The notes under the pieces are model-generated. The model did not search any database. It was not told the DNA's origin and saw only the letters and a list, made by a program, of their open reading frames with translations. A DNA stretch of 64,000 bases, taken from the NCBI RefSeq assembly GCF_020618775.1, contig NZ_JAESVB010000006.1, forward strand, positions 62,001 through 126,000, read 5' to 3'. Below, one piece after another: positions 1 through 64,000 of this stretch. Position numbers and translations under genes: made by a program. This DNA comes from Acidisoma silvae (lineage in GTDB: Bacteria; Pseudomonadota; Alphaproteobacteria; Acetobacterales; Acetobacteraceae). How positions within the stretch are numbered: position 1 is the first letter of the stretch; the number at the start of each line of letters is the position of its first letter.

Positions 1-1
1 G

Positions 2-1860
<1,859 letters not shown>

Positions 1861-1868
1861 CGCCTAAA

Positions 1869-1899
1869 CCCGCCGGGTGCATGCGCCTGGCGGGGCTTT
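1869..1899 (+). terminator. Rho-independent-like terminator of groESL
   Basis: CCCGCC (1869-1874) pairs with GGCGGG (1889-1894) just after the groEL stop and is followed by GCTTTC. The stem is short and the T-run weak, so termination is likely but not certain. Confidence 0.55.
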
Positions 1900-1902
1900 C
1901 GG

Positions 1903-2181
1903 TCAGCGGCTGGTCGCTGCCAGCTGCTGGACGGTAAGCAGGTTCAGGTGCCTGTCGACCGCATCGCGCACCGATGTCTCATCACCGCTTTCCAGCGCCG
2001 CCATCAGGATTGCCATATCCTTGTTGAGCAGGGTCTTTGCCTTGAACGGCGAGGGTTCGCCCGGTTTAAAGCCATTGTCCCAGAGATAGTCGAGGATCAT
2101 GCGCGCCCTGTCATACAGGCGAGCGGCGCCATGCCAGGACGGCAGTCTGGGCTTAAAACTGTCTCGAGATATTCCGATCAT
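1903..2181 (-). pseudogene. Remnant of a GntR/FadR-type regulator (FCD end only)
   Basis: This 92-codon frame ends in a stretch like the last helices of FCD ligand-binding domains: LNKDMAILMAALESGDE followed by a helix ending DRHLNLL. Intact GntR/FadR proteins are about 220-250 residues with an N-terminal winged helix. Here no winged helix is encoded upstream on the same strand, because the next upstream stretch is occupied by an unrelated small gene. It could be a truncated, non-functional copy or a short unrelated helical protein. The FCD assignment rests on pattern only. Confidence 0.4.
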
Positions 2182-2241
2182 CCGGTGACCTTATGCGGCG
2201 CAATGTGCGACAGTGCTGTCTGTCCGCGCGATATGGCGCGA

Positions 2242-2439
2242 TTATCGCGCAGGCGCCAGTGCGTGGTCGTCCATGACGCGCTCATGCATATCGAGCGCGG
2301 CTTTGACCCGATACTGAAAGCCCTGCTGCGACAGCGGCATGAGGCGGATGATCGTATAAACGCCAGGACGGCGATGCTTATCGGCCTCGCCACCGATAAC
2401 GACAACGCGATCTCCTTCGGCAAACCGGCGCACGAACAT
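2242..2439 (-). CDS. Small conserved protein, 65 aa, function unknown
   Basis: The ATG at 2439 is preceded by GGGGACAAG at good spacing, although the frame is open further upstream. The product, beginning MFVRRFAEGDRVVVIGG, has a basic, beta-rich character. It ends in a Y-R-V-K ... D-M-H-E-R-V pattern that I associate with short alphaproteobacterial proteins of unknown role. The strand-rich start is compatible with a small barrel (SH3-like/KOW-like) fold, which is an inference. No partner gene is evident; the csp gene lies upstream in the same direction but its terminator separates the two. Confidence 0.55.
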   Translation of the reverse strand: MFVRRFAEGDRVVVIGGEADKHRRPGVYTIIRLMPLSQQGFQYRVKAALDMHERVMDDHALAPAR

Positions 2440-2537
2440 ATCTTGTCCCCATGGTTTTACGGAAAGCGCAGCGTTCAGGATTGTCCCAAGGCCAGTCGTC
2501 GCAGACAGACAATTCAAAACAAAAAGGCCGGTCAAAA

Positions 2538-2565
2538 ACAAAAAAGGCCGGGAAAACCCGGCCTT
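2538..2565 (-). terminator. Rho-independent terminator of the cold-shock gene
   Basis: Read on the minus strand, AAGGCCGGG (2565-2557) and CCCGGCCTT (2552-2544) form a perfect 9-bp stem with a TTTT loop, followed by a run of T. It sits about 65 bases after the csp stop. Confidence 0.85.
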
Positions 2566-2630
2566 CTTCTAAGCGTCTCAAAGATCAGTGCCAGTACATC
2601 CGTGGTCACCGACCCAAAACGCTGTCTCGA

Positions 2631-2840
2631 TCAAGCAGCCTTCAGATTCTCGGCAGCAAGCTTGCCGTTGCGGTCGTTCTTGATGGCATCGAAGCTGAGC
2701 TTCTGGCCTTCATTGATCGACGACATGCCAGCGCGCTCGACGGCGGAGATATGCACGAACACATCCGGCGCGCCATTGTCCGGCTGAATGAAGCCGAAAC
2801 CCTTAGTGATATTAAAGAACTTAACTGTTCCGATGGTCAT
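2631..2840 (-). CDS. Cold-shock-domain RNA-binding protein (CspA family)
   Basis: The 69-residue product is a single cold-shock domain: GTVKFFN start, RNP1-like KGFGFI and RNP2-like VFVHIS motifs. It is a five-strand OB fold that binds single-stranded RNA and DNA and melts RNA structure in the cytoplasm. AAGGAAAATCGTC precedes the ATG at 2840. The gene is monocistronic, with a strong terminator downstream and a long, AT-richer region upstream that probably holds an extended 5' leader as in other csp genes. Cold induction cannot be read from sequence alone. Confidence 0.93.
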
Positions 2841-3151
2841 GACGATTTTCCTTTCAATCGTTCAAAATTTTGACCCGTGCGACAAGACATGACGGGCCGT
2901 CCATGATCGATTTTGAAAGAGGAAGTCGTCAGCGGCGCTGTGAAGCGCGATACGAGATTCTTCATTAAGACCAACGACGCGCTTTATACGCGGATATTTT
3001 TGAAAGAGCAAGAAATATTTAGCTTCTGCAAATGACACATAACAATACGCAGTCATTTCAGGAACCTGATATGATATAGGTGGTGACATTGCGATAGTCA
3101 TCACCACATGACTTGGCTGAACTTATTTGGGCGTTTTAGAAAGATGCAACG
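2841..3151. other. Intergenic region upstream of csp
   Basis: About 310 bases, clearly more AT-rich than its surroundings, separating the minus-strand csp gene from the plus-strand gene at 3152. It probably contains the csp promoter and a long 5' untranslated leader. An 81-codon minus-strand frame exists here (2862-3107) but has no recognisable protein character. I could not assign exact promoter boxes. Confidence 0.5.
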
Positions 3152-3460
3152 GTGACCGAGCGTCAGGCGCTATCCTGTTCAAACACGCAGTTTAACGGGC
3201 ATACCATTACCTTCATGATCGCGGTGGACCAGCAGCAGGTTCGTTGCGCGATCTCCCTATCCGCTTTCGATGCCATCGCCGGAGACCGGCGGCGGCAGCG
3301 CGCGCAGCTGCTATCGTCCTTCCAGGCGCATGACGCGCGCATTTCGCGCATCGCCCGCACGATCTTCCTGCGCCGCCCCGAGAATATCGACGGGGTGACG
3401 CGGATTTGGGAGAATGATGTGGATGACGACCTGGACGGCAACCCCGCCTCCCCCCTTTAG
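3152..3460 (+). CDS. DUF1488-like small protein
   Basis: The 102-residue product starts at GTG 3152. It resembles short DUF1488-type proteins: a strand pair around a Q-Q-V-R-C-A-I-S stretch, a helical segment, then an Ala/Arg-rich helix ending RIARTIFLR. These proteins are widespread in proteobacteria and their function is unknown. An overlapping ATG at 3144 in another frame closes after three codons. The acidic tail (NDVDDDLDG) is low in complexity. The gene stands alone, upstream of the ligase-nitrilase cassette, with the cassette promoter in between. Confidence 0.6.
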   Translation: MTERQALSCSNTQFNGHTITFMIAVDQQQVRCAISLSAFDAIAGDRRRQRAQLLSSFQAHDARISRIARTIFLRRPENIDGVTRIWENDVDDDLDGNPASPL

Positions 3461-3499
3461 GCCGCATCCGCTCCGGAACCAGAAATCGGCCCAAGGCGA

Positions 3500-3537
3500 G
3501 AAATTTTTCTTGAACGAAAAATTTTCCTGTCTACGCT
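3500..3537 (+). promoter_or_regulatory. Promoter with central palindrome for the ligase-nitrilase-cupin operon
   Basis: AAATTTTTC (3501-3509) and GAAAAATTT (3516-3524) form a perfect 9-bp inverted repeat. The 6-base centre, TTGAAC (3510-3515), is itself a good -35 box, with TACGCT (3532-3537) 16 bases downstream as a plausible -10. A repressor on this dyad would mask the -35 element. The XRE-cupin protein encoded at the end of the same operon is the natural candidate. Promoter boxes are inferred by eye; the palindrome is certain. Confidence 0.65.
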
Positions 3538-3564
3538 GCTTTTATCGGATTCAGGAGCGGCAGC

Positions 3565-5001
3565 ATGGCGGGATTCATCGAGCGTCACGGATTATGGTCG
3601 GCGGAGCAAGCAGCGCAGGCGGCTGAACTTGCGGCCCGCATCAAAACCGATGGCATTCGCAATATTCGCGTCGGCTGGGGCGATCAGCACGGCATCGTGC
3701 GCGGCAAGACGTTGACGGCCGGAGAATTCCTGTCGGCCCTGTCCTCGGGCAAGGATTTCCAGCTCGTCACCGCCATTTTCGACACGACCAACCACCCCAT
3801 CGTGCCACCCTTCGGCGCCGAAAATCACCTCAATATTCCGGAAATGATCGGCCTGCCGGATGGCGTGCTGGTGCCGGACCCGGCGACCTTCCATGTCCTG
3901 CCCTGGGTACCCAATACGGGCTGGATTTTGGCGGACGCCTATTTCCGCAATGGCAAACCTTGCCCGCTCTCCACCCGCCAGATTCTGCGCGACCAGCTGG
4001 GCAAGCTGGCGAATGACGGGTTCGGCATGACGGTCGGCCTGGAATTCGAATTCTATGTCTACAAGCTGCTGGACCCGAAGATGGCGCCGGCCGATAGCGG
4101 CTATCCGCCCAGCCCGCCCGAGGTCGAGAATATCGCCCACGGCTATCAGTATCTGACCGAGACGCGGGGCGACGAGGTGGAACCCCTTTACGCCATGCTG
4201 CAAGAAAATTTGGAGGCGCTGGGCCTGCCGCTGGCATCCCTCGAAGACGAATGGGGGCCGGGCCAGTGCGAACTGACCTTCTCGCCTTTGCCGGCCCTGG
4301 AAGCCGCCGACCGCGCGCTGCTGTTCCGCACGGCGGTGAAGCAGCTCTGCCGCCGCCATGGCTATCACGCCAGCTTCATGGCCGTGCCGAAAATCGCCAA
4401 TAGCTTCCCAAGCGGCTGGCATATGCATCAGTCGCTGACGAAAAACGGCGCCAATCTGTTTGCGGCGCGCGAGGGGGATGCGTCACCGCTCTCCGCCACC
4501 GGCATGGCCTATCTGGGCGGCCTGCTGGACCATGCGCCGGCGACGGCGTTGCTGACGACTCCCACCATCAATGGCTATAAACGCCAGCGGCCGGACGGTT
4601 TCGCGCCCTATAAGGCGGCCTGGGCGCAGGAAAATCGCGGGGCCATGCTGCGCGTCATCGGCGACAATGGTGACAGCGCATCGCGTATCGAAAACCGCAT
4701 CGGCGACCCGGCGGCCAATCCCTATCTGTATATCGCCTCCCAGATCATCGCCGGCCGCGCCGGGATCGCAGCCAATAGCGACCCCGGCGCGCCTGTCGCC
4801 GCCGCCTATCTGTCCGACCGCGCCGTGCTGCCCGGCAGCCTGGGCGACGCGCTGACCGCCTTCGCCGGCAGCGAGATTCTCAAATCGGAACTCGGTGAGA
4901 GCTTCCACCACTATTTCCACAGCCTGAAGCAATTCGAATGGAACCGCTTCCTGAGCGCCGTCACGGATTGGGAACATCAGGAATATTTCGAGATGTTCTG
5001 A
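3565..5001 (+). CDS. Glutamine-synthetase-family ligase (probable gamma-glutamyl-amine ligase)
   Basis: The 478-residue product has the GS fold: an N-terminal beta-grasp region with GWGDQHGIVRGK, then catalytic-domain motifs GLEFEFYVY (metal Glu), GWHMHQSL (the HxH region that binds ATP/metal) and SRIENRIGDPAANPYLY (phosphate/glutamate Arg region). It lacks the adenylylation-loop tyrosine context of housekeeping GlnA. It is closer to the PuuA/GlnA3-type enzymes that join glutamate to amines using ATP. The downstream nitrilase begins 2 bases after its stop. The XRE-cupin regulator gene completes the operon, as PuuR accompanies PuuA in E. coli. The substrate is unknown; ammonia ligation is not excluded. 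Confidence 0.8.
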   Translation: MAGFIERHGLWSAEQAAQAAELAARIKTDGIRNIRVGWGDQHGIVRGKTLTAGEFLSALSSGKDFQLVTAIFDTTNHPIVPPFGAENHLNIPEMIGLPDGVLVPDPATFHVLPWVPNTGWILADAYFRNGKPCPLSTRQILRDQLGKLANDGFGMTVGLEFEFYVYKLLDPKMAPADSGYPPSPPEVENIAHGYQYLTETRGDEVEPLYAMLQENLEALGLPLASLEDEWGPGQCELTFSPLPALEAADRALLFRTAVKQLCRRHGYHASFMAVPKIANSFPSGWHMHQSLTKNGANLFAAREGDASPLSATGMAYLGGLLDHAPATALLTTPTINGYKRQRPDGFAPYKAAWAQENRGAMLRVIGDNGDSASRIENRIGDPAANPYLYIASQIIAGRAGIAANSDPGAPVAAAYLSDRAVLPGSLGDALTAFAGSEILKSELGESFHHYFHSLKQFEWNRFLSAVTDWEHQEYFEMF

Positions 5002-5003
5002 CC

Positions 5004-5942
5004 ATGGACAAGCTGCATCTGGGTATCGCCCAGCTTCGCCCGGCCTGGGGCAACAAGGCCCGCACGGTCGAGATCATCACGGCGGCAATCGCCGAGGCCG
5101 CGGCGCGCGATATCGGCCTGCTGGCCTTTTCGGAGACTTTTCTGAGCGGCTATCCCTTCTGGGTCTGCCGCACCAATGGCGCCGCCTTCGATGACGCGCG
5201 GCAGGGCCGCGCCTATGCGCAGTTCGTTGATTCGGCTGTTGAAATCAGCGGGCCGGAACTGGCGTTGGTCGCGGAAGCCGCGCAGGACCACGGCGTCTCG
5301 GTCTATCTCGGCATCAATGAGCGCGGCGCACGCGCCGGGCGCGGCACCGTCTGGTGCACGCTCGTCACCATCGATGCCGAGCGCGGCATCGTCGGCGCCC
5401 ATCGCAAGCTGATGCCGACGCATGACGAGCGGCTGGTCTGGGGCATCGGCGATGCCGAAGGCCTGCGCTGCCACGCTTTCGGCGGTTTTCGCGTCGGCGG
5501 GCTGAACTGCTGGGAAAACTGGATGACCCATGCGCGGTCGGCGCTCTACGCGGATGGCGAGGACGTGCATATCTCCGTCTGGCCGGGGAATGAAGCGGTG
5601 ACGAAGGGCCTGCCGATCTTCGCCGCCCAGGAAGGCCGCATATGGTGCGCCAGCGTCTGCGGCCTGCTGTCGCTGTCCGACGTGCCTGAGGATTTCGAGT
5701 TCTATACGGACCTCAAAGCCGAGGGACTGGACGTCATCTTTGCCGGCGGGTCCGGCATCTATGACCCGAATCAGGCCTGCGTCGCGCGGCTGGACCCCGG
5801 TGTGGAAGGCATCGCGTCCACGCTGATAGACCGCGCCAGCCTTTATGCGGCGCGCCAGGGTTTCGACCAAAGCGGCCATTACGCGCGGCCGGATATTTTC
5901 GATCTGTCGATCCAGCGGCGCCGGGACGGCTCCCATGGATGA
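5004..5942 (+). CDS. Nitrilase (carbon-nitrogen hydrolase family)
   Basis: The 312-residue product carries the Glu-Lys-Cys triad: E44 in FSETFLSGYP, K135 in HRKLMPTHDERLVWG and C169 in GLNCWENW. The HRKL-PTH-ER-VWG block and the CWEN motif are typical of true nitrilases (nitrile to carboxylate plus ammonia) rather than amidases. The frame extends upstream to 4938, but ATG 5004 fits the family N-terminus and lies 2 bases past the ligase stop. Its stop overlaps the regulator start by 8 bases. No signal peptide is seen, so it is cytoplasmic. The natural nitrile is unknown; amidase activity on a glutamylated product is an alternative. Confidence 0.85.
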   Translation: MDKLHLGIAQLRPAWGNKARTVEIITAAIAEAAARDIGLLAFSETFLSGYPFWVCRTNGAAFDDARQGRAYAQFVDSAVEISGPELALVAEAAQDHGVSVYLGINERGARAGRGTVWCTLVTIDAERGIVGAHRKLMPTHDERLVWGIGDAEGLRCHAFGGFRVGGLNCWENWMTHARSALYADGEDVHISVWPGNEAVTKGLPIFAAQEGRIWCASVCGLLSLSDVPEDFEFYTDLKAEGLDVIFAGGSGIYDPNQACVARLDPGVEGIASTLIDRASLYAARQGFDQSGHYARPDIFDLSIQRRRDGSHG

Positions 5943-6531
5943 GGCCGCCTATATCACCGCCTTCTGCGAAAAGCTGAAATCTATCCGCCGCGACAAGGAT
6001 TTGACGCTGGAAGACCTGGCGCGGGCCAGCGGCGTCTCCATCTCGACGATTTCCAAGATCGAGAACCAGCAGCAGAAGCCGGGTTTCGAGACGGTTTTGA
6101 AGATCGCCCGCGCCCTGCATGTGAATTTCGTCCATATGCTGGACCCGCCGGAACCGGCACCGGTGAAGACCGCGCGCCGCGTGGTGACGCGCGCGGCCGA
6201 TGCGCCGGTCTATAACAGCGCGCATTACGGCTACGCCGCCCATGCGACGGAACTCGCCAATAAGACGATGGTGCCGCTGCTCATGCATATCCGTAACCGG
6301 GAGCTGCCGCCGCTCGCGGACTGGAGCGTGCATGACGGCGAGGAATACGCCTATGTGATCGAAGGCGAAGTGGCGCTGCATATGGAGCATTACGCGCCGG
6401 TGCAGCTGCATAAGGGCGATAGCTGCTATTTCGACAGTACCATGCGCCATGCCTATGTGGCGGTGGACGGCGAAGCCGTGGTGCTGTCGATCTGCCTGTC
6501 GATCGTGCCGTTCAAAAGCGAGGTGCCCTAG
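5935..6531 (+). CDS. XRE-family regulator with C-terminal cupin
   Basis: The 198-residue product has an N-terminal helix-turn-helix (about residues 12-65; LEDLARASGVSISTISKIEN) and a C-terminal single cupin (about 110-190; HDGEEYAYVIEGEV, then a HKGDSCYFDSTMRHAY second motif). This is the architecture of PuuR-like repressors that sense small amines or amino acids. The ATG at 5935 overlaps the nitrilase stop (ATGGATGA), so the three genes are translationally linked. Autoregulation through the palindrome at 3501-3524 is inferred. Confidence 0.9.
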   Translation: MDEAAYITAFCEKLKSIRRDKDLTLEDLARASGVSISTISKIENQQQKPGFETVLKIARALHVNFVHMLDPPEPAPVKTARRVVTRAADAPVYNSAHYGYAAHATELANKTMVPLLMHIRNRELPPLADWSVHDGEEYAYVIEGEVALHMEHYAPVQLHKGDSCYFDSTMRHAYVAVDGEAVVLSICLSIVPFKSEVP

Positions 6532-6683
6532 CCGCGCCTAAAACGCCGGTCAAAATTGCGCTTCGTCACTTGGCGTTGCCCTGGGGGCAGTGACCCCTTA
6601 GTTTGATTCGGATGAATCCTCGCGCAATTTTACTGACCCTGCCGGTGAGCGGCATGACCGACCTTGACCGGGAGACGGCCTGA

Positions 6684-9600
6684 TTGCCCCCCGACATGCC
6701 TGCCGAGGGTTCCACCCGCGCCGCGCCGACCGTAACGCCCTACTCCACCGAAGATCTCGCCCGGGTCTTTGATCCCGCCGTGCTGCGGCGCGGCCGGTCG
6801 CTGATTCTTCTGGAAGCCGTCACCGTCTCGCTCAAGGACGCCTCCATCGCGGTGGTCGCGGAGCATCTCGGCACACGCTATACCGGCAGCATCACGCCCT
6901 CGCCGCACGGCAGCCGGGTCGGCTTTCTAAACCGCTGCAGCTGCGGCCAGTCATCGTGCAGCCATCTCGCGGCCGGCGCCCTGGCGGCGCTCGACCGTTT
7001 TCCGTCTGTGCGCCGCGCCGAGCAGAGCAGCCTTTTGGAAGCGCTGTCGGCCCCCGCCAAGGCCGGGCCGATCAAAGCCGGATCGGCGTTGCCGACCCCG
7101 GCCAGCCCCGCCGTTTCGGCGGCCGGTGAGCGCCAGAAACTCGTTTTCGAGCTTTATCCCGGCGAATTGCCCCATGCCTGTTTCGTCGCGACCCTGCTGG
7201 TCGGCGAACGCACGGGCGCGGTGACGCCGACCACGCCGGCCCGCATCCTGGCCGATCGGACCAATGCCGAAAGCAGCCGCATCATGGCCAGAACGCTCGG
7301 CTCGGGCACGAACAGCCGGGTTGCCGTTGCACCCGAAGGCGTCGCCGCCGTGCTCGGCCTTTTGCCGCGCCTGGGCAAGGCCCGCTGGCATGCCAATCAG
7401 CGCCCGCTTGTCCTGGGCGAGGAGCGCGCTTTTCAGGCGAATGTGCCGCCGAACCTGCCCCCCGATTCCGCCGTCATCCTGGGCGATACCGGCCCCTGGT
7501 ATGTCGACGCCGCGACCGGCGCGGTCGGGCGCGTCCGGCTGCGCCAGGCGGCCACACCGCAAACGCAGACGGGCACATCGTCCCGCGTCTTCCGCCCCGC
7601 CAGCCGTCCCAATAACCTGACCTTTCAGCGGCCAGAGCCGCCGGCGCCGCGCTTCACCGGCAAAAAGGCTGCCCCCACGCGGTCCCGCCATGACCGTGAG
7701 GCCGACCGGCGGCCGGACCCGATCATCGCGGCCGCCGCCGGCCCCATCATTCTCGATCAGCCCCCGGTGCCTGTCATCCGCCTGCGCAAGGTCGAGTCCC
7801 TGGGGGATTTCGGCCGCGTCCAGCAGGTCGACGCCATGACCGTCGATTTCGACTATGCCGGCACGCTGACACCCGGCGATGACGAACGCCAGTTCCTGCC
7901 CATGGCGAAATCGGTCGGCGGCGGCGCGCCGAGCTTCGTACGCCGCGACCGTGCCGCCGAGACGGCCGCGCTGGAAGCCTTGCGGCAGGACGGCCTCAGC
8001 CAGATGCGCATCGCCGAGGGCGCGACCGCCAAGGGCCGCATGGTCTTCGTCTATCATGGGCGTGACGCCTCCGAACGCTGGCAGGCCTTCGTCACCGAAC
8101 GCGTGCCGGCGCTGGAACGCTTAGGCTGGCGCAACCTCATCGACCGCGACTTCGGGCCGCGCCTTGTCGAAACGGTGGGCGACTACGACGTCCGTATCGA
8201 AGACGCGGATAGCGGCGAATTCTCGCTCGACTTCGGCATCGAAATCGACGGCAAGCGCATTCCGCTGCTGCCCATTCTGTCCCGCCTGCTGGAGCGCGGC
8301 GGCATGGACTCCGCCAAGATCACCGATGGCGAGCTGATCACCAGCCTGGATGACGGCCGCATTCTGAAGCTGCCGGCCGAGCGCATCCGCCGCCTGCTGT
8401 CGGTGATGGAAGACCTGATCGAGGCGGCCCGCCGCAGCGGGGAAAGCCGCCTGCTGCTGGGCAAGGGCGAAGCCGCCGGCGTGCTGGACCTGGAAGACCT
8501 GCTCACCACCCGGTGGGAGAATGCCAACGCCATCGAGGCTTATACCCAGAATTTCCGGGGCGGCGCGGATGCCCCGCCCGTTACCATCCCCGCGAGTTTC
8601 AAGGCGACGCTGCGCGCCTATCAGCAGCAGGGCGTCGACTGGTTGCAGCATCTGCGCGGCTTAGGCCTTGGCGGCTTCCTGGCCGATGACATGGGCCTGG
8701 GCAAAACCGCCCAGACCATCGCCCATATCGTCATCGAGGAGACGGAGGGCCGGCTGGACCGTCCCGCGCTGATCGTGGTGCCGACAAGCCTGGTCGCCAA
8801 CTGGGCCGCCGAGCTTGGCAAATTCGCGCCGCATCTGCGCGTCGCCGTGCTGCACGGCCTGGACCGCCACGAGCGCCGGTCCGACCTTGACGGCATTCAT
8901 GTCGTCATCACGACCTATACCGTTCTCGCCCGCGATGTGGAGGAGATGAAGCAATTGTCCTGGCATCTTGTGGTGCTGGACGAAGCGCAGGTCATCAAAA
9001 GCCCGGACGCGAAGGCGACGCGCGCGGTATGCCAGCTGGAAACGCGGCATCGCCTGTGCCTGTCCGGCACGCCGATCGAAAACAACCTGCAAGAATTGTG
9101 GTCGGAATTTGCCTTCCTCAATCCCGGCCTGCTGGGCGACCGCAAAGGCTTCACCAAGCGTTTCCGCACGCCGATCGAAAAGAACAACGACGCCCTGCGC
9201 CGTGGCCAGCTCATGCGCCGCATCAAGCCCTTCCTGCTGCGCCGCACGAAGGCGGAGGTCGCGACCGATCTGCCGCCCAAGCACACCATTCTGCGCCGGA
9301 TCGACCTGGCACCGGATCAGCGCGAATTGTACGAGACCATCCGTGCCACGCTGCATGACGAGGTGCGCGAGAAGATGGCCGACCTGACGGCGGCCCAGGG
9401 TCGCATCGTGGTGCTGGATGCCCTGCTGAAGCTGCGCCAGGTCTGCTGCGACCCGCGCCTGGTCAAGCTGCCTTCCGCGCGCAGCGTCGAATCCTCCAGC
9501 AAGCTCGATGAGCTTCTGGACATGATCACCGAGATGCTTCCCGAAGGCCGCCGCATTCTGCTGTTCTCTCAGTTCACGACGATGCTCGACCTGATCAAGC

Positions 9601-10022
9601 CGCGTCTGGCCGAGGCCGGGGTGAAGTTTGTGGAACTGCGCGGCGATACGCGCGATCGCGCCGAGCCTGTGCGGGCCTTCGAGGCCGGCGAAGTGTCGCT
9701 GTTCCTGATCAGCCTCAAGGCCGGCGGCCGTGGCCTGAACCTGACCTCCGCCGATACCGTCATCCATTACGACCCCTGGTGGAATCCGGCGGCAGAAGAT
9801 CAGGCATCCGACCGCGCCTATCGCATCGGCCAGACCAAGCCCGTTTTTGTCTATAAGATGATCGCGGCCGATACGGTGGAAGATCGCATCGTGGAATTGC
9901 AGCGACGCAAGGCCGATCTCGCGAATATCGCCCTGAGCGAGGATGGCGACTTCACCAGTTCCGAGATCGATGACGTGGAATTCCTGTTCGGCCATGGGCC
10001 GGAGGAAAAGCTCGCCGCGTGA
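6684..10022 (+). CDS. SWIM zinc-finger SNF2-family helicase
   Basis: The 1112-residue protein begins with a SWIM zinc finger (C85-x-C87-x4-C92-x-H94) and a variable region to about residue 640. A two-lobed SNF2 ATPase follows: Walker A DDMGLGKTAQT near 668-678, a DEAQ box at 766-769, SGTPIENNLQELWSEF, then the helicase C lobe with LLFSQFTTMLD, GGRGLNLT and QASDRAYRIGQT. Bacterial members are ATP-driven DNA translocases associated with RNA polymerase or nucleoid transactions; the exact role is unknown. TTG 6684 has GGGAG at proper spacing, whereas ATG 6696 would sit too far from it. The GNAT gene follows 22 bases later. Confidence 0.92.
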   Translation: MPPDMPAEGSTRAAPTVTPYSTEDLARVFDPAVLRRGRSLILLEAVTVSLKDASIAVVAEHLGTRYTGSITPSPHGSRVGFLNRCSCGQSSCSHLAAGALAALDRFPSVRRAEQSSLLEALSAPAKAGPIKAGSALPTPASPAVSAAGERQKLVFELYPGELPHACFVATLLVGERTGAVTPTTPARILADRTNAESSRIMARTLGSGTNSRVAVAPEGVAAVLGLLPRLGKARWHANQRPLVLGEERAFQANVPPNLPPDSAVILGDTGPWYVDAATGAVGRVRLRQAATPQTQTGTSSRVFRPASRPNNLTFQRPEPPAPRFTGKKAAPTRSRHDREADRRPDPIIAAAAGPIILDQPPVPVIRLRKVESLGDFGRVQQVDAMTVDFDYAGTLTPGDDERQFLPMAKSVGGGAPSFVRRDRAAETAALEALRQDGLSQMRIAEGATAKGRMVFVYHGRDASERWQAFVTERVPALERLGWRNLIDRDFGPRLVETVGDYDVRIEDADSGEFSLDFGIEIDGKRIPLLPILSRLLERGGMDSAKITDGELITSLDDGRILKLPAERIRRLLSVMEDLIEAARRSGESRLLLGKGEAAGVLDLEDLLTTRWENANAIEAYTQNFRGGADAPPVTIPASFKATLRAYQQQGVDWLQHLRGLGLGGFLADDMGLGKTAQTIAHIVIEETEGRLDRPALIVVPTSLVANWAAELGKFAPHLRVAVLHGLDRHERRSDLDGIHVVITTYTVLARDVEEMKQLSWHLVVLDEAQVIKSPDAKATRAVCQLETRHRLCLSGTPIENNLQELWSEFAFLNPGLLGDRKGFTKRFRTPIEKNNDALRRGQLMRRIKPFLLRRTKAEVATDLPPKHTILRRIDLAPDQRELYETIRATLHDEVREKMADLTAAQGRIVVLDALLKLRQVCCDPRLVKLPSARSVESSSKLDELLDMITEMLPEGRRILLFSQFTTMLDLIKPRLAEAGVKFVELRGDTRDRAEPVRAFEAGEVSLFLISLKAGGRGLNLTSADTVIHYDPWWNPAAEDQASDRAYRIGQTKPVFVYKMIAADTVEDRIVELQRRKADLANIALSEDGDFTSSEIDDVEFLFGHGPEEKLAA

Positions 10023-10044
10023 ACGGACAAGGACAAGGATTCAG

Positions 10045-10569
10045 ATGACCTTACCTGTGGATTCCTTGGAGATTCGCAACGCGGTGGCGGCTGACGCCGC
10101 CGAATTGACGGCGCTGCTCAATGCGGTGATCGCCAAAGGCGGCACGACCGCGCTGCAAGACCCTTACACGGCCGAAGCGCTGGACCATGCCTATATCACC
10201 GGACCTGACGTCCATTGCTGCTTCGTTGCGGTGGACCGCGCAAGCGGGCGCATCGAAGGCTTCCAGACGCTGGGGCGCAATCCCGCACTTCCCGATGATA
10301 TTGGCGATATCGGCACTTTCGCGCGGCTGGGCGGCACGCAGCGCGGCGTCGGCCGGGCGCTGTTCAATGCGACCCGGCAGCGGGCGACCGAACTAGGCCT
10401 TGCCGCCATCAATGCCATGATCCGCGCCGACAATACCGGCGGCCTCGCCTTCTACGGCAAGCAGGGCTTCATCGACCATGACGTGATCGCTGGCGTGCCG
10501 CTGAAGGATGGCACCAAGGTCGATCGGATCGTCAAACGCCACAGTCTGCTCCCCCCCGAGATCGGCTGA
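10045..10569 (+). CDS. GNAT-family N-acetyltransferase
   Basis: The 174-residue product has the GNAT fold, with the acetyl-CoA-binding segment around QRGVGRALFNATRQRA (Q/RxxGxG/A type) and a C-terminal NTGGLAFYGKQGF strand-helix. It transfers acetyl from acetyl-CoA to an unknown amine acceptor. ATG 10045 has AAGGACAAGGATTC upstream. The longer open frame overlaps the helicase and is not needed. Co-transcription with the SNF2 gene is likely from the 22-base gap. A protein target is possible but not shown. Confidence 0.85.
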   Translation: MTLPVDSLEIRNAVAADAAELTALLNAVIAKGGTTALQDPYTAEALDHAYITGPDVHCCFVAVDRASGRIEGFQTLGRNPALPDDIGDIGTFARLGGTQRGVGRALFNATRQRATELGLAAINAMIRADNTGGLAFYGKQGFIDHDVIAGVPLKDGTKVDRIVKRHSLLPPEIG

Positions 10570-10751
10570 CGAAGAGTTCCCTGGCAGTTTCAGTTAACGC
10601 CGCAGAAACCTGCCGACGGTCGCACCGGCCGGAACGCTTCCGTTCAAGAGGGCTTGACCCGAGACCTGACCAAGAGAAGTAAGACTGTTGCCGCCTTCGA
10701 CCATGGCGCATCGATGCGCTATGTCGGCAGAGGCCAATTGTAAGCGAGCCT

Positions 10752-12518
10752 ATGAACGGCACGGCGCTCAGTCGGATACGCGTCTTTCGCCCGCAGCCTG
10801 CAAAACTGCAGGATGAGCAGGTATCGGCTTTGTTCCGCTCTGTGGCACCCGGCGTGGTGGCAGCGGCCTGCGCCGCGATCGTGCTCGGCGGCTTGCTGAT
10901 CGCCATCGGCAGGCTGCATTGGTCGGTCGCAGGTTTATGGGTCGTGGCGGTCTGCGCCTGTGCCGCCGGGCATTTGCAGCTCCGCCGGGACTACCGCGCA
11001 TCCCCGCCCGTTCTGCGCCAAGCGCCCGGCTGGCCTCGCCGCTTCGCCCTGATCGCCTTCGCCGAAGGACTGTTCTGGGGGTGGATATCCGTCGTCGCGA
11101 TCGGATCCAATCCGCTCGGCGTTGAAATGCTGGTCCTGGTCGTGACGCTCGCCATTGCAGCCGGGTCAGTGCCGTGCTTCGGGCCGCATCTTCCCTCCTT
11201 CCTGGCTCTCTTCTTGCCTGCCACGCTGCCCTTTCTGATCTGGAGCCTGCTGGCCGGTGGCACGATGCATGAAGCGCTCGCGCTTCTCATGCTGATTTAT
11301 GTCGGCGGCATGGGCAGCATGGGACTGGCCTATAACCGCAACTTCAACGCGCTCGTCCGATTGCGCATGGAGAAAGAGGATCTGGCGGCAGCGCTACAAG
11401 TGCAGAAGGACATCGCCGAACGCGCAAGCTACGAAAAATCACAGTTCCTGGCTTCGGCCAGCCATGATCTGCGGCAGCCGGTGCATGCGCTGGGCCTATT
11501 CGTCGGTGCTCTGCGTGGCATCCAAATTTCCGATGAAGGGCTCAAACTGATCGATCAGCTCGATCATGCTTTGCTGGGTCTGGATAATCTGTTCCACACC
11601 GTGCTCGATATCTCGCGCCTGGACGCAGGCGTGCTTGAAGTGCGCCACGAGGATTTTGCTGTCCAGTCGATCCTGGACCGGGTGACGGCCGACCTCGCGC
11701 CTGCCGCGGCCAGCAAGGGAATCGGTTTGCGGCAGCATCCTTGCAGCCTGGGCGTGCGCAGTGATCCCGTGCTGGTCGAGCGCATCCTGCGCAATCTCGT
11801 GGAAAACGCCATCCGCTATACCGAAAGCGGCCGTGTCGTGATCGGATGCCGCAGAGCCGGAGCCTGGCTGCATCTGGAGGTCTGGGATACGGGCTGTGGC
11901 ATTGCCCAAGCCGAACAGGACCGCATTTTTCAGGAATTCTATCAGGTTCGCGACGCTGGGGCGCATATGCGCGGAGGATTGGGGCTGGGTCTCGCGATCG
12001 TCCGCCGCCTGGCAAAGGCGCTGGATGCGCCGCTTACCTTGCGCTCTACCCTCGGCCTTGGCTCGGTCTTTCGCCTCAGCCTGCCGCGTGCCGCTTTGTG
12101 GGAAGAGACGGCCATCGCTGCGTCGTCATTGCCCTCGGCCGTTCTTCCCCGCGCTTTCATCGTCATCATCGATGATGACGATGTCGTCAGAGGGGCTTTG
12201 GGTCGTTTGCTCACCCATTGGGGCCATCAGGTCGTCGCCGCCGCTTCCGGTCAGCTTGCCATTTCCGCCCTTGCCGATTGTCCCGAGCGCCCCGATCTCA
12301 TCATCACTGATTACCGCATCGACCCGGACGAGAACGGCCTCGATGCCGTGCAACGGTTTAATGCCGAATATAATGCCGAAATCCCTGCCATCATTATGAT
12401 GGGGGAGATGCAAGCGGCGGAATTGAAGGAAGTCCACGGCAGCGGCTATCTGGTTCTGCACAAACCTGTGCCGGACCGGCAACTGCGCGCCGCCATCGGC
12501 AATCTTCTCAGGCCTTAG
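10752..12518 (+). CDS. Hybrid membrane sensor histidine kinase/response regulator
   Basis: The 588-residue protein has about five or six N-terminal membrane helices (residues 30-195), a coiled linker, HisKA with phospho-accepting H238 in SASHDLRQPVHALG, and HATPase with NLVENAIRYT, DTGCGI and GGLGLGLAIV motifs. A C-terminal receiver domain has IIDDDDVVR and phospho-acceptor D520 in LIITDYRID. The RQPVHAL box is typical of NahK-like hybrid kinases that feed LuxR-type regulators. A LuxR-type response regulator gene lies convergently 11 bases downstream. The signal sensed by the membrane part is unknown. Confidence 0.92.
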   Translation: MNGTALSRIRVFRPQPAKLQDEQVSALFRSVAPGVVAAACAAIVLGGLLIAIGRLHWSVAGLWVVAVCACAAGHLQLRRDYRASPPVLRQAPGWPRRFALIAFAEGLFWGWISVVAIGSNPLGVEMLVLVVTLAIAAGSVPCFGPHLPSFLALFLPATLPFLIWSLLAGGTMHEALALLMLIYVGGMGSMGLAYNRNFNALVRLRMEKEDLAAALQVQKDIAERASYEKSQFLASASHDLRQPVHALGLFVGALRGIQISDEGLKLIDQLDHALLGLDNLFHTVLDISRLDAGVLEVRHEDFAVQSILDRVTADLAPAAASKGIGLRQHPCSLGVRSDPVLVERILRNLVENAIRYTESGRVVIGCRRAGAWLHLEVWDTGCGIAQAEQDRIFQEFYQVRDAGAHMRGGLGLGLAIVRRLAKALDAPLTLRSTLGLGSVFRLSLPRAALWEETAIAASSLPSAVLPRAFIVIIDDDDVVRGALGRLLTHWGHQVVAAASGQLAISALADCPERPDLIITDYRIDPDENGLDAVQRFNAEYNAEIPAIIMMGEMQAAELKEVHGSGYLVLHKPVPDRQLRAAIGNLLRP

Positions 12519-12529
12519 CTCGACAAATC

Positions 12530-13168
12530 TCAGAGAAGCTTGGCCTCACGCGCCAGGCTCGCGGCCTGCGTCCGGTTGATGACGCGCAGGGTGCGAAATA
12601 TCGCCGTGACATGCGTCTTCACGGTCTTGTCGGCCAGACCAAGACTTTCACCGATTTCCTTGTTCTGCATGCCGCGCGCCAGCAGAACCAGAACCTCCTT
12701 CTGCCGCAATGTCAGTTCATCGACGGACGCGCTGCCCGCCTTCGCGGGATAGCCCCCACCTGCGCCGGGGGCCCCAAGCAGTACCAAAGGCGGCACATAA
12801 ATCTCGCCGCTCAAAACCAGCCGCAATGCAGAAACAATGGTTTGAGGGCTGGCAGATTTCGGCACATATCCGAGCGCGCCACAGGCCAAGGCCCGGCGAA
12901 CGTCGAGTGGGTCTTCCGAGGACGACAGAACGATGACCGGGAGCGCGGGATATTGGCTGCCGAATAGCTTGATGGCGTCGAAACCGCCCAGACCCGGCAT
13001 CATCAAATCCAGGAAAGCCAGATCGAGATCTTTATGATCGGCCGCGAGCGCCAGCGCTTCCTCGCAGGAGCCAGCGAGAAACACGGAAGCATCCTCCAAG
13101 TTCCGCTCAAGAAAGGCACTGAGGCCCTGCCGAACCACGGGATGGTCGTCGATGAGCAACAGCTTCAT
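12530..13168 (-). CDS. LuxR-family two-component response regulator
   Basis: The product has a receiver domain (IDDHPVVRQG, phospho-acceptor D54 in FLDLMMP, LSSSEDP, and the K of GYVPKSAS) and a C-terminal LuxR/NarL helix-turn-helix (LTLRQKEVLVLLARGMQNKEIGES). ATG 13168 gives a family-like start at MKLLLIDDH; an ATG 18 bases upstream (13186) is equally possible. It is convergent with the hybrid kinase gene and probably its output partner. Kinase and regulator are on opposite strands, so they are separately transcribed. Target genes are not evident. Confidence 0.9.
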   Translation of the reverse strand: MKLLLIDDHPVVRQGLSAFLERNLEDASVFLAGSCEEALALAADHKDLDLAFLDLMMPGLGGFDAIKLFGSQYPALPVIVLSSSEDPLDVRRALACGALGYVPKSASPQTIVSALRLVLSGEIYVPPLVLLGAPGAGGGYPAKAGSASVDELTLRQKEVLVLLARGMQNKEIGESLGLADKTVKTHVTAIFRTLRVINRTQAASLAREAKLL

Positions 13169-13432
13169 GGCGCGATCTTTCGCCATTCGGTCGGGCAGCG
13201 CAAGACCCGGCAGGGTCCTAGGCGGTCTTAGCTGGCGTCCTGAGACCTTGGTCCGATTTACGGCCCTCAGGCCAAGCGCTAGTTACGCGATCAAGACGGA
13301 CGGGCAATCCGCCCTGGCTTCCGATCTCAGCTTGAACTTTGCGAACAGGGATTGGCCCGGGCCGCCTGGCTAAAGGCTTGAGCGAATTCGTCAATAGTCT
13401 CGAATTATCCTCGATAAATCGGAGTAGATGAC

Positions 13433-14059
13433 ATGAGCTTGCCAAGATTGATGACGTTTCAATTCGCGGTGCTTGCCTTGCTCGCCTTGGGAAAGATCAG
13501 CCCCGCTCTTGCGGCGCCGCAGGTTGTTCTTTCAGATCCCTTGTCGTCCTGGCCGCTGAACTTCGGCGCACAGGGAGGTTCGCTTCTTTTGAAGAACGGG
13601 TTTGTCCATATTGTTCTGGCACCCAATACAGCCAATTGGGCGATATATAACGGGTTCACATTCACGAATATGGATGCAAGCGTCACGGTGGCGTCACAGA
13701 CCAAGGCCGGCACCCTGGGCGGTCTGATATTCTGGGCGAGCGGCCCAAGCGATTTCTTCGTGTTTTATGCCGCAGATCTGACAGGCACCTTTGCAGTGTA
13801 TCGCCGTGTCTCCAGCGGCAATCCTGGCTGGCGCAACATTGTGCCTTTTATGAAAAGTCCGGCCATCAAAATGGGCGAGGCCAATACGCTGCGCGTTGTC
13901 ACCAAGGGCAACTCCGTCTCGCTCTTCATTAACGGACAGGCCGTAGGAACGCTCGGGATCATGGCGCCCGATGGCGGCGGTGCCGTCGGCATCGAAGCGG
14001 AAAGCGACGCGAAATTACCGGGCGAGTTTGCATTTTCCAATCTCACGGTCAGCCAATAG
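13433..14059 (+). CDS. Secreted protein with LamG-like beta-sandwich, function unknown
   Basis: The 208-residue product has a cleavable signal peptide (hydrophobic VLALLALGKISPALAAP, cut after ALA). The beta-rich remainder resembles DUF1080/concanavalin-type sandwiches: repeated strand patterns with W-A-I-Y-N-G-F-T-F, FFVFYAADL, NTLRVVTKGNSVSLFINGQ and an ending FSNLTVSQ. The LRV...G...S...INGQ..G pattern is typical of laminin-G-like glycan-binding folds. It is probably periplasmic or extracellular. A second secreted protein follows 83 bases after its stop. No catalytic residues can be assigned. Confidence 0.65.
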   Translation: MSLPRLMTFQFAVLALLALGKISPALAAPQVVLSDPLSSWPLNFGAQGGSLLLKNGFVHIVLAPNTANWAIYNGFTFTNMDASVTVASQTKAGTLGGLIFWASGPSDFFVFYAADLTGTFAVYRRVSSGNPGWRNIVPFMKSPAIKMGEANTLRVVTKGNSVSLFINGQAVGTLGIMAPDGGGAVGIEAESDAKLPGEFAFSNLTVSQ

Positions 14060-14142
14060 CGCTGCCTCGATCATCCATCCTTAATCAACGCAACACGATT
14101 GATGGCCGCGCGAAGCGGCCGCGCATGAACAGGAGAATCACG

Positions 14143-14664
14143 ATGTGTCCGATCGCACCGCGCGCCCGGCTGAGCGCCGCATTCCGGGCCGGCGCCTTGT
14201 CCGTTTTCTTGCTGACTGGCCTGACGCTGGCCGGCGGCGCCTATGCCGATACCGCACCAAGCGCCCCGCTCAAGGCCCTTGCCGCGAAGGTCACCGAAAT
14301 GGGCTTCACCCCCACATTTTCACCGAGCGGCGGCCATTTTTATATCGACGGCAACGACAAGCATGAGGACACGATCGATTTTGCCCTATCGAAGGACAAT
14401 ACCTATGTCTGGGTTTATTCCCAGTTGACAACCTATACCGATGCCCAGATGCAGCAATTATCCGCCATCAAATTGCTTCAGGCCAATGACAGCAATCCGG
14501 AATATTTCTCCATCAATTCCGACGCCGGCAAGAACTATCTCTACCTTCAGACCGGGTTTCCCGTGGAGGCGGTTTCAGCCCATACATTACGCGATGCCAT
14601 CGACCGCATCACATCGATGAGTGACGACAACGCACCGGTCTGGGATCCGAAGGGCTGGAAGTAA
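14143..14664 (+). CDS. Secreted YbjN-like protein, function unknown
   Basis: ATG 14143 is preceded by AGGAGAATCACG at ideal spacing; the ATG at 14125 has no ribosome site. The 173-residue product has a signal peptide (SVFLLTGLTLAGGAYADT, cut near A-Y-A). A compact domain follows in which strands alternate with helices (FTPTFSPSGGHFYIDG; TYVWVYSQLTTYTDAQ; NYLYLQTGFPVEAVSAHTL), similar to YbjN/chaperone-like folds. A small hairpin, GGCCGC/GCGGCC (14104-14120), lies just upstream and could attenuate or stabilise the leader. No enzyme signature is visible. Confidence 0.6.
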   Translation: MCPIAPRARLSAAFRAGALSVFLLTGLTLAGGAYADTAPSAPLKALAAKVTEMGFTPTFSPSGGHFYIDGNDKHEDTIDFALSKDNTYVWVYSQLTTYTDAQMQQLSAIKLLQANDSNPEYFSINSDAGKNYLYLQTGFPVEAVSAHTLRDAIDRITSMSDDNAPVWDPKGWK

Positions 14665-14771
14665 GACCCGCAGCAGAATGGCCGTAAGACCAATCGTGGC
14701 AGGAAAACCAGGCCTTCCCTTGTCTCTGTCGCCTGATGGTCCGGCGATGGAGACAAGGCTTCCCTTTTTGC

Positions 14772-15104
14772 TCAACCCGCCGTTTCCAGCCGGTAGCAGG
14801 CGGCGGCCAGCCCATCCGTCTCCAGCGCATGGCGCAAAGCGGCGTCACCCTCCGGGCCGGCCGGCACGGCGCCGAGGCGCGTGAAGAAGGGCATCTCGCC
14901 CACCGCGCGGGCGCGGAACAATTGCCCCAAAGCCTCGGCCACCGGGCTGCGTGCGACGCAGCAGGTGCAGCCCAAGGCATGACCGGCCATGCGGCTGTCC
15001 CAGGGGGATTCTTCCGGATTTTCCACAATCCAGGCGACATCGGGGGCTTCGATGTCGGTGGCTTGCGCGATGAAGACAGGTATGCGTGCGTCGATACGGA
15101 CCAT
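14772..15104 (-). CDS. Small CTCC-motif protein, function unknown
   Basis: The 110-residue product has no signal peptide. Its most distinctive part is GHALGCTCCVARSPVAEAL, three cysteines in four residues preceded by His, which could bind a metal or act in thiol chemistry. A helical LGQLFRARAVGEMPFFTRL segment follows. I do not recognise a named family. The gene is divergent from the SahR-like regulator and metH with 38 bases between the start codons. The dyad operator at 15112-15131 therefore very likely controls it too, which suggests a link to methionine, cobalamin or zinc metabolism. That link is inference. Confidence 0.65.
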   Translation of the reverse strand: MVRIDARIPVFIAQATDIEAPDVAWIVENPEESPWDSRMAGHALGCTCCVARSPVAEALGQLFRARAVGEMPFFTRLGAVPAGPEGDAALRHALETDGLAAACYRLETAG

Positions 15105-15111
15105 GCGATAG

Positions 15112-15131
15112 ACATAAACATATCTTTATGT
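15112..15131. promoter_or_regulatory. ArsR-type dyad operator between the CTCC gene and sahR-metH
   Basis: ACATAAA (15112-15118), a 6-base spacer CATATC and TTTATGT (15125-15131) make a perfect inverted repeat, 12 bases before the regulator ATG and 8 bases before the divergent gene. AT-rich dyads of this size are the usual targets of ArsR-family repressors, and SahR sites are described as such dyads. It probably lets the regulator control both directions. Confidence 0.75.
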
Positions 15132-15142
15132 ATATTCAAGCC

Positions 15143-16144
15143 ATGGAGACCATCCTCAATTCCCTGCGGGCCGCCGCCGAGCCGACGCGCATGCGCATTC
15201 TGGCGCTGTGCACGCGCGGCGCCTTTTGCGTCAGCGAATTGGTGACGATCCTCGGCCAGTCCCAGCCCAGCCTGTCGCGCCATCTGCGCCTGCTGGTGGA
15301 AGCCGGGTTGCTGCGCCGCCAGCAGGAAGGCGTGTTTTCCTGGTTCGCGCTGGCGGACGCCGCCAGCGCCGAAGGCGCCCTCGCCCGCCTTCTGGTCGGC
15401 CGCCTGCCCGAGGATGACGCGGTTCTGGCCGCCGACCGCCGCATGGCGGTGCAGACCCTGTCCGAACGCGCCCGCACAGCCTCCGACAGTTTTCGCGCCC
15501 AGGGCGCCGATTGGGATGAGATGACGGCCCTCGGCCTGCCCAAAGCGGAGGTTGAAGCCGCGCTGGCCAGCGTCGCCGGGCAAGGCAGGCTGGGCCGGGT
15601 GCTGGATATCGGCACCGGCACCGGCCGCGTGCTGGAACTGCTTGGCCCCCGCGCCGATTTGGGCCTTGGCGTCGATGCCAGCCCGCAGATGATGAAGCTG
15701 GCCCGCACCCGTCTAGCCCAGGCGGGCCTCGCCCATTGCAGCCTGCGCCAGGCCGATATGTATCGGCTGCCGCTGCCCGATGGCGGCGACGGCCAGGGCT
15801 TTGACCTCACCATATTGCAGATGGTGCTGCATCACGCCGAAGACCCCGAGGCGGTGCTGCGCGAAGCCGCCCGCGTGACGCGCAGGGGCGGCAAGATCAT
15901 CGTCGTCGAACTCGCCGCCCATATGGCGCATGACGCGGCCGACAAGCTGGCCCATCGCCATCGCGGCTTCGCGGCACAGGCCATGCGCGCCATGCTGCTG
16001 GATGCGGGCTTGTCCCTCGCCGGCACGGTCACTATTCCGGGTCCGATCGCGACCGAAATCTGGAGCGGTGCCGTCATCAACCGCCCGATCCCTATGCCTG
16101 CGCTGTCTCCGCGCCTGTCTGACCATCAAGAGGCCCATCCATGA
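15143..16144 (+). CDS. ArsR-type regulator fused to a SAM-methyltransferase domain (SahR-like)
   Basis: The 333-residue protein has an N-terminal winged helix (residues about 1-90; EPTRMRILALCTRG, then SQPSLSRHLRLLVEAGLL). A Rossmann methyltransferase-like domain follows (DIGTGTGRVLELL as the SAM-binding glycine motif, LPLPDG, LTILQMVLHHAEDPEAVLREAARV). This fusion is that of SahR, the proteobacterial regulator that senses S-adenosylhomocysteine and controls methionine-cycle genes. ATG 15143 is chosen because an upstream extension would cover the operator. The stop overlaps the metH start (ATGA), so the two are one operon. Confidence 0.85.
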   Translation: METILNSLRAAAEPTRMRILALCTRGAFCVSELVTILGQSQPSLSRHLRLLVEAGLLRRQQEGVFSWFALADAASAEGALARLLVGRLPEDDAVLAADRRMAVQTLSERARTASDSFRAQGADWDEMTALGLPKAEVEAALASVAGQGRLGRVLDIGTGTGRVLELLGPRADLGLGVDASPQMMKLARTRLAQAGLAHCSLRQADMYRLPLPDGGDGQGFDLTILQMVLHHAEDPEAVLREAARVTRRGGKIIVVELAAHMAHDAADKLAHRHRGFAAQAMRAMLLDAGLSLAGTVTIPGPIATEIWSGAVINRPIPMPALSPRLSDHQEAHP

Positions 16145-19100
16145 GCAATCGCCCGCATCTTCTCGACGCGCTCAGCCGCGAGGTTCTGCTCTGTGACGGC
16201 GGCATGGGCAGCCGCGTTCAGGCGCTGACGCTCGACATCGAAAAGGACTTCTGGAACCGGGAGAATTGCACGGAAGTGCTGAACCTCTCCCGCCCCGACA
16301 TGGTGCGGGAAATCCATCGCGGCTATTTCGAGGCCGGCGCCGATATGGTGGAAACCAATACCTTCGGCGGCAGCCCGATTACGCTCGCCGAATTCGAGCT
16401 GGAAGACCGCGCTTTTGAGATCAACAAGATCGCCGCCGAACTGGCGCGCGAGGCCGCCGACAGTTTTTCGGACGGCCGCCATCGCTATGTGGTGGGTTCG
16501 GTTGGGCCGGGCACGAAGCTGCCGACGCTGGGCAATGTCGCCTATGACCCGCTGGAAGCCAGCCTTGCCGTGCAGGCGCGCGGCCTCATCGCCGGTGGTG
16601 TGGACGCCATTCTGATCGAGACCTGCCAGGACACCTTGCAGATCAAGGCCGCCGTCAATGCCGCCAAAATCGCCCGCGCCGAGGCCGGCGGCGATACGCC
16701 GATCTTCGTGCAGGTGACGGTGGAAACCACCGGCACGCTGCTGGTGGGGCCGGATATCGCCGCCGCCGCCACCGTGATCGACGCGCTGGACGTGCCGCTG
16801 ATGGGCCTGAACTGCGCCACCGGCCCGCAGGAAATGGCCGAGCACATCCGGTGGCTTTCAGCGAACTGGCGCGGCTTCATCTCCGTCCAGCCCAATGCCG
16901 GTCTGCCGGAACTCGTCAACGGTCAGACGCATTACCCGCTGGGTGCCGAGGAAATGGCGAGCTGGGTGGAGCGCTATATCGCCGAGGACGGGCTGAACCT
17001 GATTGGCGGCTGCTGCGGCACCTCCACACCCCATATTTCCGCCCTCGACGCCATGCTGCGGCGGCGCGCCGGTTCGCTTATTCGTCCGGCCCCCGTGCTG
17101 CGGAAACCGGTCTGGATTCCCTCCGTCGCGGGCCTGTACGGCCAGACGTCTCTGCGCCAGGAGAACAGCTATTTCTCCATCGGCGAGCGATGCAATGCCA
17201 ATGGCTCCAAGAAATGGCGTCAGTTGCAGGAAGCACAGGATTGGGACGGTTGCGTCGCCATGGGCCGCGAGCAGATGGGCGAAGGCTCTAACGCGCTCGA
17301 CATCTGCACGGCCTTCGTCGGCCGCGACGAAGTTTTTGAGATGAACGAGGTGGTTCGCCGCTTCACCAGCAGCGTGAACGCGCCGCTGGTCATCGACAGC
17401 ACCGAACGCGTGGTGCTGGAATCCGCGCTGAAGCTGCATGGCGGCAAGCCCATCATCAATTCCATCAATTTCGAGGACGGAGAAAAGCCGGCCGAGGATC
17501 GCATGATCCTGGCGAAGAAGTTCGGCACGGCGGTGATCGCTTTGACCATCGACGAAGTCGGCATGGCGAAATCGGCCGAGGACAAGCTGCGCATCGCCCG
17601 TCGTCTGGTGGAATTTGCCTGCGACAAGCACGGCCTGCCGCAGTCGGACCTGCTGATCGATCCGCTGACCTTCACCATCGCCACCGGCAATGAGGATGAC
17701 CGCAAGCTGGGGCTTTGGACGCTGGAAGGCATCAAGGCCATTCGCGACGCATTCCCCGATATCCAGATCATCCTGGGCCTGTCCAATATCAGCTTCGGCC
17801 TCAACCCCGCCGCGCGCGCCGTGCTGAACTCGGTCTTTCTGGATCATGCGCTGCGCGCCGGCATGACAGGGGCTATCGTGCATGTCAGCAAAATCCGCCC
17901 GCTGCATCTGATTCCGGCCGAGGAAGTGGCGGTCGCCGAAGACCTGATCTTCGACCGCCGCCGCGAGGGCTATGACCCGCTGCAAAAGCTGCTGGAGATT
18001 TTCGCCGACCGGAAGCTGGCCGATGTCGGCGCCAAGCAGCGCGCCGAGACGGTGGAGGGCCGGCTGAAGGACCGCATCGTCGACGGCGACCGCAAGGGAC
18101 TGGACGAGGATCTGGCGGAAGCGATGCTGACGCATCCGCCGATCGATATCATCAACACCATTCTGCTCGACGGCATGAAGGTGGTGGGCGAGCTGTTCGG
18201 CGCCGGCAAGATGCAGCTGCCTTTCGTGCTGCAAAGTGCGGAGACCATGAAGGCCGCCGTCGCCTATCTGGAACCGCATATGGAAAAGGTGGAGGGTCAG
18301 GAGAAAGGCACCATCGTGCTGGCGACCGTGAAGGGCGACGTGCATGATATCGGCAAGAACCTGGTCGATATCATCCTCACCAATAACGGCTATCGCGTCA
18401 TCAATCTCGGCATCAAGGTGCCGCTGGCCGATATGGTCGCGGCCGTGCGGGACAACCGGGCGCATGCCATCGGCATGTCCGGCCTGCTGGTGAAATCCAC
18501 CGTCGTCATGAAGGACAATCTGGAGGAGCTGACGCGCCAGGGTCTGGACGTGCCGATCCTGCTGGGCGGTGCCGCGCTGACGCGCAACTTCGTGGAAGAT
18601 GACTGCGTCCGCGCCTATGCGAGCGGGCGCGTCGCCTATGCGCGGGATGCCTTCGATGGCCTGTCCCTGATGGAAAAGGTCACCAGCAGCGGCTTCGACG
18701 ATTACGCCGCCGCCATCCAGACCAAGCGCGCGGGCAAGGCGCGCAATACCAGCCGCACGCTGGGCCAGGCGGATACGAAAGCCTTCCAGCCTGTCGATAT
18801 CGGGGCCGCGCAGGCGCGCCGCCACCGGCTGACGCAGGATCAGCCCGTCATCACGCCGCCCTTCTTTGGCGCGCGCGTTGTGGAGGCAACGCCCAAGGCC
18901 GTGCTGCCCTTCCTGAACGAGCGCAGCCTGTATCAGTTCCAATGGGGCTTCCGGAAACAGGGCCGCACGCTGGAAGACTTCCTGGGCTGGGCCAAGCAGG
19001 AATTGCGGCCGATCATGCGGCGGATGCTGACCCTGACCGAGGAACAGGATGTGCTCAAGCCGCAGGCGATCTACGGCTATTGGAAAGCCGCCGGCCAGGG

Positions 19101-19635
19101 CAATGACCTCATCATCTTCGCCGAGGACGGACAGACCGAGCTTTGCCGTTTCGGCTTGCCGCGCCAGCCGCGCGAGGACGGCGACTGCATCGCCGATTTC
19201 TTCCGCGACGTGGACGATGCCGAGCGCGATGTCATCGGGCTTCAGGTCGTGACCGTCGGGCAGAAAGCGTCGGACCTTGCCCGCGAATGGTTTGAGGGCA
19301 ACCGCTACCAGGATTACCTCTATCTCCACGGCCTGTCGGTGGAGATGGCGGAGGCGATGGCCGAATATACGCATAAGCGTATCCGCGCCGAGCTTGGCTT
19401 CGCGGCCGAGGATGAGCGTGAGATGGAAAAGATGCTGGGCCAGGGCTATCGCGGCAGCCGCTATTCCTTCGGCTATCCCGCCTGCCCGAAGCTGGAAGAT
19501 CAAGCGCCGATCATGAAACTGCTGGGCGCCGAGCGCATCGGCGTCTCGCTCTCCGACGAATGGCAGCTGCACCCCGAGCAATCCACCAGTGCGCTGGTCG
19601 TGCTCAACCGTCACGCCAAGTATTTTTCGGTCTGA
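16141..19635 (+). CDS. metH: Cobalamin-dependent methionine synthase
   Basis: Transfers methyl from 5-methyltetrahydrofolate through methylcobalamin to homocysteine. All modules are present in 1164 residues: the homocysteine domain with zinc cysteines C225 (LNCATGP) and C291/C292 (GGCCGTS); the pterin domain (ERCNANGSKKWRQL, LLIDPLTFTIATG); the cobalamin domain with axial-ligand H735 in KGDVHDIGKNLVD; and a C-terminal SAM-dependent reactivation domain (RGSRYSFGYPACPKL). E. coli MetH is slightly longer. The gene overlaps the SahR-like regulator by 4 bases. No metF is seen beside it. A noncoding stretch of nearly 400 bases follows. Confidence 0.97.
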   Translation: MSNRPHLLDALSREVLLCDGGMGSRVQALTLDIEKDFWNRENCTEVLNLSRPDMVREIHRGYFEAGADMVETNTFGGSPITLAEFELEDRAFEINKIAAELAREAADSFSDGRHRYVVGSVGPGTKLPTLGNVAYDPLEASLAVQARGLIAGGVDAILIETCQDTLQIKAAVNAAKIARAEAGGDTPIFVQVTVETTGTLLVGPDIAAAATVIDALDVPLMGLNCATGPQEMAEHIRWLSANWRGFISVQPNAGLPELVNGQTHYPLGAEEMASWVERYIAEDGLNLIGGCCGTSTPHISALDAMLRRRAGSLIRPAPVLRKPVWIPSVAGLYGQTSLRQENSYFSIGERCNANGSKKWRQLQEAQDWDGCVAMGREQMGEGSNALDICTAFVGRDEVFEMNEVVRRFTSSVNAPLVIDSTERVVLESALKLHGGKPIINSINFEDGEKPAEDRMILAKKFGTAVIALTIDEVGMAKSAEDKLRIARRLVEFACDKHGLPQSDLLIDPLTFTIATGNEDDRKLGLWTLEGIKAIRDAFPDIQIILGLSNISFGLNPAARAVLNSVFLDHALRAGMTGAIVHVSKIRPLHLIPAEEVAVAEDLIFDRRREGYDPLQKLLEIFADRKLADVGAKQRAETVEGRLKDRIVDGDRKGLDEDLAEAMLTHPPIDIINTILLDGMKVVGELFGAGKMQLPFVLQSAETMKAAVAYLEPHMEKVEGQEKGTIVLATVKGDVHDIGKNLVDIILTNNGYRVINLGIKVPLADMVAAVRDNRAHAIGMSGLLVKSTVVMKDNLEELTRQGLDVPILLGGAALTRNFVEDDCVRAYASGRVAYARDAFDGLSLMEKVTSSGFDDYAAAIQTKRAGKARNTSRTLGQADTKAFQPVDIGAAQARRHRLTQDQPVITPPFFGARVVEATPKAVLPFLNERSLYQFQWGFRKQGRTLEDFLGWAKQELRPIMRRMLTLTEEQDVLKPQAIYGYWKAAGQGNDLIIFAEDGQTELCRFGLPRQPREDGDCIADFFRDVDDAERDVIGLQVVTVGQKASDLAREWFEGNRYQDYLYLHGLSVEMAEAMAEYTHKRIRAELGFAAEDEREMEKMLGQGYRGSRYSFGYPACPKLEDQAPIMKLLGAERIGVSLSDEWQLHPEQSTSALVVLNRHAKYFSV

Positions 19636-20022
19636 TCCGCCCCGAGCGTTTTAGGATTGGGTGGAATCGCTTTTCACGGTCGTGCGCGGACTTGTTCCGC
19701 GCCTCTACCCGGCTGAGCGTCCAGACAACGTTTGGGCGCGCAGTCTGGTAGACCCGCGGCATGAAGCCGCGGGTGACGATAGAGCGCGCGCCGGGTCAGA
19801 GATAAGCGCAGGTTATCGAAAGCCCTCTGCCAGCAGTCTTGCTGGCCCGAAAGAATGGGCGCCTTTTCGGGCCTGAATTGTGGGCCCTGCCGGACGGATG
19901 ACGGGGCTCGCGACGCCACCTTTTCCCGTTTGCTCTGACAATCCCATTCTTCGCGCCTGCGCCTGCCTGACCCCCGTCCGCGTTAAGCGACGCGAGGCCG
20001 CTATCTCTGCGAGCCCGCTGTC
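19636..20022. other. Intergenic region with a GC hairpin after metH
   Basis: About 390 bases without a convincing gene. CCCGCGGC (19753-19760) and GCCGCGGG (19766-19773) form a perfect 8-bp stem with a 5-base ATGAA loop, resembling the short palindromic intergenic elements common in alphaproteobacteria. It could serve as the metH terminator or mRNA 3' stabiliser. The oprB promoter must lie in the last 100 bases, but no clear boxes stand out. Confidence 0.5.
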
Positions 20023-21351
20023 ATGAAATCACTCTCCTGGCTTATTCTCTGCGGCACCGCTGCGGCTGCCTTGCTACGCGCCGCGCCTGCGCTGGCACAA
20101 GCCGTAGCCGCCGCACAGCCTGCCTCGGTGTCGCTCGGCTCGGCCTGGGATGATTTTCTGACGCGGCCGACGCTGACCGGCAATTGGGGCGGCTTGCGCA
20201 CCCGCCTGGTTCACGACGGCGTCACCTTCAACTGGTCCTATGTCGGGGAATTCGCCGGCAATGTCGCGGGCGGCAAGCGGCGCGGCAGCGACTATGCCCA
20301 GCAATGGACGGCCGCCACCGTCTTCGATCTGGCCAAGATGTCACCCACGCTGACCGGCAAGGTCACCGTCACCTTCAACGCCCGCGAGGGGCGCGGTAGC
20401 TCCCCTGATTTCATTGGCAATAAGCTGGGCGTGCAGGAGGTTTACGGCGCGGGCGAGGATGTGCGCCTGTCGGAACTAAGCTACGAGCGGGATCTTCTGA
20501 ACCATCTGCTGTCCGTCAAAGGCGGCTATTACGCGATGGGCAATGATTTCGCTGGCACGCCCATTCTGTGCTCCTTCCAGAATACCGGTTTCTGCGCTCA
20601 TCCCATCTCGTTGCCCAGCAACAGTGGCTGGTCGGATTACCCGACGCCGAAATGGGGCGGCCGCATCCGCGTGAACCTGCCCGGGGGAACCGCTATCGAA
20701 ACGGGCATCTTCGAGGTCAATCCGACCTATGCCGACTATGGCGAAGGCTTCAAGGTCAGCCTGTCAGGCTCTACCGGCGCTCTGATCCCCGTGCAGATCG
20801 ACCAGCATTTCAATCTCGGCACGGCGGGGCTGCCGGGCCATGTCATGCTGGGCGGCTATTACGATACGTCCGACGCCACGGACCCCGCGAATGCCAGCGT
20901 CACCTATCATGGCCGCTATGGCGGCTATATCGAAGCCGACCAGATGGTCTGGCGTTTTCAGCCCGGCACCGGTCGCGGCCTGATCGCCATTCTGGAAGGC
21001 ACGAAATCCGACGTCCGCACGGCGACCATGCCGGGCTATGTCATCGCCGCCCTCGTGGCGAAAGGCCCGCTCGCGTCACGCCCGAACGACTTCGTCGGCA
21101 TCGGCATGGTGCGCGCCTGGGCGAACGGCAATCTGATCGCCAAGAACGAGGTGGCGGCACAGGCAGAGAGCGACGCGGACCCGGACTATGCGCTGGGCGA
21201 AGAGGTCGCCGAACTGTCCTACGGGGTGCAGGTAACGCCCTGGCTGCTGCTGCATCCGAACCTGCAATATGTCGTCGACCCCGGCGCCTTTACCTTCAAG
21301 CACACGCCCAATGCCTGGGTGCTGGGTATGCAGACCAAGATTACCTTCTGA
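20023..21351 (+). CDS. OprB-family carbohydrate-selective porin
   Basis: Outer-membrane beta-barrel for sugar uptake. The 442-residue product has a signal peptide (ILCGTAAAALLRAAPALAQA). The OprB N-terminal signature LTGNWGGLRTRLVHDGV follows, then alternating amphipathic strands (e.g. VTFNWSYVGEFAGNVAGG; GGYIEADQMVWRF) and a terminal aromatic residue (KITF) for barrel assembly. A YDT...GE...YG.....L..NLQYV..PG region near the end is also OprB-like. Two cysteines (TPILCSFQNTGFCAHP) could make an extracellular-loop disulfide. The gene stands alone and its sugar is unknown. Confidence 0.9.
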   Translation: MKSLSWLILCGTAAAALLRAAPALAQAVAAAQPASVSLGSAWDDFLTRPTLTGNWGGLRTRLVHDGVTFNWSYVGEFAGNVAGGKRRGSDYAQQWTAATVFDLAKMSPTLTGKVTVTFNAREGRGSSPDFIGNKLGVQEVYGAGEDVRLSELSYERDLLNHLLSVKGGYYAMGNDFAGTPILCSFQNTGFCAHPISLPSNSGWSDYPTPKWGGRIRVNLPGGTAIETGIFEVNPTYADYGEGFKVSLSGSTGALIPVQIDQHFNLGTAGLPGHVMLGGYYDTSDATDPANASVTYHGRYGGYIEADQMVWRFQPGTGRGLIAILEGTKSDVRTATMPGYVIAALVAKGPLASRPNDFVGIGMVRAWANGNLIAKNEVAAQAESDADPDYALGEEVAELSYGVQVTPWLLLHPNLQYVVDPGAFTFKHTPNAWVLGMQTKITF

Positions 21352-21458
21352 AAGCGGGAGGCGGCTTTCCCCTCACATCACTGGTTCTCGGGCGCGGGAG
21401 AGCCTATTTCTCCAAAAAGGTGCTGCTTTTTACCAAAGATTTCTGCTGAGATCTCCCT

Positions 21459-21752
21459 ATGACCGAGTCCGCGACCCAAGCTCTGACCGACCGCCAGTTT
21501 TCGCTGATCGCCCGCGCCCTGGCCGAACCCCGGCGCTATCAGATGCTGAAGATGCTGGGCGAGCAGCATGGCACGGTCGCGTGCAGCACCCTGTCCATGT
21601 GCCATGAGGTCAGCGCGGCCACCATCTCCCATCATATGAAGGAGTTGGAAAATGCCGGGCTGATCGAAATCGTGCGCGAAGGCAAATTCGCCAATCTGAC
21701 CTTGCAGCGCGACGTGCTTGCCGCTTATCTGAGACGCCTATCTGAAATCTGA
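21459..21752 (+). CDS. ArsR-type winged-helix regulator
   Basis: The 97-residue product is a single winged-helix domain: [17 protein letters not shown], then the recognition helix in [25 protein letters not shown]. The metal-ligand cysteine motif of classic ArsR is absent (only scattered C-S-T-L-S-M-C), so a redox or organic signal is as likely as metal. The gene is followed at 83 bases by two duplicated short-chain dehydrogenases, with a dyad in the gap that it may bind. It probably represses the dehydrogenase genes. Confidence 0.88.
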
Positions 21753-21788
21753 GCCCCTGCCCTGCGCGGCGCCTACTGGCGTCGATTG

Positions 21789-21804
21789 TTAGACGATTAT
21801 CTAA
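21789..21804. promoter_or_regulatory. Candidate ArsR operator upstream of the first dehydrogenase
   Basis: TTAGA (21789-21793) and TCTAA (21800-21804) form an inverted repeat with a 6-base centre, and the flanking CGA/TCG extend the match. It lies 30 bases before the dehydrogenase ATG. Size and AT content fit ArsR-family sites. Confidence 0.55.
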
Positions 21805-21834
21805 TTGTCGAAATTCAACGCGTAGGAGTTTCCC

Positions 21835-22578
21835 ATGAGCAAGCTTTCCGGAAAGGTCGCGCTGGTCACCGGCGCCTCCAAGGGCATCGGCACCGCCATC
21901 GCCCTGGCACTCGCCGAAGCCGGTGCGGCGGTCGCCGTCAACTACGCCTCCGACAAGGCCGGCGCGGATAAGACCGTCGCCGCCATCACTGGCAAGGGTG
22001 GTCGTGCCGTTGCCGTTCAGGGCAGCGTCGCGGACGCCGGCGACAGGATCGTCGCCGAAACGGTTGCCGCCTTCGGCCATATCGACATCCTGGTGAACAA
22101 TGCCGGCGTCTATGCCTTCGCGCCGCTGGAAGCCGTGACGGCGGAGGAATTCCACCGCCAGTTCAATACCAATGTGCTGGGCCTGCTGCTGACGACCCAG
22201 GCGGCGGTCGCGCATTTTCCGGAACAGGGCGGTAGCGTCATCAATATCAGCTCCGTCGTGTCCCGCTTCACCCCGCCCGGCACGGTCGTCTACACGGCGA
22301 CCAAAGGCGCGGTTGATGCCATCACGCATACGCTGGCCAAGGAATTGGGGCCGAAGCAGATTCGCGTGAATGCCATCAATCCGGGCGTCGTCGTTACCGA
22401 AGGCGCGCGCGCGATCGGCGTGATCGACGGCGAATTCGAGGCGGCGGCGGTGGCCCAAACGCCGCTCGGCCGCGTCGGCCAGCCCGATGATATCGCGGGC
22501 GTCGCGGTCTTCCTGGCCTCCGACGATAGCCGCTGGGTAACGGGCGAGACCATCATCACGGCTGGCGGCTTCCGCTGA
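21835..22578 (+). CDS. Short-chain dehydrogenase/reductase (copy 1)
   Basis: The 247-residue classical SDR has the NAD(P) motif TGASKGIG, NNAG, catalytic Ser in INISSVVS, and the Tyr-Lys pair in VVYTATKGAVD. The C-terminus is RWVTGETIITAGG. A basic residue right after the first strand (ASDKAGADK) suggests NADPH preference. The protein is nearly identical along much of its length to the next gene. This marks a tandem duplication under the preceding ArsR regulator. Family members reduce ketones, quinones or acyl carriers; substrate unknown. Confidence 0.92.
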   Translation: MSKLSGKVALVTGASKGIGTAIALALAEAGAAVAVNYASDKAGADKTVAAITGKGGRAVAVQGSVADAGDRIVAETVAAFGHIDILVNNAGVYAFAPLEAVTAEEFHRQFNTNVLGLLLTTQAAVAHFPEQGGSVINISSVVSRFTPPGTVVYTATKGAVDAITHTLAKELGPKQIRVNAINPGVVVTEGARAIGVIDGEFEAAAVAQTPLGRVGQPDDIAGVAVFLASDDSRWVTGETIITAGGFR

Positions 22579-22704
22579 TCAACCCGAATTCTGTGACCCT
22601 GTGCGGGCCAATGCGGCCGCGCAGGGTGACAGCGTGCAGACCGCTGGCCGCCCTTTCAGGCAGCGGACAACAGGCCTTCCATCTCCTCCAATAGGAACAG
22701 ATCC

Positions 22705-23448
22705 ATGAGCAAGCTTTCTGGAAAAGTTGCCCTGGTTACGGGCGCTTCCAAGGGTATCGGTGCCGCCATCGCCACGGCGCTGGCCGCCGACGGTGCGGCG
22801 GTTGCCGTCAATTACGCGTCCGACAAGGCGGGCGCGGATAAAACCGTGGCCGCCATTACGGCCGCCGGCGGCCGCGCCGTCGCCGTTCAGGGCAGCGTTG
22901 CGGACGCCGGCGAAAAGATCGTCGCCGAGACGGTCGCGGCCTTCGGCAAGATCGATGTCCTGGTCAATAATGCCGGCGTCTATGCCATGCTGCCACTGGC
23001 CAATGTCACGGCCGCCGAATTCCATCGCCAGTTCGACACCAATGTGCTGGGCCTGCTGCTGACGACCCAGGCGGCGGTGAAGCACTTCCCGGAACAGGGT
23101 GGCAGTATCATCAATATCAGCTCCGTCGTCAGCCGCATCACCCCGCCGGGCGCTTCCATCTATAATGCGACCAAAGGCGCGGTCGACGCGATTACGCATA
23201 CGCTGGCGAAGGAACTCGGCCCGCAGAACATCCGGGTGAATGCCATCAACCCCGGCTTGGTGGAGACGGAAGGCACGCATACGGCGGGCTTTATCGGCAG
23301 CGATTTCGCCAATGCAGCCGTCGCGCAGACGCCGCTGGGCCGCATGGGCCAGCCGCAGGATATCGGGCCTGTCGCGGCCTTCCTGGCCTCCGATGACAGC
23401 CGCTGGGTGACCGGCGAGACCATCATCGTCGCCGGCGGCGTGCGTTAA
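22705..23448 (+). CDS. Short-chain dehydrogenase/reductase (copy 2)
   Basis: The 247-residue classical SDR starts with the same MSKLSGKVALVTGASKGIG as its neighbour and keeps Ser (NISSVVS) and Tyr-Lys (SIYNATKGAVD). Divergence concentrates in the substrate loop after NPG (copy 1 VVVTEGARAIGVIDGEFEA, copy 2 LVETEGTHTAGFIGSDFAN) and around VYAML/VYAFA. The two copies may therefore differ in substrate. The 126-base gap holds a GC-rich stem-loop, so copy 2 may be expressed at a different level. A very strong hairpin follows the stop. Confidence 0.92.
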   Translation: MSKLSGKVALVTGASKGIGAAIATALAADGAAVAVNYASDKAGADKTVAAITAAGGRAVAVQGSVADAGEKIVAETVAAFGKIDVLVNNAGVYAMLPLANVTAAEFHRQFDTNVLGLLLTTQAAVKHFPEQGGSIINISSVVSRITPPGASIYNATKGAVDAITHTLAKELGPQNIRVNAINPGLVETEGTHTAGFIGSDFANAAVAQTPLGRMGQPQDIGPVAAFLASDDSRWVTGETIIVAGGVR

Positions 23449-23456
23449 CTTTCTGC

Positions 23457-23487
23457 CCCCGCCCGCCGCGTAGCGCGGCGGGCGGGG
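23457..23487. terminator. Perfect 14-bp hairpin between convergent genes
   Basis: CCCCGCCCGCCGCG (23457-23470), a 3-base TAG loop, and its exact complement (23474-23487). It sits between the plus-strand dehydrogenase and the minus-strand MBL gene. There is no good T-run on the plus side, so it may act as a bidirectional block or an mRNA end stabiliser. Confidence 0.65.
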
Positions 23488-23496
23488 TAAGAAAAA

Positions 23497-24387
23497 TCAA
23501 TCATGCAGCGGGAAGGAGCTGGCGCGCCCGTCGCTGTGATAGACCCAGACGCGGCCATGGCGCGTTTCCCGCAAGCCATAGCCGAAAATATCCTGCCCTT
23601 GCCGATAGGGCGCGCCACTCGCCACCTGTTTCAGCGCCGCCTCGGTCTCTGCGATCAGCGACACTTCCGCGATCGCGCGCGCCACATGGCCGGCGCAGAT
23701 AGCATGAACCGGCGCGGGCAGCCGGGTGAGTTTGCCGACCGACACCGCCAAGTCGTCGAGAGATGACTCATCATAATGCGCGTAGAGTGCGCCTTCGGTC
23801 AGCGTATCGCCGACGAAAAGCACGCCATGTGCCGGGTCGAAGAGAGAAATACCGTCCGGGCTATGGCCCGGCGTCTCGATGACCTGCAAGCGCCGGTCAC
23901 CGAGGTCGATCTCATCTCCCTCCCGCAGCAGGCCCGTCGCGGCCACGCCGCCCGGACGCCAGCTTTCCGCGTCGAACCCTGCCGGAAAAGGCCGCAAGGC
24001 CAGTTCCGGCGTCAGAGCCATGACGTCCGCATCCGCCGCGCGCTGGGCTTCGGCATCAGCGATCAGGGGCAGCAGGCCGTCGATATAGCGTTTCAGCAGG
24101 TCGCGCGGGGCATGGCGGCGCAGCGGCGCTTCCGCCTGCGCACCGGCCAGACGCACGGCGAATTCCGCATTTCCGCCGACATGGTCGAAATGATAATGCG
24201 TGTTGATCAACTTTATCGGCAGGCGGGTCAGCTTTTCCACCACCGGCCGGATCGGCGCGATGCCGGTGCCGCTGTCGATCAGCGCCGCACTGTCGGATCC
24301 CAGATAGAGCCAGCTCACGACATGGCCGGGTTCCACGATCATCCAGAGATCGCGATTGACCTGACGGATTTCGAACCAGTCCATCAC
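23497..24387 (-). CDS. MBL-fold metallo-hydrolase
   Basis: The 296-residue product has the metallo-beta-lactamase fold. The zinc motif is HYHFDH in LINTHYHFDHVGG, a third His in ETPGHSPDG, an Asp in LFVGDTL, and a last His in AICAGHVAR. That is enough for a dinuclear site. It has no signal peptide. It lies 3' to the dienelactone-hydrolase gene and its start overlaps that gene's stop (ATGA), so the two are co-translated. The substrate is unknown; a lactone, thioester or phosphate ester are the usual choices. Confidence 0.88.
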   Translation of the reverse strand: MMDWFEIRQVNRDLWMIVEPGHVVSWLYLGSDSAALIDSGTGIAPIRPVVEKLTRLPIKLINTHYHFDHVGGNAEFAVRLAGAQAEAPLRRHAPRDLLKRYIDGLLPLIADAEAQRAADADVMALTPELALRPFPAGFDAESWRPGGVAATGLLREGDEIDLGDRRLQVIETPGHSPDGISLFDPAHGVLFVGDTLTEGALYAHYDESSLDDLAVSVGKLTRLPAPVHAICAGHVARAIAEVSLIAETEAALKQVASGAPYRQGQDIFGYGLRETRHGRVWVYHSDGRASSFPLHD

Positions 24388-25124
24388 CGCAGATACTCCC
24401 GGAACAGGCGCAGCGCGCTGTCATAGCCGAAGCGGCCCAGCTCGGCGTCGTAGCGCGGCCCCTCGTCCCGCATGAAGGCATGGGCGGCATTGACCTCATG
24501 CCATTCGTAATGGACGCCCGTTTCTTCCAGCCGGTTGCGGATCATGCTGCGGCCTTCCAGCGGCACATGCGGATCCTGCCGGCCGAAGACCATCAACAGC
24601 GAGCCGGTGATCTCACCCGCCCGGTCCAGGCTGCCATCCTGCGCGCCGGCCCCCAGCGTATGGGTATGCAGGTCGGTCGCGTAGAAACAGGCGGTGGCCT
24701 GCACATCCGGCTGCAAGGCCGCGCGGAAGGCCAGATGCCCGCCGAGGCAAACGCCGAAAGCGCCCAGCGCGCCGGTGGAATTCGGATGGGATTTCAGAAA
24801 ATCGAGCGTTGCCCGGCAATCGGCATCGTATTGCGGCACGGGCTTGGCGAATTTCAGCTCGTTGCCGCGATCCGTTCCGGGCTTGTCATAGGCCAGCACC
24901 GTCCCGGCCGGCTCATATTCATGATAGACTTCCGGGATGCCGACCACGAAGCCGCAGCTTGCCAGATAGGCCGCCGTGCGGCGGATCGGCGCCGTCACCT
25001 GATAGATTTCCGAATAAAGGATGATGGCCGGATAGCGCCCCTCGCCCTGCGGACGCAGCACATGCACGCGCATGACCCCGTCATCCATCGGCAGGTCAGT
25101 GAATGTATCGGCTTCCAGACGCAT
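24384..25124 (-). CDS. Dienelactone hydrolase family protein
   Basis: The 246-residue alpha/beta hydrolase has nucleophile Cys in GVCLGGH, Asp in FGRQDPHVP and His in NAAHAFMRDE, the DLH catalytic triad. The start at 25124 (AGGGAAAAGAGCC before ATG) is preferred over the upstream ATG 25175, which adds an unsupported N-terminal stretch. Classic DLH opens dienelactone in chlorocatechol breakdown. No aromatic-ring genes are nearby, so general carboxyl-ester or lactone hydrolysis is more cautious. It is the first gene of a two-gene operon with the MBL hydrolase. Confidence 0.88.
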   Translation of the reverse strand: MRLEADTFTDLPMDDGVMRVHVLRPQGEGRYPAIILYSEIYQVTAPIRRTAAYLASCGFVVGIPEVYHEYEPAGTVLAYDKPGTDRGNELKFAKPVPQYDADCRATLDFLKSHPNSTGALGAFGVCLGGHLAFRAALQPDVQATACFYATDLHTHTLGAGAQDGSLDRAGEITGSLLMVFGRQDPHVPLEGRSMIRNRLEETGVHYEWHEVNAAHAFMRDEGPRYDAELGRFGYDSALRLFREYLR

Positions 25125-25257
25125 GGCTCTTTTCCCTGTCAGACCCGTCCCGGTTAGCATTGCGGGCGGGGCCAAACCAGCCGCCGAGCCCTGCTTTCAT
25201 AAGTGCTGCGCCGCGCCGCCAGTTCCGTTACCCGTCCGTTCTTGCTAGAGCGCGCGC

Positions 25258-26799
25258 ATGAGCCAGAACGAAGTCATCGCTAACGAGATCGCCCGCCGGC
25301 GCACCTTCGCCATCATCTCCCATCCTGACGCCGGCAAGACGACCCTGACCGAACGCCTGCTGCGGGCGGGTGGCGCCATTCAGCTGGCCGGCAATGTCCG
25401 CGCCAAGGGCGAGCGCCGGCGCACACGGTCTGACTGGATGGGCATCGAGCGCGATCGCGGCATTTCCGTCGTGACCTCGGTCATGACCTTCGAATACGGC
25501 GGCTGCATCTTCAACCTGCTCGATACGCCGGGCCATGAAGACTTCTCGGAAGACACCTATCGCACGCTGACGGCCGTGGATTCGGCGGTGATGGTGATCG
25601 ACGCGGCCAAGGGCATCGAGGACCGGACGCGCAAGCTGTTCGAAATCTGCCGCCTGCGCGATATTCCGATCATCACCTTCATCAACAAGATGGACCGCGA
25701 GAGCCAGGACGTCTTCGCCCTGCTGGACGAGGTGGCGAGCGGACTGGCGCTGGATGTCTGCCCCATGACCTGGCCGGTCGGCCGCGCCTCGGACTTCGCC
25801 GGCACCTATGACCTGCAAAAACGGGCATACCACCTGACGAGCGAGCTCTCGCAGTCGGATGACCGCATGGTGCAGCTGGGCGAGGAGATCGACCTCGTGC
25901 GGGCCGCCCTGCCGGAATTCGATGCCGAAAGCTTCATGGCCGGCCATCTGACGCCGACCTATTTCGGCTCCGCCATCAAGGATATCGGCGTCACGGATCT
26001 TCTGGACGCGCTGGCCGATTTCGGGCCGAAGCCCCGCGCCCAGCCGGCCGATACGCGGGTGGTGGATGCGGCCGAGCCGGAACTGACCGCGCTCGTCTTC
26101 AAGATCCAGGCGAATATGGACCCGAATCACCGCGACCGCATCGCCTTCGCCCGCGTCTGCTCGGGCCGGCTGACGCGCGGCATGCGCGTGAAGCAGGTGC
26201 GGACCGGCAAGCTGATCCCCATGCACGCGCCGCAATTCTTCTTCGCACGTGACCGGGCGCTGGCCGAGGAAGCCTTCGCCGGCGACGTGGTGGGCATTCC
26301 CAATCACGGCACGCTGCGCATTGGCGATACCCTGACTTCGGACGAAGTGCTGAACTTCACCGGCGTGCCTTATTTTGCGCCGGAAATCCTGCGGCGCGTG
26401 CATCTGTCGGACGCCATGAAGGCCAAGAAGCTGCGCACCGCCTTGCAGGAACTGGCGGAGGAAGGCGTGGTGCAGCTGTTCCGCCCGCAGGACGGCTCAC
26501 CGCCCATCGTCGGCGTCGTCGGCATCCTGCAGCTGGACGTGCTGCAGGCCCGCCTGGCGCAGGAATACGGCACGCCCATCACCTTCGAAGGCGTGCCCTA
26601 TTCGCTGGCGCGCTGGGTTTCCGGCGATAAGCTGGCCATGGAGAAGTTCATCACCACCCAGCGCACGGCCATGGCCGATGACGTGGACGGCGACCCGGTC
26701 TTTCTTGCCTCCTCCGCCTTCATGCTGCGCCGGGCGATCGAGAATTTCGACAACCTGACCTTCCGCGACATCAAGGATATCCGGCCGCAGGCGGCCTGA
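25258..26799 (+). CDS. prfC: Peptide chain release factor 3
   Basis: GTPase that recycles RF1/RF2 from the ribosome after termination. The 513-residue product has G1 SHPDAGKTT, the RF3-specific block RRRTRSDWMGIERDRGIS, G3 DTPGHEDFS, G4 NKMD, then the RF3 domains II and III (FFARDRALAEEAFAGDVVG, VGVVGILQLDVL). Length is as usual. It starts at ATG 25258 with a poor ribosome site and is followed by a small membrane protein at 20 bases. Confidence 0.96.
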   Translation: MSQNEVIANEIARRRTFAIISHPDAGKTTLTERLLRAGGAIQLAGNVRAKGERRRTRSDWMGIERDRGISVVTSVMTFEYGGCIFNLLDTPGHEDFSEDTYRTLTAVDSAVMVIDAAKGIEDRTRKLFEICRLRDIPIITFINKMDRESQDVFALLDEVASGLALDVCPMTWPVGRASDFAGTYDLQKRAYHLTSELSQSDDRMVQLGEEIDLVRAALPEFDAESFMAGHLTPTYFGSAIKDIGVTDLLDALADFGPKPRAQPADTRVVDAAEPELTALVFKIQANMDPNHRDRIAFARVCSGRLTRGMRVKQVRTGKLIPMHAPQFFFARDRALAEEAFAGDVVGIPNHGTLRIGDTLTSDEVLNFTGVPYFAPEILRRVHLSDAMKAKKLRTALQELAEEGVVQLFRPQDGSPPIVGVVGILQLDVLQARLAQEYGTPITFEGVPYSLARWVSGDKLAMEKFITTQRTAMADDVDGDPVFLASSAFMLRRAIENFDNLTFRDIKDIRPQAA

Positions 26800-26819
26800 C
26801 CGAGAGGAAAGCCCCGCCC

Positions 26820-27068
26820 ATGGCCATCAACCTGTTGACGGCTTTGGGCGTGGTGGTGGCGACAGCCGGAACGGACGCCGTCTATGTCCGCTTCACCGCC
26901 GCCGTCGCTGACCGGGCGCGTGTGCCGGCCGCGACCTGGAGCAGCCTGTGGTATCTGCTCTCGGCTTTCGCGGTAATCAGCTACACGCAGAACTGGGTCT
27001 ATGTTCTGTTCGCCGCCCTCGGCTCCTGGCTCGGCGCCTATCTGTCGATCACGTTCATGCGGCGCTGA
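26820..27068 (+). CDS. Small two-to-three-helix membrane protein
   Basis: The 82-residue product has hydrophobic segments LLTALGVVVATAGTDAVYV, SSLWYLLSAFAVISY and WVYVLFAALGSWLGAYLSI, and ends in a positive FMRR. It resembles short uncharacterised inner-membrane proteins found beside many genes in alphaproteobacteria. GAGGAAA precedes ATG 26820, and the gene lies 20 bases after prfC, so the two are probably co-transcribed. Function unknown. Confidence 0.7.
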   Translation: MAINLLTALGVVVATAGTDAVYVRFTAAVADRARVPAATWSSLWYLLSAFAVISYTQNWVYVLFAALGSWLGAYLSITFMRR

Positions 27069-27126
27069 AGGCAGATGCAATATCGCCCCGGACTGCGTAT
27101 ATTATGGCGACGGAAGGGGATTTCTC

Positions 27127-27363
27127 ATGTCTCAGACCACGGCCCGAAAAACAGCCGCATCTCGTGAAACAGCCGCTAAGCAGGCTGCCACAACTGGCAA
27201 AGACACCGCCGCCACGCCGGTGAAGCGGCACGCGATCTCGCCTGAAGAGGCGCATCTGATCACCAAATTCGACGAGAGTATGGCGCGCTTGGATGATGGC
27301 ATTGCCGAGCAGCGCCGCGTGCTTGATGCCCTATTGATGCGCATGGCCAATAAGGCTGCCTGA
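27127..27363 (+). CDS. Small Ala/Lys/Thr-rich helical protein
   Basis: The 78-residue product starts at ATG 27127, with GAAGGGG upstream. The N-terminal 35 residues are low-complexity and basic (TARKTAASRETAAKQAA). The rest is a charged amphipathic helix (LITKFDESMARLDDGIAEQ) with heptad-like Leu spacing that could form a coiled coil. No database family is recognised. Together with the next gene it makes a pair of small helical proteins. The basic tail could contact nucleic acid or phosphate-rich surfaces; this is conjecture. Confidence 0.55.
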   Translation: MSQTTARKTAASRETAAKQAATTGKDTAATPVKRHAISPEEAHLITKFDESMARLDDGIAEQRRVLDALLMRMANKAA

Positions 27364-27371
27364 GCCAACTT

Positions 27372-27695
27372 ATGGCATTGCCCGTATGGTCTTCTGTAAA
27401 AGCGGCCTGGAAAACTGCCCGTAAAATTGAAGGGCTTTTTGAACTCCAAGCCAAAACGACTGCTGCTCTTGAGGCTCTTGATACGCGCCTCCGCACGCTT
27501 GAAGACCGCATGACGCATCTGGAAGCCGGCCAAGGCCAACTGATCACCGAAGCGCGTGGCGCGGCCGGTGCCGCTGCGACCGCTCTCGCGGGCTCGGTGA
27601 TTTCCGATGTGGTGACAAGGGTGACGCGGATCGAAATGCGGCAGGAGGATATCCATCGCCGTTTGGCCGGCCCGGCAACGCCCCCAGACCCTTAA
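27372..27695 (+). CDS. Small coiled-coil protein
   Basis: The 107-residue product is nearly all helix: LFELQAKTTAALEALDTRLR, then RTLEDRMTHLEAGQGQ with Leu at heptad spacing, and an Ala-rich bend before VTRVTRIEMRQEDIHRRL. It begins 8 bases after the previous stop. Its stop TAA shares the TTAA palindrome with the stop of the convergent GFA gene. No known family. Pairing with the previous small helical protein is suggested by adjacency only. Confidence 0.55.
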   Translation: MALPVWSSVKAAWKTARKIEGLFELQAKTTAALEALDTRLRTLEDRMTHLEAGQGQLITEARGAAGAAATALAGSVISDVVTRVTRIEMRQEDIHRRLAGPATPPDP

Positions 27696-28099
27696 GCGCC
27701 CTCGCGCTCGCCCGTCGCATAGGCCGGCAGGCCGTCGGCCAGAACCTCCCAGGTGAGTTTCTCGGAGACCCAGACATGTTCGGTCGGCGGAAAGGCCTCA
27801 GGCTTGTCCAGGCTGACCGTCATGACATCGATGGTCTCGGGCTTATCGAGATTGTCATAGGTCAGCGGCGACCCGCAGGCACCGCAGAAGCTGCGGACAA
27901 TACGCGCCGAGGATGCATAGGCGACCGGCGCGCCCTGTGTGATCGCGAAAGCTGATCGCATGACACCGATATAAGGCAGAGACGGCGCGGAACTCGTTCG
28001 CCGGCAGGTCTCGCAGTGGCAGAGCCCGCTGTTGAAGGGTGCCTCCGTCAGCCGGTAGCGCACCGCGCCGCAAAGGCAGCCGCCGGTCATGCCCGTCAT
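27692..28099 (-). CDS. GFA-domain zinc protein
   Basis: The 135-residue product is a GFA/CENP-V fold: CLCGAVRY, CHCETCRR and FCGACGSPL supply the paired zinc cysteines in the standard order. The family includes glutathione-dependent formaldehyde-activating enzyme, but most members bind small thiol adducts with unknown roles. GGGAGAC precedes the ATG at 28099. It lies 12 bases downstream of the transporter gene and may share its transcript. Confidence 0.9.
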   Translation of the reverse strand: MTGMTGGCLCGAVRYRLTEAPFNSGLCHCETCRRTSSAPSLPYIGVMRSAFAITQGAPVAYASSARIVRSFCGACGSPLTYDNLDKPETIDVMTVSLDKPEAFPPTEHVWVSEKLTWEVLADGLPAYATGEREGA

Positions 28100-28111
28100 T
28101 GTGTCTCCCGT

Positions 28112-29287
28112 TCAGCCGCGCGGCCGCAGACGGTTGAAGAGCGTGATGCCGACGGCGCCCGCCAGCATACAGACGGCCATGGCGCGCGGCGAGGAATCGC
28201 TCAGCTCGCCCACGATCATGCCGCTGACGGCGCCGATGGAGAATTGCAGCGTTCCGGTGAGCGCGGAGGCAACGCCGGCATTCTGATGCTGGCGCGACAT
28301 CACCGCCACCGTGCCATTGGGAAAGATGCAGCCGAGCGACGCGATACAGACGAACAGACCCATCAGCGTCGGCACCAGCCCCGCCAAACCCAGCGCGGAA
28401 ATCAGCGTCAGATAAACGGTGCCGCCCAGCATGACATAGACGGCCGTCGTCAAAGTGCGGTCGATGCCGAAGCGGCTGGCAAAAAGGCGGCCATTGAGCT
28501 GGCTCGCCATGATGAGGCCGAAGCCGTTCAGGCCGAAAATGCAGCCATAGACGATAGGGCTGACATGGAAGCCGGTCTCGAAGACCAGCGGCGACCCGCC
28601 CAGATAGGCAAACAGCGTGGCACTGGCGAAAGCCACCACCAGCGCCGCCGGCAGGAAGTTGCGGTCGCGCGCCACCTGCACATAGCGCTGAAAGACGCTG
28701 ATCAGTCCGTGGCGCACGCGCATGTCACGCGGCAGCGTATCGGGCAGCAGGAAGACGACCAGGGAGAGATTGACGATGCCGTAGACCGCCTGCACCCAGA
28801 AGATGGACCGCCATCCCGCCCAGTTCAGCACGAAGCCGCCCAAAGCCGGCGCCAGGATGGGAGAGACACCCATCACCAGCATGAGCTGCGCCATCATCCG
28901 GGCGGCATTGGACCCGTTGGACAGGTCGCGCACCACGGCGCGCGGCACGACCATGCTGGAAGCGCCGCCAAGTGCCGCCAGAAACCGAAAGATGGAAAAG
29001 GTCACAAGGCTGGTGGACAGCGCGCAGCCGATGGTCGCCAGCGTGTAGAGCGACATGCCGACGACAAGTGGGGCCTTGCGGCCGACACGGTCCGCCAGCG
29101 GCCCCAGGATCAGCTGGCCCAGCGCGAGGCCGACGAAGAAGGTGGCGAGCGTGATCTGCGCGCCGCCGCGCACGGCCCCCAATTCCCGCGCAATCTGCGG
29201 AAAGGCCGGCAGATACATGTCGATCGAAATCGACCCGACCGCGGTCAGAAAGCCAAGAAGTGCGGGTAGCCAGACAGGAACGGACAT
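28112..29287 (-). CDS. Bcr/CflA-type MFS drug efflux transporter
   Basis: The 391-residue product has 12 predicted membrane helices. MFS signature A is GPLADRVGRKAP between helices 2 and 3, and motif C-like SPILAPALGGFV in helix 5. The SIDMYLPAFPQIA start is diagnostic of the Bcr/CflA subfamily, proton-driven exporters of bicyclomycin, chloramphenicol or cysteine. Start 29287 has AGAGAGGGAC in front, whereas ATG 29308 has none. The substrate is not predictable from sequence. Confidence 0.92.
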   Translation of the reverse strand: MSVPVWLPALLGFLTAVGSISIDMYLPAFPQIARELGAVRGGAQITLATFFVGLALGQLILGPLADRVGRKAPLVVGMSLYTLATIGCALSTSLVTFSIFRFLAALGGASSMVVPRAVVRDLSNGSNAARMMAQLMLVMGVSPILAPALGGFVLNWAGWRSIFWVQAVYGIVNLSLVVFLLPDTLPRDMRVRHGLISVFQRYVQVARDRNFLPAALVVAFASATLFAYLGGSPLVFETGFHVSPIVYGCIFGLNGFGLIMASQLNGRLFASRFGIDRTLTTAVYVMLGGTVYLTLISALGLAGLVPTLMGLFVCIASLGCIFPNGTVAVMSRQHQNAGVASALTGTLQFSIGAVSGMIVGELSDSSPRAMAVCMLAGAVGITLFNRLRPRG

Positions 29288-29409
29288 TGTCCCTCTCTGA
29301 CATATCACCCGCTGCGATGGGCAATTGAAAAGCCGAGATCAGACCTGCCGCATTCCATATTGTGCGCGGCGTGGAGCCATGCCGCGCACAATAGGCGTGC
29401 GAAACCGGG

Positions 29410-29637
29410 TTACGGCGCGGTCAGCGCACCGCCGGCAGCGCCCAAACCGCCACCGATCAGCGCGCCCGTGCCGGCATTGCCGCCCGTCGCCCCGCCGATC
29501 AGTGCGCCACCGCCGGCGCCGATGGCACCGCCCGTCAAAGCACGGGTCAGCGGCGAATGGCCGCAGGCAGAAAGTGAAAGAGCCGTCGTACCCAGCGCCA
29601 GGGCCAGAACGACAGCGCGCGCAGAAACAACCTTCAT
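29410..29637 (-). CDS. Glycine-zipper lipoprotein
   Basis: The 75-residue product has a lipoprotein signal (LALGTTALSLSAC, Cys as lipobox end) and a glycine-zipper membrane motif (GGAIGAGGGALIGGATGG, GALIGGGLGAAGGAL). Such small proteins sit in the outer or inner membrane and often answer envelope stress. GGAGG precedes ATG 29637. It stands alone. Confidence 0.85.
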   Translation of the reverse strand: MKVVSARAVVLALALGTTALSLSACGHSPLTRALTGGAIGAGGGALIGGATGGNAGTGALIGGGLGAAGGALTAP

Positions 29638-29758
29638 CTAAACCTCCAAAATTCATGGCGAGGGTGCGAAAGCATAAACCTCACCGTCACAATCAGCTGG
29701 TTCTGCATGTTGTAACGACGCGCATTTTCGCAAGCGGCGCGGCCCTGGTCCGTTTCGA

Positions 29759-30700
29759 TCACGAATTTGGGCGCTTGCCGCCGTAGCGTGCGAGATAGGC
29801 CGGCACCACGAGATCGATGGGGCGCGGCACGATGCCAAGCGCGGCGAAGCCCGGCACCAGACCGCTGGTGACATTGTCCTGGGCCAGCATCTCCAGCTGG
29901 TCCGTGGTGAAGGGCTTGCCTGGCATATGTTCCAGCAGCTTCGCCTGAAGACGCGCGATGCCCGGCGGAATGGCGAGCAGGGGCCGCTTCAGGCCCGTCT
30001 GCTTGAGGATATAGACCAAAATCTCGCGAAAACTCAGAACCTCCGGCCCGCCCAGCTCGTACAGGCGCGGTGCTTCCGGCGGCAGCGCGAGGGCAGCCAT
30101 GATGGCCTCCGCGACATCCCCCACATAGACCGGCTGAAACTTCGTCCGGCCCGAAATCACCGGCATGACGGGCGACAGGCGGGCCATGGCGCCGAAGCGG
30201 TTGAAGAACTGGTCTTCCGGCCCGAAGACGATGGAGGGACGCAGGATGACGACGTCCGGAAAGCCAGCCGTCACCGATGCCTCCCCCGCCGCCTTGCTGC
30301 GGCCATAGCCGCTTCTGCTGGTGCCCGAGGCACCGATGGCCGAGATATGGACAAGATGCTTCACCCCGGCGCGGGAGGCTTCGTCGGCGATGACGCGCGG
30401 CCCCGTGCCATGGGCACGGACGAAGTCCCCGGATTTTTTCTCGGCCAGGATGCCGACGAGGTTGACGACGACCTCTGCCCCCATGATCGCACGAGCCACG
30501 GCACCCGCGTCAGACAACGGCGCATAGAGCGGCACCACCTCGCCCGGATTGCCCATGGGCTTGAGATGGGCCGCCTTTTCCGTATCGCGCCCTGCGATCC
30601 GCACGGTGAAACCCTGCCGCACCAGATGCGGCACCAGATAGCGGCCGATAAAACCCGCCCCTCCAAACACCGTCGCAATCCTGCGTCCATCGCTTCGCAT
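29759..30700 (-). CDS. NDUFA9-like NAD(P)-binding protein (complex I accessory type)
   Basis: The 313-residue extended SDR has N-terminal GGAGFIGRYL, then VNLVGIL, YGRSKAAGE in place of the YxxxK catalytic pair, and ILRPSIVFGPED. The family is the alphaproteobacterial counterpart of the NDUFA9 subunit that stabilises NADH:quinone oxidoreductase, sometimes acting as a separate NADPH-binding protein. AGGGGAAA precedes the ATG at 30700. No nuo genes are in this window, as is usual for this stand-alone gene. Confidence 0.9.
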   Translation of the reverse strand: MRSDGRRIATVFGGAGFIGRYLVPHLVRQGFTVRIAGRDTEKAAHLKPMGNPGEVVPLYAPLSDAGAVARAIMGAEVVVNLVGILAEKKSGDFVRAHGTGPRVIADEASRAGVKHLVHISAIGASGTSRSGYGRSKAAGEASVTAGFPDVVILRPSIVFGPEDQFFNRFGAMARLSPVMPVISGRTKFQPVYVGDVAEAIMAALALPPEAPRLYELGGPEVLSFREILVYILKQTGLKRPLLAIPPGIARLQAKLLEHMPGKPFTTDQLEMLAQDNVTSGLVPGFAALGIVPRPIDLVVPAYLARYGGKRPNS

Positions 30701-30808
30701 CGCGCTTTCCCCTGTGCCTATCGGTAACTTGTGACAGCATTACGGGGCAGCAGATCTGCCCTGCAAGGCCAACCCTCGGTTTGCGCGCATTCTCGTGATC
30801 CGCGCCTG

Positions 30809-30837
30809 TTGACGGGAAGCGACAGCTTGGTTACACC
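30809..30837 (+). promoter_or_regulatory. Probable sigma-70 promoter of tRNA-Leu
   Basis: TTGACG (30809-30814), 17 bases, TACACC (30832-30837), about 18 bases upstream of the mature tRNA 5' end. The -10 is a weak match. Confidence 0.45.
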
Positions 30838-30855
30838 CCGCCTCACCGCAGCATT

Positions 30856-30942
30856 GCCCAGATGGCGGAATTGGTAGACGCGCAGGTTTCAGGTACCTGT
30901 GGCCGCAAGGTCGTGGAAGTTCGAGTCTTCTTCTGGGCACCA
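30856..30942 (+). tRNA. tRNA-Leu, anticodon CAG
   Basis: The cloverleaf folds well. The acceptor stem is GCCCAGA with TCTGGGC, followed by A and an encoded CCA (30940-30942). The D arm is G-C-G-G-A-A-T-T-G-G-T, and the anticodon stem is CAGGT/ACCTG around loop TTCAGGT, which places CAG at positions 34-36. It has a long class II variable arm and a GTTCGAGT T-loop. It decodes the leucine codon CUG, the commonest in a GC-rich genome. Confidence 0.96.
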
Positions 30943-30943
30943 A

Positions 30944-30986
30944 CGGCTTCCGGTGATTTCGCTTCGGCGAAATCCCGGGGAAGCCG
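30944..30986 (+). terminator. Hairpin with UUCG loop after tRNA-Leu
   Basis: Outer arms CGGCTTCC (30944-30951) and GGAAGCCG (30979-30986) enclose a second stem GATTTCGC/GCGAAATC closed by a TTCG tetraloop (30963-30966). The UUCG loop makes it very stable. It lacks a T-run, so termination or 3' processing are both possible. Confidence 0.65.
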
Positions 30987-31101
30987 ATCATCAAGCGGGT
31001 ATTTCAAAATATAAGATCGTTTCGCTGCGATGTCGATAGATCGGCATCGCGCGCGATGCGCGTTCATTGCGTTGTCATGCGACATTCCATCCGGGCTTAC
31101 G

Positions 31102-31150
31102 TTGGCGTCAGGCTCGCGCGCCGCTATACTGGCGCTGACCGAACGGTCAG
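31102..31150 (+). promoter_or_regulatory. Strong promoter with TetR-type operator
   Basis: TTGGCG (31102-31107), 17-base spacer, TATACT (31125-31130), then a palindrome CTGACCG-AA-CGGTCAG (31135-31150) covering the expected start site. GACCG/CGGTC with a 2-base centre is a classical TetR-family operator form. No tetR gene lies in the neighbourhood. Confidence 0.75.
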
Positions 31151-31180
31151 AAGCCGGTCTGCAAGCAAAGGTCAGGATCG

Positions 31181-32176
31181 ATGAGCGCTGCCGTGGATGA
31201 TTTTTTCACCGAATCCCATGTTCCGGGTTTCGTGCCACCAGTGCTGCCGAATGAACGGCATCAGGACGCCATGGACAGGGCCGACCGCACGGCGCGCCAT
31301 TGGCAAAGCAAGGTGCAAGGCAAGATCCGCATCGGCTCCGACGTCCATAAGGCCGAGGTCCATCGCATGTTCGCGGAGACCTTCAACCCCTATCGTCCCT
31401 CCGTCATTCCCTGGCCGAAGCTGGACGCGGAGACGCTGCACCGCATCACCTCCCTGCCGATCTGGGATATTGCGGTCGAGACCGAGGGCAAGGCGCGCCT
31501 GCGCATGGCCGCCTATGCCGGCGATCTGCGCGACCCGGACATGCGCATGGCCTTGGCGCTGAACGCCTGGGAAGAGAACCGGCACAAGGACGTGCTGTCC
31601 AAACTCGTGCAGGCCTATGACATTCCGCTGGCGGTGGAGCCGCCCTATATCAAGCCGAAAGATACGGAATGGGCCTATCTCGTCACCGGTTTCAGCGAAT
31701 GCGTCGATAGTTTCTTTGCTTTCGGACTCTTCGAAGTCGCCAAACGGTCCGGCTTCTTTCCGCCGGAGCTGATCGAGACATTCGAGCCCGTGATGCAGGA
31801 GGAATGCCGCCATATCCTGCTTTTCGCGAACTGGCTCGCCTGGCATCGCGCGCGCCTGCCCTTCTACAAGCGCCCCTGGTTCGAACTGCGCGTCTGGGCC
31901 GTGTGGGTCTTCCTCGGCTACGAACGCGTCGGCCTCGCCCGCAGCATGGACGGGGAAGGCAAGGAACGCACGCAGGACAACAACTTTACCGTCACCGGCG
32001 CGCAGTCGATGAGCAATGTCGAGATCGAAATCGGCGAACTGATGCAGATCTGCCTGGCCGAGAATGACCGCCGCTTTTCAGGCTATGATACGCGCCTGCT
32101 GCGCCCGACGACGATGCCGGCGCTGACGCGCCTCGCCATACGCGTCATGAAGATGATGAAGCGGAAAAAGAAGTAA
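31181..32176 (+). CDS. Diiron ferritin-like (four-helix carboxylate) protein
   Basis: The 331-residue protein has two ExxH iron-binding motifs, E132-x-x-H135 (WEENRHKDVL) and E208-x-x-H211 (QEECRHILLF). Extra acidic helix residues in GFSECVDSFF and EIEIGELMQI complete a likely diiron carboxylate site. The family includes oxygenases and desaturase-like enzymes acting on organic substrates with O2. There is no signal peptide; the C-terminus is strongly basic (MKMMKRKKK) and may touch membrane lipid. The gene is monocistronic behind a strong promoter with a TetR-type operator, which points to an induced oxidative function. Substrate unknown. Confidence 0.75.
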   Translation: MSAAVDDFFTESHVPGFVPPVLPNERHQDAMDRADRTARHWQSKVQGKIRIGSDVHKAEVHRMFAETFNPYRPSVIPWPKLDAETLHRITSLPIWDIAVETEGKARLRMAAYAGDLRDPDMRMALALNAWEENRHKDVLSKLVQAYDIPLAVEPPYIKPKDTEWAYLVTGFSECVDSFFAFGLFEVAKRSGFFPPELIETFEPVMQEECRHILLFANWLAWHRARLPFYKRPWFELRVWAVWVFLGYERVGLARSMDGEGKERTQDNNFTVTGAQSMSNVEIEIGELMQICLAENDRRFSGYDTRLLRPTTMPALTRLAIRVMKMMKRKKK

Positions 32177-32187
32177 GCGTGTGAGGT

Positions 32188-32209
32188 GGCAGGGGCGTTC
32201 GCCCCTGCC
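32188..32209. terminator. Terminator between convergent genes
   Basis: GGCAGGGGC (32188-32196), a GTTC loop and GCCCCTGCC (32201-32209) make a 9-bp GC-rich stem, followed by CTTCC. It separates the diiron gene and the minus-strand methyltransferase and can serve both. Confidence 0.7.
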
Positions 32210-32215
32210 CTTCCG

Positions 32216-32833
32216 TCAGCCTGGTTCGTAGCGGCTGATTTCCAGCCCGGTGCCGACCGGCAGCAAGACGCTGCTGATGCTGGGCTCCGCGCGAATGGCG
32301 CGACTATAGGCCTGCACGCCTTCGCTGCCGGGCTTGATCATATTATCGGCGGCGATGATGGCCCCTGGATTGAGCTTCGCATAAAAAGCTTCCAGGCAGG
32401 GCACGTAGAGATCCTTCCAGAGATCGACAAAGACGAAGTCGAATCCGCCCTCCTCTTGACCGATCATCTCAACCGCATCGCCGATGCGGAAGTCGATAAA
32501 CTCGGACAGGCCTGCCTTGGCGGCCATCTCCTGGGCATAGATGCTTTTATAGGCATGGATTTCCATGGTGACGAGGCGGCCGCCCACGGCGCGCGCGGCT
32601 TCCGCCAGCCAGATGCCGGAATAGCCGAAGGATGTGCCGAGTTCGAGAATGCGCGGGTTCGGCAGGCTGCGCACAAGGATGTTGAGCAGGCGCCCCGTGT
32701 CCGGTCCGATTGCCCGCATGCGCATATCCTCGCCGCCGTCGCGACCGCTGGCGGGCAGATCGCGCGATGCCGCGCGCTCGTCCTGCATGCGCTGATGATA
32801 GGTGTCTAGGACAGATAGAATAGCCGGGTCCAT
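32216..32833 (-). CDS. SAM-dependent O-methyltransferase (class I, COMT-like)
   Basis: The 205-residue product has the Rossmann fold: LELGTSFGYSGIWLAEA as SAM motif I, VTMEIHAYK binding the ribose, FDFVFVDLWKD motif and AADNMIKPG. The E/D and N residues of the metal-dependent catechol-type O-methyltransferases are in place. GGAGGGG precedes the ATG at 32833. The substrate is unknown; small catechols are typical. It stands alone between two convergent regions. Confidence 0.85.
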   Translation of the reverse strand: MDPAILSVLDTYHQRMQDERAASRDLPASGRDGGEDMRMRAIGPDTGRLLNILVRSLPNPRILELGTSFGYSGIWLAEAARAVGGRLVTMEIHAYKSIYAQEMAAKAGLSEFIDFRIGDAVEMIGQEEGGFDFVFVDLWKDLYVPCLEAFYAKLNPGAIIAADNMIKPGSEGVQAYSRAIRAEPSISSVLLPVGTGLEISRYEPG

Positions 32834-32940
32834 GACCCCTCCGAAATTAGTCTGCGGTCTCTATAAACTCGGAGAGGCCGGTCATCCATGCAAGCCAGCG
32901 TGAGGAATTGTTTCAGCCGTCACGCGGCTGCATGAAGGCG

Positions 32941-33768
32941 TCAATGACCGAAGGTATCTGCGTCGACCAATTCGACCGTCGGGTGCCGCAATGCATCGAT
33001 ACGATTCATCTCAGACTCGCTCAGCGTAAAATCGAAAATGTCCAGATTGGCCTTCTGCCTGACGCTGTCGGAGGATTTCGGCGTCGTCGCAAAACCGTTC
33101 TGCGTATGCCAGCGCAGAATGACCTGCCCGGCAGACTTGTCATGCTGGGCCGCGATGCCTTGAATGGCGGGATCCTTCATAATGTCACCGCCACGGCCGA
33201 GGGGACTCCAGCTTTCAGTGACAATGCCTTTTTCCCTGTGGATAGCGACAAGATCGTCACGACGCAGATAGGGATCGAGCTGGATCTGATTGACATGCGG
33301 CACGAAGCCCCGGTCGAACAAAGCCTCCAGATGCACGGGCTTGAAATTGGAAACGCCGATGGCGCGCACCAGTCCGGCATCCAGAAGCTTCGTCATGCCT
33401 TCGAAAGCTTCAACGTAGCGGCCCTGATCCGGGTTCGGCCAATGGATCAGCAGCAGGTCGATATAGTCCAGGCCCAGCCGCTTCAGGCTGCCCTCGGCCG
33501 CCTGCCGCACGCCGGCAAGGCTGTGCCATTCGCGATTGAACTTGGTGGTGACGAAAATCTCATCGCGCGCAACACCGGAATTGCGAATGCCTTCGCCCAC
33601 GCCGGTCTCGTTTCGGTAGTTCTCCGCCGTGTCGATCAGCCGGTAGCCGAGACCGACGGACTGGGCGACGCTGACCGCCGCCTCCGCGTCATCCATCGGC
33701 CAGGTGCCGAGGCCGATTTGCGGCATGGTCACGCCATTGAGAAGTTTCAGCGCGGGCACAGTCGACAT
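32941..33768 (-). CDS. Aldo/keto reductase
   Basis: The 275-residue TIM barrel has the family signatures: GLGTWPMDDAEA start, D-T-A-E-N-Y with catalytic Tyr, LLLIHWPNPD with catalytic His, VSNFKPVHL, and NADPH-binding TPKSSDSVRQK. It resembles 2,5-diketo-gluconate reductase types that reduce aldehydes or ketones with NADPH. GGAG precedes ATG 33768. It lies 24 bases upstream of the end of ubiX on the opposite side of a short gap in the same direction, so it may not share that transcript. Confidence 0.92.
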   Translation of the reverse strand: MSTVPALKLLNGVTMPQIGLGTWPMDDAEAAVSVAQSVGLGYRLIDTAENYRNETGVGEGIRNSGVARDEIFVTTKFNREWHSLAGVRQAAEGSLKRLGLDYIDLLLIHWPNPDQGRYVEAFEGMTKLLDAGLVRAIGVSNFKPVHLEALFDRGFVPHVNQIQLDPYLRRDDLVAIHREKGIVTESWSPLGRGGDIMKDPAIQGIAAQHDKSAGQVILRWHTQNGFATTPKSSDSVRQKANLDIFDFTLSESEMNRIDALRHPTVELVDADTFGH

Positions 33769-33792
33769 GGCAATTCTCCGTAAGTCAGGCCT

Positions 33793-34401
33793 TTAGATGG
33801 GGAAGGTCTGTTCCTCTGCAACCGCTGCTTCGCCCCAGCGCAGCATGTCCGGCATATCGAGGCCGAAGCAATCCAGCGCGCGGCCAAGGCAGTGATCGAC
33901 GATATCCGCAATCGACGTCGGATTGGTATAGAAGGCCGGCATCGGCGGATGGATGATGCCGCCCATCTCCGTCACCGCCAGCATATTCTTGATATGTCCT
34001 GCGTGCAGCGGCGCTTCCCGCACCATCAGAACCAAGCGACGGCGTTCCTTCAGCACCACATCGGCGGCACGCGTCAGCACGGTTGTGGTGACGCCGCTGG
34101 CGATCTCGGCCAGCGTGCGTACGGAACAGGGCGCGATCAGCATCCCCATCGTCCGGAATGACCCGCTGGCGATGGCGGCGCCGACATCATTGACGGGATA
34201 AGAGACATCGGCCAGCGCGTGCAGCGCCTCCCGGCTCATCTCCGTTTCATAGGCCCGCGTCATCTCCCCCGCGCGGGAGACGACCAGATGCGTCTCCACC
34301 CCCAATTGCCGCAGCACCTGCAAGGCGCGGATGCCGAAGACGATGCCCGTGGCACCGGTAATGCCGATCACCATGCGTGACGGCGCTGCCGCTTTCGTCA
34401 T
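33793..34401 (-). CDS. ubiX: Flavin prenyltransferase (UbiX/Pad1 family)
   Basis: UbiX attaches dimethylallyl to FMN and makes the prenylated flavin used by UbiD decarboxylases. The product has the FMN-binding GITGATGIVFGIRAL, the S-R-A-G segment, APCSVRTLAEIASGVTTT and HPPMPAFYTNP that define the family. ATG 34401 is chosen; GTG 34410 overlapping the ubiD stop (GTGA) is an equally good alternative that adds three residues. It is translationally coupled to ubiD, its partner. Catalytic machinery is complete. Confidence 0.92.
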   Translation of the reverse strand: MTKAAAPSRMVIGITGATGIVFGIRALQVLRQLGVETHLVVSRAGEMTRAYETEMSREALHALADVSYPVNDVGAAIASGSFRTMGMLIAPCSVRTLAEIASGVTTTVLTRAADVVLKERRRLVLMVREAPLHAGHIKNMLAVTEMGGIIHPPMPAFYTNPTSIADIVDHCLGRALDCFGLDMPDMLRWGEAAVAEEQTFPI

Positions 34402-34406
34402 GATCG

Positions 34407-35915
34407 TCACGCCTTGGGGAAAAGATCGGGCGCGAAGGGCGTGGGGTCCACATCGCGGAAGGGCGCGCGCTCGAAATGCTTTTTCATTTTCCAGGGATAG
34501 GTGCAGTCGAAGATCGTCTTGCAGGTGATGCCCTTGCCCGGAATGCTGGCATTGTAGTCAGGCGACTGCGAGGGATCGAGCACATGGCCGGTGACGCCGG
34601 GCAGGAAGATGGTGTCGATATCGCCCTGATAGCGCGTCTGCATGGCCCATAGCACGTCGTCGCTGTCGAAAAGATCGACGTCCTCGTCAACGATGATGAC
34701 GTTTTTCACTTCGCGGTAGACGCCGAGCGCGATGATGGCCGCCTGCCGCGCCTTGCCCTGGTCACCGGCGCTGCGCTGATGCACCTGGAGCACCGCCAGC
34801 AGCTTTCCGCCACCCGCCGTATGGGCATAGACGTTTTTGACGAAGCCCGGCAGCGCGCGTTCGCAGGCATTGTAGATGCTGGCTTCGGTCGGAATGCCAG
34901 CGAGGCTGGTATGTTCCTCGCCCGGTCCCACCAGCGTCTGCAAAATGGCGCCATGCCGCATGGTAACGGCCTTGACCTTGATGACGGGCAGAGACGGATT
35001 GGCCGGCCCGTCATAGCCGGGGAATTCCGGCATGGCATGGCCGGTATTGGTGTTCTGATCCTCCCGCACGCGCACATTGGGCAGGATTTCACCCTCGATC
35101 ACGATTTCGGCGCGGGCGATGGAGCGCTGGTCGACGGCTTTGGCGCGCACCAGTTCCACCGGCCGGCCGCGCAGCCCGCCGGCGACGGCGAGTTCATCGA
35201 AACCGAAGGGCGTGGTCGGGGCCTCGAAACAGGCGCCGATCAGGATCGCGGGGTCGAGGCCCATATTGATGGTGACGGGCAGTGCCTCGCCCCGCGCCTC
35301 CGCCTTCTCACGGAAGGCATCGATATGACGGCCGGGGGCAAAGAAGACGGAAAGTTCATCCCGCCCCTGAACGCAAAGCCGGTGGATGGTGACATCCGAA
35401 TGGCCTTCGTCCGGATCGCTGCCGAGCAACAGGCCGAGGCAGAAATAGGGACCGGCATCCTGTTCGGTATTGGTGGGCGCCGGCAGCAATCTGCGCAGAT
35501 CGAAACCAGGGTCGCTCGCCAGATGCACGACCTCCTGACAAGGCGCGTCACCTGTGATCTCAACCGGCGGAATGGCCTTCTCGACCGCGCGGCCCATATG
35601 CTGGGCCAGGTCTTCGGCCTTGCAGTCCAGCATATGCGCAACACGCTGGCGGTCGGCCATCAGCCCCACCAGCACGCGCGAGCCGGGATAGCCCTTCACA
35701 GTCTCGAAGATCATGGCCGGCCCCTTCCGGGTCGGGCGCATGACCGTGCCACCGGCACCGATGCGCTTGTAGACGCCGGCCAGTTCGGCATGAGGGTCAA
35801 CCGGATGGTTGGTGGAACGGATATGGCCGGACCGTTTTTCCAGCCGCGCAATGGCCGAACGCAGGTCGGTAATCGCATCCGTTTCGGACGCAGGCGGGTT
35901 GAAGGTGGAATCCAT
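34407..35915 (-). CDS. ubiD: UbiD-family decarboxylase
   Basis: The 502-residue prenylated-FMN-dependent decarboxylase removes CO2 from unsaturated or aromatic acids. Family blocks are PAPTNTEQDAGPYFCLGLLL, DVTIHRLCVQGRDEL, ITINMG-like GLDPAILIGACFEAP, EIVIEGEI, and VIIVDEDVDLFDSDDVLWAM. The start at 35915 has AGGAGG directly upstream; an ATG 42 bases further has none. Its partner ubiX overlaps downstream, and a LysR regulator is divergent upstream. The genes for the acid's further metabolism are not here, so it may act on a phenolic acid or in quinone synthesis. Confidence 0.9.
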   Translation of the reverse strand: MDSTFNPPASETDAITDLRSAIARLEKRSGHIRSTNHPVDPHAELAGVYKRIGAGGTVMRPTRKGPAMIFETVKGYPGSRVLVGLMADRQRVAHMLDCKAEDLAQHMGRAVEKAIPPVEITGDAPCQEVVHLASDPGFDLRRLLPAPTNTEQDAGPYFCLGLLLGSDPDEGHSDVTIHRLCVQGRDELSVFFAPGRHIDAFREKAEARGEALPVTINMGLDPAILIGACFEAPTTPFGFDELAVAGGLRGRPVELVRAKAVDQRSIARAEIVIEGEILPNVRVREDQNTNTGHAMPEFPGYDGPANPSLPVIKVKAVTMRHGAILQTLVGPGEEHTSLAGIPTEASIYNACERALPGFVKNVYAHTAGGGKLLAVLQVHQRSAGDQGKARQAAIIALGVYREVKNVIIVDEDVDLFDSDDVLWAMQTRYQGDIDTIFLPGVTGHVLDPSQSPDYNASIPGKGITCKTIFDCTYPWKMKKHFERAPFRDVDPTPFAPDLFPKA

Positions 35916-35960
35916 GGGCAAGGGCCTCCTGATCTGCCGGCACATTGGCCCGTCCATTGA

Positions 35961-35979
35961 TGAAGATCGATATACTTCA
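35961..35979. promoter_or_regulatory. LysR-type box between ubiD and lysR
   Basis: TGAAG (35961-35965) and CTTCA (35975-35979) form an inverted repeat with a 9-base centre, containing the T-N11-A layout of LysR sites. It lies in the 91-base divergent gap and suits regulation of ubiD by the neighbouring LysR protein. Confidence 0.6.
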
Positions 35980-36006
35980 ATCCGCTATATTGATACGTTT
36001 GATCTT

Positions 36007-36912
36007 ATGAATTCCCTTCTCTCCACCGTCTCCCTGCGCCGGTTGCAGGTGTTTCTGGCCGTCTGCGAAACGCTGCATATGGCCCGCGCGGCCGAGGCGC
36101 TGGGCATCGCCCAGCCCGCGCTCAGCCAGCAGATACGTGGGCTGGAAACCGCTATCGGCGCCCGCCTGTTCCATCGCCGGAAGCGCGGCATCGACCTGAC
36201 GGCCGCCGGCGCGCAATGCCGCGACCAGGCCGTACGGCTGCTGCGCCTGCATGGCGAAACCATCGAACAGGTGCGCCGCGTGGCGCGGGGCGAGGCCGGG
36301 CGCATCGTGCTCGGCTATGTCGGCTCGGCCATGTTCGAGCGGCGCTTTCCGGCCGAGTTGCGGCAGATGCGGGATCGCTTTCCCGGCGTGGAACTGAGCC
36401 TGCGCGAAGGCAGCATCCTGACCCTGCTGGACGCCGTCGCCAGTGGGGATATCGATATCGCGCTGGTCCGCGCGCCGATCGACGTCGCGCCGCCGCTGAA
36501 GGCGCGTTTCCATTCCCGCCAGGCGCTGTCGGTCATTCTGCCGCACAACCACCCGCTGGCCCGCCTGCCCGCCATTCCCATCGCGCACTTGGCGCAGGAG
36601 ACGATGATCGGCCTGCCCGACAGCGAAGCCGTGGGCATCATGCGCGTGGTGACGGAACTGGCGCGGGCCGCCGGCATTCAGCTGCCGGTGAAGTGGCATG
36701 TCTCGGAAGTTGGCAGCGTGCTGGGCCTGGTCGCGGCGGGCCTCGGCTTCGGCATCGTGCCGGAAGCCATCGCCGCATTGGCCGGGCCGGAGATCGCGGC
36801 GCGACCGCTGCTGGTGGACCCACCGGCCCATGCCGAGCTTTGGCTGGTCTGGCACGAAGAGAAACTGACACCGGCATTGAGCCAATTTCTGTCGGTCGCC
36901 GGCGGCGGCTAA
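36007..36912 (+). CDS. LysR-family transcriptional regulator
   Basis: The 301-residue protein has an N-terminal winged helix (LRRLQVFLAVCETLHMARAA, then AQPALSQQIRGLE), a linker helix and a periplasmic-binding-like effector domain. ATG 36007 gives the canonical start. It is divergent from ubiD-ubiX with a TGAAG/CTTCA dyad in between, so ubiD control by an aromatic or unsaturated acid is likely. The effector is unknown. Confidence 0.9.
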   Translation: MNSLLSTVSLRRLQVFLAVCETLHMARAAEALGIAQPALSQQIRGLETAIGARLFHRRKRGIDLTAAGAQCRDQAVRLLRLHGETIEQVRRVARGEAGRIVLGYVGSAMFERRFPAELRQMRDRFPGVELSLREGSILTLLDAVASGDIDIALVRAPIDVAPPLKARFHSRQALSVILPHNHPLARLPAIPIAHLAQETMIGLPDSEAVGIMRVVTELARAAGIQLPVKWHVSEVGSVLGLVAAGLGFGIVPEAIAALAGPEIAARPLLVDPPAHAELWLVWHEEKLTPALSQFLSVAGGG

Positions 36913-36952
36913 GGGCTTTGGCGACTCGCACCCGTCGCGCCACAAGGGCGGT

Positions 36953-37696
36953 ATGTGCGGTCGTTTCGCGTCCACCCTTCCCCCCGAGCAGATCGAGGCA
37001 TTGTTTGCCATTGGTGGCGAGCTGCCCGGCCAGGCACCGTCCTGGAACATCACGCCCCGGCAAGACGCCCTGGTCATTCGCCGCCACCCGGAAACGCGCG
37101 CCCGCCGTGCGGACGCGCTGAACTGGGGCTTTCTGCCGCATTTCGCCAAGGAACTGGCACGCGCGCCGCGGCCGATCAATGCACGGGCCGAGACGCTGGC
37201 GACCTCGCCTTTGTTTCGCAGCGCCTATCAGGGCGGCCGGCGATGCCTGATCCCGGCGACGCTGTTCTACGAATGGCATACCGGCACCAATGGCCGGCAG
37301 CCCTATGCCGTGGCACGCATGGACGGCGCGCCGCTCGTCTTCGGCGGGTTGTGGGAAGGCTGGCGCGGGCCGGACGGTGCCATCATCCGCAGCTTCACCA
37401 TTGTCACCACCGTCGCCGGTGCGGATGTCGCGGCCCTGCATGAACGGATGCCGCTGACGCTGGCACCGAAGGATTGGCCGTTGTGGCTGGGCGAGACGGA
37501 CCGCGACCCATCCGATCTGCTGAAACCCACGCCCGCTGGCACATTGCGCGCCTGGCCCGTTTCCACTCGCGTCAATAGCGCGCAGCAGAATGACGCGGGC
37601 CTGGCGGACGAGATTGACCCATCAATCCCGCCGCCCAGGCCCGCGACAGAAGCCCGCACGCTGAAACAGGGGCCAAGCCTGCCGCTATTTGGCTAA
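36953..37696 (+). CDS. SRAP protein (HMCES/YedK family)
   Basis: The 247-residue protein has a SOS-response-associated peptidase domain that shields abasic sites in single-stranded DNA by forming a thiazolidine crosslink. The invariant Cys2 begins MCGRF, N76 sits in INARAET, E107 in LFYEWH and H163 in LHERMPLTL, all required residues. The start Met is removed to expose Cys2. The gene lies 40 bases after lysR. No lexA box was identified. Function follows from the family; the protein is cytoplasmic. Confidence 0.95.
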   Translation: MCGRFASTLPPEQIEALFAIGGELPGQAPSWNITPRQDALVIRRHPETRARRADALNWGFLPHFAKELARAPRPINARAETLATSPLFRSAYQGGRRCLIPATLFYEWHTGTNGRQPYAVARMDGAPLVFGGLWEGWRGPDGAIIRSFTIVTTVAGADVAALHERMPLTLAPKDWPLWLGETDRDPSDLLKPTPAGTLRAWPVSTRVNSAQQNDAGLADEIDPSIPPPRPATEARTLKQGPSLPLFG

Positions 37697-37701
37697 ACCA
37701 A

Positions 37702-39045
37702 TCAGGCTTGCGCCAAGGCCTGACGCAGATCGTCCAGAATATCCTCGGGATGTTCCAGACCGATGGACAGCCGGATATAGCCCGGCGTGACGCCCGTGCG
37801 TGCCTGTTCCTCCACCGTCAATTGCGAATGGGTGGTGGACGCCGGATGAATGGCCAGGCTGCGCGCGTCACCGATATTGGCGACGTGATAAAGAAGTTGC
37901 AGCGCATCGATGAAGCGCTTGCCGGCCTCCGCACCGCCGCCAAGTTCGAAGCCGAGCAGCGCACCCTGCCCGAATTCGCCGCGCAGATAGCGATCGGCCC
38001 GCGCCCGCGCCTGTCCCGTCTGCTGACTGGGATGGATGACGCGCGTGACCTTGTCATGGCCTTTGAGGAAGTCCGCGACGATGAGCGCGGAGGCATTGTG
38101 CTGGCGGATGCGCAGCGGCAGCGTCTCGATCCCCTGGATGAACTGAAAGGCGTTGAAGGGGGAAACGGCGGCGCCCAGGTCACGCTGCAAGACCACGCGC
38201 GCGCGGAGCACATAGGCGATGGGGCCCAGCGGCTTTGCGGCCTCAATCCAGACCGCGCCGTGATAGCCGGGGTCCGGCTCGGCCAGCAGCGGGAAGCGTG
38301 CCTTGTGCTTTTCCCAATCGAATGTGCCGCCGTCGATGATGGCGCCGCCGATGGAGGTGCCATGACCGCCGATATATTTTGTTGTTGAATAAACAACAAT
38401 CGCGGCACCGTGGTCGAAGGGCCGCACCGTCAAAGGTGCTGCGGTATTATCCACGATCAGCGGAATGCCGAATTGCTGCCCGATGGCGGCGACTTCCGCG
38501 ATGGGAAACACTTCCAGCTTCGGATTGGGCAAAGTCTCGGCATAATAGGCGCGGGTATGGTTGTCGGTCGCGCGCGCGAAAGCTTCAGGGTCCGCCGGAT
38601 CGACGAAGCGCACTTCGATGCCCAGGCGCCGCAGCGTATTGGCGAACAAGGCCCAGGTGCCGCCATAGAGATCCGTCGAACTCACGATATTGTCGCCGGC
38701 TTCGGCGATATTGAGAATGGCGAAGGCCGAGGCCGATTGGCCGGAGGAGAGCGCCAGAGCGGCCACCCCGCCTTCGAGTGCGGCCAGGCGCTGTTCCAGC
38801 GCGTCCTGCGTCGGATTGGTGATGCGCGTATAGACATTGCCCAGTTCCTGTAGCGCAAACAGGCGCGCGGCGTGGCCGGTATCGTGGAACTGATAGGATG
38901 TCGTCTGATAGATCGGCACGGCGACCGCGCCGGTCGTGGGGTCGGCGCGATAGCTGCCGCCGTGCAGGGCGATGGTTTCCGGCCGCCAGCGTGCCCGCCG
39001 GTCGGTCTCGGAAAGCGCAGTCGTGGAAATCTGTGTGTCCGGCAT
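37702..39045 (-). CDS. metY: O-acetylhomoserine sulfhydrylase (MetY type)
   Basis: PLP enzyme that joins O-acetylhomoserine with sulfide or methanethiol to give homocysteine or methionine. The 447-residue product has the Cys/Met-metabolism fold: TTSYQFHDT, the PLP Lys in VVYSTTKYIGGHGT, and IHPASTTHSQLTVEEQ near the end. The length and the FDHGAAIVV block fit MetY rather than MetB/MetC. It lies 32 bases after the flavin monooxygenase gene on the same strand. That suggests it captures sulfide or thiol released by organosulfur cleavage. Confidence 0.94.
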   Translation of the reverse strand: MPDTQISTTALSETDRRARWRPETIALHGGSYRADPTTGAVAVPIYQTTSYQFHDTGHAARLFALQELGNVYTRITNPTQDALEQRLAALEGGVAALALSSGQSASAFAILNIAEAGDNIVSSTDLYGGTWALFANTLRRLGIEVRFVDPADPEAFARATDNHTRAYYAETLPNPKLEVFPIAEVAAIGQQFGIPLIVDNTAAPLTVRPFDHGAAIVVYSTTKYIGGHGTSIGGAIIDGGTFDWEKHKARFPLLAEPDPGYHGAVWIEAAKPLGPIAYVLRARVVLQRDLGAAVSPFNAFQFIQGIETLPLRIRQHNASALIVADFLKGHDKVTRVIHPSQQTGQARARADRYLRGEFGQGALLGFELGGGAEAGKRFIDALQLLYHVANIGDARSLAIHPASTTHSQLTVEEQARTGVTPGYIRLSIGLEHPEDILDDLRQALAQA

Positions 39046-39077
39046 GGTTTTTCCCAGTTCTGTTTTATTTATCTGGT

Positions 39078-40436
39078 TTAGGCCGAGCGCCGCAGCGTCT
39101 GCACCGCCCTGTCATCCTCGCGCAGGTGGTGGCGCAGCGTGCTGCCAGTATAGCGCTTTCGGTAAAGACCTAAACGTTGCAGTTCAGGCACGACCTCATC
39201 GGCGAATTCCGCGAAACTGCCGGGCAGATAGGCCGGGCTGATGACGAAGCCGTCGCAGGCCCCGGCATCGAACCATGTTGCCAATATCCGTGCGATCTGC
39301 GGCCCGGTGCCGCAGAGTTGCGGCACGCGAATGCTGGCGGCCCATTCGCGGCCGACGCTGTCGAGCGTGGCCCCCGGCCCGCCCAGCGTGGCCAACTTCT
39401 CCCGCACCGCCGCCGGCAGGCTGTTATCCCCCGCCAGATCCGCGACCGGCGTTGCCAGATCATATTTGGCGAAATCGAAATTGAGCTGGCCGGACAGCGT
39501 GACGATGCCGAGTTCGGGCCGGGCGAGCGCGTTATGCGCGTCGCGCAGCGCAATCGCCTCGGCCTCGGTGCGGCCGATGAAGGGCATCACGGCGGTGAGG
39601 ATACGCACGCTGTCCGCGGCCCGTCCCTGTTCCACCGCCAGGCGCCGGACATCGGCGCGGAAGGCGATGCCGTCCTCGATGCTGCGGTTGATGGCGAAAA
39701 TGGCTTCCGCCCAGCGGGCGCCGAAGCGGCGGCCGCGCCCCGAGGCGCCGGCCTGGATGATGACGGGATGGCCGGCCGGTCCGGGCGGCATGTTCATCGG
39801 GCCTTCGACCGCAAAGAATTGCCCGCGATGATCGACGGCATGCACCTTCGCCGGATCGACGAAGAAGCCGGCTTCCTTGTCATGCACCAGGGCGTCCGGT
39901 TCCCAACTGCGCCAAAGCTTGAAGGCGACCTCCAGAAACTCGTCGGCGCGGTCATAGCGCAGGTCATGCTCCATATGCCGGTCCTGGCCGAAGATGCGGC
40001 CTTCGCTGTCATTCATGGAGGTGACGACGTTCCACGCCCCGCGCCCGCCGCTGAGATGATCGAGCGTCGTGAAGCTGCGGACGATATGGTTGGGCTGGTA
40101 GTAGGTGGTGGAGCGGGTGACGCCGAGGCCGATATGGCGCGTGGTGGCCGCCAGGTAGGAGACGACGGGTAGCGGGTCCAACCGCGCCGGATCCTGACTG
40201 CCGTAGCGAAAGGCCGCGTCCCGGCTGCCATCGGCCTGGTCGGAGACCGCCAGACGGTCCGCGAAGAACAGGAAGTCGAACAGGCCTTCCTCCAGGATTT
40301 CCGCAACGTCCGCGTAAAGCCTGGGATCGGTAAAGCGCCGCGTGGTGCGCGGATGGCGCCAGACGGCGTGGCTATGGACGACCGGACCCGCGATCAGAAA
40401 GCCTGCGAGATGAATCTGTCGCGACGCTTGGGTCAC
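39078..40436 (-). CDS. FMN-dependent monooxygenase (NtaA/SnaA/DszA family)
   Basis: The 452-residue product is a long flavin-dependent luciferase-like enzyme: LFDFLFFADRLA, RHIGLGVTRSTTYYQPN, TLDHLSGGRGAWNVVTS, and QAGASGRGRRFGARWAEA. The family oxidises organosulfur or aminopolycarboxylate compounds using reduced FMN. The start is GTG 40436, with AGAGGAGAG upstream. A much longer open frame upstream overlaps the plus-strand oxidoreductase and is spurious. The metY gene follows and a DszC-like gene is divergent. The whole looks like sulfur salvage; the substrate is unknown. Confidence 0.88.
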   Translation of the reverse strand: MTQASRQIHLAGFLIAGPVVHSHAVWRHPRTTRRFTDPRLYADVAEILEEGLFDFLFFADRLAVSDQADGSRDAAFRYGSQDPARLDPLPVVSYLAATTRHIGLGVTRSTTYYQPNHIVRSFTTLDHLSGGRGAWNVVTSMNDSEGRIFGQDRHMEHDLRYDRADEFLEVAFKLWRSWEPDALVHDKEAGFFVDPAKVHAVDHRGQFFAVEGPMNMPPGPAGHPVIIQAGASGRGRRFGARWAEAIFAINRSIEDGIAFRADVRRLAVEQGRAADSVRILTAVMPFIGRTEAEAIALRDAHNALARPELGIVTLSGQLNFDFAKYDLATPVADLAGDNSLPAAVREKLATLGGPGATLDSVGREWAASIRVPQLCGTGPQIARILATWFDAGACDGFVISPAYLPGSFAEFADEVVPELQRLGLYRKRYTGSTLRHHLREDDRAVQTLRRSA

Positions 40437-40571
40437 CCGCGTCTCTCCTCTTCTCGTCGCCGGCCATAGACGCATGGCCGGACGCGCGATACGATAAACA
40501 ACATCGAGATAGTGCAAATACGCGACGTCACTTGTAAATACTGAAATTAAATAGTTAATTCTGAGGCGCTC

Positions 40572-41795
40572 ATGACCGAAACCGAAACCGCCTGGCCCGC
40601 CCCCGTCTCGTCCAGCTATCCGGCGTTGGCCGAGCGGTTCCGGCCGATCTTCCGCCAGATCGCGGAAGGCGCCATTCAGCGCGAGGCTGAGCGCATTTTG
40701 CCGTATGAGCCGATTGCCTGGCTGAAGGCGGCCGGCTTCGGCACGGTGCGGATCCCCGTGGCAGAGGGCGGGTTCGGCGCCACGATTCCTGAGCTGTTCG
40801 GCCTGCTGATCGAGTTGTCGGCGGCCGATTCGAATGTCACCCAGGCGCTGCGCGCCCATTTCGGCGCGGTCGAGGATATTCTGGCCGCCGGCACGGCAGA
40901 CCGGCGGGCGCGCTGGATTCCGCGCTTCCTGGCGGCCGAGCTGGTCGGCAGCGCGCTGAGCGAAGCCGCCGGCAATACGCTCGGCTCCTTCGAAACCCGC
41001 CTGACCACGGACGGCGACCTGCTGCGGCTGAGCGGCACCAAATTCTACAGCACCGGCACGCTCTATGCCGATTGGATCAATTTCGCCGCCGAGAAGGACG
41101 GCGAAGTGCTGAGCGGACTCGTCTCCGCCACCGCCGAAGGCGTCACTCGTCATGACGACTGGTCCGGCTTCGGCCAGACGCTGACGGGCAGCGGCACCAC
41201 GGTTTTCGAGAATGCGGCCGTGCATCCGGGCGACGTCTTTCCCTTCGACGCGCGCTCCAAATACCGCACCGCCTTCTATCAGCTGGTGCATCTGGCGACG
41301 CTCTCCGGCATCGGCCGCGCCGCCGCGCGGGATCTGACGGAACAGGTGGCCGCCCGCCGCCGCGCCTATAGCCATGGTGCGGCCGGAACGGTGCAGACCG
41401 ATCCGCAGGTCTTGCAGGTGGTCGGCCATGTCCGCAGCCTGGCCTATGCCGCCGCCGCCACCACGTTGCAGGCCGCCCAGGGCGCGCAGCTGGTCTATGA
41501 CCTTTCCATCGCTGGGCAGCCGGAGCAGGCCGCCCAGGCCGCCATCGTCAGCGAAATCGGCGTCGATCAGGCGCAGCCGGTGGTGGCCAAGCTGGTGCTG
41601 GAAGCGACCGAAACCCTGTTCGATGCCTTGGGCGCGTCGGCGACCGTACGGGCCACGGCGCTGGACCGGCATTGGCGCAATGCCCGCACCCTCTCCTCCC
41701 ATAATCCGTTGATCTACAAGCAGCGCATCGTCGGCGATTACGCGGTGAACGGTACCGCGCCGCCCAGCTTCTGGATGGTCGGCAGCGTCAGCTGA
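40572..41795 (+). CDS. SfnB/DszC-like flavin-dependent oxidoreductase
   Basis: The 407-residue acyl-CoA-dehydrogenase-fold protein has FAD/FMN-binding SEAAGNTLGSFETRL and LSGTKFYSTG. The RHWRNARTLSSHNPLIYKQR ending is characteristic of DszC/SfnB enzymes rather than true acyl-CoA dehydrogenases, since the acyl-CoA catalytic Glu context is missing. SfnB helps desulfonate dimethylsulfone-derived compounds; DszC oxidises dibenzothiophene. It is divergent from the monooxygenase-metY pair across a 135-base AT-rich gap. The three are likely one sulfur-scavenging locus. Confidence 0.87.
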   Translation: MTETETAWPAPVSSSYPALAERFRPIFRQIAEGAIQREAERILPYEPIAWLKAAGFGTVRIPVAEGGFGATIPELFGLLIELSAADSNVTQALRAHFGAVEDILAAGTADRRARWIPRFLAAELVGSALSEAAGNTLGSFETRLTTDGDLLRLSGTKFYSTGTLYADWINFAAEKDGEVLSGLVSATAEGVTRHDDWSGFGQTLTGSGTTVFENAAVHPGDVFPFDARSKYRTAFYQLVHLATLSGIGRAAARDLTEQVAARRRAYSHGAAGTVQTDPQVLQVVGHVRSLAYAAAATTLQAAQGAQLVYDLSIAGQPEQAAQAAIVSEIGVDQAQPVVAKLVLEATETLFDALGASATVRATALDRHWRNARTLSSHNPLIYKQRIVGDYAVNGTAPPSFWMVGSVS

Positions 41796-41905
41796 GACCT
41801 TCTGCATGACGGTCTGATGAAAGCGGGGCGCGGACCAGCATAACGGCCATTGCTCCCGCCCCGCGCGGCTCGCTAATAGGCGGACACATCTATACGAGTT
41901 CGCCC

Positions 41906-43024
41906 ATGACCTATGACATTGCCATTGTCGGTGCCGGCATCGTGGGCATCGCTCATGCATTGGCCGCGAGCCGCCTCGGTCTGCGCGTCGTCATGATCGA
42001 CCGCGACCAGCGCTCGGTCGGCGCGTCCATCCGCAATTTCGGCTTTGTCACCGTCACGGGCCAGCAGCAGGGCGAATGCTGGCGCCGCGCCATGCGGTCC
42101 CGCGACATCTGGGAAGAGGTCGCGCCCCAGGCCGGTATTTCTGTTCTGCATCAGGGCCTGGCCGTGGTTGCCCGCCGGCCGGAAGCGGCCGTGGTGCTGG
42201 AAGCTTTTCGGGACCATCCGGAAATGGGCGTCGGCTGCGAACTGCTGTCGGCCGAGGAAGGCCGCAAGCGCTTCCCCTGGATGACCGGCGAGGCCGAGAG
42301 CGTGCTCTATTCCCCGCATGACCGTCGGGTTGAATCCCGTGAGGCCATTCCCCGTCTCAACGCCTGGCTGGCGGAAGCGCGTGGCGTCACCGTGCTGCGC
42401 GGCGTGGCCGTGCATGGCGTGGAACGCGGACGCGTTTTCACCAGCGACGGCGTCATCGAGGCTGCCAAGATCGCGGTCTGCCCGGGCGATGATCTGGCGA
42501 CGCTTTTCCCTGACCGGCTGGCGGAATTCAGCGTCACGCGCTCCAAATTGCAGATGATGCGGCTGAAGCCCCGCAAGCCCCTGCCGCTGGGCTGCGCGGT
42601 GATGACCGATCTCTCCCTCGTCCGCTATCTCGGCTATTCGGAACTGCCGGAAGCCGCCCCCCTGCTCGCGCGTCTGAAACAGGAACAGGCGCCACATCTG
42701 GCCGGCGGCGTGCATCTGATTGCCGTGCAATCGGCCGATGGCAGCCTCGTCGTCGGTGACACCCATGTCTATGGCACCACCATGGACCCCTTCGGCGATA
42801 CGGCGCTGGACGATCTGGTGCTGGATGAATTCCACGCCGTCTTTCCGGGCGTGGAATACGACATTACCGAGCGCTGGATCGGCACCTATGCCTCCGCGCC
42901 CGACCGTCTCGCGCTGCTCGACAAGCCCATGGATGACGTCGCTCTGACCGTCGTCACCAGCGGCACCGGCGCTTCCACCGCTTTCGCCATCGGCGAAGAA
43001 GTCATTCAGGAGCTTTGCGCATGA
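41906..43024 (+). CDS. FAD-dependent oxidoreductase, TIGR03364 type (phosphonate)
   Basis: The 372-residue product is a DAO-like flavoprotein: AIVGAGIVGIAHALAASRLG dinucleotide motif, VMIDRDQRSVGASIRNFGF, and VVTSGTGASTAFAIGEE at the C-terminus. The S-I-R-N-F-G-F block marks the TIGR03364 family that travels with phosphonate-degradation genes. Members such as PbfC oxidise N-methyl-2-aminoethylphosphonate or AEP to phosphonoacetaldehyde. Its stop overlaps the phnX start (ATGA), which supports that route. It is the first gene of a three-gene operon. Confidence 0.88.
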   Translation: MTYDIAIVGAGIVGIAHALAASRLGLRVVMIDRDQRSVGASIRNFGFVTVTGQQQGECWRRAMRSRDIWEEVAPQAGISVLHQGLAVVARRPEAAVVLEAFRDHPEMGVGCELLSAEEGRKRFPWMTGEAESVLYSPHDRRVESREAIPRLNAWLAEARGVTVLRGVAVHGVERGRVFTSDGVIEAAKIAVCPGDDLATLFPDRLAEFSVTRSKLQMMRLKPRKPLPLGCAVMTDLSLVRYLGYSELPEAAPLLARLKQEQAPHLAGGVHLIAVQSADGSLVVGDTHVYGTTMDPFGDTALDDLVLDEFHAVFPGVEYDITERWIGTYASAPDRLALLDKPMDDVALTVVTSGTGASTAFAIGEEVIQELCA

Positions 43025-43827
43025 GCCATCACCTCAAGGCCGCGATCTTCGACTGGGCCGGTACCGTCATCGATTTCGGCTCCCGCGCGCCGATGGGCGC
43101 CTTCGTCGAAGCCTATCGGCGTTTCGATGTCGCGGTTTCGGTCGCGGAAGCGCGCAAACCCATGGGCCTGCCGAAACGCGCCCATATCGCGGCGCTGATG
43201 GCGGACCCTGACATTGCGGCGCGCTGGGCGGAAACCCACGGCGCCCTGCCGGGCGAGGCCGAGATCGACGCGCTGTATGCCATCTTCGTGCCGCTGAATA
43301 CCGAAGTGGTCAGCGATTTCTGCACCCTCATTCCGGGTGCCGTGGACATGGCAAAAGCCGTGCGGGCGCGGGGCATGAAGTTGGGCTCCACCACCGGCTA
43401 TGTCCGCCCGATCATGGAACGCGTGCTGCCTTTGGCCGCCGCTCAAGGCTATGTGCCGGACAATCTGGTCTGCGCCGGTGACCTGGCGGACGGCCGCCCC
43501 AGCCCGCTGATGATGTATCGCTGCTTCGCGGATCTGGGCGTCTATCCCCCCTCCGCCGTGGTGAAGATCGACGATACCGAGCCGGGCATCCTGGAAGGCC
43601 TCGCCGCCGGCACCTGGACGGTCGGCGTCAGCGTCTCCGGCAATTGCGTCGGCCTCAGCCATGAGGAATGGCTGGCGACGCCCGAGGAAGAACAGGCATC
43701 GCTCCGCGCGAGCGCGGAGAATACGCTGCTCGGCGTCGGTGCGCATTTCGTCATCGACAGCATCGCCGATCTGGTGCCGGTGCTGGATGAGATCGAAGCG
43801 CGCATGGAACGCGGCGAGACGCCCTGA
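43021..43827 (+). CDS. phnX: Phosphonoacetaldehyde hydrolase
   Basis: HAD-fold enzyme that splits phosphonoacetaldehyde to acetaldehyde and phosphate. The 268-residue product has the nucleophile Asp in IFDWAGTVIDFGSRAP, cap-domain Lys in KPMGLPKRAHI (the Schiff-base lysine region), STTGYVRPIM, and KIDDTEPGILEG. ATG 43021 overlaps the oxidase stop; a TTG six bases earlier is not needed. It is the central enzyme of the operon; upstream and downstream enzymes supply its substrate. Confidence 0.95.
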   Translation: MSHHLKAAIFDWAGTVIDFGSRAPMGAFVEAYRRFDVAVSVAEARKPMGLPKRAHIAALMADPDIAARWAETHGALPGEAEIDALYAIFVPLNTEVVSDFCTLIPGAVDMAKAVRARGMKLGSTTGYVRPIMERVLPLAAAQGYVPDNLVCAGDLADGRPSPLMMYRCFADLGVYPPSAVVKIDDTEPGILEGLAAGTWTVGVSVSGNCVGLSHEEWLATPEEEQASLRASAENTLLGVGAHFVIDSIADLVPVLDEIEARMERGETP

Positions 43828-43837
43828 GCGCCGTCGC

Positions 43838-45214
43838 GTGACCAGCCCCGTTCGCGCCGGCGAAGGCGACGTCAACCATTCGCCGCGCCGCCGCGCATGG
43901 GCCGCCGAGAACATTCGGGGCGCAGGCCGCGACCTGATCGACCGCGATGCGGCGGCCTTTCTGCACCAATCCGTTTCCACCCCCTGCCTTAACGCCATCG
44001 CGCGGGCCGAGGGGATCTGGATCGAGGATGTGGCGGGCCGCCGCTACATGGATTTCCACGGCAATAACGTCCATCACATCGGCTACGGCCATCCGCGCCT
44101 GAAGGCGGCGATTGCCGCCCAGATGGACGCTCTGCCTTTCGCGCCACGCCGCTTCACCTGCGAACCCGCCGTGGCGCTGGCCGAAAAGCTGGCCGAGATC
44201 GCGCCGGGCGACCTGTCAAAGATCCTGTTCACGACCGGCGGGTCGGACGCCATCGAAGTGGCGCTGAAAGTGGCGCGCGCCGCCACGGGTCGCTTCAAGA
44301 CGATTTCCTTCTGGGACGCCTTCCACGGTGCCGGTTTCGGCGCGTCCAGCGTCGGTGGCGAGGCGATGTTCCGCTCTGGCCCCATCGGGCCGCTGCTGCC
44401 GGGCACGGAGCATGTGGCGCCCTTCGCCTGCTACCATTGCCCCTACGGCTATCCGGCGCCGAACGGCGTGCCGGACCTCGACCTCTGCCATATGACCTGC
44501 GCGAATTACCTACGCTATGTGCTGGAACGCGAAGGCGATGTCGCGGCCGTCATCGCGGAACCCGCCCGCGCCGTACCCTATCTGCCGCCGCCGGGCTATT
44601 GGAAGGCCGTGGCCGAGGCCTGTCGCGCCCATGGGACGCTGCTGATCTTCGATGAAATCCCGACGGGATTGGGCAAGACGGGCCGCATGTTCGCCTGCGA
44701 CCATGACGGTGTCACACCCGATATTCTGGTCATGGGCAAGGCGCTGGGCGGCGGCATTCTGCCCATCGCGGCGGTGCTGTGCCGGCCGGAGCTTGACGTC
44801 GCCGGCGCCTATGCCTTCGGCCATTACACGCATGAGAAAAACCCCGTCACGGCGCGGGCCGCGCTGACGACCATTCAGATCATCGAGGACGAGGATCTGG
44901 TGGAAAACGCCCGTCGGGTTGGAGACGTCGCGCTGGACCGGCTGCACGCCATGAAAGCCAAGCATCCGCTGATCGGCGATGAGCGCGGCCGGGGCTTTCT
45001 GCTCGGCATCGAACTGGTGACGGACCGTGCGGCCAAGACGGCCGCCAGCGACGCCGCCGAAGCCATTCTGTATCGCGCCTTCGACCAGGGTCTGAGCTTC
45101 AAGACAACGATGGGCAATGTGCTGACGCTGACGCCCTCGCTGGTCACCACCGAAGGTCAGATGATGCAGGCGCTGGATATTCTGGAAGCGGCAATCACGG
45201 CGGAAGAGCGGTAA
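43838..45214 (+). CDS. PbfA-like PLP lyase (class III aminotransferase fold)
   Basis: The 458-residue product begins at GTG 43838, ten bases after phnX. It has the class III aminotransferase fold: FTTGGSDAIEVALKVARAAT, WDAFHGAGFGA, LLIFDEIPTGLGKTGRMF, the PLP Lys in MGKALGGGILP, and GHYTHEKNPVTARAAL. The context with phnX and a TIGR03364 oxidase is that of PbfA, (R)-1-hydroxy-2-aminoethylphosphonate ammonia-lyase, which yields phosphonoacetaldehyde. A true transaminase role cannot be excluded. PhnW is absent. The operon thus has two entries into PhnX. Confidence 0.82.
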   Translation: MTSPVRAGEGDVNHSPRRRAWAAENIRGAGRDLIDRDAAAFLHQSVSTPCLNAIARAEGIWIEDVAGRRYMDFHGNNVHHIGYGHPRLKAAIAAQMDALPFAPRRFTCEPAVALAEKLAEIAPGDLSKILFTTGGSDAIEVALKVARAATGRFKTISFWDAFHGAGFGASSVGGEAMFRSGPIGPLLPGTEHVAPFACYHCPYGYPAPNGVPDLDLCHMTCANYLRYVLEREGDVAAVIAEPARAVPYLPPPGYWKAVAEACRAHGTLLIFDEIPTGLGKTGRMFACDHDGVTPDILVMGKALGGGILPIAAVLCRPELDVAGAYAFGHYTHEKNPVTARAALTTIQIIEDEDLVENARRVGDVALDRLHAMKAKHPLIGDERGRGFLLGIELVTDRAAKTAASDAAEAILYRAFDQGLSFKTTMGNVLTLTPSLVTTEGQMMQALDILEAAITAEER

Positions 45215-45227
45215 GCTAAATCTCTTG

Positions 45228-45254
45228 AATCTGGCTCCAAAACGGCGCCAGATT
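45228..45254. promoter_or_regulatory. Candidate toxin-antitoxin operator
   Basis: AATCTGGC (45228-45235) and GCCAGATT (45247-45254) are a perfect 8-bp inverted repeat with an 11-base spacer, ending 6 bases before the antitoxin ATG. The position is right for autorepression by a ribbon-helix-helix antitoxin. Confidence 0.65.
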
Positions 45255-45260
45255 GACTCC

Positions 45261-45497
45261 ATGCCCGTGACCTTATCCATCAAGAATGCTCCTGACGACG
45301 TCGTTCAGCGGCTGCGTGAGCGCGCCGAGCGGCATCATCGCTCGCTGCAAGGCGAATTGCTGTCGATTATCGAAGCGGCGGCGCAAGAGCCTGCCGCGAC
45401 AAACGTTGCAGAACTTCGGGCGGAAATCCGCCTGTTAGACCTTCAGACACCCAGCGAATCCGTGGCAATTCTGCGCGCCGACCGCGATGGCCGTTAA
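45261..45497 (+). CDS. FitA-like ribbon-helix-helix antitoxin
   Basis: The 78-residue product has an Arc/MetJ-type ribbon then helices (MPVTLSIKNAPDDVVQRLRE, then HHRSLQGELLSIIEAAA) and a flexible C-terminal tail that normally wraps the toxin. An upstream in-frame ATG at 45225 would overlap the operator; 45261 is preferred. It overlaps the PIN toxin gene by 11 bases. It should bind and silence the toxin and repress the operon. Confidence 0.85.
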   Translation: MPVTLSIKNAPDDVVQRLRERAERHHRSLQGELLSIIEAAAQEPAATNVAELRAEIRLLDLQTPSESVAILRADRDGR

Positions 45498-45870
45498 GGT
45501 CATCGATGCCTCTGCCGTCGCAGCCTTTCTATTTGACGAACCCGAAGCGGACATTATCGCACAACGGATAGCGGGCGCCAGACTGGTCGCGCCAACGCTC
45601 CTCGGCTTCGAACTGGCGAATGTGTGCCTGATTAAAGGTCGGCGGCACCCTGACAAAAGGCCCGCGCTATTACGCAGCTTCGGCTTGCGTCATCGACTGG
45701 GCATTCAGGAACTCACCGTCGATTACGATGCAAGTCTTGCGCTTGCCCTGGCAACCGGCCTCACGGTCTATGACGCAAGCTATCTCTGGCTATCTCAGGA
45801 ACTGAAAGCCGAGCTGATCACGCTTGACCGGCAGCTTGCCGCTGCAATCACGCAAGCAGCCAAGGACTGA
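45487..45870 (+). CDS. PIN-domain toxin (VapC/FitB family)
   Basis: The 127-residue product is a single PIN ribonuclease: acidic residues D7 (VIDASAV), Glu in LGFELANVC, Asp in VYDASYLWLS and Asp in ITLDRQL form the metal site. It cuts tRNA or rRNA when free of its antitoxin. The genes overlap by 11 bases, as is usual for coupled pairs. The pair lies directly after the phosphonate operon. A chromosomal stabilising role is possible. Confidence 0.9.
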   Translation: MAVKVIDASAVAAFLFDEPEADIIAQRIAGARLVAPTLLGFELANVCLIKGRRHPDKRPALLRSFGLRHRLGIQELTVDYDASLALALATGLTVYDASYLWLSQELKAELITLDRQLAAAITQAAKD

Positions 45871-45876
45871 CGCCTC

Positions 45877-47715
45877 TCAGTCCCCGGCGCGCTTGTCTGC
45901 CAGATTCCAGCCGGCATGGGTCAGCTGGACCATATCGGCCGAGGGGCGCAGCGGCGCCGCCACGACACGGTCACGGCCCTGGTCCTTGGCGAGATACAGC
46001 GCCTTGTCCGCCGTCGGCAGCAATTCGTTCGCGCGGCTGCAATTCTCAGGCATGGAGGCGACGCCGAAGGAGGCCGTGACGGTGATGCCGTTCGAGGTGG
46101 TAGCGCCGATCGCGGTGCGGATCTGCTCGGCCCGCGCCACCGCCACCTCCAGCGTCGTATCCGGCAGCAGAATCGCCAGTTCCTCGCCACCATAGCGGCA
46201 GGCGATATCGGCCGGCCGCAGAGAGGCCAGAACCGCGCCTGCGGTGTCGCGCAGCGCCAGATCGCCGGCCGCATGGCCGTAGCGGTCGTTCAAATTCTTG
46301 AAATGGTCGAGGTCCAGCATGATGACCGAGACAGGCGTGCGCCGCCGCTCGGCATCCGTCGTCAAGCGCTCCAGCATCTCTTCCAGGAAACGGCGGTTGT
46401 AGAGGCTGGTTAGCGGGTCGCGCAGCGCCTGATTGCGCAGGCGCTCTCTCAGCACGATATTCGACAGCGCCAGCGACATGGCATCGGCCAGGGCAATGGC
46501 GATGGGCTGGATGCGTTTCAGCGTCTCGGCATCGCGCAGGCTGTCGCCGCGCAGGATCAGCAGGCCGTGAATCTCGCCCCGCGCGACGATGGGAATCTCG
46601 AAGGCCGTGCCGGAACAATCGCTATGGGCGCAGCGGAGCGCCTGCTCCCCGCGTCCGTTCAGATGCGGCTTGCCGCGTTTCAGCGCCCAGCAACTGTCCG
46701 GCGCGATATGCAGCGGCGGCGCATCGGCACCCGACGCGCCCCATTCCGTCGCGAAATCCAGCCGGTCGCGCGAATTGTTGAAAACGTAAAGCGCCCCGCC
46801 GAAATCGCCCAGAAGCTCGGTCGCGGTCGCCCGCAGCACGGCATTGGCGTCTTCGCTGGTGGCGGCGCTTTGCAGGATCTCCGTCATGCCAAACAGGGTT
46901 TCCACCTCCCGGCGCGCCACGAGGCTGGCGCCGATCGCGGCCTCACGGCCCTTGGCCTCTCGCCGGCTGGTGGCGAAAGCATAGGAGGTCGCGGCAATAG
47001 CGATGATGGCGCCAAGCAGGTTGATGAGCAAAATGAGGTTCTGCTCGGCCGCGATCCGGCGCCAGTCGGCATCGACCTTGGCACTGCGATAATCGAGATA
47101 GCCGCCGATCATGGTTTGCAGCTGCGCCATCAACTGCGACGTCTGGGCCTTGGTAAGAACGGTTTCCGCCTGATCCGATTCATGATCCATGGCGAGGATT
47201 ACAGCCTGCGACCAGGCCGCGCGCAGGGTAGCGATGCGGTCGGTCACCGGATGCGCCGTCGTCTCCCCCAGATTTTGGGACAAGGCGTGATCGTCTATAT
47301 CTTTGAAGATATCGCCTTCGGCATTGTTCAGTTCGCTGACGCCGCGCACATAGGCCGCGAAATCGGTGGGCTGAGCCGAAAGCACAACGCCGCGGACACC
47401 GCTTTGCGTGTCGAGAAGCGCGAATTGCACCAGACGGATGTCACGGGTTGCCCAGACATAGGCGCGGAGCTGCGTCTGATCGTCCCGGCTGATGACATAA
47501 GCGATGACGGTGGATACCCCCATCACCGCGACGAAAGCGATGATGATGCTGGACAGATGGCGGCGTGCGAAACCGATCCCAGCCTTGGCGGCCCAGGTCA
47601 GGTTCGGCTTCAAAGAACTAATACTCTTTTGGATAGCACCGACCACCGGACCTACTCGCTTGGGCTTAAACCTCCTATAGCCGAATAATGTGAGACAGAA
47701 ATAGGAAAGCTGCAT
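45877..47715 (-). CDS. Membrane diguanylate cyclase (CHASE3-GAF-GGDEF)
   Basis: The protein has two membrane helices (SIIIAFVAVMGVSTVIAYVI; ILLINLLGAIIAIAATSYAF) flanking a helical CHASE3-like sensor. A GAF domain follows (ATATELLGDFGGALYVFNN ... CSGTAFEIPIVARGEIHG). The C-terminal GGDEF domain carries an active-site GGEEL in CRYGGEELAILL and an intact inhibitory RxxD site (RPAD, 5 residues before). It makes cyclic di-GMP. The exact start is unclear: ATG 47715 is used; AGGAGG lies well downstream, so a later GTG at 47646 is possible. Confidence 0.85.
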   Translation of the reverse strand: MQLSYFCLTLFGYRRFKPKRVGPVVGAIQKSISSLKPNLTWAAKAGIGFARRHLSSIIIAFVAVMGVSTVIAYVISRDDQTQLRAYVWATRDIRLVQFALLDTQSGVRGVVLSAQPTDFAAYVRGVSELNNAEGDIFKDIDDHALSQNLGETTAHPVTDRIATLRAAWSQAVILAMDHESDQAETVLTKAQTSQLMAQLQTMIGGYLDYRSAKVDADWRRIAAEQNLILLINLLGAIIAIAATSYAFATSRREAKGREAAIGASLVARREVETLFGMTEILQSAATSEDANAVLRATATELLGDFGGALYVFNNSRDRLDFATEWGASGADAPPLHIAPDSCWALKRGKPHLNGRGEQALRCAHSDCSGTAFEIPIVARGEIHGLLILRGDSLRDAETLKRIQPIAIALADAMSLALSNIVLRERLRNQALRDPLTSLYNRRFLEEMLERLTTDAERRRTPVSVIMLDLDHFKNLNDRYGHAAGDLALRDTAGAVLASLRPADIACRYGGEELAILLPDTTLEVAVARAEQIRTAIGATTSNGITVTASFGVASMPENCSRANELLPTADKALYLAKDQGRDRVVAAPLRPSADMVQLTHAGWNLADKRAGD

Positions 47716-47776
47716 CTTGGGTGCGGCGCTGCAATCCCGTATGGAGCGAAAACTCGATCCACTTGGGAATCCAACC

Positions 47777-48223
47777 ATGAATTGCCGCCCCTTCGTGATG
47801 CTGGCTCTGCTCGGTGCCCCTCTTGCGGCCTGTGCCGGAAGCCAGCAGCAGGTTTATCCTCAGCCCTATATCGGCAAGGCAATGCCCATTCAGGTAACGC
47901 CCGAGACCCAGGCGGCCTTCAAGGCGCGCACGATCGTCACGCCGCCGCATGGCAAAGTGCAGGACTTGGCCGAGGCCTATATCGCCAGCTCGGTCGCGCA
48001 TCCGAGCAGCGCCAAATTCGCTGGCGAGTTCGAATCCAACGGCAAAAGCGTCGCACTTTGCGGATTCGTGCAATATCGCGGCAAGGATAACAGCCTGACC
48101 GGCTGGCGGCCCTTCTTCGTGGAATGGACGGCGCATCACGCCAAGGGCGTCAACGCGCCTTATTACAGTGCCGATGACGAGATGGCGAAGCTCTGCGGCC
48201 CGATGACACCGCCCGCGCAGTAG
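47777..48223 (+). CDS. Small lipoprotein, function unknown
   Basis: The 148-residue product starts at ATG 47777, with the lipoprotein signal MLALLGAPLAACAG (lipobox LAAC). The mature part is a mixed fold with AEAYIASSVAHPSSAKFAGEF, then CGFVQYRGKDNSLTGWRPFFV and a lone Cys near the end, so a disulfide with the earlier Cys is possible. No family is recognised. It is divergent from the diguanylate cyclase with about 60 bases between starts, so common control is possible. Confidence 0.65.
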   Translation: MNCRPFVMLALLGAPLAACAGSQQQVYPQPYIGKAMPIQVTPETQAAFKARTIVTPPHGKVQDLAEAYIASSVAHPSSAKFAGEFESNGKSVALCGFVQYRGKDNSLTGWRPFFVEWTAHHAKGVNAPYYSADDEMAKLCGPMTPPAQ

Positions 48224-48231
48224 ACCTAGTC

Positions 48232-48690
48232 CTACGGGCTAGAAGCTTTCCAGTATTCGGCGAAATAGCCCTGCGCATCGAGTGGCGCGGGGCTGGTCGG
48301 CACCGCCTGGCCTGCCGCGCAATGCCATTGATACCGCGTGTCGTGACCGGTGATATAGGCCGGCACGAAAGCCGCCTGCGGGTTGGCCGCGCAATACTGG
48401 GTGACGCCCGGCAGGCTGGTTGCCTTGTCCGCCTTGCCGCAAGGCAGGTTGGCGCCGACACTGCACATCATCGGCTGTCCGGCGGCGCAGCGGAACACGG
48501 TCATCGTCGTCACGACGGCCGCCGGCATCTGCGTATAGCCGAAGCCTCGGCGCGCTGCATTGATCAGGCTCGGCGGCAAAGGCTTCGGCGCGGCGTCCGT
48601 CTGGCCAGGACGGCAGAGCTGCATATTGGCCGCCATGGCCGGCAACGCACTTAACAGTACGAGACCGCCGGCTGCCAGAAGCGCCTTCAT
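48232..48690 (-). CDS. Small secreted Cys-containing protein, function unknown
   Basis: The 152-residue product has a signal peptide (LLAAGGLVLLSALPAMAAN) and six cysteines in the mature part, arranged as C-R-P, R-C-A-A-G, M-M-C, L-P-C-G, Q-Y-C-A and H-C-A-A-G. Repeated C-A-A-G and C-A-A-N motifs suggest disulfide-bonded repeats. The start codon overlaps the stop of the upstream deaminase gene (ATGA). No family recognised. It is exported and probably periplasmic. Confidence 0.6.
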   Translation of the reverse strand: MKALLAAGGLVLLSALPAMAANMQLCRPGQTDAAPKPLPPSLINAARRGFGYTQMPAAVVTTMTVFRCAAGQPMMCSVGANLPCGKADKATSLPGVTQYCAANPQAAFVPAYITGHDTRYQWHCAAGQAVPTSPAPLDAQGYFAEYWKASSP

Positions 48691-49409
48691 GCCGGGCGCA
48701 GCGCTTCGTCAGCGATCACGATCAGATCGGGATGGCCGCACAGCGCCGTCACCGGCCAGGCCGGATCGGTCTTGCCGGCCAGCAGCCTGGCGAGCGCATC
48801 GGCCTTCGCCGCGCCCGAGACCATCAGCAGGATGCGCCGCGCCCCGCGCAGCATGCCGACGCCCATGGTGACGCCCTCACCCGGCACCGTGAAACCGTCC
48901 TCGAAATAGGCCGCATTGGCGGCGCGCGTCTCTTCCGTCAGCGGCACGATATGCGTGCCCTCGGTCCAGGCGACACCCGGTTCGTTGAAGGCGATATGGC
49001 CGTTGCCGCCGAGGCCGAGGATGGCGAAATCCAGCCCGCCGCGCGCAGCCACCGCCGCGTCATGGGCGCGGGCTTCGGCCAGGATATCGGGCGCGTCGCC
49101 CTGCAGCAGGCGGATATGGTCGGCCGGGATCAGGGATTCGTCGAGAAAATACCGGCCCAGGAAAGCCGCGAAACTATGGCTGTCCGTTTGAGAAATGCCG
49201 ACATATTCGTCGAGATTGAAATAATGGCCTGCGCTGAGATCGACCTCGCCCGCCGCCTGCAAGGCCAGCAGCTGCTGGTAGAGGCCAACGGGCGTCATGC
49301 CGGTGGGCAGCGCGATGGCGGGCGCGTCGATCTGGGCCAGGCAATCCACCACATGGGCTGCCGCCCGCGCCGCAAATGCCTCCGGTCCCGCCGTCCATTC
49401 GATCTGCAT
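48687..49409 (-). CDS. nagB: Glucosamine-6-phosphate deaminase
   Basis: Converts glucosamine-6-phosphate to fructose-6-phosphate and ammonia. The 240-residue product has the NagB motifs ALPTGMTPVGLYQQL, HYFNLDEYVGI (catalytic Asp region), GLGGNGHIAFNEPG (general base/active-site His), and a C-terminal LLMVSGAAKADAL. The related 6-phosphogluconolactonases lack the LDEYVG motif. GAGGAC precedes ATG 49409. No other amino-sugar genes are near; a small secreted protein overlaps downstream. Confidence 0.9.
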   Translation of the reverse strand: MQIEWTAGPEAFAARAAAHVVDCLAQIDAPAIALPTGMTPVGLYQQLLALQAAGEVDLSAGHYFNLDEYVGISQTDSHSFAAFLGRYFLDESLIPADHIRLLQGDAPDILAEARAHDAAVAARGGLDFAILGLGGNGHIAFNEPGVAWTEGTHIVPLTEETRAANAAYFEDGFTVPGEGVTMGVGMLRGARRILLMVSGAAKADALARLLAGKTDPAWPVTALCGHPDLIVIADEALRPA

Positions 49410-49486
49410 GAAAACCCGTCCTCACATCCGATGGTTGCGGTCTTCTAGCGGCACGCGGCGGCCTCATCAAACCGCAATGATCCCGC

Positions 49487-50686
49487 CTAGCGCGCGGCTG
49501 GCCGGCGGTAGGACCGGCTCTCCCAGATGGCGACGACGATCAGCACGGCGCTGGTCGCGAGATTGACCGCCAGCAGGCTTTGCCCGGCGGACCAAAGTGC
49601 CACGCCGATCATCAAGGCGAGGCCCACAAGATGCGACAGCGGCAGGCGGCCGATCAGCGCCTGTTTGAAGGCGATATTGCCCATCAGGAACAGAATGGGC
49701 GCGCCCAGCAGCACCAGCAGTTCCGCCGGACCGGCCGGCCGGCCGGCTTCTGCCAAAGTCATGTCGTCAGCCACCGCGCCCAGAATGACGGCGGCAATGA
49801 TGATCGCATGAACATAGGTATAGAGCACGCGGGCGATGCGGCCGGGATCGGCGGCTTCGGCGATATGCCGGCTGCCGCGTTCGGCGCCGCTGTCGAAATA
49901 GATCCACCACATGGCGGCGGTGCCCAGAAAGGCGGCCAGGAATCCCCAGAGAATGGGCGGCGACCACTGCGCCTCGAAAAAGGTCGCGCCTGTCACGGTG
50001 ATGGATTCGCCAAGCGCGATCAGCACGAAACCGGCGCAGCGCTCGGCCAGATGGGCGCCGTCGATATCCCAGTCCGACGTCACGGACCGGCCCAGGACCG
50101 GCACCCAGAAACCGGCCCAAGCGGAGCCGAGGTCCAGTACCAATGCCAGCAGCCAGAGGGCAAAGCGCGTTTCGCCGCCCGCGAGGCCGCCGGCGATCCA
50201 CAGCACGGCGGTCGCCACCATCCAGATCGTGATGCGCAGGAAATTGCGGAAATTGCTGCGGCTGCGCCCATACAGCGCCCAGAGCATGAAGAGCGAGCGG
50301 CCTACCTGCATCACGGCATAGCTGGCCGCGAAGACCAGGCCGCGCGCGCCGAAAGCGTCCGGGATCGATGCCGCCAGAACCAGTCCGCCCAGCATCAGCG
50401 CCAGCAGCAGCAGGCGAACGGGCGGACGATCAGGGTCCAGCCAATTCGTCACCCAGCTGGTATCGATCCAGATCCACCACATGGCGCCGAAGAGCAGCAG
50501 CGTATGCAGCGCCTTGATGCCGGAAGGCTCGGGCAGAAGGCTATGCGACAGCTGGGTAACCGCGAAGACGAAGACGAGGTCGAAGAACAGTTCGATATTC
50601 GTCACCCGCTGCCCTGCCGGGTCATCCCGGTGGCGCGACAGATCCTCGCGCGAGGAAAGGAAGCGTTTGGTCAAAGCATGCAGCAC
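49487..50686 (-). CDS. LtrA-family membrane protein
   Basis: The 399-residue product has about 11 hydrophobic helices and the low-temperature-requirement (LtrA) signatures: R-V-T-N-I-E-L-F-F-D-L-V-F-V-F-A-V-T-Q start, LGESITVTGATFF, and WWIYFDSGAERGS. LtrA was named from a Listeria low-temperature mutant; its transport role is unknown. It starts at ATG 50686 and lies 36 bases after the glycosyltransferase gene end. It is a single-gene unit. Confidence 0.92.
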   Translation of the reverse strand: MLHALTKRFLSSREDLSRHRDDPAGQRVTNIELFFDLVFVFAVTQLSHSLLPEPSGIKALHTLLLFGAMWWIWIDTSWVTNWLDPDRPPVRLLLLALMLGGLVLAASIPDAFGARGLVFAASYAVMQVGRSLFMLWALYGRSRSNFRNFLRITIWMVATAVLWIAGGLAGGETRFALWLLALVLDLGSAWAGFWVPVLGRSVTSDWDIDGAHLAERCAGFVLIALGESITVTGATFFEAQWSPPILWGFLAAFLGTAAMWWIYFDSGAERGSRHIAEAADPGRIARVLYTYVHAIIIAAVILGAVADDMTLAEAGRPAGPAELLVLLGAPILFLMGNIAFKQALIGRLPLSHLVGLALMIGVALWSAGQSLLAVNLATSAVLIVVAIWESRSYRRPAAR

Positions 50687-50722
50687 AGTCCATTCTCCGG
50701 CGCGGCTGGGATCAGGCCGAGA

Positions 50723-53700
50723 TTAGGCGCCGTCCGAGGAAAGCACACGTTTCTTGGGGGCGGCATCGGCAGCGGCCAGGCTGGCGCCTGCCACCTGGGC
50801 CACAAGCGACGCCTTCGCCTGGCGCGGGCGTGGCGTGGCGCGGACAGCAGCCGTTGCAATCACATCCAAGGCAGCGCGCCGCCGCGCCGCCTGCGCCCCC
50901 AGCGTGCCGTCGCGCAGCAATGCCGCCCGCCCTTGCAGGGCCATGGCCATGCGTAAATCCGGCCGGCGGATCAGCCCGGCCAGCGCATGATACCATTGCC
51001 CGGTATCGGCCGCGAGAAAGCCGCCGGATTCGACCCCCTCCAGGCTCAGTGGCTGCGCCAGCCGCCTGTCGGCAATGGGATGATAGGCCGCCATGTCGGA
51101 CGCGACCGTGGGCAAGCCCAGCGCCGCATAATCCAGCATCTTGATGGAGGACTTGCAGCGGTTAAAGGCAGTGTCGACCAGCGGGGCGAGGCCGATGGCC
51201 CAGGGCTCGCGCCGGTGCAGATCCGTCAGCCAGCCGACGAAAGCCGGATAGGACAGCCCGGCGCGGCGCGGCACGTCCACACGCCGCACAAAGGACGGCA
51301 GGGTGCCCGGCCCGACCACGCCCACGATGTCGATCGAAATGCGGTCCCCGAATGTATCATTCAGGCGGCTGAGCGCCGGCAGGATCAGGTCTAGGTCTGA
51401 CCCATGCGTCGCGGTGCCCATATAGAGGATACGCACCGGCCCGGTCTGCACGCCCGCCGCCGCTTGAGCCTGCAAGCCGGCAAGGTCCATGCCGGCGGCC
51501 TCCAGCGACCATAGGTTTTCATCCAGGCCGTTCGGCACGATGTCGATCGCCGCCGCGCCGCCCGGCACCAGGTTCTCCAGCCGCTCGCCCAGGCGCGGGG
51601 TCGAAACATGAACGCGGGCAGCGCCCGACAGCAGCACAGTGATGCCGGCGGCCAGAGGCCGCAGACGATCCGCCTCCGGATGATCGTCCGGCAGACCGAC
51701 CAGATCATCGTCCAGATCATAAAGTAGCGGCGTGCCGGTAGCGCGCAGATGCGCCAGCAGCGCACGGGCCGCCTTCGGGTCCGGAACGGCGAAGCGCTGC
51801 GCCATCACGAGATCGGATTTGAGGCCGAGCGCATCCTGGGCTGAGGCGATGGTGACCTCCACCTCCCGGCCGGCAGCGGCATGGGACAAGGGCAGCAGGC
51901 CACGGATATAGGTGCAGGCGCTGAGAACGCCGATATCCAGCCGTTCCGGCACCAGGACGACGGACAGCTTGCCCGGCCGGCGCAGGTCGGTCGGTGCGCT
52001 GCTCGTCGTGGAGCGCAAGGCCGGGGCCGACAGAACGGACTGATAGCCGGTGTCGTAGAAACTTGGCGGCAGCTTGGCCGGTAGGGACTTGTCCACCCGC
52101 CGACCGCCCTGCGCCGGCGGATCGACCCGCGCCAGTGCCGACAGCGCGGCGATCACCTGCTCGGGCATCGCGTCGGGCGCGATCAGCCGCGCGCGGGGAT
52201 GGTCGGCCAGGCGCGGACCGAAGGCGCCGAGATTGGAGGCAAGAATGGCGCGGCCCGACAGGATCGCCTGGGTCAGCGTATAGCTCCAGGTCTCGGGCCA
52301 GGTGGCCGGAAACCAGATCACATCCGGATCGACGCGGTCGATCAGCGCCGGCAAAGCCTCGGGCTTATAAATGCCGGTTTCGTGCAGGACGGCGCGTGCC
52401 GCATCGGGGATGCCGCGTTCAACCTTGCCGATCACGGTAATGGCCAGCCGCGCGGGTATGACGCTTTCAGCCAATGCGAGGACGTTTTGCGCGCCCTTGT
52501 GGTCCGCCAGAACCCCAATCACGGCGACGCGCAACGGACGTTCCGCGCCCGCGCGTCCCTTGGTGGAAACGGGTCTGGGGATCGGGCGCGGCGGCACCAA
52601 AGCCGGCATCGCTTCCAGGGGTGCCAATACGGCGCGGTCGGCCAGGCCATAGCGCGCGAGCCGGGCGATACTGTCCTCGGTCGCGCAGAAGACGCGGTCG
52701 GCAAGCCGGTACAGCCAGGCATGTTCCGCGCGCCAGCCGGTGATGTCATGAGCAGCGGTATCGTCCCGCGCCTGGATGCAGCGATCGCAGACGGCCGGCG
52801 CCGGCTCGCCGCAGGAGCGCGCATCCGCCACCGGCAGCAGATTGATGCGCGGGCAGATGCCGAACCAGTCATGCACCGTCACGTCGAAGGGCACGCCCAG
52901 CCCGCGCACCAGCCCGCGCAAATCCAGTTTGAGATTGACCCAGTGCTGCACATGAACGCGGGCGATGCGCAGCGGGGCCAGCAGCGAAAGCACATCCTTC
53001 AGCACCGCGTCCTGCGCCACCTTGGCGGCCAGATCCGGGTCGTCGATTTCGGTCTTGGGCAGGGGAATCAGGTAGTCCAGATGGCCTTCCCCCGCCGGCA
53101 CGCCGAGCGCCACGCCGCGCCCGTCCATCGTGGCGCGGATGACGAGAACATTGGCCCGGCCGAGCGACCGCTGCGCGAGGTCGCGGATATACTGACCGAT
53201 GCCACCGTCATAGGCGTGCTGCACCATCAGGATCGTCGGCAGGCCATTGGTCGCGAAAAGCTGCAACGTGGTCGCGAACCGGAAAGGCAGCGCCTCGTCC
53301 AGCCGCAGATGCAGCGCGACGCGCCGCTGATAGTCCGGCCAGCGGGCGTGCAGAAGCGCCGCATTGGTCGCCCGTTCCGGCACCAGCGTGCCGAAACTGA
53401 CCTCGCCGCGATGATAGACGAAAAGATCGCAGGCCAGCAGATGGCGCCAGCCGGCGGCATTGGCGCGCATGCAATAGTCGCTCTCCTCGCCATAGCCACG
53501 GCCGAAGGTCTTGGCATCCAGCGGTCCCAGCTCGTCCAGCGCGTCCCGGCGCAGATACATGCAGAAGCCGACCGTGGTCGGCGTGAAAACGGCACGGCCG
53601 GCATTGGCGCCGGCACAGGCGGCGTCGATCGCTTCCAGGCTTTCGCCGAAGGGCAAGGGGCCGCCGGGTACCCCGGGATAGGAACAGAGCGTCGCGTTAT

Positions 53701-54490
53701 TGGACAGCGGGGAGACGCTGGCGATTTTAGAATGGCTATAGGCTTGGCCGGCCAGGCGGCTCAGCCAGCCGGACGGCACCGCCGCATCGGCATTGAGCAG
53801 CACCACGTCGCGGCTGCCGGCTTCCTTGATGCCGCGATTGGCGGAGCCGACAAAGCCGCGATTGCGTGGATTGCGCAGCAGATGGATGAAGCCTCTGGCT
53901 GCCAGCCGATCAAGATACCGGGAGAGTTCCGGTTCGGGCGAGCAATCATCGATCACGATGATGCGGTGCAAAAGCCCCGGACGCCCAGGCCGCTTATCGC
54001 GCAGCACGCTGCGCAGGCAGTTCTGTGTTTCCGCGATGCCGCGATAGACCGGAATGACGATATCGACCGCGACATCGGCCGGCGGCTCATGGAAGGCCGC
54101 GCGGGACGGCATGGCGTCGGCCACGGAAAAAGGACGCTGGGTGGGAAGGCCCCGCGCCCGACCGAAGCGGAGATGATAGAGCAGCGGCTCGCTGCGCGCT
54201 TCCGGCACCTGATCGACATAGAAGCCGACGTCGAAATTGGGGTGTGGATCGCGCCCTTCCGCCACGCCGAAGGTCGCATAGTGATGCAGCGCCTGAATCC
54301 CGGCCTCCATCACATCCGGATTCTGCAGCAGGTACCAGGTATTGGAAAAGAAGGCGTTCGGATCGCGGCCTTCATAGACGCCCCAGCTGACGTAATGCTG
54401 AAGCGGATCGATCCCCGCCCTGGCGATATCCGGATAGCTCTCCCGATAGAAGTCGGCATCAAAGTAGCGGGCATCGATCTCCGCCAGCAT
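50723..54490 (-). CDS. Large multidomain glycosyltransferase (GT2 plus GT4-like)
   Basis: The 1255-residue protein starts with three copies of a about 35-residue repeat (residues 10-118; FYRESYPDIARAGIDPLQHY and GVYEGRDPN types) that are seen in rhizobial and acetic-acid-bacterial surface glycan proteins. A GT2 domain follows (about 140-400; DIVIPVYRG, VIDDCSPEP, LLNADAAVP). Then come GT4-like domains (about 410-790 and 830-1200; HDWFGICPRI, YMGTATHGSDLD, LGLPTVASDMAAYHP). It may build extracellular or O-antigen-type glycan. No transporter or polymerase is adjacent, so acceptor and role are unknown. Confidence 0.88.
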   Translation of the reverse strand: MLAEIDARYFDADFYRESYPDIARAGIDPLQHYVSWGVYEGRDPNAFFSNTWYLLQNPDVMEAGIQALHHYATFGVAEGRDPHPNFDVGFYVDQVPEARSEPLLYHLRFGRARGLPTQRPFSVADAMPSRAAFHEPPADVAVDIVIPVYRGIAETQNCLRSVLRDKRPGRPGLLHRIIVIDDCSPEPELSRYLDRLAARGFIHLLRNPRNRGFVGSANRGIKEAGSRDVVLLNADAAVPSGWLSRLAGQAYSHSKIASVSPLSNNATLCSYPGVPGGPLPFGESLEAIDAACAGANAGRAVFTPTTVGFCMYLRRDALDELGPLDAKTFGRGYGEESDYCMRANAAGWRHLLACDLFVYHRGEVSFGTLVPERATNAALLHARWPDYQRRVALHLRLDEALPFRFATTLQLFATNGLPTILMVQHAYDGGIGQYIRDLAQRSLGRANVLVIRATMDGRGVALGVPAGEGHLDYLIPLPKTEIDDPDLAAKVAQDAVLKDVLSLLAPLRIARVHVQHWVNLKLDLRGLVRGLGVPFDVTVHDWFGICPRINLLPVADARSCGEPAPAVCDRCIQARDDTAAHDITGWRAEHAWLYRLADRVFCATEDSIARLARYGLADRAVLAPLEAMPALVPPRPIPRPVSTKGRAGAERPLRVAVIGVLADHKGAQNVLALAESVIPARLAITVIGKVERGIPDAARAVLHETGIYKPEALPALIDRVDPDVIWFPATWPETWSYTLTQAILSGRAILASNLGAFGPRLADHPRARLIAPDAMPEQVIAALSALARVDPPAQGGRRVDKSLPAKLPPSFYDTGYQSVLSAPALRSTTSSAPTDLRRPGKLSVVLVPERLDIGVLSACTYIRGLLPLSHAAAGREVEVTIASAQDALGLKSDLVMAQRFAVPDPKAARALLAHLRATGTPLLYDLDDDLVGLPDDHPEADRLRPLAAGITVLLSGAARVHVSTPRLGERLENLVPGGAAAIDIVPNGLDENLWSLEAAGMDLAGLQAQAAAGVQTGPVRILYMGTATHGSDLDLILPALSRLNDTFGDRISIDIVGVVGPGTLPSFVRRVDVPRRAGLSYPAFVGWLTDLHRREPWAIGLAPLVDTAFNRCKSSIKMLDYAALGLPTVASDMAAYHPIADRRLAQPLSLEGVESGGFLAADTGQWYHALAGLIRRPDLRMAMALQGRAALLRDGTLGAQAARRRAALDVIATAAVRATPRPRQAKASLVAQVAGASLAAADAAPKKRVLSSDGA

Positions 54491-54829
54491 CGCCTCAAAC
54501 TTTTCGGTCGTCAGAGCCGCCTCCAGCCTCGAAATCGGGTCAATCTATCGCTTAGGTTGGCAACAACAACCTATGCCGGGCCAGGAATAGCCCCGAAAGG
54601 GCCGCCACTCTCACTGTCACCAAAGCTTAGCAAAGCCGATCAAGCCGGCAAACAAACGATGCGGAGTGGTTTCGCACCCGAAGTGTCCGCCTGCCCTTTA
54701 AACGTTCCCAAACATCTTGCCCCGCAAGGCTGCATTGCGCCGCAACATAGACTGCGTTTGCGCTCGATCAAAGTTTTTTGTCCGTTTCGCTGACTTCATG
54801 CCGTCACGGACAACGTGATGGAGGATCGC
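54491..54829. other. Divergent intergenic region with inverted repeat before ompW
   Basis: About 340 bases between the divergent glycosyltransferase and ompW genes. TTGTCCGT (54778-54785) and ACGGACAA (54806-54813) are a perfect 8-bp inverted repeat with a 20-base centre, just ahead of the ompW ribosome site. It could form a leader hairpin or an operator. I see no small gene and no certain promoter boxes. Confidence 0.6.
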
Positions 54830-55540
54830 ATGAAGCGGTTGAAGGTGGTGGGGCTTGGTGCGATCGCGGCGCTCGGCCTGTATCCGGCAGTGTCGCAGGC
54901 GCAGAGCTTGAACAATCAAACCCCGGTTTCTCTCAGCTCGCCCGGCTTCTTCGAACCCGCCGACGTGCCGCTTCATGCGGGCAGCTTTGAGGCCAGCCTC
55001 AGCGTGATCGGCGTTATCCCCGAAACATTTTCCAGCAACATCAAGCCGATCGGCGGCCAGGTGAATGCCGGCGGCGGCGTGTCCCCGGAGCTGACCGGCA
55101 CCTATTTCCTGACCAATCACTGGGCGCTGCAACTGATCGCGGCCAGCACTGCGCACAGCATCTCGGCCGGCGACACGTCGCTCGGCCATGTCGATGTCGG
55201 CCGCGCCCATGTGCTGCCGCCGACCTTGACCGTGCAATATCACTTCCTGCCGAATGACCGCTTCAGCCCCTATGTCGGGCTGGGCGTCGCCGTCGCCTTC
55301 TTCTACGCGACCCAGCCGTCCGAACCGGTCATTAACAAGTTCAGCCTGGACACGACGGCAGGCCCGTCGCTCGACATCGGCTTCGACTACAATTTCTCCG
55401 GTCACTGGTTCGCGAATTTCGATGCGAAACAGATGTTCCTCAATACCACCGCGCATATCGACAGTGCCGTGGGTGAGGTTACGGCCAAGACAGCCCTCAA
55501 CCCTACAGTGATCGGCGTCGGTATCGGCTACCGGTTCTGA
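54830..55540 (+). CDS. ompW: OmpW-family outer-membrane protein
   Basis: The 236-residue product has a signal peptide (AIAALGLYPAVSQAQS) and an 8-stranded beta-barrel typical of OmpW: GSFEASLSVIGVIPE, LTGTYFLTNHWALQLIA, NDRFSPYVGLGVAVAFFY and a terminal aromatic strand VGIGYRF. OmpW forms a small channel for hydrophobic molecules across the outer membrane. ATG 54830 follows GGAGG. A strong terminator follows the stop. Confidence 0.92.
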   Translation: MKRLKVVGLGAIAALGLYPAVSQAQSLNNQTPVSLSSPGFFEPADVPLHAGSFEASLSVIGVIPETFSSNIKPIGGQVNAGGGVSPELTGTYFLTNHWALQLIAASTAHSISAGDTSLGHVDVGRAHVLPPTLTVQYHFLPNDRFSPYVGLGVAVAFFYATQPSEPVINKFSLDTTAGPSLDIGFDYNFSGHWFANFDAKQMFLNTTAHIDSAVGEVTAKTALNPTVIGVGIGYRF

Positions 55541-55550
55541 GGGTTCGAGA

Positions 55551-55591
55551 GGCGGGCTGGAATAACAGGGGATTCCAGCCCGCCGCCTTTT
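55551..55591 (+). terminator. Rho-independent terminator of ompW
   Basis: GGCGGGCTGGAAT (55551-55563) pairs perfectly over 13 bp with ATTCCAGCCCGCC (55572-55584); loop AACAGGGG; then GCCTTTTAT. Strong stem, modest T-run. Confidence 0.85.
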
Positions 55592-55623
55592 ATGCTGCCC
55601 CCCTCACCCCTTGACGGTCGCAC

Positions 55624-55713
55624 GTGAATGGCGCCGACAAGGTTGCGGCTCTGCGCAGCGCCCTGAAAACCATGGTCGTGGGCGAAATGACGGCCGGCGC
55701 GCCGGAGGACTGA
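55624..55713 (+). other. Possible gene fragment or very short ORF
   Basis: A 29-codon frame from GTG 55624 to TGA 55711-55713 reads NGADKVAALRSALKTMV then GEMTAGAPED. It lacks a ribosome site and is too short to judge. It looks like the tail of a longer helical protein that has been lost. It lies between the ompW terminator and the end of rmuC. Confidence 0.2.
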
Positions 55714-55724
55714 ACCCCTAGCCG

Positions 55725-57032
55725 TCAGGCGTCGTCCTGCTCCAGCGCCGGCAGGCTGGCTTCCAGTTCCAGAAGCTCGTCCGCCTGGGCGGCGTCGATC
55801 GCTTCCAGCCCCTTCAGCTTGCGCCCGACGGCCCGCGCCCGCGTGCGCGCCGTCTCGATCGTATTCGTCATCACCGAGGCGTTCTTGGCAAGCTTGCCGA
55901 GCACCACATCCATTTTCAGCATTTCGGTCTTGGTGGCACCGAGCAGCGCGCGGATCTGATCCGCCTTCTCCTCCAGCGCCAGCGTGACATGGCCGAGCTG
56001 GACGGTGCGCAGCAGTGCCGGAAACAGGCTGGGGCCGAGGATCATGACCCGGCATTCCCGGCTCATCTCCTCCAGCAGTCCGGGCACGCGGGCGACTTCC
56101 GCATAGAGCCCGTCGGTCGCCAGATACAGCACGCCGAATTCCACCGTCACCGGCGGGTTGATGTATTTTTCGTAGATCTTGCGGCTTTCGTCGCGCAACC
56201 GCCGTTCCAGCCCGCGCCGCGCTAAGCGCTCGCCCTCGGCATCGCCAGCCTCGGCCGCCGCGATCAGACGCTCGTAATCTTCCACCGGAAATTTCGCGTC
56301 GACCGGCAGCCAGACCTTCGCGCCGCCACGCATGGGCATGGCGACCGCGAAATCCACCATGTCATCGGTATCGTCGCGCAGCTTGCGATTGGCCTCGAAA
56401 CTGCCGGCGGGAAGCACGTCTTCCAGCATGGCGCGCAATTGCGCCTCGCCCCAGCCGCCGCGCGTTTTGACATTGGTGAATAGGCGCTTGATGTCGCCGA
56501 TCTGCGCTGTGACCGCCTGCACATCGCCCAGCGCTTTCTGCACGGCGGTAAACTGATCAACGACGCGGGCGAAGCTCTGCTCCATCTGTTTTTCGACGGC
56601 GGCATGCAATTGCTCGTTCACCGTCGCCTGCATCTCAGCCAGCCGCTTTTCGTTGCTCTCGCGCAGTGTCGTCAATTGCAGGTCGAGCGTCGCGCCGATG
56701 CGGCGCTGCTCCTCGACCGCCGATTGGCGCATGGTGTCCATCGAGGCGCCGACCGCCGTTGTCGCCTGGGTGATCTGCTCGAAGGCCTTGGTCAGCGCGC
56801 CGGTGGTGCCGGTCTGGATGGCCGCCGTCAGGCCGCGTTCGGCGGCCGAAATCTGCCCGCGCGTGCTGTCCGCTTCGCTGCGAATGCCGGCCAGGATCTG
56901 CTCGGCTTGCAGACGCAGCTTTTCCGCCGCCTGCTCCCGCGCCGCACCGCCGCCTCGGGCCGTGACGAAAGCGATGAGGCCTAGGCCAAGGCCGATGAGG
57001 CCGAGAATGAGCGCGATGATGTCAGAGGTCAT
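55725..57032 (-). CDS. rmuC: DNA recombination protein RmuC
   Basis: The 435-residue product has an N-terminal membrane anchor (IIALILGLIGLGLGLIAFV), a long coiled coil (about 40-180) and the RmuC nuclease-like core: NVKTRGGWGEAQLRAMLEDVL, MVDFAVAMP, LPVDAKFPVEDYERL, EFGVLYLATDGLYAEV, ILGPSLFPALLRTV. RmuC limits inversion at short repeats and acts at stalled forks. It starts at ATG 57032. It lies between two convergent-to-divergent boundaries and is single. Confidence 0.95.
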   Translation of the reverse strand: MTSDIIALILGLIGLGLGLIAFVTARGGGAAREQAAEKLRLQAEQILAGIRSEADSTRGQISAAERGLTAAIQTGTTGALTKAFEQITQATTAVGASMDTMRQSAVEEQRRIGATLDLQLTTLRESNEKRLAEMQATVNEQLHAAVEKQMEQSFARVVDQFTAVQKALGDVQAVTAQIGDIKRLFTNVKTRGGWGEAQLRAMLEDVLPAGSFEANRKLRDDTDDMVDFAVAMPMRGGAKVWLPVDAKFPVEDYERLIAAAEAGDAEGERLARRGLERRLRDESRKIYEKYINPPVTVEFGVLYLATDGLYAEVARVPGLLEEMSRECRVMILGPSLFPALLRTVQLGHVTLALEEKADQIRALLGATKTEMLKMDVVLGKLAKNASVMTNTIETARTRARAVGRKLKGLEAIDAAQADELLELEASLPALEQDDA

Positions 57033-57087
57033 GCCAGCGTCTTAGCCGGCCAGCGCTCCTGCGTCACCACCGGAGTTCACACTATGT

Positions 57088-58896
57088 TCAGGCGACAACC
57101 TTCACATAAGAACCCGGCGCGTCCTCGATCACCGTGACGTTCGCCCCCGCCTCGCGCGCCGGCACGGTTTCCGGCGCCAGCTTCGCAATCCAGCGCTGCC
57201 AGTCCGGCCACCACGACCCAGCGATCTCGGTCGCGGCGTCTTCCCAGTCATCCGGGTTGTCAGGGGTCGAAGACGCCACCCAATGGCTGTATTTGCCTGA
57301 TTCCGGGTGGTTGACGACGCCCGCGATATGGCCGGAGGCAGCCAGCACGAAGCGCTTCGTCCCCTTCATATAGTGCAGGCCCTGATAGGTCGATTTCCAG
57401 GGCGTGATATGGTCTTCTCTGGCCGCCAACATATAGGTTGGCACATTAACCCGCGAAAGATCGATCGGCACGCCGCAGAGGCTGACGCCGCCGGGTTCCT
57501 TCAGCTTGTTCTCCTGATACATGCGGCGGAGATAGAAACTGTGCATGGCCGCCGGCATGCGCGTGCTGTCGCCGTTCCAATACAGCAGATCGAAGGGGAA
57601 CGGCTCATTGCCGAGCAGGTAATTGTTGACCACGAAAGACCAGATGAGGTCGTTGGCGCGCAGCATATTGAAGGTCTGCGACATTTCGCTGCCTTCCAGA
57701 TAGCCGCGCTTGTTCATGCGCTCTTCCAGCGCCTGGATCTGCTGTTCGTCAATGAAGACGCCCAGTTCCCCGGCTTCCGAGAAATCCAGCAATGTCACCA
57801 GATAGGTGGCGGATTTGATGCGGCGATCCTTCTTCACCGCCATCCAGGCCAGGGTCGAGGCCAGCAGCGTGCCGCCCAGGCAATAGCCGATGGCGTTGAT
57901 CTCGCGCTCACCCGTGATCCGCTCGATGGCGTCGAGCGCCGCGAGCACGCCCTCCGTCATGTAATTCTCAAAATCCTTGGCCGCGAGTTCTTCGTCGGGA
58001 TTGACCCAGGACACCATGAAGACTGTGTGGCCCTGGGACACGGCCCAGCGCACGAAACTGTTCTTGGCGCGCAGGTCGAGAATATAGAATTTGTTGATCC
58101 AGGGCGGGATGATCAAAAGCGGCCGTTTCAGAACCGCTTCTGTTGCGGGCGCATATTGGATGAGCTGCATCAGCGGCGTCTGCCAGACGACCTTGCCCGG
58201 CGTGGTCGCGATATTCTCGCCGAGCCGAAAAGCCTCGGTATCGGTCATGCGGATGCGCAGCTTGCCGCGTCCAAGCTCCAGATCCGTCAGCAGATTGGTG
58301 AGGCCCTTGAGCAGATTCTCGCCCCCCGTCTCCACCGTGCGGCGCAGCACTTCAGGATTAGTGAGAACGAAATTGCTCGGGCTCAGCGCATCGACGAACT
58401 GGCGCGAATAGAAATCGACCTTCTGCGCGACCTTGGGCTCCAGCCCATCGACATCCTTTACGACGTCCTGCACGAAGCGCGCCGACAGCAGATAGCTCTG
58501 CTTGATGAAGTCGAAGATTTCATTGTCCTGCCAGGCACCGTCCTTGAAGCGGCGGTCGCGCGGATCGGCGGCAATGACGGGTTCGGTCTCGATGCCCATG
58601 ATGCGGCGGGTCGTGTTCTGCCACAGCGCCATATAGTCGTTCCACAGGCCCATCTGCGCCTGCATCAGCCGGGCGGGATTGGCCATCAGCTTGGCCGTCA
58701 TTTCCAGGAAGGCCGAGCCGATATTGAACGGGTCCGGCTGGCCCGACGGCACCTGCGGCTTTTCCGCCTCCTGGCGCTTCAGCCAGCCCAGCATGATGCG
58801 CTGGGACCGCTCGGCGATATCGGTCATGGTCCGTCGGACAAGCTCGGGATCGGGCAGGCGGATGTCCTGGCTGTCCGGTTTCTCGCTATCCGCCAT
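57088..58896 (-). CDS. phaC: Class I polyhydroxyalkanoate synthase
   Basis: Polymerises hydroxyacyl-CoA to PHA storage granules. The 602-residue length is normal for class I. The lipase-like box is GYCLGG with catalytic Cys near residue 339, with the Asp in REDHITPW and the His in SGHIAGVVN completing the triad. PHA-synthase blocks are RPLLIIPPWINKFYILDLR, FMVSWVNPDEE and WNGDSTRMP. AAAGGA precedes ATG 58896. No phaA/phaB/phasin genes are in the window. It is divergent from a lipoprotein gene. Confidence 0.96.
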   Translation of the reverse strand: MADSEKPDSQDIRLPDPELVRRTMTDIAERSQRIMLGWLKRQEAEKPQVPSGQPDPFNIGSAFLEMTAKLMANPARLMQAQMGLWNDYMALWQNTTRRIMGIETEPVIAADPRDRRFKDGAWQDNEIFDFIKQSYLLSARFVQDVVKDVDGLEPKVAQKVDFYSRQFVDALSPSNFVLTNPEVLRRTVETGGENLLKGLTNLLTDLELGRGKLRIRMTDTEAFRLGENIATTPGKVVWQTPLMQLIQYAPATEAVLKRPLLIIPPWINKFYILDLRAKNSFVRWAVSQGHTVFMVSWVNPDEELAAKDFENYMTEGVLAALDAIERITGEREINAIGYCLGGTLLASTLAWMAVKKDRRIKSATYLVTLLDFSEAGELGVFIDEQQIQALEERMNKRGYLEGSEMSQTFNMLRANDLIWSFVVNNYLLGNEPFPFDLLYWNGDSTRMPAAMHSFYLRRMYQENKLKEPGGVSLCGVPIDLSRVNVPTYMLAAREDHITPWKSTYQGLHYMKGTKRFVLAASGHIAGVVNHPESGKYSHWVASSTPDNPDDWEDAATEIAGSWWPDWQRWIAKLAPETVPAREAGANVTVIEDAPGSYVKVVA

Positions 58897-58963
58897 GACA
58901 CGATCCTTTCCGGCGTTCGCCGCTTGGGCTAGACCAGCCCTCGTCTACAGGGACCAGGGCTGT

Positions 58964-60247
58964 ATGTTGCTAACCGATTATGAGGGTAAGGCTGGGACCA
59001 GCCGGGTTCAAGCCACAGTCTCGCTGGGGCTATCGCGCGGAAGCGCGACCCGTTCACGGCTTTACGCCTCCGTCGCCCGCTTGGGCCGCAGCGCGGCCCC
59101 CGCTGCCCTGTTGCTGCTGCTGGCGGGTTGCAGCGACGTGCCCAATTCCATCGACCCCATTTCCTGGTGGCATAATATGGAAGGCGGCGCGATCGCACAG
59201 GACCGGCCGCCGCCGCCCAATCCCCATGCGCCTTTCCCGCATCTGGCCAATGCGCCCAAGCGTCCGGCCGGCATGGGGGATGCGGAATGGGCCGACCTCA
59301 AGGCCGCGCTGGCGTCCCAGGGCGCCAATGCCCATCAATACGCGGCCGATAACCCGATCCCGACACTGCCGCAGACACCCGCAGCCGGCGCGCCGGCCAA
59401 TGGTGCTGCTGGCGCTCCCAAGCCGGCCCCGGCCAAGGTTGTGGCGCCTGCGGCGCAGGCAGCCCAGGCGCCCGCAGAATCGGCGGCCGATGCCGCCGCC
59501 ATCCAGCGGCTGGCCAATGCCCAAGGCCCTGCCGGCAGCACCAATACCGGCATGGCTTCGGCCAAGACCGTCGCCGCCGCCACCGCCGCGACCGAGGCTC
59601 CCGCTGCCAGCAACGCTGGCACGAGCGTGACCTTCGGTGGCCCGGATCAGCCGCAGAAGACAGCCCCCAGCCCCGGCCCGCAGGCGGTGCCGGTAAACGC
59701 CGCCGGACAGCCGGTGCAAGGCAAGGCCGTCGGCACGCATTACACCTTCTTCGATCCCGATAACGGGCTGAGCGTTCCGGGCGCCACCGCCCCCGTGGTG
59801 CAGCCGGACGAGGCCCATCCGCCCGCGCTGCCGGATAGCGTGCCGGCCCCGCCCGCCGTGGCCGGCTTCGCTATCTCGGCCGTGCCCTCCACCTATGCCG
59901 CGCCCAAGCATTTGCCACAGCCGGCCCCCTATATGGCGCCGGTCCCCTTGCCGCCCGTGCCGCCGGTGGCCGTTGCTTTCCCGCCCCGCTCCGCCATTCT
60001 TTCGGCGCCGATGAAGCGCGCGCTGCTGAAACTGGTCCAGCAGCACCAGACCGCGCGGATCGCAGTGACGGGCTATGGCGACGCCACCAGCGACACGCTG
60101 GCGGACCAATCCGCCGCCATGCCGCTGGCGCTGGAGCGCAGCCGGGCGATCACCGTGCAGCTGATCGCGGACGGCATGCCGGCACGCACGCTGGTGCCGA
60201 CCGCCCAGGCGCTCGGCCAAGGCGGTCTGGCGCGATTGGTGGATTGA
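58964..60247 (+). CDS. Ala/Pro-rich lipoprotein with OmpA-like C-terminus
   Basis: ATG 58964 gives 427 residues. A lipoprotein signal (PAALLLLLAGCS, Cys near residue 56) follows an unusually long N-terminal stretch, so the real start is uncertain. Residues about 80-310 are Ala/Pro-rich and disordered-looking (PAPAKVVAPAAQAAQAPA). The last 90 residues (IAVTGYGDATSDTLADQSAAM, ALERSRAITVQLIADGM) resemble an OmpA-type peptidoglycan-binding domain. It probably tethers outer membrane to cell wall. The gene is divergent from phaC. Confidence 0.72.
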   Translation: MLLTDYEGKAGTSRVQATVSLGLSRGSATRSRLYASVARLGRSAAPAALLLLLAGCSDVPNSIDPISWWHNMEGGAIAQDRPPPPNPHAPFPHLANAPKRPAGMGDAEWADLKAALASQGANAHQYAADNPIPTLPQTPAAGAPANGAAGAPKPAPAKVVAPAAQAAQAPAESAADAAAIQRLANAQGPAGSTNTGMASAKTVAAATAATEAPAASNAGTSVTFGGPDQPQKTAPSPGPQAVPVNAAGQPVQGKAVGTHYTFFDPDNGLSVPGATAPVVQPDEAHPPALPDSVPAPPAVAGFAISAVPSTYAAPKHLPQPAPYMAPVPLPPVPPVAVAFPPRSAILSAPMKRALLKLVQQHQTARIAVTGYGDATSDTLADQSAAMPLALERSRAITVQLIADGMPARTLVPTAQALGQGGLARLVD

Positions 60248-60329
60248 CGATTGAACGGATTGAGCCACAGGGGGATTGGGCGTAACGCCTTTTCCCCTTC
60301 GTGCTTCACCCCCGTCCGGACCAGCTGCC

Positions 60330-61559
60330 ATGACCGAAGAGTTCCACCGCATCCGCCGGCTTCCGCCTTACGTCTTCGCCGTCGTCAACAAGGCTAAGGC
60401 CGCCGCCCGCGCCGAAGGCGCCGATATCATCGATCTCGGCATGGGCAATCCGGACAGTCCGACGCCGCCGCATATCGTGGCCAAGCTGGTGGAAGCGGTG
60501 CAAGACCCGCGCACGCATCGCTATTCGGTCAGCCGTGGCATTACCGGCCTGCGCCGCGCGCTGGCCGGCTATTACGACCGCCGCTTCGGCGTGAAGCTGG
60601 ACCCGGAGACCGAGGTCATCGCGACGCTCGGCTCGAAGGAAGGTCTGGCGAACCTCGCCGCCGCCATCACCTCGCCCGGCGACACCATCATGGTGCCGAA
60701 CCCGTCCTACCCCATCCATCAGTTCGGCTTCATCATCGCGGGCGCGGGCGTGCGTTCCATTCCCGGAACGCCGGATGACGAGATGCTGCGCGCCATCGAC
60801 CGCGCCGTGCGCCATTCCGTGCCGAAGCCGACGGCGCTGATTGTGAACTTTCCGTCCAACCCGACGGCAGAACTGGCCAGCCTCGATTTCTACAAGGAAC
60901 TGGTGGCGCTGGCCCGCCGGCATGAGTTTTTCATCCTCTCCGACCTTGCCTATGCCGAACTCTATTTCGAGGGCGAGCCGCCGCCGTCCGTATTGCAGGT
61001 GGAAGGCGCGCGCGACGTGACGGTGGAATTCACCAGCATGTCCAAGACCTATTCCATGCCGGGCTGGCGCATGGGCTTCGCCGCCGGCAATCAGCGGCTG
61101 GTGACGGCGCTGGCGCGCATGAAATCCTATCTCGATTACGGTGCCTTCACGCCCATCCAGGTCGCGGCCACCGCCGCGCTGAACGGCCCGCAGGATTGCG
61201 TGGACGCCGCGCGGACCCTGTATCGCGAACGGCGCGACGTCGTGATCCCGGGCCTGGAGGCGGCGGGCTGGAAAGTGCCGAGCCCGCGCGGCTCCATGTT
61301 CGCCTGGGCGCCGATCCCCGAGCGCTATGCCCATATGGGCAGCCTGGATTTCTCGACCCTGCTGCTGGAAAAGGCGCGCGTCGCCGTCGCCCCCGGCATC
61401 GGCTTCGGTGAATATGGCGACGGCCATGTCCGCATCGCGCTGGTCGAGAATACGCAGCGCCTGCGGCAGGCGGTGCGCAATATCCGCACCTTCCTGGCCA
61501 GCGACGGCAACCATTCCTCAGCCTCCCCCGAGGCTCCTACTCCGCAGGTATCCGCATGA
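60330..61559 (+). CDS. Class I/II aminotransferase (AlaC/DapL-like)
   Basis: The 409-residue PLP aminotransferase has IDLGMGNPDSPTPPHIV, YPIHQFGF, NFPSNPTAELA, the PLP lysine in FTSMSKTYSMPGWRMGF, and GEYGDGHVRIAL at the end. It most resembles the AlaC/alanine-type and LL-diaminopimelate-like group. ATG 60330 is used. It overlaps the hom start by 4 bases, so it is likely co-translated with homoserine dehydrogenase and may serve amino-acid synthesis in the aspartate family. Confidence 0.9.
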   Translation: MTEEFHRIRRLPPYVFAVVNKAKAAARAEGADIIDLGMGNPDSPTPPHIVAKLVEAVQDPRTHRYSVSRGITGLRRALAGYYDRRFGVKLDPETEVIATLGSKEGLANLAAAITSPGDTIMVPNPSYPIHQFGFIIAGAGVRSIPGTPDDEMLRAIDRAVRHSVPKPTALIVNFPSNPTAELASLDFYKELVALARRHEFFILSDLAYAELYFEGEPPPSVLQVEGARDVTVEFTSMSKTYSMPGWRMGFAAGNQRLVTALARMKSYLDYGAFTPIQVAATAALNGPQDCVDAARTLYRERRDVVIPGLEAAGWKVPSPRGSMFAWAPIPERYAHMGSLDFSTLLLEKARVAVAPGIGFGEYGDGHVRIALVENTQRLRQAVRNIRTFLASDGNHSSASPEAPTPQVSA

Positions 61560-62857
61560 GCGACCCCCACAAACCTTTGCGCGTCGGCATAGCAGGGCTT
61601 GGCACCGTCGGTGCCGGCACGGTCACCGTCCTGCGGCAGAATGCGGCGATCATCGCCGCCCGCGCCGGCCGGCCGATTACCGTGACGGCGGTCTCGGCCC
61701 GCGACCGCACGCGCGACCGTGGCATCGCGACCGAGGGGCTGAACTGGCATGACGATCCGGTGGCGCTGGCCGCCGACCCGGATGTCGATGTCGTGGTGGA
61801 AGTCATCGGCGGCAGCGAAGGTCCGGCCGCCGAAACGGTGCGCGCCGCCATCCGCGCCGGCAAGCCGGTGGTGACCGCCAATAAGGCGCTGCTGGCCCTG
61901 CATGGCGCAGAACTCGCGGCCCTGGCCGAGACGCATGGCGTGCCGCTCGGCTTCGAAGCGGCGGTGGCCGGCGGCATTCCTGCCATCAAGGCGCTGCGCG
62001 AAGGGCTGGCGGCGAACGAGATCATCTCCGTCTCCGGCATTCTCAACGGCACCTGCAACTACATCCTGACGGTGATGCGCGAGCAGGGCCGCGACTTCGC
62101 GGAAGTCCTGGCCGACGCCCAGGCCTTCGGCTATGCCGAGGCCGACCCCGCTTTCGATATCAATGGCGTCGACGCCGCCCATAAGCTCGCCATCCTCGGC
62201 GCGCTGGCCTTCGGCCAACCGGTCGATTTTTCGGCGCTGCATGTCGAGGGTATTCGCCGCATCACCGCGCTGGATATCGCCTTCGCCCGCGAGCTCGGCT
62301 TCCGCATCAAGCTGCTGGGCATCGCCCGCCGCACCGCCGACGGCGTTTCCATGCGCGTGCATCCGGCCATGGTGCCGGAAGCCGAGGAAATCGCGCAGGT
62401 CGACGGGGTCTTCAACGCCGTGGTGGCCGAGGGCAATTTCGTCGGCCGCGTTATGCTGATGGGCCGCGGCGCCGGTGCCGGCCCCACCGCCTCGGCGGTA
62501 GTGGCCGACCTTATCGATCTGGCGCGTGGCCGCCTGACGCCTATCTGGGGCGCGGAAGGCGATGCGCTGGGCCAACTGCCGGCGCTGCCGATGTCGGCGC
62601 ATCAGGGCGCCTATTACCTGCGCCTGATGGTTCGTGACCGGCCGGGCGTGATGGCGGACGTCACCGCCGTGCTGCGCGATGCCGGCGTGTCCCTGCAATC
62701 CATGCTGCAACATGGGCGCGCGCCCGGCGAATCGGTGCCGATCGTATTGGTAACGCATGAAACGACAGAGGGCGCGATGATGCAGGCGCTCGACGCCATC
62801 GCCGGTCTCGACAGTGTGTTAGAACCGCCGGCGCTGATCCGCATCGGCGCGGCCTAA
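61556..62857 (+). CDS. hom: Homoserine dehydrogenase
   Basis: Reduces aspartate semialdehyde to homoserine on the way to threonine and methionine. The 433-residue product has the NAD(P) motif GIAGLGTVGAGT, the substrate region VTANKALLALHG, GGIPAIKALREGL, FGYAEADPAFDINGVDAAHK with catalytic Lys/Asp residues, and a C-terminal ACT domain (YLRLMVRDRPGVMADVTAVL). It overlaps the aminotransferase by 4 bases. A 15-base tandem repeat begins at its stop codon. No thrB or thrC is near. Confidence 0.96.
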   Translation: MSDPHKPLRVGIAGLGTVGAGTVTVLRQNAAIIAARAGRPITVTAVSARDRTRDRGIATEGLNWHDDPVALAADPDVDVVVEVIGGSEGPAAETVRAAIRAGKPVVTANKALLALHGAELAALAETHGVPLGFEAAVAGGIPAIKALREGLAANEIISVSGILNGTCNYILTVMREQGRDFAEVLADAQAFGYAEADPAFDINGVDAAHKLAILGALAFGQPVDFSALHVEGIRRITALDIAFARELGFRIKLLGIARRTADGVSMRVHPAMVPEAEEIAQVDGVFNAVVAEGNFVGRVMLMGRGAGAGPTASAVVADLIDLARGRLTPIWGAEGDALGQLPALPMSAHQGAYYLRLMVRDRPGVMADVTAVLRDAGVSLQSMLQHGRAPGESVPIVLVTHETTEGAMMQALDAIAGLDSVLEPPALIRIGAA

Positions 62858-62896
62858 CGCGGCCCGGCCTAACGCGGCCCGGCCTAACGCGCGGCC
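62855..62896. repeat. 15-bp tandem repeat beginning at the hom stop
   Basis: TAACGCGGCCCGGCC occurs at 62855-62869 and again at 62870-62884; a third, diverged copy starts at 62885. The first TAA is the hom stop. Every copy supplies another TAA. The last copy is part of the terminator hairpin. Confidence 0.9.
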
Positions 62897-62905
62897 GCGT
62901 TATTT
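62885..62905 (+). terminator. Terminator-like hairpin after hom
   Basis: TAACGCG (62885-62891), a CGGC loop and CGCGTTA (62896-62902) form a perfect 7-bp stem, followed by TTT. The gap to glpX is small, so it may reduce rather than stop transcription. Confidence 0.6.
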
Positions 62906-62969
62906 CCCGAATCGGCGTGGGCCGGGCTAGGCTCGGTCCCGCGCGAGCGAGATCTTGAAGGAGCACGCC

Positions 62970-63953
62970 ATGTCCCAACTTCCCCGGCAACATACGGATC
63001 GCAACCTGGCCTTGGAGCTGGTGCGGGTGACGGAGGCGGCGGGCATTGCCGCCGCCAAGTGGATCGGACGCGGCGATAAGAACGCGGCCGACGGCGCGGC
63101 CGTGGAAGCCATGCGCCACGCCTTCGACTCGGTCGCCATTTCCGGTACCGTCGTCATCGGCGAAGGCGAGATGGACGAAGCGCCGATGCTCTATATCGGC
63201 GAAAAGGTCGGCATGGGCGGCCCTGAGATGGACATCGCCGTCGATCCGCTGGAAGGCACGGAAATCGTCGCCAAGGGTGCCGCCAACGGCATGGCGGTGA
63301 TCGCGCTGGCCGATAAGGGCCGCTTCCTGCACGCCCCCGACATCTACATGCAAAAGATCGCCGTAGGCCCCGGCCTGCCCCAGGGCGTGGTCGATCTGGA
63401 CGCCCCGGCCGGCGCCAATCTGCGCAATCTGGCGCGCGCCAAGAAGGTTGATATTTCCGACCTCGTCGTCTGCATCCTGGATCGGCCGCGCCATGCCGAG
63501 ATCATCGCGGAATGCCGTGAAGCCGGTGCGCGCATCATGCTGATCGAAGCCGGTGACGTCGCCGGCTGCATCGCGACCGCCTTGCCGCAGAGCGGCGTCG
63601 ACATCTATCTCGGCTCCGGCGGCGCGCCCGAAGGCGTCATCGCGGCGGCCGCGCTCCGCTGCATGAACGGGCAGATGCAGTGCCGCCTGCTGTATGAGGA
63701 TGACGCCCAGATCGAACGCGCCCGCACCATGGGCGTGGTCGACCCCAATCGGAAATACAGCCTGCATGAGATTGCCGGCGGCGACGTGATGTTCGCGGCC
63801 ACCGGCGTCACCACCGGGCCGATGCTGCGCGGTATATTGCGCACCGAAAGCGGCGCCGTGACGCATTCCGTCGTCATGCGCAGCAAGTCCGGCACCGTCC
63901 GCTTCGTCGAAGCGCAGCACGACTTCGCCATCAAGCATTGGACCAACGCGTGA
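62970..63953 (+). CDS. glpX: Fructose-1,6-bisphosphatase, class II
   Basis: Hydrolyses fructose-1,6-bisphosphate in gluconeogenesis or the Calvin cycle. The 327-residue product has the GlpX metal and phosphate motifs GEGEMDEAPML, DIAVDPLEGTEIVAKG, and YLGSGGAPEGVIAAAAL. AAGGAGC precedes ATG 62970; a TTG upstream is not needed. It is separated from hom by the repeat and hairpin, but probably belongs to the same cluster. In alphaproteobacteria glpX is often followed by recJ. Confidence 0.95.
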   Translation: MSQLPRQHTDRNLALELVRVTEAAGIAAAKWIGRGDKNAADGAAVEAMRHAFDSVAISGTVVIGEGEMDEAPMLYIGEKVGMGGPEMDIAVDPLEGTEIVAKGAANGMAVIALADKGRFLHAPDIYMQKIAVGPGLPQGVVDLDAPAGANLRNLARAKKVDISDLVVCILDRPRHAEIIAECREAGARIMLIEAGDVAGCIATALPQSGVDIYLGSGGAPEGVIAAAALRCMNGQMQCRLLYEDDAQIERARTMGVVDPNRKYSLHEIAGGDVMFAATGVTTGPMLRGILRTESGAVTHSVVMRSKSGTVRFVEAQHDFAIKHWTNA

Positions 63954-64000
63954 TGCCGCAAGCGTCACGGGGGATGCGGCGCTGAGCGCGCTCGTCTCCG
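63954..64000 (+). other. Window end, no gene confirmed
   Basis: The last 47 bases after glpX contain a frame reading V-T-G-D-A-A-L-S-A-L-V-S that stays open to the edge, which could be the start of recJ. No start codon in that frame can be placed, so it is not called. Confidence 0.3.

Follow-up and report, generated by a model that had tools for sequence, protein, structure and literature searches.

The aniline and 1-naphthylamine dioxygenase modules (AtdA1-A5, TdnQ/T, DcaQ, NpaA1-A5) follow a tag-convert-untag layout, in which a glutamine synthetase (GS)-like ligase, a Rieske dioxygenase with its partners and an amidotransferase act on an arylamine. NpaA1 is a gamma-glutamyl synthetase acting on 1-naphthylamine and anilines, and enzymes of this type (gamma-glutamyl organic-amine synthetases, GoaS) are reported not to accept ammonia (PMC11335346). 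The Puu pathway of E. coli (PuuA, PuuD, PuuR, PuuB, PuuC) has a comparable logic of gamma-glutamylation, conversion to the acid and removal of glutamate, and also combines a GS-like ligase with an XRE-cupin regulator. The Nit1C cyanide/nitrile cluster is a conserved bacterial operon around a branch-1 nitrilase, with radical SAM, acetyltransferase, AIR-synthase and flavoprotein genes and without a ligase; the word glutamine is absent from the paper describing it (Podar 2005, PMC1199592).

Here we analyse a locus in a stretch of 64,000 nucleotides of the Acidisoma silvae genome (the window), where a GoaS-type ligase adjoins a nitrilase. Its features, in window coordinates, are as follows:

3501 to 3524, no strand assigned: palindromic predicted operator, AAATTTTTC-TTGAAC-GAAAAATTT, a predicted site for the XRE-cupin regulator.
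3565 to 5001, forward strand: GS-like ligase, a predicted gamma-glutamyl organic-amine synthetase (GoaS type), 478 aa; Gln-synt_C 8e-83 (Pfam).
5004 to 5942, forward strand: branch-1-type nitrilase (E44-K135-C169, CWEN), 312 aa; CN_hydrolase 8.7e-31 (Pfam).
5935 to 6531, forward strand: XRE-cupin transcriptional regulator, 198 aa; HTH_3 6.7e-15 and Cupin_2 1.1e-11 (Pfam).

An earlier note on this DNA had recorded the same three genes, and its coordinates, its E44-K135-C169/CWEN assignment, the 2-base gap between ligase and nitrilase and the 8-base overlap between nitrilase and regulator are all reproduced in the open reading frames of the window. Our search of the open-licence literature likewise agrees with its statement that no pathway with this gene set has been described, and yielded no publication on a GoaS-type or other GS-like ligase together with a nitrilase. 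Scans for sigma-70 promoters and terminators gave no signal above shuffled sequence. The cassette is followed by a large helicase-like ORF (window 6684-10022, typed by reading), not seen there in A. cellulosilyticum, where a gene resembling window 9943-10569 sits nearer the cassette.

The best match of the ligase among solved structures is NpaA1 (8wwu; E 4.5e-124, with the runner-up at 3.1e-54), to which it is 44% identical, and identity to the Delftia pC1-1 ligase reaches 50%. In a tree of 30 sequences, relied on for broad placement alone as some deep branches are long, a branch (93/95) has all nine cassette ligases identified in this study on the same side, together with ligases whose genes for the most part adjoin those of Rieske dioxygenases, and far from PuuA and GlnA. 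E. coli PuuA joins a different Acidisoma ligase in the same tree, and GlnA joins yet another. By this grouping the ligase belongs with the GoaS enzymes, apart from GlnA-type glutamine synthetases. The N-terminal amine-entry loop of GoaS enzymes is present, and the equivalents of NpaA1 E232, E234 and W235 (amine pocket) and F75 and F86 (tunnel aromatics) are kept at all five positions. Position 201 is a tyrosine, the residue reported for AtdA1. In place of the GS flap residue E327 there is a phenylalanine (NpaA1 and the Delftia ligase are likewise hydrophobic here), and in place of GS Y397 a leucine, while glutamate- and metal-site residues are retained.

These retained residues, together with the Gln-synt_C domain, are what would be expected if the ligase were an ordinary glutamine synthetase re-assimilating ammonia released by the nitrilase. 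We consider this extremely unlikely, given that the tree puts the ligase far from GlnA, that E327 and Y397 are both replaced, that the genome encodes a separate GlnA-like protein (L001) with both residues, and that ammonia is reportedly no substrate of GoaS enzymes (PMC11335346). On the strength of the tree and the flap residue an ordinary GlnA function is rejected, in keeping with the earlier note. Loss of the flap glutamate is consistent with organic amines, not ammonia, as the predicted substrates, and the kept tunnel aromatics would allow an aromatic or hydrophobic amine. The cassette ligases make up a branch of their own and have a characteristic amine-loop sequence. Its segment TTNHPIVPPFG is conserved across cassettes (P becomes A in Hyphomicrobium, and I becomes V in Streptomyces), and, apart from the kept positions, the loop is unlike that of the dioxygenase-linked arylamine ligases. 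These loop changes point away from plain aniline as the substrate, and with them an aromatic substrate is not assured.

The description of the locus as a rebuilt Puu-type system, with which the earlier note began, does not hold as to ancestry; the likeness to Puu lies in the tag-convert-untag logic. The ligase is 25% identical to E. coli PuuA, against 44-50% to the aromatic-amine ligases, and scores 226.7 bits of the 650 required by the NCBIfam GGputSyn model, so it is not a PuuA-type ligase. Nor is the regulator a PuuR-type repressor, with 23% identity to PuuR and 34 bits against a model cut-off of 211. These identities, together with the ligase tree, rule out direct Puu kinship. Apart from the window cassette, the Acidisoma genome carries a Puu-type locus (G000:C11:28982-31945), where the PuuA-like ligase that groups with PuuA in the tree has, nearby on the opposite strand, a PuuD-like gene whose product is 43% identical to its E. 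coli counterpart.

The top solved-structure matches of the second gene product are nitrilases, NIT4 and cyanide-degrading enzymes. With a Glu-Lys-Cys set in a CN_hydrolase domain and true nitrilases as its nearest kin, it belongs by sequence to the branch-1 nitrilases, and E44, K135, C169 and the CWEN motif are invariant in an alignment of the nine cassette nitrilases. It is predicted to hydrolyse the nitrile of a glutamylated compound. The alphaproteobacterial cassette nitrilases form one clade (100/96), whose closest relatives outside the cassette are a sister group of about 38-44% identity. To our knowledge, it is unclear what most bacterial nitrilases do in nature. No ligase lies near the sister-group nitrilases in the stretches read, and several of them adjoin a LysR-type gene instead (L026, L044, L045 and L047, typed by the N-terminus); this is a second recurring nitrilase context. 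Two genomes carry two sister-group nitrilase genes in tandem (L060 and L061; G775:C16 and G751:C11). In a further locus (L025, 9455-12004) a sister-group nitrilase is followed by a cysteine-synthase-like gene, typed by its N-terminal residues alone, a pairing by which 3-cyanoalanine could be the nitrilase substrate.

A nitrilase scan of genome contigs revealed enzymes 54-59% identical to that of the window in Poseidonocella, Azorhizobium, Mangrovicoccus, Hyphomicrobium and Hansschlegelia, each with a 68-75% identical ligase directly 5' of it. The same arrangement is found in three genomes of Acidisoma itself, including A. cellulosilyticum, the nearest named relative found, whose nitrilase is 89% identical to that of the window. 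All eight alphaproteobacterial genomes (six genera) with a close nitrilase (at least 54% identical) therefore have a close ligase relative directly upstream, and a Streptomyces tendae plasmid pair (ligase 56%, nitrilase 43-45% identical) brings the cassettes to nine. This plasmid excepted, nitrilases of about 44% identity or below had no such ligase in any of the stretches read. Comparison of the window with A. cellulosilyticum, in which the ligase-nitrilase gap is 166 bases as opposed to 2, gives a dN/dS of 0.114 for the ligase, 0.117 for the nitrilase and 0.136 for the regulator. Purifying selection thus acts on all three Acidisoma genes, which are a real, conserved unit. Recurrence in eight alphaproteobacterial genomes and a Streptomyces plasmid, together with the low dN/dS, makes the pairing more than chance and rules out fortuitous adjacency.

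Surveys of Alphaproteobacteria, of the order of Azorhizobium and of the family of Mangrovicoccus gave no further close cassette, indicating that the cassette is rare and patchy. Its genomic neighbourhoods differ: in Poseidonocella, Azorhizobium and Mangrovicoccus its 5' flank contains a DUF1097 gene and a divergently oriented gene of the isochorismatase family, whereas Hansschlegelia has a dimethylformamidase-like gene and a divergently oriented gene for an amino-acid permease. Genes for a binding protein, permeases and an ATPase, together an ABC transporter of the sugar or AI-2 type (L046 1154-5880), lie 3' of the third Acidisoma-genus cassette (genome G004). Such a distribution, in few of the genomes searched and in differing neighbourhoods, would suit two parallel detoxification functions under one regulator, with the ligase blunting toxic amines, the nitrilase removing unrelated nitriles and no shared intermediate, and the lack of an untagging gene in Acidisoma would suit it too. 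We nonetheless judge this unlikely, as strict ligase-nitrilase adjacency across Alphaproteobacteria and Streptomyces, with an amidotransferase as third gene in six cassettes, argues for one pathway.

This additional gene, of the class-I glutamine amidotransferase type, lies 3' of the nitrilase in Poseidonocella, Azorhizobium, Mangrovicoccus, Hyphomicrobium, Hansschlegelia and Streptomyces (six of nine cassettes), and the Cys, His and Glu of its family are intact and invariant. None of the three Acidisoma-genus cassettes has this gene alongside, and elsewhere in the Acidisoma genome the remaining matches are PuuD-like or distant, with no clear orthologue. The operon described in the earlier note is borne out as conserved, though the trio on which that note was built misses the amidotransferase of the commoner form: of the nine cassettes, those of the window genome and A. 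cellulosilyticum alone show the exact trio without it. The fuller cassette of ligase, nitrilase and amidotransferase reads as an arylamine module with the dioxygenase replaced by a nitrilase.

The amidotransferase also bears on the order of the reactions. The earlier note had linked nitrile hydrolysis with gamma-glutamylation, which remains the best reading, but had put hydrolysis first, so that the nitrilase would act on a free aminonitrile and the ligase would glutamylate the resulting amino acid. The same genes and the same conservation fit this order, and gene order leaves reaction order free. It is distinctly unlikely, however, because the amidotransferase 3' of the nitrilase in six cassettes would immediately undo the work of the ligase, the known aniline and Puu pathways put conversion between tagging and untagging, and the ligase retains the hydrophobic tunnel residues of NpaA1. 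The presence of the amidotransferase in the commoner form favours glutamylation before, rather than after, nitrile hydrolysis.

Most relatives of the ligase that we read adjoin Rieske dioxygenases, and many adjoin amidotransferases. Ring-hydroxylating dioxygenase genes lie near the ligases of Pseudomonas JS3066, Delftia, Caballeronia, Hydrogenophaga, Sphingobium and Shinella, and likewise of Rhodococcus gordoniae, Corynebacterium, Nitratireductor, Novosphingobium, Methylobacterium and Polaromonas; none is annotated near the Nostoc HK-01 relative. No dioxygenase was found near the cassette in the window or among the annotated and Pfam-scanned neighbours of its relatives, a subset of all neighbours. 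On the Prescottella equi plasmid p1-WH99 (L082, 1017-5485) an amidotransferase, an AmiS/UreI transporter, an amidase and a GoaS-type ligase lie consecutively, which is another swap of the converting enzyme. The pattern across relatives is one of a shared glutamylation module whose converting enzyme can be exchanged, the nitrilase being the converter in the cassette. The Prescottella array, joining a related ligase to an amidase, a transporter and an amidotransferase, also lends some colour to the idea that our nitrilase-fold protein is itself an amidase, for example one freeing the amine from an amide before glutamylation in the manner of a herbicide-type amidase. This is very unlikely, since its sequence is nearest true nitrilases and NIT4, not the amidases of the superfamily, and E44, K135 and C169-W-E-N do not vary.

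Regulator type varies among the nine cassettes: six have an XRE-cupin protein (the five others being 45-91% identical to that of the window), an RpiR-type gene is nearby in Hyphomicrobium and G004, and Streptomyces has a GntR gene. The palindrome AAATTTTTCTTGAACGAAAAATTT at 3501-3524, with perfect 9-base arms, lies about 40 bases 5' of the ligase start, and contains a 16-base core, TTYTCKTDVAMGARAA (3505-3520). Every one of the six XRE-cupin cassettes has this core 5' of its ligase, and the three without this regulator lack it there, although its presence at the six is not independent evidence as the pattern was derived from them. The independent evidence for an operator is the absence of the core where the XRE-cupin regulator is absent and its rarity elsewhere: there is no other occurrence in the 362 kb of loci scanned, and it occurs in one place in the whole 5.4 Mb Acidisoma genome (G000). 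Further operator sites that might hint at a wider regulon are thus not found in G000. Eight whole genomes yielded three core sites outside cassettes, against one match for a reversed control pattern, and no cassette homologue was found in the stretches read around these sites (G003:C1, G423:C2 and G420:C233).

Taken together, we hold with moderate confidence that a self-regulated catabolic cassette for an amine-bearing nitrile, working by tagging, conversion and untagging, is the best explanation. The analysis shows the gene structure, its conservation, the family placement, the retained catalytic residues and a shared, rare motif resembling an operator, from which each reaction, the sequence of the reactions, what the substrate is and which way regulation works are inferred. 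The ligase would couple glutamate through its gamma-carboxyl onto the amino group of the substrate, in an ATP-dependent manner. The nitrilase would then act on the glutamylated product, turning its nitrile into a carboxylic acid with release of ammonia, and the amidotransferase-type hydrolase, in most cassettes, would strip the glutamate to leave an amino acid. In Acidisoma, whose operon lacks this hydrolase, either a protein encoded elsewhere would perform the untagging or the glutamylated acid would be the end product. The XRE-cupin protein is postulated to repress its own operon through the palindrome 5' of the ligase, with repression relieved when an intermediate binds the cupin domain.

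The proposed order is that of the aniline and Puu pathways, and the amidotransferase has a function in it. In its favour are, first, the six intact amidotransferases, which reproduce the layout of the aniline pathway; second, the strict pairing, the GoaS placement, the kept ligase residues and the invariant nitrilase E-K-C; and lastly, purifying selection and an operator motif exactly where the XRE-cupin regulator occurs. Against it count the lack of an amidotransferase in the Acidisoma operon and of a clear orthologue in the genome, the differing regulator types, the amine-binding loop unlike that of the arylamine ligases, and the fact that nitrilases are promiscuous, so that the partner reaction could be a different one. 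More tentatively, and with somewhat less than an even chance in our estimation, gamma-glutamylation may protect the amine-bearing nitrile, or present it, to a dedicated, gamma-glutamyl-nitrile-specific nitrilase in an undescribed catabolic route. If true, nitrile hydrolysis would join dioxygenation and amine oxidation as a third chemistry that draws on the glutamylation module, showing the module of aniline degradation to be a general, exchangeable front end, and would also provide nitrilases accepting gamma-glutamyl nitriles. A nitrilase linked to such a ligase, with an operator of its own and, in most relatives, an enzyme for untagging, offers a directly testable substrate class.

Compared with the described systems, the cassette resembles Nit1C in being a conserved operon around a branch-1 nitrilase, but its gene content and the score of the window nitrilase against the Nit6803 family model (147 bits, cut-off 502.6) rule out membership. 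From the Puu pathway the Acidisoma operon differs in lacking an oxidase or dehydrogenase as well as an untagging gene. It is closest to the arylamine modules, with which it shares the ligase family and, in its fuller form, an amidotransferase of the same superfamily (about 25-37%). It is not itself an Atd/Tdn/Npa module, as a nitrilase stands where these have a Rieske dioxygenase and its partners beside the ligase and amidotransferase; its regulators (XRE-cupin, RpiR or GntR) and the missing amidotransferase of Acidisoma are further differences. The cassette is a variant of known glutamylation-based amine catabolism, not a separate kind of system.
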